A DNA stretch of 32,958 nt, taken from the NCBI GenBank assembly GCA_947459165.1, contig CANHCW010000005.1:1-32958 (forward strand), in the 5' to 3' direction. A program made the translations under genes and the position numbers. Below are positions 1 to 32,958 of the stretch, piece by piece; the stretch's first letter is position 1; the number at the start of each line of letters is the position of its first letter. This stretch comes from Flavobacteriales bacterium. Lineage in GTDB: Bacteria; Bacteroidota; Bacteroidia; NS11-12g; UBA955. The notes under the pieces were generated by a model. The model saw nothing but the letters and a program-made list of their open reading frames with translations, ran no database searches and was not told the DNA's origin.

Positions 1-111
1 ATATGGATGACAAATGTCAAAATGCAAAGTGATAATCGTTCGAAAGGCATTGAGCCAAGTTGGAGTCGTCAAATCGAATTAACGCTTATCCATAAACCCC
101 AGAAGGAGTGA
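1..111 (+). CDS. 3' end of a CDS truncated by the left window edge (frame 1, ...RSKGIEPSWSRQIELTLIHKPQKE*)
   Basis: Open frame from base 1 to TGA at 109-111, ending 8 bp before the convergent arsC-like gene; no family recognised. Confidence 0.4.
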   Translation: MWMTNVKMQSDNRSKGIEPSWSRQIELTLIHKPQKE

Positions 112-119
112 TATTACTC

Positions 120-455
120 TTACCTTTTCAACTTCCCCAGCGCCTCTTCAGTTCTCACAATCCACGCTTTGTCTCCCTTCACCACTATAGGGCGTTCCAT
201 TAAAATAGGGTACTTTGCTATGGCTTTGTAAAGCTCCTCATCGGTGGGATTTTTTCCGGCGAACAATTCTTGGAATATGGGTTCTTTGGTGCGGGTGAAC
301 TGCAGTGGCGACATTTCGAGCTTTGAAGCCAGGGATTTCAATTCATCCACAGAAAGAGGCTTTTTCAGGTATTCAACCACCTCGCAAGACGGCTGATTTA
401 GGGTTTCAACGGCCTTGCGGCTTTTACCGCATCGGGGATTGTGGTAAATGATCAT
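120..455 (-). CDS. arsC: ArsC/YfgD-family arsenate reductase-like (thioredoxin-fold) protein
   Basis: MIIYHNPRCGKSRKAVETL N-terminus and ERPIVVKGDKAWIVR motif typical of the ArsC family. Confidence 0.88.
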   Translation of the reverse strand: MIIYHNPRCGKSRKAVETLNQPSCEVVEYLKKPLSVDELKSLASKLEMSPLQFTRTKEPIFQELFAGKNPTDEELYKAIAKYPILMERPIVVKGDKAWIVRTEEALGKLKR

Positions 456-482
456 GATTGCGAAATTAGGGTTGCGGTTGCC

Positions 483-1067
483 TTACTTCATCAAGCGAAA
501 AGTGATGTTGATGCGGGGGATCATTACTTGTTTGGTTTTGGGCAACTCGTGCCACCATTTTTGCTGACATTCACCCCGCATTAACAGCAAACTCCCGGCC
601 GGCAAACTCACTTTTATTTTTTCGCGAGTTGTTTTATGCAGAAACACAAACGGCCTTTCGGCGCCAAAACTGAGTGAAGCAATGGCACTTTGGGGAACTA
701 TGCTATCCTCGTCGTCGCTGTGCCTGCCCATGCCTTCCATTCCGTGGTGATACAGATTCAGCAGCGCGCTGTTGAAGTGCTCACCTGTTTCCTCTTCCAC
801 CCTGTTTTTAAGTTTTAACAAAACCGGTGTAAACGGCAGCGCAGTTCTTTCCACCTTTGAATAGGTGTATTTGAAAGGTTTTTCGCCATACCAGGCTGTT
901 TTCCTTTGCATGGTAAGGCGTTTGCCAAACATCACCACTTCATCATTCTGCCAAAAGGATGTTTTCAGTAATTCTTCAAAACATGCATCATGCTGTGCCG
1001 ATTGAATAAAATCCGGAAAAAGCAATGCCTCTCCATCGCTTGGCAGCAATGACAGTTGGTTCAGCAT
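483..1067 (-). CDS. AlkB-like 2-oxoglutarate/Fe(II)-dependent dioxygenase
   Basis: NLYHHGMEGMGRHSDDED (HxD), WWHELPK (distal His) and RINITFR (R-x5-R) signature. Confidence 0.88.
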   Translation of the reverse strand: MLNQLSLLPSDGEALLFPDFIQSAQHDACFEELLKTSFWQNDEVVMFGKRLTMQRKTAWYGEKPFKYTYSKVERTALPFTPVLLKLKNRVEEETGEHFNSALLNLYHHGMEGMGRHSDDEDSIVPQSAIASLSFGAERPFVFLHKTTREKIKVSLPAGSLLLMRGECQQKWWHELPKTKQVMIPRINITFRLMK

Positions 1068-1702
1068 TATTCAGCTTTCCATTCTTTGGGATTGGCTGCG
1101 AAATCCAAAACGGGCTTCAGTTTGTCTGCTGGTAAAAATCCTTCGTTTACGGCCACTTCGCACAGCACATTGAACCGGCTAATGGTATAAAACGGGATTC
1201 CGGCTTCGGAAAACTTCTCAACCGCCTCATTAAAACCATAAGTGAACAACGCCAGCAGCCCCACAACTTCGCCACCGGCTTCTCTCACGGCATCAGCGGC
1301 CTGCAAACTGCTTTTTCCCGTGCTGATAAGATCCTCAATGAGTACGACCTTATCACCGGGGTTCATGCGGCCTTCAATCTGGTTTTTCAGTCCGTGTTTT
1401 TTGGGCTCGGGGCGAACATAGCAATAGGGCATTTCGAGGGCATCGGCGGCTAGAGCCCCATGGGCGATGCCAGCGGTGGCAATACCTGCGAGCAAATTGG
1501 CTTCAGGAAAATGGGCTTTTGTCATTTCCGCCAACGCTTGTTTTACAAAGGTTCTTACCTCGGGAAAAGACAGTACCATGCGGTTATCGCAATATATGGG
1601 TGAGTGAATTCCGCTGGTCCAGATAAAGGGTTGGTCGGGATTCAATTTTACGGCGTTTATTTCAAGAAGAAATTTTGCTAACTTCGCGGCTCGATTTTCC
1701 AT
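1067..1702 (-). CDS. pyrE: Orotate phosphoribosyltransferase
   Basis: PFIWTSGIHSPIYCDNR and PRPP-binding VVLIEDLISTGKSS; 1-nt stop/start overlap (TAATG) with the alkB-like gene. Confidence 0.95.
   Translation of the reverse strand: MENRAAKLAKFLLEINAVKLNPDQPFIWTSGIHSPIYCDNRMVLSFPEVRTFVKQALAEMTKAHFPEANLLAGIATAGIAHGALAADALEMPYCYVRPEPKKHGLKNQIEGRMNPGDKVVLIEDLISTGKSSLQAADAVREAGGEVVGLLALFTYGFNEAVEKFSEAGIPFYTISRFNVLCEVAVNEGFLPADKLKPVLDFAANPKEWKAE
1656..1686 (+). promoter_or_regulatory. Putative Bacteroidota-type promoter for the NUDIX gene, inside the pyrE CDS
   Basis: TTTA (1656-1659), 19-nt spacer, TAACTTCG (1679-1686); close to the TTTG-N19-TAnnTTTG consensus. Confidence 0.45.
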
Positions 1703-2339
1703 GGAGGGGCAAAGCTATAAAATTTACTTCAACGAAGGTGCCTTGGTGATAGCAGATTCGCCTGATGCTTTGAGGGGGTTGCCCAACCTCTTTTACATCG
1801 ATGACGATGAGATTCACAAGAGTTTCAATATTCTCACATCCAATGTAAGCACTGGAAGGGTTTTGAATTATGGACTGGTAAGTATGAATCCGGATGAAGT
1901 TTTTCGTGAATTTTTGGATTCGTATACGGTCATACAAGCCGCAGGAGGTTTGGTTCTGAATAAGGAAACCCAGTTACTCACCATCAAGCGCAATGGTTTG
2001 TGGGATTTACCGAAAGGAAAAATTGAAAGACACGAAGATCAGCGGGCTGCGGCACTGCGCGAAGTAATGGAAGAAACCGGGCTGAATATGCTGAACATCA
2101 GCGATAAGGTAGGTCAAACCTATCATGCCTATTACGAAGACGAGGCTGTTTTACTGAAAGAAACCCACTGGTACATGATGAACAGCAGCGGCAAAGGCAA
2201 GTTGAAGCCACAAGAGGAAGAAGGAATTTCAGAAGTAAAATGGGCCGATCTGGATTGGTTTAAAGGGGAAGAATTCCAGTCCTACCAGAGTGTTCGCGAT
2301 ATCATAGGCCGAATGATGGCCAATGTTTCGGTTGATTAA
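1701..2339 (+). CDS. NUDIX hydrolase
   Basis: Perfect Nudix box GKIERHEDQRAAALREVMEETGL (Gx5Ex7REUxEExGU). Confidence 0.93.
   Translation: MEGQSYKIYFNEGALVIADSPDALRGLPNLFYIDDDEIHKSFNILTSNVSTGRVLNYGLVSMNPDEVFREFLDSYTVIQAAGGLVLNKETQLLTIKRNGLWDLPKGKIERHEDQRAAALREVMEETGLNMLNISDKVGQTYHAYYEDEAVLLKETHWYMMNSSGKGKLKPQEEEGISEVKWADLDWFKGEEFQSYQSVRDIIGRMMANVSVD
1710..1717 (-). promoter_or_regulatory. Putative -7 box for pyrE, inside the NUDIX CDS
   Basis: Minus strand TAGCTTTG matches TAnnTTTG exactly, ending 8 nt upstream of the pyrE ATG. Confidence 0.4.
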
Positions 2340-2385
2340 ACTATTTCAGAAGCAAGAACCTACTAGCGGCTTAACAGGCCTGCCT

Positions 2386-2865
2386 TTATTTAATATCTGC
2401 AATTACCGCCTCGGGTACGAATGGCGCAAAATTGCCCCCATAAATGATTAAATCCCTGACTATACTGCTTGAAATGTAGCTTACCTGAGGAGATGTGATT
2501 ACAAACACCGTTTCTATATCCGGAGCCAATTCTTTATTCAGCTGGGCAATGTGAGCCTCATAATCATAATCGCTACCGTTTCTGAGCCCCCTCAATATGT
2601 ACCTTGCTCCAGCACTGCGGCAAAAATCAACTGTGAGTCCGGAATAAGAACGCGCTTCAATCCTGGGCTCATTGGCATAAATCTGTTGAATCCAGCCGAG
2701 GCGTTTTTCCGGGGAATACAAGGTCTGTTTCTTGGTGTTTTCGCCAATGGCGATAATGATTTTATCGAACAGGTTCAAACTGCGGTTAACTACATCAATA
2801 TGCCCATTGGTAATGGGATCGAATGTCCCTGCAAAAACGGCGATGCGCTGACTCATGCTGCTCAA
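2386..2865 (-). CDS. coaD: Pantetheine-phosphate adenylyltransferase (start may be the second Met at 2856)
   Basis: RIAVFAGTFDPITNGHIDVVNRS and ISSSIVRDLI motifs. Confidence 0.95.
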   Translation of the reverse strand: MSSMSQRIAVFAGTFDPITNGHIDVVNRSLNLFDKIIIAIGENTKKQTLYSPEKRLGWIQQIYANEPRIEARSYSGLTVDFCRSAGARYILRGLRNGSDYDYEAHIAQLNKELAPDIETVFVITSPQVSYISSSIVRDLIIYGGNFAPFVPEAVIADIK

Positions 2866-3387
2866 TTATTTCACGAAGATACTGCAACAGGTGCTACCAT
2901 AGCTTCTTACCTCATTCGGTGTGGGCGAAAATTCCAGTCCGGGACGGTGTTCAAGAATAAAAATTCCCTCAGGTTTTAATTTGTTGATCACCATGGCCGG
3001 CAACTGTGCAATGCGGGGCATATCATAGGGGGGATCGGCAAAGATCACATCGTAGAGATTGGATTCTGAGGCGAGAAACTGAAAAACATCGGCCTTTGTA
3101 ATGTTCCATTGGTTCAATTTCTGTGCAGTTTTCACATGTTTCTGAAATTGTATGTTTTTAAAATCGCGGTCCACCGATGCAACAGATTGCGCACCACGGC
3201 TTAAAAACTCCAGCGCCATGATGCCTGAACCGGAAAACAAATCGAGCACTACGGCATTTTCCAATCCAACGCTGTGTTGTAATTTGTTGAAAAGGGCTTC
3301 CCGTACAAAATCTGTTGTGGGGCGAACATGGGTTGCAAAACCTGTTCCCGGCCTGATTCCTTTTAAATTTCCTCCGGTAATGCGCAT
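2866..3387 (-). CDS. rsmD: 16S rRNA (guanine(966)-N(2))-methyltransferase RsmD; start trimmed to MRITGGNLKG
   Basis: VLDLFSGSGIMALEFLSRGA and FADPPYD motifs; the 27 aa upstream of MRITGG in the ORF track lie within the upstream gene. Confidence 0.9.
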   Translation of the reverse strand: MRITGGNLKGIRPGTGFATHVRPTTDFVREALFNKLQHSVGLENAVVLDLFSGSGIMALEFLSRGAQSVASVDRDFKNIQFQKHVKTAQKLNQWNITKADVFQFLASESNLYDVIFADPPYDMPRIAQLPAMVINKLKPEGIFILEHRPGLEFSPTPNEVRSYGSTCCSIFVK

Positions 3388-4112
3388 TGGGGCATGAGAT
3401 GCATAAGGGCAGCAATGTGGGTGTGAGGCGGAAGTTGATCGAGAGAATAAGGCAAATTCGCCGGGCAATAAGCGGTGTTGTTTAGAAACCGCTTGAATAA
3501 ATCCTGAATGCCATGAGATGCATGTTCCTCGGCCATAAGTTCTACCCTTGCGTTTTGAATTCCAATTCCGGCTTTTTTAAGGGCCGCAGAAGCAAAATAC
3601 AGCACTTCAGCTTCATTCTCAACGGGGTATGAATTTAGCAAGAGCAATTGTTCTCCGGAATAAGCGGCGAGCAGCGCTTTTCCACTGTGAACAAAAACAA
3701 GCACATATTGATCGAATTGACTGCTTCTGTGCTGAGACATGAGATAAAACGGTAAGGCAAGCGGAACCGCATCTGCGGCATGAAAACATAAGCTCAGATC
3801 TTTGCTAAAGTCAACGCAAGCCACTTTTTCAGATAATTCAGGCACAGGAGCCGATTTGAAAACAGTGGGAATGGCCTTAAAAACAGATTTTAGCGAAAGA
3901 TGAATCAATTTTACTGCGCCCATCTCCTGCTTTACTGTTTCCGCATGGGAAGCCTCAATCTGATTGAGGATACGGTGAAAAACCATATCTCCGGCGGGAT
4001 TGAAAGCCATATAATAGCCGATTGTACCATCGTGAAAATGGTACAGGGTGCTGCCGGCCTGCTGTCCTTCTCTATGCTCCCACAAAAGTTGCATTGGGGC
4101 AAATTTCAGCAA
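3363..4112 (-). CDS. DUF3822 family protein
   Basis: Size and position immediately upstream of rsmD-coaD, as common in Bacteroidota; family call from recall. Confidence 0.65.
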   Translation of the reverse strand: MLKFAPMQLLWEHREGQQAGSTLYHFHDGTIGYYMAFNPAGDMVFHRILNQIEASHAETVKQEMGAVKLIHLSLKSVFKAIPTVFKSAPVPELSEKVACVDFSKDLSLCFHAADAVPLALPFYLMSQHRSSQFDQYVLVFVHSGKALLAAYSGEQLLLLNSYPVENEAEVLYFASAALKKAGIGIQNARVELMAEEHASHGIQDLFKRFLNNTAYCPANLPYSLDQLPPHTHIAALMHLMPQCALPEEI

Positions 4113-4129
4113 TAGGCGGGGTTAAATCC

Positions 4130-4137
4130 TATTTTTG
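4130..4137 (+). promoter_or_regulatory. Putative -7 box upstream of the M1 peptidase gene
   Basis: TATTTTTG matches TAnnTTTG, 35 nt before the ATG at 4172. Confidence 0.35.
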
Positions 4138-4171
4138 TGCGAACAATTTGAAACTGAACAAATTTCAATCC

Positions 4172-7100
4172 ATGAACAAACACATTGGCTTACTGCTTCT
4201 AACCCTTATTGGCACCCAGGTTTCGGCTCAACTCGTTCCCGGAGCCAAGGGCAATTTATACAGAAGCTCAAACAATCCGCTTTATTGGAAAAATAAGAAA
4301 CCTTATGAAGGTTACTGGCAGCAGGATGTTTACTATCAGATTAAAGCAAAGCTGGATGATGCCACAGAAATCATTACCGGAGAAGAAGAGTTGGTGTATT
4401 ACAACAATTCTCCGCATACTTTAACTGAAGCCTATTTCCACTTATACCAAAATGCGGTTCAGCCCGGAAGTTTGGTTGATGAGTTGTACAATACAAACAA
4501 AACCAAGCATGAATTTGGGCGATACGAAAAGGAGAAGAAAGGGACAACCATCTCGGTATTTGCTGTAAACGGAAAGAGTGCTGATTTTACGGTGGACTAC
4601 ACAGTTCTCAAATGCAAATTACCCATAGAACTGAAACCCGGCGACAGTTGTGTGTTCACCATTGGGTTTAAAACCCATTTCGATCGTGGTACCATTCGCA
4701 GAAGAATGAAAGTTTACGATCATCATGGCTATAAGCACTTCAACGGAGTTCATTGGTACCCCAGAATTTGTGTTTACGACCGCAAATTCACCTGGGAAAC
4801 TGCCCAGCACATGGAACATGAATTTTATGGTGATTTCGGATCTTACGATGTGCAACTGGAATTGCCCAATCATTATGTGAACGAGGCCACGGGCGTACTT
4901 CAAAATCCTTCAGAGATTTTTCCCGGCGATTTGAGGCAAAAACTGGATATTTCCAATTTCGCTGATAAGAAAATCGGTTCACAACCCAGCGTGATTGTTG
5001 CGCCCGACGGCACTTACAAGGCTTGGAGATACCATGCCGACAATGTGCACGATTTTGCCTGGACTGCCGATCCTACTTACCGCATTGGTGAGGTAAAATG
5101 GAATGGCGTGAGTTGCATTACCCTGGCACAGGAAAACAATGCAGCCGGATGGCAAAAGTCGGCGAAGTTTGTGGCCGATGTCGTTTCGGTTTACAGCCGC
5201 GATTTTGGCATGTATGAATACCCCAAAATGGTGGCAGCCGATGCAGCTGATGGAATGGAATATCCCATGCTCACTCTCGATGGAGGCTATTATCCAAGTC
5301 ATCAGGGCCTACTTGCACATGAGATTGGGCATAACTGGTTTTTTGGAATGGTGGGCAACAACGAAACCTACAGAGCCAGTCTGGATGAAGGGTTTACCCA
5401 ATTTTTAACCAGCTGGAGCATGAAACAGTTAAGCAGCAAAACCGGTCTTTCAGTTGATTATGGAACAGTTTACGCAGGTTATTTATTCGATGCACTGGAT
5501 GGAGAAGATGCAATTTTGAATACGCACAGCGACGATTTTAAAAATGCCATTGGCCACGGTGGTGGATACAAGCATGTGTATTACAAAACGGCAACCATGC
5601 TTTACAATTTGCAATATGTATTGGGAGATTCAGTGTTTCAAAAAGCAATGAAAAACTATGTTAGACAATGGAAAATCTGTCATCCCTATGTGGAAGATTT
5701 CAGACAAACCATCATTCAAAGCGCCGGCACTGACTTGAACTGGTTTTTTGATCAGTGGTTTGAAACAACCAAAGCGGCAGACTACGGGGTAAAAGCCAAA
5801 AGGTTGAATGGAGACAAGTATAAAATTACCGTAAAACGCAAGGGCGACATGGTTATGCCCGTTTATTTGCTGTTTGTTCCGAAGGATGATGGCGGAGTAT
5901 TTAGTCGGAATATTCCTGTCAGTCAGTATCAAAGACCTCCAGTGAAAAACAACCTGAGCCCTTGGATTGGGTGGGGAAAACTGAGGCCCGAATATTCCTT
6001 TGAGGTGACTGTTCCCAATGGGTTAAAAAGGGTTTATCTCGATCCTTCAGAACGATTGGCGGACATTAACCGCATGGACAATGTTTGGCCACGAACACCG
6101 CAACTTTCATTTGACAAGGACAATGTACGAGACAATTCGTTTCTGGGTGGATACAAAATGTTGCTGAGGCCTGATTTTTGGTACAATTCAGAAGATGGAA
6201 TCAAAACCGGAATAAAATGGAGTGGACAGTATGCCATGCGCAGGCATATAACAGATGTGGCAGCATGGTATGGCACCGGCATTGGCACCTATCTGGGCAA
6301 TCAGCCCGCTGACCGTTTTTCTTACCTCGCAAATTACAGTCATGAAATTAGAAGGAAAGGCCAAATTAATTTACACAGCCGTTACTTGGCCGGATTATGG
6401 CTGCACAAAGCCGGCTGGATAAAGGAAGAAGGAAACAACGAATGGTCTGTTAACCTTCAGTATATGCGCAGGCAACGCTTTGCATACCTAAACCCGTATG
6501 CTGATTTTCCCATGATGGCATCACTCAGCCCTGAGCAGAATTTGTGGAGCACGGGTCGGAACATCAGCCTCAATGTGGGCTACAAACACAGCTACAGATA
6601 TTTTACAGGCAAGGGAAGCATTAGCACTCATTTCAGGACCTCTACACCCTGGAGTGACGCCCAATATGGTTTAGTTTCCGTTAACTGGCTGAATCAGCAG
6701 AATCTTGGTGATAAATTGGAATTCCGAACCAGGGTGTTTGGCGCCTTGGGACAAGGTAACAAATTCCCGGCTGAATCGGCGATCTATGTGTCGGGGGCCA
6801 ATCCTGAAGAATTACAATTCAATAAATTCACTCGTGATTTGGGAGCCATTCCACTGTCAGATTTGAACGCTTCTGCATCTACCATTGGGCAGGCATTGGG
6901 CATGGGAGGCGGATTAAACATTCGCGGCATGCAAGGCTACCTTGCGCCTTACAATGCAGGAGATACTGTATTAAGCTTCATAAGGGGCAACAGAGGCATG
7001 GCTGTGAATGGCGAACTAGATTTTAGCAGGTTGCTTTCATTTATTCCGCGCATTTCAATGATTTCGGGTAATATTTACCTATTTGCCGATGCAGGTGTAA

Positions 7101-7336
7101 TGGGCATTCAAACAGCCAAACGCACGGACTATTCCGGAATACTGGCCGATGCCGGTTTGGGTATGGTGGTAAGCATTAAAAACTGGAACAGACTTTCTCC
7201 TGGTAAAAAGCAGTGGTTCACAGGTTCTGCTCCTTTGAATATCAGACTTGATTTGCCCTTTTTTGTGAATGCAGTACCTGAATCTCAAAAACACATTCAA
7301 TTCAGGTGGGTATTGGCCATCAACAGGGCGTTTTAA
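4172..7336 (+). CDS. Secreted M1-family (gluzincin) aminopeptidase with C-terminal Omp85-like outer-membrane beta-barrel domain
   Basis: Signal peptide MNKHIGLLLLTLIGTQVSAQ; HEIGH (5318-5332) with downstream Glu in DEGFTQF; GMEYPM; C-terminal alternating strands with RGMQGY, LFADAG and terminal Phe. Start trimmed from 4022. Confidence 0.85.
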   Translation: MNKHIGLLLLTLIGTQVSAQLVPGAKGNLYRSSNNPLYWKNKKPYEGYWQQDVYYQIKAKLDDATEIITGEEELVYYNNSPHTLTEAYFHLYQNAVQPGSLVDELYNTNKTKHEFGRYEKEKKGTTISVFAVNGKSADFTVDYTVLKCKLPIELKPGDSCVFTIGFKTHFDRGTIRRRMKVYDHHGYKHFNGVHWYPRICVYDRKFTWETAQHMEHEFYGDFGSYDVQLELPNHYVNEATGVLQNPSEIFPGDLRQKLDISNFADKKIGSQPSVIVAPDGTYKAWRYHADNVHDFAWTADPTYRIGEVKWNGVSCITLAQENNAAGWQKSAKFVADVVSVYSRDFGMYEYPKMVAADAADGMEYPMLTLDGGYYPSHQGLLAHEIGHNWFFGMVGNNETYRASLDEGFTQFLTSWSMKQLSSKTGLSVDYGTVYAGYLFDALDGEDAILNTHSDDFKNAIGHGGGYKHVYYKTATMLYNLQYVLGDSVFQKAMKNYVRQWKICHPYVEDFRQTIIQSAGTDLNWFFDQWFETTKAADYGVKAKRLNGDKYKITVKRKGDMVMPVYLLFVPKDDGGVFSRNIPVSQYQRPPVKNNLSPWIGWGKLRPEYSFEVTVPNGLKRVYLDPSERLADINRMDNVWPRTPQLSFDKDNVRDNSFLGGYKMLLRPDFWYNSEDGIKTGIKWSGQYAMRRHITDVAAWYGTGIGTYLGNQPADRFSYLANYSHEIRRKGQINLHSRYLAGLWLHKAGWIKEEGNNEWSVNLQYMRRQRFAYLNPYADFPMMASLSPEQNLWSTGRNISLNVGYKHSYRYFTGKGSISTHFRTSTPWSDAQYGLVSVNWLNQQNLGDKLEFRTRVFGALGQGNKFPAESAIYVSGANPEELQFNKFTRDLGAIPLSDLNASASTIGQALGMGGGLNIRGMQGYLAPYNAGDTVLSFIRGNRGMAVNGELDFSRLLSFIPRISMISGNIYLFADAGVMGIQTAKRTDYSGILADAGLGMVVSIKNWNRLSPGKKQWFTGSAPLNIRLDLPFFVNAVPESQKHIQFRWVLAINRAF

Positions 7337-7342
7337 TTGCGC

Positions 7343-7846
7343 CTAATCAATGATGTGTTTGAACAGATACCTTCCTGAGTCAAGAATGCTTTCTATCTCT
7401 TTTTCGTCGCAATAAACCCCCAGGGCCTGTTCGGGATGTTCTGGGCAGATGAGCAAACGAAGTGCAGATTCTGTTTCGATGAGCAAGGTGTTTTCTGCAA
7501 TCACCGTATTCTGTTCATTTTCCGTGGTCATTTTCTCTGCCCAAACCTCAATCTTGGAAACAACAGACCAAGCCGGAAGCGACAAGTTAACCGCCGACCC
7601 TACCGGAGAAGGAATTTTATCCAGTTTCAGTAATCCTACAACCGGAAAAGGATTTTCATCCTTACTGTGAAGTCTCATCAATATCGATGGACCCTCTGTT
7701 TCTATTGTCAGGCTTTTTCCAAGCGTGTAAGCAAACTTCCCTAAGGTGTGATAACATTCTTGTGAGGAAATGCCTGCAATCGCCATTCCTGGGAGTTCAG
7801 AGAGCAATGCAAGTTCATTTTCATTGATATGATGATGCTGTTTCAT
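7343..7846 (-). CDS. Hypothetical protein, no recognised family
   Basis: Complete 167-aa ORF between the M1 peptidase gene and the ompA terminator; compositionally plausible. Confidence 0.7.
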   Translation of the reverse strand: MKQHHHINENELALLSELPGMAIAGISSQECYHTLGKFAYTLGKSLTIETEGPSILMRLHSKDENPFPVVGLLKLDKIPSPVGSAVNLSLPAWSVVSKIEVWAEKMTTENEQNTVIAENTLLIETESALRLLICPEHPEQALGVYCDEKEIESILDSGRYLFKHIID

Positions 7847-7852
7847 TTCTTA

Positions 7853-7887
7853 CAAAAATAGAAAGGGCTGCCTTTCGGCAGCCCTTT
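7853..7887 (-). terminator. Rho-independent-like terminator of the ompA-family gene
   Basis: Minus strand AAAGGGCTGCC-GAAA-GGCAGCCCTTT (11-bp stem, GNRA loop) followed by CTATTTTTG. Confidence 0.85.
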
Positions 7888-7907
7888 GCTAATAAATGTC
7901 ATTAATT

Positions 7908-9500
7908 TTAGTAGGTTACCACTATTTCAACCCTGCGGTTGAGTGCCTTGTTTACGGCATTTGTGTTTTCTACTTTGGGTTTGGTTTCACCAAAACCTAC
8001 AGCCGTCATTCTTTCGGGTGAAATTCCTTTGCCAAGCATATAGGTAACAACTGCATCCGCGCGGCGCTGAGAGAGATCCAAGTTGGCCGCATCATCTCCG
8101 TCAGAGTCGGTATGACCTTCAACTGTTACTTTGGCTTCAGGGTATTCTTTCAAAATAGAAACCAGCTTATCAATGTCGTCATAGGATTCTTTCTTCAACA
8201 CATCTTTTGCGGTTTCGAAGAAGATATTTTTAGCGGCCTGTTCAATGGCTTTTTTGGTCTCAACTTTGATTTCAGGACAACCTTTGTTTGCGGCAGTTCC
8301 GGCTTTTGTAGGACATACATCCACATTGTCGTAAACACCGTCACCGTCTGTATCAGGGCAGCCTTGTCCGGCTATAGCACCTTTTTTGTCGGGGCATTTG
8401 TCCAGGTTATCTTCAATGCCGTCACCATCGCGGTCGGGGCAACCTTTGTATTCTTTCAAACCGGCTACATCAGGGCAACCATCTTCGTTATCACCAACAC
8501 CGTCACCATCGCGGTCGGGGCAACCCTGCAATTCAGCAGTTCCTTTATCCTTAGGGCATTTGTCCAGTTTATCTTCAATACCGTCTCCGTCTGTGTCAGG
8601 ACAACCGGCAAAGAGTTTAGAACCTTTCACATCAGGACAAGCGTCATCCGCATCGTAAACAGAATCTTTATCTCTATCTGCAGGACAGCCTACGCTATCC
8701 ACAAAATTCCTGTATTTTTCTGGGGTATTTTTGCATTCATCGTATTTGTCGCATACACCATCCATGTCCTTATCGGTGCATTTCTTGGCCTTAACAGGTC
8801 CGCCTGAACCGAAAGAGTAAGTTATGCCAATGGCATTGTAACCCCAAAGGTCATTGGTCTTCCACATTTTGTGAACCAAGGGCAAAGAAGGATCGGAAGT
8901 AGCAGGAGTGTTGCGACCATCCCAGCGATCATTCATTGTGTAGGTACCGGTCCATGACCAACGCAAACCGATTGTTGAGCTGAGGTTGAAGTTAACACCA
9001 AATCCACCTTGTATTGCGGCTCCCATGTCGGTAAAGGCATTATTAACATCGTTTTGACTGCCCCAGCGAACCTGAGTATGCACATAGTAACCACCGAAGC
9101 CGGCGTACAAGTATGGATTGATTTTTGGTTCGTCACCGAGAAATGAGCCCAGTTTAAACCTGGTTCCCAAGGTTACATCAAGAGTATTGGCTCTGAATGA
9201 CTGATATTTCCAAGGTTCAGGCAACCATTCCACTTTTCTTTGGTATCCAACATCTCCAAATGACAGGTTAAACACCCCGTCGAACATGGGATTAATGTAA
9301 TAGCCAAAATTAAGACCGCCACCCTGGTAATCGGGTTTGCGCTGGAAGAAAAGAGACGAACCCTGATCGCCCAAATATTCTCTTAGGCCGAAGTTGACTT
9401 CAGCTGCCATTGGCGCTTCAGCAGTTTGACCTTTGGTGACCGCCGTGGCGCCCAGAAAGGAAACAGCGAGTAAAAAGTTGCCCAGGTATTTGTTTATCAT
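7908..9500 (-). CDS. OmpA-family outer-membrane protein with N-terminal beta-barrel, thrombospondin type-3 repeats and peptidoglycan-binding OmpA C-terminal domain
   Basis: Signal peptide; repeated CPDTDGDGIEDxxDKCPxxxG; VEGHTDSDGDDAANLDLSQRRADAVVTYML...NRRVEIVV. Confidence 0.95.
   Translation of the reverse strand: MINKYLGNFLLAVSFLGATAVTKGQTAEAPMAAEVNFGLREYLGDQGSSLFFQRKPDYQGGGLNFGYYINPMFDGVFNLSFGDVGYQRKVEWLPEPWKYQSFRANTLDVTLGTRFKLGSFLGDEPKINPYLYAGFGGYYVHTQVRWGSQNDVNNAFTDMGAAIQGGFGVNFNLSSTIGLRWSWTGTYTMNDRWDGRNTPATSDPSLPLVHKMWKTNDLWGYNAIGITYSFGSGGPVKAKKCTDKDMDGVCDKYDECKNTPEKYRNFVDSVGCPADRDKDSVYDADDACPDVKGSKLFAGCPDTDGDGIEDKLDKCPKDKGTAELQGCPDRDGDGVGDNEDGCPDVAGLKEYKGCPDRDGDGIEDNLDKCPDKKGAIAGQGCPDTDGDGVYDNVDVCPTKAGTAANKGCPEIKVETKKAIEQAAKNIFFETAKDVLKKESYDDIDKLVSILKEYPEAKVTVEGHTDSDGDDAANLDLSQRRADAVVTYMLGKGISPERMTAVGFGETKPKVENTNAVNKALNRRVEIVVTY
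8271..8780 (-). repeat. Tandem thrombospondin type-3 calcium-binding repeats (~81-bp / 27-aa period, about six units) inside the OmpA-family gene
   Basis: CPDTDGDGIEDKLDKCPKDKGTAELQG / CPDRDGDGVGDNEDGCPDVAGLKEYKG / CPDRDGDGIEDNLDKCPDKKGAIAGQG / CPDTDGDGVYDNVDVCPTKAGTAANKG. Confidence 0.9.
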
Positions 9501-9535
9501 ATCGTTTATCGATGCTTTTTGGGGTTAAGTGGCAA

Positions 9536-9543
9536 CAAATATA
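9536..9543 (-). promoter_or_regulatory. Putative -7 box of the OmpA-family gene
   Basis: Minus strand TATATTTG matches TAnnTTTG, T-rich upstream, 35 nt from the ATG. Confidence 0.45.
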
Positions 9544-9695
9544 AGAACTTCGCATAAAAAAAAAGTTTTTTGGTAAATTTTGACAATCAGAGATCCTCAA
9601 ATTCCCTTAATTGTGCGAAAAAAATCAAACTATATTGAATTTTACCATAAGATTTTTAACGAAATAAGAAATCAAAATACCCATCAATTGAGTTC

Positions 9696-9720
9696 AACAG
9701 GGATTCATACTACCCCTGTT
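9696..9720. terminator. Possible weak hairpin terminator downstream of the Rieske-like lipoprotein gene
   Basis: AACAGGG-N11-CCCTGTT inverted repeat; no clear U-tract on the minus strand. Confidence 0.3.
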
Positions 9721-9744
9721 TTCAGGTAATTTTTCACCGCGGCC

Positions 9745-10194
9745 TCAATTATAAATCTGAAGCAAGTTCCCTATTCTGCTGATTCTGTATCGCGCCAATG
9801 AACCACGGGCGGGCCCTTTCGACGGGAATCCATTAAAGTAATACTGGCTTTCGCAGCATTTCACAAAGCCGCCTGCAGTAGGATTTCCACAGCGCAACTG
9901 AATGTTTGGCGTATCAACCCAAATTTTTGAACAGGAACTCAGCGGTTCCCAAGCACAAGTTCTTTCAAAAGCATGCCAGTTATCATCATAATCGTGCATC
10001 ACCAGCACCCCTTTTACCCCGCCCTCAACATAAATAAAGTTTCCGGGCACAATCAAAGCCTGATAATCGGCCAAATTTAAATCTAGAGTAATATTCACAG
10101 GCCCGGTAGGAATGGGCTCATTGGCTGTGCGATTGCAGGAGCTGAAGGCAATTAGTCCTATCAAAGTAAGCCCGAAAAAAAATCTATTCCTCAT
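9745..10194 (-). CDS. Lipoprotein with degenerate Rieske-like fold
   Basis: Start trimmed to MRNRFFFGLTLIGLIAFSSC (lipobox). RTCAWEPLSSC...KCCESQYYFNGFPSKGPARGSLARYRI follows Rieske spacing but lacks the His ligands. Confidence 0.7.
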   Translation of the reverse strand: MRNRFFFGLTLIGLIAFSSCNRTANEPIPTGPVNITLDLNLADYQALIVPGNFIYVEGGVKGVLVMHDYDDNWHAFERTCAWEPLSSCSKIWVDTPNIQLRCGNPTAGGFVKCCESQYYFNGFPSKGPARGSLARYRISRIGNLLQIYN

Positions 10195-11026
10195 ACTTGT
10201 AAAAGCCCTTGCCTGTTTTTCTGCCATGGTGCCCGGCATCGACCTTTTGTTTTTGTATACGGCTTGGGCGAAACTTGGAATCGTAGCCAAACAATTCAAA
10301 CATAGAACTTGTCACAGAATAATTGGTGTCAACCCCTATTAAATCCATCAATCGAAAAGGGCCCATTTTAAATCCTGCTGATTCACAAAGACGGTCTACT
10401 CCCTCAAACGAACAAACGCCTTCTTCCATTATTTTTAAACCTTCAACATAGTAATGCCGTGCTACTCTATTTACTATAAAACCGGGCGAATCAGCCGCAA
10501 ACACAGCCGTTTTCCCTAGTTGCTGAGCCCATTCAAATGCTTTTAGGGCTGTTTCTTTTGATGTGGAGGCACCGCTAATAATTTCAACCAATTTCATAAT
10601 GTGGGCCGGATTGAAAAAGTGAATACCCACAAACCTATCAGGATGCTTTAACCCGGCTGCAATTTGTGTTATAGGAATGGAACTGGTATTGGTAGCAAGG
10701 ATGGCATGGTTGTCATTGATGCTCTCCAAATAAGCAAACAACTCTTTTTTCACCTCCAGCTTTTCCACCACCGCTTCCAGAATTAGATCGGCTGTAAGAC
10801 TAGATCTGTCGGTGCAGATTTCAAGTCGGCTGAGACAATCTTTTTTAGTCTCTTCACTAATTCTGCCTTTTTCAACGGACTTTTCCAGCTCTTTATCAAT
10901 GTAAAGGGCGCCTTTGGAAACGGCCTGTTCATTTACATCGAACAACACTGTTTGGTGTCCGCCGAGCAAACTGCTTAGGGCAATTCCCGAACCCATCACA
11001 CCCGCACCGGCTATGGCTACTTTCAT
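10184..11026 (-). CDS. 3-hydroxyacyl-CoA (3-hydroxybutyryl-CoA) dehydrogenase
   Basis: MKVAIAGAGVMGSGIA Rossmann motif, GIHFFNPAHIMKLVEI, GRKTGKGFYKYEE C-terminus. Confidence 0.93.
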   Translation of the reverse strand: MKVAIAGAGVMGSGIALSSLLGGHQTVLFDVNEQAVSKGALYIDKELEKSVEKGRISEETKKDCLSRLEICTDRSSLTADLILEAVVEKLEVKKELFAYLESINDNHAILATNTSSIPITQIAAGLKHPDRFVGIHFFNPAHIMKLVEIISGASTSKETALKAFEWAQQLGKTAVFAADSPGFIVNRVARHYYVEGLKIMEEGVCSFEGVDRLCESAGFKMGPFRLMDLIGVDTNYSVTSSMFELFGYDSKFRPSRIQKQKVDAGHHGRKTGKGFYKYEE

Positions 11027-11056
11027 ATTGCAAAGTTAGGGGCTTCTTATATCAAC

Positions 11057-11085
11057 AAAAAAGCCGGCGAATGGCCGGCTTTTTT
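11057..11085 (-). terminator. Rho-independent terminator of the alpha/beta hydrolase gene (symmetrical)
   Basis: AAAAAAGCCGGC-N5-GCCGGCTTTTTT directly downstream of the 11105 stop. Confidence 0.88.
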
Positions 11086-11104
11086 GTCATTAGGTGATTT
11101 ATTA

Positions 11105-12625
11105 TCAGTTGATAACCAGTTTTTTCATTCCAACACCGTTGTTGAAAATCATGCGAACCATGTACACTCCTGCAGGAGCTTTCAGGTCGATTACACTGTG
11201 ATCGCTGTTCAGATTCATTTTCTGAATCACGCGGCCGTTCATGTCAACCAGTTCTGCGCTGAGCAGTTTGTGGTCGTTCCAGTTGTTGTGAATGATGATT
11301 TGAGAAGTAGCGGGGTTTGGAGCTACTGTTACATTGCTGCCCAAATCTGAATTGTCAATTCCTACTGAGCTAACCAGTCCCAGAGAAACGGCCAAACGAG
11401 GGGCAACATAACCCATCATGCTATCGATATAGAGCATGGCGCGTGTTTTACCGAACAGTTTGTGCAATGGGTTTGATGCATTGCCGTTGGCAATGATGGT
11501 TGAGGCATTTGGCAAACCAAGTGCTTTAATGGCAGCAGTATCCCACCACTCATAAGGACCTGAACCATTTGCAGCGCCGGCAATGGGAAACAAACCATCG
11601 TAACCCTTGTTCAGTTTGTTGGCCTGCAAAGTATAAACATCATTTACTTTACCCTTGTAAGAAGCATTATTGCCAAAATTATTGGTTCTTTTCATTACAT
11701 CAAAGCTTCCGGAAACATCAACCACATTCAAAGGAGGATTTGTTCCTGGAACACTTACAATACCCAGATTGTAAGGTGCAAACGGATCCTGAATGCCGTG
11801 AACGCTGATGATGGGCAAGCTGCCTTTTTCCAACCAGCTGCTATCACCCAAAGCACCACCGAAATTGAATGCAATTTGAACATCTGAAGTGTGCCCTTTG
11901 TGGTTCTCAATAACCAAAGCACCGGGTGTTCCAGGGATTTTGAAACCCATACGGTCACCCATTTTCAGACTGTCTTCAACCATCCAGCGCTTGGCATCGA
12001 GGTTGTAAAATTTCTCTAGGCGAATTTCCGACTGACGATCGAGGGTTGCATACGCGAGGGTGATGTAACCACCGGTTCCCTGTCCGCCAACTGCAATTTT
12101 AGTGCTGTCAATGGCATAAGCATTTCCTGCTTTAACAGTTTTCTTGAAGAAGCGAACGCAGGCAGCCAAATCCTGAACACCGCGGTAAGCTGCATTGATG
12201 ATGGTTTCACGACGAACACTTTCATTGGGGCTTACAGGGTTCCATCCCAAACGATAACTCATGGATGCAACCACATAACCGCGTTGGGCCAGTTTTTTAC
12301 AAAAAGCCACAGTGGCGCTGTCATCGCGGGCACCTGTGGGTCCATTGTTACCGTAACGGGGAAGGAAATTACCCGTGTGCAGGAAAATAATCAAGGGTTT
12401 TGCAGCATCGGTATTTCCTGTTGAGCTGTACAAATCCATGGTCAGGTTTTCAGGTGCCGGACTGCCACCCTGAAGCACCGGTAAAATGGTAATGTGCGTA
12501 GCGTACTGCACATTTTTGGTAATCTGCACCGTAGATTCGGCATAGATGGGATCAACATACTTTATCTGAGCCAGAATGGATCCGGCAGCAAAGCATGTGA
12601 TGACTGAAAGTAATAGTTTTTTCAT
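11105..12625 (-). CDS. Secreted alpha/beta hydrolase-fold protein with T9SS type A C-terminal sorting domain; nucleophile Ser apparently absent
   Basis: Signal peptide; KPLIIFLHTGNF, SYRLGW, GGQGTGGY, VHGIQDPFAPY; C-terminal VAPNPATSQIIIH...VDMNGRVIQ...AGVYMVRM...KKLVIN. Confidence 0.88.
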   Translation of the reverse strand: MKKLLLSVITCFAAGSILAQIKYVDPIYAESTVQITKNVQYATHITILPVLQGGSPAPENLTMDLYSSTGNTDAAKPLIIFLHTGNFLPRYGNNGPTGARDDSATVAFCKKLAQRGYVVASMSYRLGWNPVSPNESVRRETIINAAYRGVQDLAACVRFFKKTVKAGNAYAIDSTKIAVGGQGTGGYITLAYATLDRQSEIRLEKFYNLDAKRWMVEDSLKMGDRMGFKIPGTPGALVIENHKGHTSDVQIAFNFGGALGDSSWLEKGSLPIISVHGIQDPFAPYNLGIVSVPGTNPPLNVVDVSGSFDVMKRTNNFGNNASYKGKVNDVYTLQANKLNKGYDGLFPIAGAANGSGPYEWWDTAAIKALGLPNASTIIANGNASNPLHKLFGKTRAMLYIDSMMGYVAPRLAVSLGLVSSVGIDNSDLGSNVTVAPNPATSQIIIHNNWNDHKLLSAELVDMNGRVIQKMNLNSDHSVIDLKAPAGVYMVRMIFNNGVGMKKLVIN

Positions 12626-12649
12626 TGTTTATGAGGTTTGTATTGTTTG

Positions 12650-12657
12650 CGAAAGTA
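12650..12657 (-). promoter_or_regulatory. Putative -7 box upstream of the alpha/beta hydrolase gene
   Basis: Minus strand TACTTTCG (7/8 match pattern to TAnnTTTG). Confidence 0.3.
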
Positions 12658-12683
12658 CTGCATAGATTTGAAATATTGAACAA

Positions 12684-15485
12684 TCATGGTTCATAGGTGA
12701 AACTTATGTAGGCCATTCTTCCAATTCTTGGGCCGCCATACACCTGGAAAACCATGTTGTTGGTGAGGTTCGAAGCCCCTATTTTCAAGGTGGACTTCCA
12801 TTTGGGTATGGTTTTATTGAACTGCGCATCCAACGACCAATATGAAGGCACATCACCGGTAAACTGAGGCGAACCCTCAAAACGGAAACCTTCAACAAAT
12901 TTGAAATTGATGTTGAAGCCCATGTTCTTCAACAGGTAGTTGTTTCCGAACAAATTTATTTTTTTATTCATGTCTGAAGCTCCGAACATGATATTGAATT
13001 TGTGACGGGGTGTATTGAATGCAGGGATTAATGCATCGGTGCTGCCCATTCTATCAAGCACATTCCAGCTCCAGTTGGCACCCAACATGAAACAATTACC
13101 GAAAAAGTAATTGGCACCTGCCGATAATCCTTGAGTGCTTACAATGTCTCTGCTGTTTGACGCCACTCGATAGGCCTGTGCAACTTTCGGAAAAGGCAGA
13201 GATGAATCGAACTGCACATCAACCACCACTCGATAGCCAATGAAGTTTTGATAAAAACTCCTGTAATATCCGGCATCTACCACCAACTTCCCGTCGAACA
13301 GAATCCCTTTGTATCCAATTTCAGCTGTTTTTACACTTTCAGGCCTGATTGGTGCAATGTTGATGGGGCGCAGAGTGTCTCTATTCAGTGTATTTAAATA
13401 ATCAATAAAATTTTGCAACTCACATACATTATTTACCCCGTTTTTATTACCCAACAAAATGGCTCTACCAACATTGTAATAAAGAAACTGGTCCTGCAAT
13501 GTTGGATTTCTAATAGCACTGCTGAAACTGGCTCTCCAGGTATTGGTTTTGGTTTTTGAGTAAATGATTGACGCTGCCGGTGAAAATAAAAAAGGGAAGT
13601 TTTGGTTTTTATCTACCCTGGCAGTGGCGTTGATTTTCCATTTGTTGCTCCACAGGCGCCTTTCAAAACCAGCATACGCGCCTGCCTCAAAGTTGGTAAT
13701 GCGCGCATTGCCGGTATCGAGAAAAATGGTACCATTGGAGTTAGGGGTGTACAATCTGGCGCTAAAACCGGTGGTAAATTTCCACGAACCGGCCGAAAAA
13801 CGCCTCTCTCCAGTTAGGTGATAAAGCGCCGACCTGTCGAAAAACCTAGAACCCACCAATCCGCCTTCGCGGCTATAGCTGTAACGATCTGTAAATTGAC
13901 TTTTACGGGCCTCGAACTCCGGGGTTCCCGGAACCGGCTTGTTATAATAAGGGTCGGGATATGTTAGGCCCTGATAATTAACTCCTTTATTTGCCTGTGC
14001 GCGAGCCATGGAATGCCACAAATTCAAACTGTCGGCAAATTTTTCAAACAATGCATCCTGGTCAGCCGCATAATTGGGATTAACCAAAAAACTGGGGATA
14101 GCTTTATAACCGGGAAGGTTTTTTACCCTTCCCGCAATGTAGTTAAACCAATAATTTTGGTAATCGGAAAACCAATAGCCACTGGGTTTTGCATCGTTCT
14201 GCATTAGGAATGCCGTGATCACCGCATCGTAGGTTCTACCTGCATCCTCATTGGTGGCATAGAAACGCAAATGTCCTTTCTTACCCAGCCACTCCAGTCT
14301 GTTTTGAAAGAACAGAATTCCATTCAGACTGTAGCGGTTATCACCTTGATACACGGTTGTGCCTGTTCCGAAATTAAAGGCATACTGAATTTCATTTCTG
14401 CTATTGGGTTTGTACGCCAGTAACAAGCTCGTTTTTAAGTTACGGGTATTATAATTCACCAAATCCTTTTCCTGATAGCCATCGCGGTAATAAGCCCGCA
14501 GACCAGGTTGAATAAAACGGGTTGACAATGAAATTTGATCGTTTGCTGCCGTGCCAAAAACTTCATCACCGTAGCGGTTTACAGCATCGTATCCGCCCGG
14601 ATTATCCCGCCCGGCCTTGCTATCTAAAGTGGGATCGTAATTGTCGGCCACCCAGTCGTAAGCCCGCATATAACTCAATCCGGTTTTGAATGCAAACACA
14701 TCTCTGCCCCGGCGGTTTTTATATGCTTTTGCATATCGCGCCATGACCTGACCGAATTCCCTTTCACCAAGTTTAACCTGGGCACTGAAGCCCTGATGCT
14801 TCCAGGGATCTTTGGTGGTCATACTGATAACACCATTGAATGCATTGGGGCCGTAGTAAGCACTGCTTGCGCCCACCACAATTTCAGTATTGGCTACATC
14901 AAGCTCGTTGGCGCCAAGAAAATTACCCAATGAAAAATTCAAACCTGGAGCCTGATTGTCAACCCCATCAATGAGTTGTAAACTGCGTACCGGACTGGTG
15001 CTGTTAAAACCGCGGGTGTTGACGATGCGAAAACCCAAACTGGCTGCTGTTACATCCACTCCCCTAAGGTGACCTAAGCCTTCATAAAAGTCGCTGGCAG
15101 GAGTTTCTTTAATGGCTTTGGCATTCAAACTTTCCACTGTTACCGGGCTTTCACGCAGTTTATCCTTTAAGCGGTTGTGGCTGATTTTAACCAAGCCCAC
15201 ATTTTTGGCCACCGATTCAAGAGAAATAGTCCAGAAGGCACTTCCATCGTAACGGCGGGTATCCTCCATGTAATCAACGGCGGTAATGGTTACAACCACA
15301 GCGCCTTTTAAATCGATGCTGAAAAGTCCGGCAGTATCGGTAATGGCGCTTCCGCCTTTCCATACCAGTGATGCCGAAGGAATTCCGAAACCTGTTGCCG
15401 GATCGGTAACCTTGCCTTTAACAACCTGTGCCTGCAACATTTGAATAAAGAACAATCCAAACAGGGCAAGTCCAACTTTTTTCAT
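12684..15485 (-). CDS. TonB-dependent receptor with N-terminal carboxypeptidase-regulatory-like domain
   Basis: Signal peptide; VVKGKVTDPATGFGIPSASLVWKGG; plug region SFNSTSPVRSLQLIDGVDNQAPG...VVGASSAYYGPNAFNGVISMTTK; C-terminal aromatic beta-strands. Confidence 0.93.
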   Translation of the reverse strand: MKKVGLALFGLFFIQMLQAQVVKGKVTDPATGFGIPSASLVWKGGSAITDTAGLFSIDLKGAVVVTITAVDYMEDTRRYDGSAFWTISLESVAKNVGLVKISHNRLKDKLRESPVTVESLNAKAIKETPASDFYEGLGHLRGVDVTAASLGFRIVNTRGFNSTSPVRSLQLIDGVDNQAPGLNFSLGNFLGANELDVANTEIVVGASSAYYGPNAFNGVISMTTKDPWKHQGFSAQVKLGEREFGQVMARYAKAYKNRRGRDVFAFKTGLSYMRAYDWVADNYDPTLDSKAGRDNPGGYDAVNRYGDEVFGTAANDQISLSTRFIQPGLRAYYRDGYQEKDLVNYNTRNLKTSLLLAYKPNSRNEIQYAFNFGTGTTVYQGDNRYSLNGILFFQNRLEWLGKKGHLRFYATNEDAGRTYDAVITAFLMQNDAKPSGYWFSDYQNYWFNYIAGRVKNLPGYKAIPSFLVNPNYAADQDALFEKFADSLNLWHSMARAQANKGVNYQGLTYPDPYYNKPVPGTPEFEARKSQFTDRYSYSREGGLVGSRFFDRSALYHLTGERRFSAGSWKFTTGFSARLYTPNSNGTIFLDTGNARITNFEAGAYAGFERRLWSNKWKINATARVDKNQNFPFLFSPAASIIYSKTKTNTWRASFSSAIRNPTLQDQFLYYNVGRAILLGNKNGVNNVCELQNFIDYLNTLNRDTLRPINIAPIRPESVKTAEIGYKGILFDGKLVVDAGYYRSFYQNFIGYRVVVDVQFDSSLPFPKVAQAYRVASNSRDIVSTQGLSAGANYFFGNCFMLGANWSWNVLDRMGSTDALIPAFNTPRHKFNIMFGASDMNKKINLFGNNYLLKNMGFNINFKFVEGFRFEGSPQFTGDVPSYWSLDAQFNKTIPKWKSTLKIGASNLTNNMVFQVYGGPRIGRMAYISFTYEP

Positions 15486-15621
15486 TTTGGTAATTGACCG
15501 GGCAATTTAGGCAATCTTATCAAATTATCACCAAAAATGGCTAGTGGATTTCAGTTATTTTAAAAACCCAAGCAATTTGGAAAGCCTGGCTGAAACAGAG
15601 AAAAGCAAACACTGTTGGCCT

Positions 15622-15629
15622 TATATTTG
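15622..15629 (+). promoter_or_regulatory. Putative -7 box of the E1 fusion gene
   Basis: TATATTTG matches TAnnTTTG, 12 nt before the ATG at 15642. Confidence 0.4.
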
Positions 15630-15641
15630 CGACCCTCCGAA

Positions 15642-17687
15642 ATGGTAAGCAAAGACATACTGCTCAGGGCCTGGGAAACCATTTGCACAACAAGGGCGAT
15701 GGCTCGATTGTACGATGAAAACCGGCAAATTACCAAATATGTGCACAGCACAAGCAAAGGCCACGAAGCAATTCAGCTGGCCACTGCCTGGCACCTGAAA
15801 GCCATGGATTTTGCCTATCCATACTACCGCGATGAAAGTTTGCTCATAGGCATGGGAATGCAACCCTACGAATTGATGTTACAGTTGCTGGCCAAGGCCG
15901 ACGACCCGTTTAGCGGCGGAAGAACCTACTACTCGCACCCCTCGCTGAACAGACCCGACATGCCCAAAATGCCCCACCAAAGCAGTGCTACCGGCATGCA
16001 GGTTATTCCTGCTACCGGTGCGGCCCATGGTTTGAAGTACCTGGAAAAGCAAGGTTTGCTGCAGGGCGTTGAAAAACCCATTGTGCTTTGCAGTTTGGGC
16101 GATGGAAGTGTAACTGAGGGCGAAGTGGCAGAGGCTTTTCAGATGGCGGTGCTGCACAACCTCCCCATTTTGTATTTGGTGCAGGATAACGACTGGGGAA
16201 TTAGCGCAAGCGGCAACGAAATGCGTGCGATGGACGCATTTGATTATGCCCTGGGTTTTAAGGGTATGCGACGCATGAGAATTAACGGAAGTGATTTTGT
16301 GCAATGCTATACCGATATGGAGAAGGCTGTTCAGTTTGTAAGGGAAAACCGCGCTCCCATGTTGGTGCATGTAAAGGTTCCCCTGTTAGGACACCATACC
16401 AGCGGGGTGCGAAGCGAATGGTACAGAGATGACTTGGAAGAAGACGAAAGATTGGATCCTCTGCCCCGTTTGAAAAACTTGCTGCTCGATTTGGGTGAAA
16501 ACGAAGCCACACTGGCTGAACTGGACCAAAAGGCCACTATGCGGGCCGAGCAGGATTTTGAAAAGGCCAAAGCCGCTGCCGATCCCACACCGGAAACCTT
16601 ATACCTGCATGAGTTTGCACCCACACCCGTTACCGAAGAAAAAGGAGTGCGAGAGCCGGCGGGTCGTGAACCTGTAATTATGGTGGATGCAGCGCTGTAT
16701 GCAGTGGATGAAATTTTAAAAAAACACCCCGAGGCCTTGCTTTACGGACAGGATGTGGGCAAACGACTGGGCGGCGTTTTTCGCGAGGCGGCCACCCTGG
16801 CGCAGAAATATGGCGATCACCGCGTATTCAATACGCCCATACAGGAAGCTTATATTGTTGGCAGCACGGCCGGCATGAGTGCTGTGGGCTGTAAACCCAT
16901 TGTTGAAATTCAGTTTGCCGATTATATATGGCCGGGTGTAAACCAACTGGTGGAAGAACTGAGCAAAAGCTGTTACCTGAGCAACGGAAAATATCCCATT
17001 GCCTCGGTGGTGAGAATTCCGACCGGCGCCTACGGCGGTGGCGGCCCTTACCACAGCGGAACGGTTGAAAGCAGCATTCTTCCTATTAAAGGGATTAAAA
17101 TTGCCTATCCATGCACCGCTGCGGACATGAAAGGCTTGATGAAATCGGCCTTTTACGATCCCAATCCGGTGGTAATGTTTGAGCACAAAGGCATTTACTG
17201 GAGCAAAATGCCGGGAACCGAGCTGGCGAAAACCCCGGAACCCGATGAGGAATACATGATTCCTTTTGGAAAAGGCAGGGTAGCTTTGCAGGCCTCGGAA
17301 GAAAAAATAAATACGGGTGAATCATGCTGTGTCATTACTTACGGCATGGGTGTTTACTGGGCCATTTCAGCGGCCAAAGAGCTGCCCGGACAGGTTGAAG
17401 TGATTGATTTGCGCACCCTGGCACCGTATGACGAGGAATTGATTTTCAGCACCGTAAACCGACACGGAAAAGTACTGGTGTTGACCGAAGAAACCCTGAG
17501 AAACAGCTTTGCCGAGGCCATTGCAGGCCGCATTGCACAGGAGTGCTTTACACGCTTAGATGCGCCGGTACAGACTTTGGGTGCAGCGAATTTGCCTGCC
17601 GTACCGCTGAACATGGGGCTGGAAGCCGAAATGCTGCCCAATGCCAAAAAAGTGGCAGATAAACTAAGGGATTTGCTGAGCTGGTAA
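15642..17687 (+). CDS. Fused alpha/beta thiamine-diphosphate-dependent 2-oxoacid dehydrogenase E1 component
   Basis: TPP motif GDGSVTEGEVAEAFQMAVLHNLPILYLVQDN; beta-type half LYGQDVGKRLGGVFREA...IQEAYIVGSTAGMSAVG. Start trimmed from 15615. Confidence 0.92.
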   Translation: MVSKDILLRAWETICTTRAMARLYDENRQITKYVHSTSKGHEAIQLATAWHLKAMDFAYPYYRDESLLIGMGMQPYELMLQLLAKADDPFSGGRTYYSHPSLNRPDMPKMPHQSSATGMQVIPATGAAHGLKYLEKQGLLQGVEKPIVLCSLGDGSVTEGEVAEAFQMAVLHNLPILYLVQDNDWGISASGNEMRAMDAFDYALGFKGMRRMRINGSDFVQCYTDMEKAVQFVRENRAPMLVHVKVPLLGHHTSGVRSEWYRDDLEEDERLDPLPRLKNLLLDLGENEATLAELDQKATMRAEQDFEKAKAAADPTPETLYLHEFAPTPVTEEKGVREPAGREPVIMVDAALYAVDEILKKHPEALLYGQDVGKRLGGVFREAATLAQKYGDHRVFNTPIQEAYIVGSTAGMSAVGCKPIVEIQFADYIWPGVNQLVEELSKSCYLSNGKYPIASVVRIPTGAYGGGGPYHSGTVESSILPIKGIKIAYPCTAADMKGLMKSAFYDPNPVVMFEHKGIYWSKMPGTELAKTPEPDEEYMIPFGKGRVALQASEEKINTGESCCVITYGMGVYWAISAAKELPGQVEVIDLRTLAPYDEELIFSTVNRHGKVLVLTEETLRNSFAEAIAGRIAQECFTRLDAPVQTLGAANLPAVPLNMGLEAEMLPNAKKVADKLRDLLSW

Positions 17688-18497
17688 TTACAGTTTTTTA
17701 AAACCCAACTTCACATCAAACTGCCACTGCGGCTCCTCCGGAGCATCAAGCCATTTTGATTCGTTCAGTCCGCCGGGATAATAAATTGCACATTGGCTGT
17801 TGGAAACATGGTAAATGTGCTGGTGCAACGCCGGCGCAGTTCCATCCAAAATGCCGGCAATTACTTCGTATCTTAATTTTTCGGGGGTAAAAGCCGCATC
17901 GTGCCAAACCACCACCGTTTTTTCATGGCAAAGGTGTGTGAATACCTTTTCAGTATCGTTTTTTACAGAATCGTAGTGGTGATCGCCATCAATAAAAACA
18001 AGATCGAATTGTTGGTTCAATCCCTGAAAGTTAAAATGGGCAGAATGACCGTGATGCTGCACCACTTTGCCTGTTTTTTTCGAAAAGAAACCCTGCAACT
18101 CAATGTACTTTTCAGACCAGCCGAGGCTACGCATTTCATCGTCGGATAAGTTTAGGGTATGGCATTCCTCAGTTACATCGGCCAGGTTTGCTGCGCTTTC
18201 GCCGCGCCAGGTGCCAATTTCGAAGTAGTGGCAGTTGAGAATCGTTACGGCCAGCGACCTCAGCAATGCCAGATCTGTGGGCATGGAACCACCATCCAGA
18301 AAGGCAAAAACCGGCAAATGGCAGCCCTTTTCGTTCAACAATGGCTGAATGGGAGAGGTTTTGATGCCGTAACCGTTGCCGTACTTTTTTTCAATTCTTT
18401 TTTGCCACAAGCTGTCTTCATCCAGCACCAGATTGAGCAACCAGGGTTTGCGGACAATCTGCAGCAGCGCCGTTATTCCCTTTGTGAATTTATTCAT
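17688..18497 (-). CDS. Class I SAM-dependent methyltransferase
   Basis: YFEIGTWRGESAANLA motif I; FDLVFIDGDHHYDSVKNDTEKV. Confidence 0.82.
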   Translation of the reverse strand: MNKFTKGITALLQIVRKPWLLNLVLDEDSLWQKRIEKKYGNGYGIKTSPIQPLLNEKGCHLPVFAFLDGGSMPTDLALLRSLAVTILNCHYFEIGTWRGESAANLADVTEECHTLNLSDDEMRSLGWSEKYIELQGFFSKKTGKVVQHHGHSAHFNFQGLNQQFDLVFIDGDHHYDSVKNDTEKVFTHLCHEKTVVVWHDAAFTPEKLRYEVIAGILDGTAPALHQHIYHVSNSQCAIYYPGGLNESKWLDAPEEPQWQFDVKLGFKKL

Positions 18498-19201
18498 CCC
18501 TGTGGTTGGGGTGGTTCCGATTCACTTTTCACGATTTCTTCGGAAGAATCAGATTCAGGCTGTGTTTGACTTTCTGAATCTTCGCCCTTACCCTCTTTTT
18601 GATGTGGGAAAAAGCGATGCTGACCCACAATGATAATGGCTACTCCCACAGTGATGCAGGCATCGGCAAAATTCCAAATTGGGCTGAAGAAGGTAAACTC
18701 CTGCCCTCCCCAAATGGGAAACCAGTTTGGGAAAAACCCATGATAGATAGGGGCGTGAAACATATCCACCACCTGACCCTGAAACCAGCCGCCGGTATAA
18801 TCATTTTTGCCTGCAAACAGAACACCGTAAAAAACAGAATCGATGATATTGCCAATGGCTCCGGCCATAATCAGCGCTATGGAAATAAGCAATCCCATTG
18901 GAGCCTGCTTTTTCATGCTTTGCCACAAGTACCAGGCACCAAAACCGCTAACAGCCAGCCTGAAACCGGTGAGTAAAAACTTGCCCAAGGAACCGCCCAG
19001 CTCAATGCCGAAGGCCATTCCATTGTTTTCAATAAAATACAATTCAAACCACTTGCCCAGCAGGGGTATTTGCTGATGAGGCCAGTAATGCGTTTTTACA
19101 TAAACTTTAATCCACTGATCAATGATAAGGCACAGCAATAGCAGAGCCAGCGGCAAAATGAACTTCAGCCTGTTGGTTTTGTCGGCACTTAAATTTTCCA
19201 A
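18494..19201 (-). CDS. lspA: Lipoprotein signal peptidase (signal peptidase II)
   Basis: DQWIKVYVK, ENNGMAFGI, GAIGNIIDSVFYG...VVDMFH, FNFADACITVG-type Asp motif (WNFADACIT); acidic tail. Confidence 0.94.
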   Translation of the reverse strand: MENLSADKTNRLKFILPLALLLLCLIIDQWIKVYVKTHYWPHQQIPLLGKWFELYFIENNGMAFGIELGGSLGKFLLTGFRLAVSGFGAWYLWQSMKKQAPMGLLISIALIMAGAIGNIIDSVFYGVLFAGKNDYTGGWFQGQVVDMFHAPIYHGFFPNWFPIWGGQEFTFFSPIWNFADACITVGVAIIIVGQHRFFPHQKEGKGEDSESQTQPESDSSEEIVKSESEPPQPQG

Positions 19202-19208
19202 GCAGTAA

Positions 19209-19580
19209 TTATTTACCCAATTTGGCTTCTATGCTTTGCGTGGTATGCGGAACAGCTCTGAGTCTTTCTTTGGGAATGAGCTTGCCTGTTGTTTTACAAA
19301 CACCGTAGGTTTTGTTTTCAATGCGCACCAGGGCAGCTTCCAGGTTGTGAATGAACTTCAATTGCCGGGCCGCCAGCTGGGTCAGGTTTTCCTTTTCAAA
19401 AGTATCGGCACCATCATCCAGTGTAAGATAATTGTTGTTGGTGCTGTCGGTGCCATTTTCGTTACCGTCCTTCAGGCTTTTCTGCAAGGTTTGAAACTCC
19501 TCGCGGGCCGAGGTGAGCTTCGCAAGAATGATATCCTTAAATTCCTGAAGTTCGCTGTCGCTGTATCGTGTCTTTTCCAT
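19209..19580 (-). CDS. TraR/DksA-family protein with degenerate zinc finger
   Basis: RIENKTYGVCKTTGKLIPKERLRAVPHTTQSIEAKL typical of Bacteroidota DksA-like proteins; single Cys. Confidence 0.85.
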   Translation of the reverse strand: MEKTRYSDSELQEFKDIILAKLTSAREEFQTLQKSLKDGNENGTDSTNNNYLTLDDGADTFEKENLTQLAARQLKFIHNLEAALVRIENKTYGVCKTTGKLIPKERLRAVPHTTQSIEAKLGK

Positions 19581-19596
19581 GCTGGGAGGTATTAAG

Positions 19597-22500
19597 TTAT
19601 GCTTTTGTGAGTTGTATGATGGTTTTCGTTCCTTCTATATCCGTTTCTACGCCACTGATGTCGGTTTTAAATGCAATTGTATCTGCCAATGTTTCGGCGC
19701 AAATATAATGCATATACAAAGTTACACTTTCTTTGATCAATTCGTCTGCCGAAAAATGCACCACAATCCTGTTGGTTACATCAAAACCACTGTCTTTCCT
19801 GAGGTTTTGTATGCGGTTCACCATTTCCCTCGCCAAACCTTCAAGTTTCAGCTCGTGGGTAATTCCAATGTCCAGCGCCACAGTTAAACTTCCTTCCGAA
19901 GCCACCAGCCAGCCCGGCATGTCCTGGGTTAAAATTTCCACATCGGCCAGTTCCAGTTCAAATTGGCGCACACCCAAATTCAAACCCACAACACCTGCGT
20001 GTTCAAGTGTTCGAATATCTGCCTGCGTCATTTCTGCCACAGCCTGGGTTAGTGCCTTCATATCGGCACCCAGTTTGGGTCCCAAAGTTTTAAAATTGGG
20101 TTTCAGCTTTTTTACTATCAGGTTGTTGTCGGCACCCAAATAATCTATTTCCTTTACATTCACCTCTGCCAAAAACAGCGGTTCAATGTGCTTCAGGCGG
20201 TTTCCGGTGGCTTCGTCCAGCACGGGAATCATCACTTTTTGCAGGGGTTGTCTTACCCGTATTCTCTCTTTTTTGCGCAATGACAATACCAGGCTCGTCA
20301 GTTGTTGCGCCATGCTCATCGTCAATTCAAGTTCCGCGTTTATTTCCTTTTCATTCGCTTCGCACAAATCTCCCAGGTGCACGCTTTCGGGCATGGTTCC
20401 CAGGCGGGGCGCGTTTAAACTGCGGTACAGCCAGTCGGCAAAAAACGGACTCAGCGGACTCATCAGCTGGGCCAAGGTGTTCAAACAACGGCACAGTGTT
20501 TCATACGCCGCCTGTTTATCTGTGTTCATGTCGCCCCGCCAGAAACGCTTTCGGCCTAACCGCACATACCAATTGCTCAGGTCATCACAAACAAACTCTT
20601 CAATCAAACGGCCGGCGGTGGTGGGGTCATAGTCCTCCATTGCGCTTCGCACCTTTTTCATCAGCGAGTTCATGCGACTCAATATCCACCTGTCAAGCTC
20701 AGTCAGCTCGCTTTCAGCCAGCATTTTTTCCGGCTCAAACACATATTTGTCAATGTTGGCGTACAGAGCAAAAAAGCCGTAGGTGTTATACAAAGTGCCA
20801 AAAAACTTTCTCTGCACTTCTTCAACACCCTCAATATTGAATTTCAAGTTATCCCAAGGCGGTGCGTTGGTTACCATGTACCAACGGGTGGCATCGGCGC
20901 CGTATTTGGCTATGGTTTCAAACGGATCAACGGCATTGCCCAGGCGTTTGCTCATTTTGTTGCCCACTTTGTCGAGCACCAAACCATTGGCAATTACATT
21001 TTTGAAGGCAACCCTGTCAAATAACAAAACGGCAATGGCGTGCAGGGTAAAAAACCAACCCCGAGTCTGATCCACGCCTTCGGCAATAAAATCAGCCACT
21101 TCGTTGTTTCTAAACACCTCTTCATTCTCAAAAGGCCAGTGCCACTGAGCCATGGGCATGGCGCCGCTGTCGAACCAAACATCAATCAAATCGGTCTCCC
21201 GCTTCATGGGCTTACCCGATTCACTCACCAGGGTAATGTAATCCACATAAGGGCGGTGCAAATCCATTTGTTCCCTGCTCAGCTCCTGCTTCAATCCCAG
21301 CTCCCGGTTCGCCTTTTCCACCTCATTCAGCAATTCTTCAATGCTACCAATACACTTTTCTTCGATGCCGTCTTCGGTTCTCCAAATTGGCAACGGCGTT
21401 CCCCAGTAGCGACTGCGGCTCAGGTTCCAGTCAACCAAATTTTCCAGCCAGTTTCCAAAACGGCCTTCACCGGTGCTTTGAGGTTTCCAGTTAATGGTTT
21501 TGTTCAGTTCAACCAGTCTGTCTTTAACCGCAGTGGTTTTGATAAACCAGCTTTCAAGCGGATAATACAAAATGGGCTTATCTGTTCTCCAGCAATGCGG
21601 GTAGCTATGCTCGTATTTTTCAACCTTAAAGGCCTTGTTTTCTTGTTTTAGCTTGATGGCAATGCGTTCGTCAACACTCAAGTATTTGTCTCTGCCCTGC
21701 TTTTGCTTTTCCTGCTCTTTCTCCTCATCGTTTAAAAACTGCTCTTTCACAAATTCTCCGGCAAAATCAGTCACCTGCTCAACAAATCGTCCTTTTCGGT
21801 CAACCAGTGTTAAACTTCCAATGCCGTTTTCTCTTGCTGTTTTAAAGTCATCCGATCCAAAACTGGGGGCAATGTGAACAATGCCCGTACCATCTTCAGT
21901 GCTCACAAAATCGGCACACACCACTTTAAATGCATCGCCGGTTTCGGGTTGGGCATAAGGCAACAACTGACAGTATTTACGACCCTGCAAATCTTTGCCT
22001 TTGCACTGTGAAACCATTTTCCATGGTAACACTTTGTCTCCGGGTTTGTAACTCTCAAAATCGGCATTTTCACCCTCTGCAGAAAAGTATTTTCCCATCA
22101 ACGCCTTGGCCAGGGTCACCTCCTGCTTGTTACCGGTGTATGGATTCAGGGTGGCAATGCGCACATAATCGATGGCCGCACCCACTGCAAGTGCTGTATT
22201 GCTGGGCAAAGTCCAGGGAGTGGTGGTCCAGGCGAGAAAATAGTGGTTCGGTTCGTCGCAATCCTGAAACTGCGCCACCACCGTGGTGTCTTTCAGCGGT
22301 TTGTAAGTTCCGGGTTGGTTAAGTTCATGGCTGCTCAAGCCGGTTCCTGCGGCAGGACTGTAAGGTTGAATGGTGTATCCCTTGTACAAAAAGCCTTTGT
22401 CGTACAGCATTTTTATCAAATGCCACAGACTTTCCACATAATCATTTTCGTAAGTAATGTACGGATGCTGTAAATCAACCCAGTACCCAATTTTTCGGGT

Positions 22501-22899
22501 CAAATCATCCCAAACATCCTTAAACATCAACACATCTTTACGGCATTCGGCATTGTATTCCTCAACAGATATTTTTACGCCGATGTCGTCTTTTCTAATT
22601 CCCAGGCGCTTTTCAACCTGCAATTCAATGGGTAATCCGTGGGTATCCCAGCCGGCCTTTCTTTCAACCCTATATCCAGCAAGGGTTTTGTAACGGCAAA
22701 AAATATCCTTGATGGCCCTAGCCATTACATGGTGAATGCCGGGCATTCCGTTGGCGCTGGGCGGCCCTTCAAAAAAAGTAAACGCCTTATTGGCGGGCCT
22801 TTGGGCTACACTTTTTTCAAAAATTCCCTGCTCATCCCAGAATTTGAGAATTTCGGCCTCAATTTCGGGCCAGTTCATTTGTTTAAGGGTCGGATACAT
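19597..22899 (-). CDS. ileS: Isoleucyl-tRNA synthetase (long, IleRS2-like)
   Basis: GPPSANGMPGIHHVMARAIKDIFCRYKTLAGYRVERKAGWDTHGLP; DKVGNKMSKRLGNAVDPF (KMSKR). Confidence 0.96.
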   Translation of the reverse strand: MYPTLKQMNWPEIEAEILKFWDEQGIFEKSVAQRPANKAFTFFEGPPSANGMPGIHHVMARAIKDIFCRYKTLAGYRVERKAGWDTHGLPIELQVEKRLGIRKDDIGVKISVEEYNAECRKDVLMFKDVWDDLTRKIGYWVDLQHPYITYENDYVESLWHLIKMLYDKGFLYKGYTIQPYSPAAGTGLSSHELNQPGTYKPLKDTTVVAQFQDCDEPNHYFLAWTTTPWTLPSNTALAVGAAIDYVRIATLNPYTGNKQEVTLAKALMGKYFSAEGENADFESYKPGDKVLPWKMVSQCKGKDLQGRKYCQLLPYAQPETGDAFKVVCADFVSTEDGTGIVHIAPSFGSDDFKTARENGIGSLTLVDRKGRFVEQVTDFAGEFVKEQFLNDEEKEQEKQKQGRDKYLSVDERIAIKLKQENKAFKVEKYEHSYPHCWRTDKPILYYPLESWFIKTTAVKDRLVELNKTINWKPQSTGEGRFGNWLENLVDWNLSRSRYWGTPLPIWRTEDGIEEKCIGSIEELLNEVEKANRELGLKQELSREQMDLHRPYVDYITLVSESGKPMKRETDLIDVWFDSGAMPMAQWHWPFENEEVFRNNEVADFIAEGVDQTRGWFFTLHAIAVLLFDRVAFKNVIANGLVLDKVGNKMSKRLGNAVDPFETIAKYGADATRWYMVTNAPPWDNLKFNIEGVEEVQRKFFGTLYNTYGFFALYANIDKYVFEPEKMLAESELTELDRWILSRMNSLMKKVRSAMEDYDPTTAGRLIEEFVCDDLSNWYVRLGRKRFWRGDMNTDKQAAYETLCRCLNTLAQLMSPLSPFFADWLYRSLNAPRLGTMPESVHLGDLCEANEKEINAELELTMSMAQQLTSLVLSLRKKERIRVRQPLQKVMIPVLDEATGNRLKHIEPLFLAEVNVKEIDYLGADNNLIVKKLKPNFKTLGPKLGADMKALTQAVAEMTQADIRTLEHAGVVGLNLGVRQFELELADVEILTQDMPGWLVASEGSLTVALDIGITHELKLEGLAREMVNRIQNLRKDSGFDVTNRIVVHFSADELIKESVTLYMHYICAETLADTIAFKTDISGVETDIEGTKTIIQLTKA

Positions 22900-22934
22900 T
22901 TCCTTTACTTTCCGCTTCGATTTCGAATAAATTG

Positions 22935-22942
22935 CAAAAATA
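22935..22942 (-). promoter_or_regulatory. Putative -7 box of ileS
   Basis: Minus strand TATTTTTG matches TAnnTTTG. Confidence 0.35.
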
Positions 22943-23000
22943 ACGGTTTAGTGCGGATGCCCCGTTCTCATACCCAATCAGTTGATCAAGAATTTTATTG

Positions 23001-24326
23001 TCAGCGGGCACTCAGCCAGCCTGCGGGATTCAATTTGTTCTGACCCTGCCACACCTGAAACTGCAGAATGGTTTTCCCATCGTCGTCGGTCCATACCGTA
23101 CCTAAAACCTGCCTCGCATCTACGGATTGTCCTCGGCTCACAGAAACCTGACTCAATCTGCTGTAAACCGTAAAATATTCACCGTGATTAATCAGTACAG
23201 CTTTTTCCTGTCCGGGTATATCCAAAATGGCGGAAACGGTTCCTTTAAAAACAACCCTTGCCGAACTGCCACTACCAGTACTAATGTCCACCCCATTGTT
23301 GACCAAGGTTATGCCGGCAATGTCAGGGTGGGGGTGCACCCCAAATCCCTGAGAAATATAGCCCCTTTCAACGGGCCAGGGCAATGCCCCTTTATTTCCG
23401 GCGAAACTGTTGCTCAATGCCTTCGCTTCAGGAGTGAGGTTGGCTGCTGTTCCTCCAGTTTTGTTGTTCGCTGTTTTATTGCCTGCTGCACTGCTTCCTT
23501 TATTTTGCTGTTGCCTTGCCTTGGCTCTTGATGCGGCAATTTCTCGCGCTATCATACTGCTGATAGCGGCATTCAGCTTGGCCACGGCTTTTTCGTTCTG
23601 CTTTATTTTTTTGCGCAGTTCTGCTTCCTGTCCCGCAAGCGAAGTAACTAGCTTGGTTTTTTGCTCCCTGTCGGCTTCCAGCTGCCGTTTTTCGGTCATT
23701 TGTACATTCAGCAAACCCGATTTCTCATTTTTCATCTGCTCAAGCAACCCCATGCCCTCTTTCACTCTTCCGGCTTTGTCTTTAATTACCGCTATTCGCT
23801 GATTGCGATATTCAGAAAGCTGCTGCATGTATTGTAAACGCCTCAAACCCTGTCTAAAATTATCGGCAGCAAACACAAATGCCAGTTTGCCGGCTGTTTT
23901 TCGGTGTTTGTAAGCGTGAACCAGCGTTTTTCTCAGCTTTTGTTTTTGTAATTCGTAGTCGGCCCTTAACTCCGCCAGCGTTGAGCTATGACGGGTAATT
24001 TCACTATCCGCCCTCACAATTTCAGTTTGTAAACCCTCAATCACTTCACCCTGTTGGGTAATGATGCGGTTCATGGCCCCGATTTTATGCAATGTAGCCG
24101 TCTTTTTCTCGTTGGTTTTTTTAAGAATGTTCCGGGTGTACTGAATTTCTTCCTGAACCTTTTTGCGTTTTTGCTCCAACTGTTTTCTGTTCTGCGCACC
24201 TGCCTGAAAAGGGAGTAGCAACAACAAAAAAGTGGCAAGCAGTATGTTAGTCTTTTTGTTTATAGTCCGCAGGAATTTGAAACGGGTACGAAGGTATGTA
24301 GCTGTCCGATGCCGTTGTAAACGCAA
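23001..24326 (-). CDS. EnvC-like murein hydrolase activator (coiled coil + degenerate LytM/M23 domain); 5' end uncertain (TTG 24326, CTG 24272 or ATA 24263)
   Basis: Hydrophobic signal NILLATFLLLLLPFQAGAQ, long coiled coil, C-terminal LytM-like GVHPHPDIAGITLVNNGVDIS...; ORF-track ATG at 24395 lies deep inside DUF4292. Confidence 0.85.
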   Translation of the reverse strand: MRLQRHRTATYLRTRFKFLRTINKKTNILLATFLLLLLPFQAGAQNRKQLEQKRKKVQEEIQYTRNILKKTNEKKTATLHKIGAMNRIITQQGEVIEGLQTEIVRADSEITRHSSTLAELRADYELQKQKLRKTLVHAYKHRKTAGKLAFVFAADNFRQGLRRLQYMQQLSEYRNQRIAVIKDKAGRVKEGMGLLEQMKNEKSGLLNVQMTEKRQLEADREQKTKLVTSLAGQEAELRKKIKQNEKAVAKLNAAISSMIAREIAASRAKARQQQNKGSSAAGNKTANNKTGGTAANLTPEAKALSNSFAGNKGALPWPVERGYISQGFGVHPHPDIAGITLVNNGVDISTGSGSSARVVFKGTVSAILDIPGQEKAVLINHGEYFTVYSRLSQVSVSRGQSVDARQVLGTVWTDDDGKTILQFQVWQGQNKLNPAGWLSAR

Positions 24327-25032
24327 TCCTGATTTGTACAGTTTTCTTGTCAGTAAAGGCCCTGAGAAAGAGTGTTTCTGCCACACTGAATGCACCTGCG
24401 CTTTTATTGCCTTCGTATAGCGACTTTAATTGGTTGTTGGTTCCGTTTTGCAGAATGAAAGAACTATCAATGTTGCTGTTTGAATTCACAAAAACCAGAT
24501 TTCCCACCTTTGTTTCATTCACAAACCAGCCCTTGTACTCACTATTGTATCGGTAATTTAAAGAATCGAACACCGGATTGCCGATAATGATGTTCTGCAA
24601 ATTCCTCAAACTGACCGGGGCACCGAGGTTTTTGGTAAACTCGGCGATGCCCACTTTGAAGTACTCCCTGTGGTAAAGATCTAAAAGAAAAACACTGTCG
24701 CGGGTAATCAATCCCTTCGCTACCTGAATCCCCATTGCCACTGAAACCGTAAACCACACAACACTGTCTTTTCTCATGCGCAAACTCACCGTGCCCGACA
24801 ACTCCTGCCCGCTTTCATCAATAAAATCAACACCCATTCTTCCACTGAAAAATTCCCAGCTTTTGCGGTTTATTCCATCGCCTTTCAATTCAATGGTGGT
24901 ATCCGATTTGGGCAAATTGTCAATTTTTATGCGTTCATCCACCAGTTTCTTTTTGGAATGACAAGCGGTAAAAATTAAAATGAAGGCAGGTATAATAAAG
25001 AACCTCATGTTCTTATTCAACGATTTTCGCAT
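24247..25032 (-). CDS. DUF4292 lipoprotein, LolB/LolA-like
   Basis: MRFFIIPAFILIFTAC lipobox; FSGRMGVDF...VSLRMRKDSVVWFTVSVAMGIQ...LRNLQNIIIGNPV pattern. Alternative start at 25008. Confidence 0.82.
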   Translation of the reverse strand: MRKSLNKNMRFFIIPAFILIFTACHSKKKLVDERIKIDNLPKSDTTIELKGDGINRKSWEFFSGRMGVDFIDESGQELSGTVSLRMRKDSVVWFTVSVAMGIQVAKGLITRDSVFLLDLYHREYFKVGIAEFTKNLGAPVSLRNLQNIIIGNPVFDSLNYRYNSEYKGWFVNETKVGNLVFVNSNSNIDSSFILQNGTNNQLKSLYEGNKSAGAFSVAETLFLRAFTDKKTVQIRIAFTTASDSYIPSYPFQIPADYKQKD

Positions 25033-26711
25033 CGGTTTATTTTGTTGCGAATTTCAGTTGTAAAGGGATAGCTTCTGCAATTTGCCGCTTTTTTCCAATG
25101 CATAACTGCCTGTTTGCAGTCGCCCGCAGGTTCCAGACTTTCAGCCGCAGCATCAAGCCAGTATGGGCTTTCCGGAAAGTAATCGCCTATGCTTTTGGTG
25201 TTTGCAACATCTGCAGTTTGTCCCAATTTCAATCTAAGAATGCCATACCACAATGCTTCATGATGATTCCATTTCACCTTACTGTCGTAACTGCTTAAAG
25301 TAGATAAAGCCAATTCCCGCTTGCCGCTTTTCAGCAACAATTCAGCCCTGCATAACAACAGTCCCGGATAATCCGCTGCCATCTGTTCAATGCTGTTCAG
25401 TTCCTTTTCAGCTTCGCCCAGCTTACCCACACCCAATAGAATTCTTGCTTTCAGCGTGTTGATAAGTGCTTGTGTCTCCGACCCCGATGCAAAACCCAAA
25501 CCTGTTTGTATGGCTTGCATGGCCTCTTCATTGCGGTTCAGCATGAAAAATGCCAGCGCTTTGTATCCGTAAGCCCTGCCGTCCAAGGGATACAATTCAG
25601 CCAAAGTATCGGCCTGATTGAGCATAGTTGGAATTTCGCAAGTAAGTGATAAAACATTCAGGTACTTTTCCCACACGGCAAAATCGGCGTTGCTCTTACC
25701 CAAACTGATTTTATACAGACCGGCGGCTCTGGCATGCTGACCGTGTAGTCCGCACCAATCGGCCAAAGCATCGGTGGCCTGTTTTGAGGTGGGATGTAAG
25801 TTTTGCAAGGCAGACAAAATCGGCTCCATGCTATCGTACAACTCATTCAAATTGAGGGCAACGCCAATGCAATTCCATTTTTGCGAAAAAGTAGCGGTGG
25901 TGGATTCTGCCAGTTTTCGCAGCAAGCCCAGCTGATTAAACTGATCTTTTTTCAACCTGAACTGACAAATTGTGGAAAGCAAAGCTCCGTCGTTGGGGTT
26001 TTCGTTGTACAACGAATCGTAGATGCCTGCGGCTCTTTGCGCATTGCCGGCGAGATTGAACAAGCCTGCCATCCGCATTCTGTAAGACCTTCTGTCGGGG
26101 TATTTTTTTACCAACCGTTCCCATTCAGCCGCTGCTGCGGTGTAGTTTCCCAATGCCTGATGCGCATTGCTGCGGTTTTCTCCTAAGGCCTCCAACAGAC
26201 CAAATTTGGTTTCGGCATGATTGCACACAACCAGAACTTTGTCCCATTTACCCGCATTCTGATAGCATTTCACTGCATCGAGATACAAGGTCCAGCCCCG
26301 CTTACTTTTTGCTGCCTGCGCAAAGTATATATCACCGGCTTTTTCATAAGAACCACCTTGTTTGTAAAGTTCGGCAGCATACAAATGGTAATGGTGATTG
26401 GCGGTGTCAGCAGCTTCTGCCTTGGCTGTCCAGGTCAGTGCTTCGCTTAAGTTTCCTTTTGATTGTGCGATGCATGCCAGGCGATAATAAGCGGGCGAAG
26501 GCAGAAACGGCTTTTCGGCACATTGCCTGAACTGGGTTTCAGCCGCTTTGTAGTCCCCGGTTTGATAGGTTAACTCGGCAGCATAATACTGCTCCATGTA
26601 ACTGAGTGGAATTCTCTTTGGCGGTTGCGCTACAACCGCAGGTTTCCTGGTCTTGCACTGCACAAGAACCACCATCAATAACGGCAGGAAAAAACTGCCG
26701 TATTTTCTCAT
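25017..26711 (-). CDS. Tetratricopeptide-repeat lipoprotein
   Basis: Start trimmed to MRKYGSFFLPLLMVVLVQC (lipobox); successive TPR-like units; ATGA overlap with the upstream nucleotidyltransferase gene. Confidence 0.87.
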   Translation of the reverse strand: MRKYGSFFLPLLMVVLVQCKTRKPAVVAQPPKRIPLSYMEQYYAAELTYQTGDYKAAETQFRQCAEKPFLPSPAYYRLACIAQSKGNLSEALTWTAKAEAADTANHHYHLYAAELYKQGGSYEKAGDIYFAQAAKSKRGWTLYLDAVKCYQNAGKWDKVLVVCNHAETKFGLLEALGENRSNAHQALGNYTAAAAEWERLVKKYPDRRSYRMRMAGLFNLAGNAQRAAGIYDSLYNENPNDGALLSTICQFRLKKDQFNQLGLLRKLAESTTATFSQKWNCIGVALNLNELYDSMEPILSALQNLHPTSKQATDALADWCGLHGQHARAAGLYKISLGKSNADFAVWEKYLNVLSLTCEIPTMLNQADTLAELYPLDGRAYGYKALAFFMLNRNEEAMQAIQTGLGFASGSETQALINTLKARILLGVGKLGEAEKELNSIEQMAADYPGLLLCRAELLLKSGKRELALSTLSSYDSKVKWNHHEALWYGILRLKLGQTADVANTKSIGDYFPESPYWLDAAAESLEPAGDCKQAVMHWKKAANCRSYPFTTEIRNKINRCENR

Positions 26712-27709
26712 AATTGGGTATTGTAATCGCCTATGCTCAGCTCCTTGCTGTGGCCATCGAGTTGCACGAAGTTGCCAATCATACTGTTGGTAAATTCGAT
26801 GTTGGCCAGTTTGCTGTTGCCTTGAATAATGCTGTTCGAAACTACGCAATTGATCAAAACGCTGTTATCACCAATACTCACATACGGCCCTACCACCGAA
26901 CCTTTCAGTTCCACATTTTTACCAATGAAACAGGGTTCGATAATTCGGGTACCACTGTTGAATTTCGTATGATCGACTGAGAACAGTTCTTTTCTGCTTT
27001 CCAGCAATCGCTTGTTGGTATAAACCGTGGCGTCCTTGTTACCGCAATCAAGCCATTCATCAACCGTTCCGGGGACAAAAGCCATTCCCTTGTCCTTCAT
27101 GTTTTGTAAGGCATTGGTAAGCTGGTATTCGCCTTTTTCACGAATATCGTTGTCAATGAGGAATTGCAATTCGCTGCGCAACACCTCGCCATTTTTAAAA
27201 TAATAAATGCCAATGATGGCCAAATCGCTGACGAATTCTGCGGGTTTTTCAACAAAATCGGTAATTATGTTGCTTTCGTTGAGTTTTACCACACCAAAAC
27301 TGCTGGGGTTTTCAACGCGGTGAACCCAAATTACTCCGTCGTGCTGGGTATCGAGGTGAAAGCGGGCACTGAAAAGGGTATCGGCAAAGGCAACAATCAC
27401 CTCGCCTTTCAGACACTCTTTGGCGCATAAAATGGCGTGTGCCGTTCCCAGCGCCTCATCCTGGTAAAAAATGCGGCCCTTGGCACCCACATTTTCAGCA
27501 ATTTGAATAAGATGCTGTTCGGTTTCTGCACCAAAATCGCCAATTACAAATCCAATTTCGTCTATTTTTTCATTGCACACTGCGGCAATGTCTTCAATCA
27601 ACCAGTGAACAATGGGTTTGCCGGCAACCGGCAAGAGAGGCTTCGGTATGGTAAGGGTATGCGGTCTCATCCGCTTTCCCATTCCTGCCATTGGAATTAT
27701 CAGATTCAT
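26708..27709 (-). CDS. Sugar-phosphate nucleotidyltransferase with left-handed beta-helix C-terminus
   Basis: MNLIIPMAGMGKRMRPHTLTIPKPLLPVAGKPIVHW; hexapeptide-like C-terminal repeats. Confidence 0.93.
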   Translation of the reverse strand: MNLIIPMAGMGKRMRPHTLTIPKPLLPVAGKPIVHWLIEDIAAVCNEKIDEIGFVIGDFGAETEQHLIQIAENVGAKGRIFYQDEALGTAHAILCAKECLKGEVIVAFADTLFSARFHLDTQHDGVIWVHRVENPSSFGVVKLNESNIITDFVEKPAEFVSDLAIIGIYYFKNGEVLRSELQFLIDNDIREKGEYQLTNALQNMKDKGMAFVPGTVDEWLDCGNKDATVYTNKRLLESRKELFSVDHTKFNSGTRIIEPCFIGKNVELKGSVVGPYVSIGDNSVLINCVVSNSIIQGNSKLANIEFTNSMIGNFVQLDGHSKELSIGDYNTQL

Positions 27710-27743
27710 TCAGTGCTTTTTCTCTCGGTTTTTAAAAACCGGG

Positions 27744-27751
27744 TGCAAATT
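27744..27751 (-). promoter_or_regulatory. Putative -7 box for the nucleotidyltransferase-TPR-DUF4292-EnvC operon
   Basis: Minus strand TAAATTTG matches TAnnTTTG; the perfect palindrome CGGTTTTTAAAAACCG lies just downstream. Confidence 0.4.
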
Positions 27752-27804
27752 TAAGGGATTGACTCACACTTTCAGGTCAAGGGTTTGTTAAACAACCAGA
27801 ATAC

Positions 27805-28239
27805 CTATTTACCGCTACTTCCGTAACCTCCACCGCCCCTTGCTGTTTCATTCAGGTTGCCCGTTTCCAGCCATTTTACAGTTTCGTGCCTTGCCACAAT
27901 CATTTGGGCTATTCTTTCGCCATTGTTAATAATGAATTCTTCCTGACCCAGATTAATTAACAATACTTTAATCTCACCTCTGTAGTCTGCGTCAATAGTT
28001 CCGGGAGAATTGAGTACGGTAATTCCGTGTTTTAATGCCAATCCGCTTCTGGGACGAATCTGCGCTTCAAACCCATCAGGAAGTTCAATGAAAAGACCTG
28101 TGGGAACCAATTTTCTTTCGCCCGGCTTCAATGCCAAGGGCTCTGTGAGATGTGCATGAAGATCCATACCCGCACTGTGACGGGTTTGATAAGCAGGCAA
28201 TGAATGCCCCGATTGATTAATGATTTTTACGATCAGCAT
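27805..28239 (-). CDS. dut: dUTP diphosphatase (alternative start 28257)
   Basis: [56 protein letters not shown]: all five dUTPase motifs. Confidence 0.96.
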
Positions 28240-29665
28240 ATTTTCCTTTCTCTGCATACCAGATCATCAGCAGATAACCCGGAATCGCAAGATAGGAAAG
28301 AACAGGCAAAACCTCGTTATAAGTTTGAGCAATCATGCCCAAAATCATAGCCCCAAACAGAATGAATAAAATGCGTTTTACATTGTAGGGAACCGGAAAA
28401 TACCGCTGTCCCAGCGCATACGCCAGCAACACCATGCTGCCATAAGCCGCCAAGGTAGCCCAAGCACTGGCCATAAAACCATATTTAGGAATAAATAAAA
28501 AGTTCAGCACCAGCGTAACACCGCCACCCAAAATTGCTATCAATGCGCCCAGCGAAGTTCTGGCTGAAAGACGATACCAGATGCTGATGCTATAATACAT
28601 ACCCAGCAGTAAGTTCGCCATCAACAACACCGGAACGACAGTCATACCACGCACATCGTTGTAATAAACCGCTTTTCGCAACAACAATGGCGCCAGCCAG
28701 GGCAGGCAAACCATGGTGGCCACATAAATGAAACCGCAGGCATACACAAACCAGTTCAGCACATCGGCATAGGTTTTGGGGGCCTGCTCACTGCCCGATT
28801 CCTTAAAGAAAAAAGGTTCCGCTGCAAAGCGAAATGCCTGCACAAACATGGTCATTACCATGCTCAACTTATACAATGCACTGTAAATCCCCGCCTCTGT
28901 ATCGGCCACATTGGCAGGCAGCATTTTTTTCAGCAATACCCTGTCCAAGGTTTCATTTACCATTCCGGCCAAACCAATTACCACAACCGGCATGCTGTAT
29001 CGAATCATGCTACCGAAAAGCTCTTTATCAAATCCCGCACTTAGCCGGGTCCAGAATTTCCAGAAGAAAGGAATCACCACCAGCGAAGCCAGCACATTGC
29101 TTAGAAAAATATAGTTGATCAGATTCTCGGGCGAATAAACAGATTGTACCCAAGTGTGCCCATTTTCAGCAAGCCAGGGACAGACCAGCAGAAAAAAGAG
29201 GTTTGATCCGATATTCACACCAATATTCAACAGGCGAATGCCTGAAAAAATCCAGGGTTTTTCATTCAGTCTGAGCCAGGCAAAAGCCATGGCAGTTAGC
29301 GCATCTGCGGCCAGAATAATGGCAAACCACTGCACATACTGCATTTTCCCGGGATAACCCGCCCATGCCACCAATGGTTCAGAAAAAGCATAAACCAACG
29401 CAATGAGAAGGGTACCGGTAAAAATAAGAAACCACGATGCCGTTGAAAACACCACATCCGCAGTTTTTCCTTCCGTTTGCTTCTTTCGGGCAAAGTAAAA
29501 AAATGCTGTTTCCATGCCAAATGACAACACCACCGCCAGAAAAGTGGAGTAACTGTACATCACACTCACCTCACCATACTCGGCAGCATTGTTCAGCCGA
29601 CTGAGGTAAAGCGGAACAAGTAAAAAGTTTAAAAAACGCCCTACAATGGTGGTTAAACCATACAC
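28217..29665 (-). CDS. Polysaccharide/lipid flippase (Polysacc_synt family); GTG start in the track, conserved N-terminus extends further upstream
   Basis: [24 protein letters not shown] and about 14 hydrophobic segments; dut overlaps its 3' end. Confidence 0.9.
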
Positions 29666-29740
29666 CGCAGTTTGAGAGGCCAGTTTCTTGAATACTGAGT
29701 TGATGCGGCGAAGTTAATGAGTTTTGTGTTTGCATTGCTT

Positions 29741-29748
29741 TACCTTTG
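29741..29748 (+). promoter_or_regulatory. Putative -7 box upstream of the deacetylase-like gene
   Basis: TACCTTTG matches TAnnTTTG; TTTTG upstream at suboptimal spacing. Confidence 0.35.
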
Positions 29749-29762
29749 GACTTGAACAAGGA

Positions 29763-30944
29763 ATGCCGACCTGGCGAATCTTCATAAAATTATTGTTGAT
29801 TGTGGTGTTAGCCACTCCATTCGCCCTGTTCTGGAAAAATTGCCTCCCCAGCGATGAGAGCCGTTTACAGTTCGTCCTGCGGTTCGATGATATTTATTTA
29901 AAACCCAACCCCATTCAGGATAGCCTCATCGGTATTTTTAAAAAGGCCAAAATCCCTTTTGTAGCCTCAATCATTCCATATCAAGTTGGACCGGAAAAAC
30001 AAATGATTCCAAATGACCGTATTTATGCCAAAAAACTTAGAGAGATGGCACTAGCGGGCGAAACAGACATTTTTATGCATGGACTGTTCCATCGCAAAAC
30101 CGGGCAAGACGAATTTTCAGGATTACCTCTTGAGCAACAATCCAGCATGATTGAACAAGGCAAAAAAGAACTTAAAAAACAACTCGGACTTGATGTAACA
30201 GGCTTTGCCCCACCCTGGAATGGCTACGACCCCAATACAACCGCCGCCTTGTCAACTCAAAGATTTTCCATCTTCAGCTCAAGCATTCATGGCGACCGCA
30301 GCAATTGCAATTTGCACTTCCTTCCTGCCACCTGCTATGCAGTTTCCGATGCCTTGAAAATAATTGAGGAGAAATCAGGGTGTGATGGAATTGTTGTATT
30401 GCTCATTCACAGTTACAGCTTTCAAACTGAAAAAGATTTTAAAGACCTGAGCAAACTGCTAACAAACATCAAAGAAAAAAACATACAGGTTACGCTACCG
30501 GGGAAACTCCAAAACCAAGGAAAGGATTTATCCTGCATTCGCCTTCGACTGCACCATCAACCGCTTTTTTGGATGCTTTCCCGATTTGAGCTCCTTCATA
30601 TTTCCCCTGCGGTGTATTACTCGCGAAACCTGCTCATCCCGTCGCTGCTCACTGAACTTGTTTTAATTTTTATGGTTGTTTTAGCCACACTCCGTGCACT
30701 TGACAACCTGCTCAGAAAAAACTGGTTTTTCTTGCCTGCCCTAATTGTTGTTTGTCTGGGAATACTCACTTATTTATTTCCCGCCTATCATATAAGCTGG
30801 AAAAAAATACTGTTGTGTGAAGTTGCTTTTGCAACCGCTATAACCTCGGGCTATTTAATGGTAAAAAGGAATGGATTGATTCTCAAACCAACGCAGGCCA
30901 CTTCTCCGGATTCACTTCGTGCATCATTTCATAAACCTTCATAA
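29763..30944 (+). CDS. Polysaccharide deacetylase-like (DUF2334-type) protein with N-terminal and C-terminal membrane segments
   Basis: LQFVLRFDDIYL, DIFMHGLFHRK, GFAPPWNGYDP; C-terminal hydrophobic helices. Start trimmed from 29724. Confidence 0.72.
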   Translation: MPTWRIFIKLLLIVVLATPFALFWKNCLPSDESRLQFVLRFDDIYLKPNPIQDSLIGIFKKAKIPFVASIIPYQVGPEKQMIPNDRIYAKKLREMALAGETDIFMHGLFHRKTGQDEFSGLPLEQQSSMIEQGKKELKKQLGLDVTGFAPPWNGYDPNTTAALSTQRFSIFSSSIHGDRSNCNLHFLPATCYAVSDALKIIEEKSGCDGIVVLLIHSYSFQTEKDFKDLSKLLTNIKEKNIQVTLPGKLQNQGKDLSCIRLRLHHQPLFWMLSRFELLHISPAVYYSRNLLIPSLLTELVLIFMVVLATLRALDNLLRKNWFFLPALIVVCLGILTYLFPAYHISWKKILLCEVAFATAITSGYLMVKRNGLILKPTQATSPDSLRASFHKPS

Positions 30945-32958
30945 ACACTTCGTCTACTCCCGGTTTGCTGAAATAATCGCCGTCGCTGCCGTAAGCAGGC
31001 CTGTGCGCCTTGGCCGTAATGGTCAGCGGCTTGCTGTCCAACCAACGGTAGCCATTCTGCTCCTCCACAATCTGTTGCAGAATGTACGCCGACGCCCCGC
31101 CTGGAACATCTTCGTCCAGCACCACAAGGCGGTTGGTTTCCTTCAAACTCTCCACAATGCTGTGACCCAAATCGAAAGGCAACAAAGTTTGAACATCAAT
31201 AATCTCCACCCGTATGTCGTGCTGTGCAAGTAAATCTGCTGCCTCCAGCGCAATGCGACAGCAACTGCCATAAGTAACCAGTGTCGCGTGTTCGCCATAC
31301 CTTAAAATATCCGGGCGGCCCAAAGGCACAGTAAATTCACCAATGTTGGACGGCATCTTTTCCTTAATGCGGTAACCATTCAAACATTCCACCACCAAGG
31401 CCGGATCGTCGCCTTTGAGCAAGGTGTTGTACATACCGGCAGCCTGGGTCATATTTCGTGGAACACACACATACATTCCCCTCACAGCATTGATTACCGC
31501 ACCCATCGGACTTCCGCTGTGCCAAATTCCTTCCAGCCTGTGCCCCCGAGTTCTAATGATAATCGGGGCTTTTTGCCCGCCTTTGGTTCGGTATTGCAGC
31601 GTGGCAATGTCGTCACTCATCACCTCCAGTGCGTACAGCAAATAATCCAGGTATTGAATTTCGGCAATCGGCCTCAATCCGCGCATAGCGGCACCAATGC
31701 CTTCGCCCACAATACTCCATTCCCGAATGCCTTTGTCGGTTACCCGCAACTCACCGTATTTTTCCTGCAAACCGCTGAAACCCTGGTTCACATCGCCAAT
31801 TTTACCCACATCTTCGCCAAAGGCAAAAACCCTCGGGTCGCGTTCCATGGCCGCGTCAAAGCAAGCGCGAACCACCATATATCCATCGGCTGTTTCGTCG
31901 GTAAACACGGCCGGAACTTCATTCACCTTCAGCGCAGAATTGCCGCTGTTGCTATGTAAATGACTGCTGTACCGGTCGCCGTTCAACTCATTAAATTCAT
32001 TGTAAAAATCAAGCAGGGGTTTCCTCACCGCATCGCTTATTCCCACTGTCAGTCGCAAGGCTTTATGTAGCGCCGCCCCTAAATCTCTCCGTAAAGGTTC
32101 ACCGGCACTTTGGAGGGCGGCATTCATCTCTGCAAATTCAGCCGTAGCAACACCCTGCGCCTGTAATTGATTGATTACTTCGCAAAAAACCGCTAATTCT
32201 GCTTTTATGCTGCTTAAAAACTCAGTCCAGGCATCTTTTTGCGCCGTTCTAACTGCAGACATGGCTTCGTTCTCTATGGAATCCAGCTCTTCGGCACCGG
32301 CCAGCCCGTTTTCCTCAATCCAACGGCGCATGGTAGAAATACAGTCGTAATCCTGTTCCCATTGAAGGCGTTCTTTGCTTTTATATCTTTCGTGACTTCC
32401 GCTGGTACTATGGCCCTGGGGTTGGGTCATCTCGGTTACATGCACCAGCACGGGCGTATGCTTCTGCCTGCAAACATCTGCCGCATTGCGGTACACCTCG
32501 CACAGCTCGGCGTAATCCCAGCCTTTTGCCGTAAATATTTCCATTCCCACACCGTTTTTGTCGGTCTGAAAACCCTTCATAATGGCAGAAATGTTTTCCT
32601 TGGCCGTTTGATACTTAGCCGGAACCGAAATGCCATAACCATCATCCCAAACACTCATCAGCAAGGGAACCTGCATTACACAAGCGGCATTCATGGTCTC
32701 CCAAAAAATGCCCTCACTGCTGCTCGCATTGCCAATGGTACCAAAGGCAATCTCGTTGCCATTCACTGAAAAATCGCTGAACTGCTTCAGGTCTTTGTTT
32801 TCTCTGTATAACTTGCTCGCTACCGCCAGACCCAGCAAACGGGGCATCTGACCGGCTGTAGGAGAGATATCGGCGCTGCAATTCGGCCTGTCGGTTTGAG
32901 GCAGCCAGTTTCCTTCATCATCAAGCAAACGGGTGGCAAAATGTCCGTTCATGCTTCG
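30883..32958 (-). CDS. Second fused alpha/beta 2-oxoacid dehydrogenase E1 (5' end truncated by the right window edge)
   Basis: FGTIGNASSSEGIFWETMNAACVMQVPLLMSVWDDGYGIS; GEDVGKIGDVNQGFSGLQEKYG; frame stays open (R S M N G H F A T R) to the window end. Confidence 0.92.
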   Translation of the reverse strand, partial: RSMNGHFATRLLDDEGNWLPQTDRPNCSADISPTAGQMPRLLGLAVASKLYRENKDLKQFSDFSVNGNEIAFGTIGNASSSEGIFWETMNAACVMQVPLLMSVWDDGYGISVPAKYQTAKENISAIMKGFQTDKNGVGMEIFTAKGWDYAELCEVYRNAADVCRQKHTPVLVHVTEMTQPQGHSTSGSHERYKSKERLQWEQDYDCISTMRRWIEENGLAGAEELDSIENEAMSAVRTAQKDAWTEFLSSIKAELAVFCEVINQLQAQGVATAEFAEMNAALQSAGEPLRRDLGAALHKALRLTVGISDAVRKPLLDFYNEFNELNGDRYSSHLHSNSGNSALKVNEVPAVFTDETADGYMVVRACFDAAMERDPRVFAFGEDVGKIGDVNQGFSGLQEKYGELRVTDKGIREWSIVGEGIGAAMRGLRPIAEIQYLDYLLYALEVMSDDIATLQYRTKGGQKAPIIIRTRGHRLEGIWHSGSPMGAVINAVRGMYVCVPRNMTQAAGMYNTLLKGDDPALVVECLNGYRIKEKMPSNIGEFTVPLGRPDILRYGEHATLVTYGSCCRIALEAADLLAQHDIRVEIIDVQTLLPFDLGHSIVESLKETNRLVVLDEDVPGGASAYILQQIVEEQNGYRWLDSKPLTITAKAHRPAYGSDGDYFSKPGVDEVFMKVYEMMHEVNPEKWPALV

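Follow-up and report, generated by a model that had tools for sequence, protein, structure and literature searches.

We report a protein of a Flavobacteriales bacterium in which a zinc aminopeptidase of the M1 family is joined to a C-terminal barrel, and it is probable, in our judgement, that the Omp85-type barrel holds the enzyme on the periplasmic face of the outer membrane. The gene lies in a stretch of 32,958 nucleotides, referred to here as the window, where the open reading frame at 4172-7336 (plus strand) is intact, with an ATG at 4172 and a stop codon ending at 7336. Its product of 1054 residues runs from a signal peptide through an M1 metallopeptidase to a barrel of about 400 residues. 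The M1-barrel protein is common in Bacteroidota and apparently undescribed. As the original prediction for this DNA had supposed, we found no description of an M1-Omp85 protein in the open-access literature, to which our search was confined (subscription papers and preprints were outside its scope).

Signal peptide and M1 metallopeptidase

The mechanically derived reading frame can be extended upstream to an alternative start, TTG at 4022; the signal peptide, MNKHIGLLLLTLIGTQVSA followed by Q, begins at 4172. From its sequence it is predicted to be of the Sec/SPI type, comprising residues 1-19 (4172..4228, plus strand) with cleavage at VSA/Q and no lipobox Cys. In order to judge conservation we used a family alignment of 76 sequences, namely the window's protein and 75 relatives. 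Cleavage would leave an N-terminal Gln, as is expected after signal peptidase cleavage under the Bacteroidetes Q-rule (PMC5837995), and the predicted site obeys this rule, because, among the 48 aligned sequences that have a residue at position 20, 46 show Q.

The M1 N-terminal beta domain was placed at residues ~52-320 (4325..5131, plus strand) with the help of a structure model built from the 76-sequence alignment and of Foldseek, in which IRAP, ERAP1 and aminopeptidase N matched the full model over ~620-660 alignment columns with E values of ~1e-19 to 1e-23. It is followed by the catalytic domain at residues ~321-537 (5132..5782, plus strand), delimited by Pfam PF01433, alignment to PepN, and conservation. 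Pfam Peptidase_M1 (PF01433) matched residues 378-529 with an E value of 2.9e-17 and a score of 63.4 bits (cut-off 27.7). When residues 377-541 were aligned by phmmer to E. coli PepN, H383, H387 and E406 fell on chain positions 297, 301 and 320, and the window's 'VYYK' was paired with 'VYEK' of PepN. All the marks of an M1 enzyme are found: the zinc site HExxH(18)E (H383/E384/H387 and E406), the catalytic Tyr (Y470), and the substrate-binding Glu of a GxMEN-type motif (E363 of GMEYP, 361-365), and each of these six residues, like the GMEYP motif as a whole, is identical in 76/76 aligned sequences. The signal peptide and the complete gluzincin active site that had been noticed earlier are therefore both borne out. 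Judged by these residues the active site looks intact, and the enzyme would be expected to be active.

Six model strands (538-546, 549-556, 564-570, 577-581, 607-613 and 618-623) make up a further beta domain after the catalytic one (residues ~538-623; 5783..6040, plus strand), probably corresponding to the Ig-like domain III of M1 enzymes. Their helical domain IV is absent from the 76-sequence model, in which residues 624-661 (6041..6154, plus strand) form a linker leading directly from the M1 part to barrel strand 1. Pfam detected no POTRA domain, and there is no room for one between the end of the M1 domains at ~623 and the first barrel strand, which begins at 662.

The C-terminal barrel

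While a single-sequence AlphaFold model was uninformative (pLDDT 31), the model of the whole protein from the 76-sequence alignment reached a mean pLDDT of 85.8 and a pTM of 0.83. It gives the C-terminus as a predicted 16-stranded barrel and not as a soluble Ig- or HEAT-like M1 domain. The barrel occupies residues 662-1054 (6155..7333, plus strand) and ends in Phe; its onset lies at about residue 655-661, or ~nt 6134, close to the ~6130 originally proposed. Strands 1-6 were modelled at 662-672, 676-687, 691-701, 716-726, 730-739 and 742-753, strands 7-11 at 756-767, 796-810, 813-824, 831-845 and 849-864, and strands 12-15 at 941-950, 964-980, 991-1002 and 1022-1032, while the terminal strand 16 was only partly assigned by DSSP (1047-1050 marked). 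A loop of 76 residues (865-940) separates strands 11 and 12, so that in the model the long loop falls at the site of L6 in Omp85 proteins. The in/out alternation of hydrophobicity was moderate, with p <= 0.05 in 6/16 barrel strands versus 4/17 strands of the M1 domains.

Two signatures characterize Omp85 proteins: L6 bears (V/I)RG(Y/F) at its tip, strand 13 bears (F/G)xDxG, and an Arg-Asp salt bridge connects the two; the BamA/TamA form has FxDxG together with a conserved glycine on strand 14 (Maier et al., 2015; PMC4490367). In the window's protein the L6 tip motif reads GGGLNIRGM (912-920; 6905..6931, plus strand), and its family form is GGGLN(L/I)RG(Y/F). R918 and G919 of this long loop are found in 76/76 sequences and are preceded by L, I, V or M, and residue 920 is Y in 53, F in 14 and M in 9 of the 76, Met being shared by the window's protein and 8 of the 75 relatives. 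The strand-13 motif YLFADAG (969-975; 7076..7096, plus strand), of the family form FxDxG, lies within strand 964-980 with F971, D973 and G975 invariant (76/76). Both G995 and G997 on strand 14 (991-1002; 7142..7177, plus strand) are likewise kept in every sequence, as are P1021, R1025, D1027 and P1029, whereas the terminal F1054 is present in 75/76 and E948 of strand 12 in 73/76. By sequence and model, then, both 'lid-lock' signatures are present in register and in the BamA/TamA form. The motifs first quoted for this region, IRGMQGY (917-923), LFADAG (970-975), PLNIRLDLPFF (1021-1031) and the terminal Phe, are all there, and they are not chance, because R918, G919, F971, D973, G975, P1021, R1025, D1027, P1029 and F1054 within them show this near-complete conservation.

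Since neither Pfam nor NCBIfam matched any model to residues 654-1054, other tests were needed for an Omp85 reading of the C-terminus. Across the 76 family members Pfam gave no barrel match sensible for an outer-membrane protein, and the Omp85 model PF01103 matched none of them. We compared profiles by hhalign, using the barrel alignment (A3) or the same alignment with stand-alone relatives added (A4), against Omp85 barrels of the BamA/TamL type from the same order. A3 gave a probability of 68.1% (E 4.8e-5), with the RG and DAG regions joined, and A4 gave 90.6% (E 1.3e-6, score 56.9), with an alignment that starts at the RG motif and extends to the C-terminus of each profile. In contrast, control scores were 21.8 for TonB-receptor barrels, 16.8 for FadL-type barrels and 20.0 for a reversed alignment, all with probabilities <= 0.6%, and 30 block-shuffled alignments reached at most 37.8. 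No Omp85 protein was found when A3 and A4 were run against PDB sequences; a sub-threshold A3 match there (E 0.054) was to an unrelated protein and was dismissed as chance, and A4 had none. Among the best 50 Foldseek matches listed for the full model, all M1 entries, there was no solved Omp85 structure.

Taken together, profile and motifs indicate a barrel of the Omp85 type that lies beyond the reach of Pfam's barrel model. The central proposal of the original prediction, the fusion of an M1 metallopeptidase with an Omp85-type barrel, is supported by the model topology, by the lid-lock motifs in register and by hhalign with its controls, where the similarity is to BamA/TamL-type barrels and not to TonB receptors or FadL. 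On this evidence the barrel is not one unrelated to Omp85, an outcome that would have spoken against the prediction. One amendment concerns POTRA: the strict Omp85 definition requires at least one POTRA domain, none is present here, and the protein is for this reason described as carrying an Omp85-type barrel and not filed as a full Omp85 protein.

Distribution and gene neighbourhood

A survey of the fusion, as had been suggested from the start, found matches to the barrel profile in 207/395 sampled genomes of the window's class and in 87/195 genera, in reading frames that are mostly 1060-1120 aa long. With this many matches of fusion length, the M1-barrel fusion is not an assembly artefact. 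All of 58 related genomes had an M1-type match, most of them with the full-length fusion, and in a sample of the phylum the profile matched 57/299 genomes. Outside the window's class the strongest matches were stand-alone reading frames of ~400-470 aa, and full-length fusions occurred in a few other families.

The barrel is a separate module, since the same barrel occurs without M1. Eight stand-alone regions from another class of the phylum (L192-L198 and L200) encode barrels of ~400-460 aa, several with a signal peptide of their own, and mostly lie near genes that were named from sequence as NUDIX, acetate-kinase-like or phosphotransacetylase-like. We also considered whether these might be split fusions, with the barrel beside a separate M1 gene, and found no nearby M1 gene in any of the eight. 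In a tree of 21 barrels the stand-alone forms, the fusions of the class and two fusions from other classes were split with strong support; the tree is unrooted and does not decide the order of fusion and stand-alone forms.

The neighbours of the fusion gene are housekeeping genes (DUF3822-like, rsmD-like, NUDIX, pyrE and coaD), each in <= 15/75 loci, and no clue to an operon or pathway was found in the 75 loci. The Bacteroidota promoter pattern matched at chance level, with no match before the fusion gene. In two genomes of one genus, a separate reading frame with a Pfam Omp85 match (378 and 386 aa; G038:C66:8894-9361 and G047:C49:59705-60442) lies no more than ~1 kb from the M1-barrel gene and is encoded on the other strand. 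Elsewhere in the window, two reading frames of 690 and 689 aa (15615-17687, plus strand; 30883-32952, minus strand) were both read, from sequence only, as fused alpha-beta E1 of a 2-oxoacid dehydrogenase, and at 11105-12625 and 12684-15485 (minus strand) a hydrolase-like secreted protein with a C-terminal domain similar to T9SS sorting domains adjoins a TonB-dependent receptor (PF00593).

Proposed role and relation to known systems

We propose that the precursor would be exported via Sec, that the signal peptide would be cut at VSA/Q, and that BAM would insert the 16 C-terminal strands into the outer membrane. L6 would then fold into the lumen and be locked there through R918 and its strand-13 partner D973, leaving the pore closed, while the M1 domain would face the periplasm, where its short linker would join strand 1. 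Both chain ends are expected in the periplasm, because the strand number is even, the M1 part comes before strand 1, and L6 is predicted outside. PlpD was formerly believed to export its patatin domain; protease, proximity and lipid data then showed that this domain lies only in the periplasm, and no FplA was detected on the cell surface (PMC11116518). On the grounds of the barrel topology and of the location of the PlpD hydrolase, we favour a periplasmic rather than a surface position for the M1 domain. There it would trim N-terminal residues of peptides near the outer membrane. Peptide trimming under the outer membrane is in our view its most likely role, suggested by an exopeptidase-type active site that is intact and would sit at the inner face of that membrane. 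As the neighbouring genes give no pathway, we infer the substrate, and our guess would be peptides just imported or freed by envelope proteolysis.

Surface display, with the M1 domain carried through or beside the barrel to work outside the cell, was once proposed for type Vd proteins, PlpD among them (reviewed in PMC11116518), and an outside peptidase would fit the nutrient capture of Bacteroidota. We consider it unlikely here: the M1 part comes before strand 1, which in Omp85 proteins is entered from the periplasm, a folded domain of ~600 residues would need passage through a pore that L6 closes, the barrel is the last part of the chain, with no T9SS sorting domain behind it, and the location data for PlpD and FplA speak against it. 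The original prediction of a membrane-anchored enzyme, in the periplasm or on the surface, is thus narrowed, with periplasmic tethering as the better default and the surface as a rival only; likewise its PlpD/FplA precedent stands for a hydrolase on an Omp85-type barrel and fails for display.

A working translocon or insertase, in which the M1 domain replaces POTRA as the handler of clients and clips them or clears stalled ones, would put client translocation or insertion and N-terminal processing into one chain. The motifs are in the FxDxG form of the BamA/TamA insertases, and residues of L6 and the strands are conserved as strictly as the catalytic ones, seemingly beyond what a mere anchor needs. 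Against this, POTRA is lacking, no client gene adjoins, and separate genes encode BamA/TamL-type proteins, so that such a function seems improbable. That the C-terminus belongs to a different family of 16-strand outer-membrane proteins, with convergent RG and DAG motifs, we regard as very improbable. Pfam and HMMER did not match it to Omp85, and a sister M1 paralogue lacks these motifs in a C-terminus that is likewise rich in strands; yet the two motifs, the strand positions, the strand-14 glycine and the controlled hhalign comparison all concur on Omp85.

With M1, the Omp85 barrel family gains a new type of passenger. Hydrolase-Omp85 fusions have so far rested mainly on patatin proteins, and M1 adds a second enzyme class. 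A fusion found in roughly half of the genomes sampled from one of the most common bacterial classes, and unseen by the Pfam barrel model, shows that the reuse of Omp85 barrels to carry enzymes goes beyond the catalogued cases. The question of anchor versus transporter is cleanly testable here, since the barrel also occurs naturally on its own and can be compared in that form.

With the M1 family, represented by PepN, ERAP1 and IRAP, the protein shares the N-terminal beta domain, the thermolysin-like HExxH..E site with catalytic Tyr, and the following beta domain; it differs in having the barrel where these enzymes have helical domain IV, whereas PepN is soluble. A 997-aa protein of the same genome (L104:112-3105, minus strand, contig G000:C115) is alike in its signal peptide, in an M1 region that is 32% identical and in a strand-rich C-terminus of ~400 aa. 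This C-terminus has neither the RG nor the FxDxG motif, and hhalign gave E 0.16 to Omp85 and 33% to the window's barrel; possibly it represents a second M1-barrel family, unrelated or far diverged. Related proteins were found in 17/29 genomes of the order.

BamA and TamL of Bacteroidota resemble the window's barrel in topology, in the RG motif of L6, in FxDxG on strand 13 and in the strand-14 glycine, but they carry POTRA and no enzyme, and such proteins are separately encoded in genomes with the M1-barrel protein. The best Omp85 match of the genome (L101:1396-3522, minus strand), which is BamA/TamL-like, has the L6 motif NSLRAW, with Ala for the Gly of RG. BamP and BamM of the Flavobacterium BAM complex were considered as homologues and set aside, as their paper mentions no peptidase.

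One Omp85 subfamily is defined by PF00149, which we take to be a phosphoesterase model. Heinz and Lithgow (2014) distinguish ten Omp85 subfamilies, call this one, 'Metallo', a metalloprotease, and do not use the word 'peptidase' (PMC4104836). Their 'noNterm' and 'Metallo' proteins are barrels without POTRA, or with an N-terminal metal-dependent hydrolase, as here; the stand-alone barrel relatives resemble the 'noNterm' layout, and the N-terminal domain of 'Metallo' is PF00149 and not M1 (PMC4104836).

The closest parallel in layout is provided by the 'type Vd' proteins PlpD of Pseudomonas aeruginosa and FplA of Fusobacterium, which likewise have a signal peptide, an N-terminal hydrolase and a C-terminal 16-strand Omp85-type barrel. 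The window's protein differs in carrying an M1 zinc peptidase (Pfam identifies the N-terminal domain as M1, with no patatin domain) instead of a patatin lipase, in being without POTRA, in belonging to another phylum, and in having a barrel too divergent for Pfam. In both systems an N-terminal hydrolase precedes an Omp85-type barrel in one chain, and the hydrolase lies on the periplasmic side, as shown for PlpD and predicted for the M1-barrel protein.
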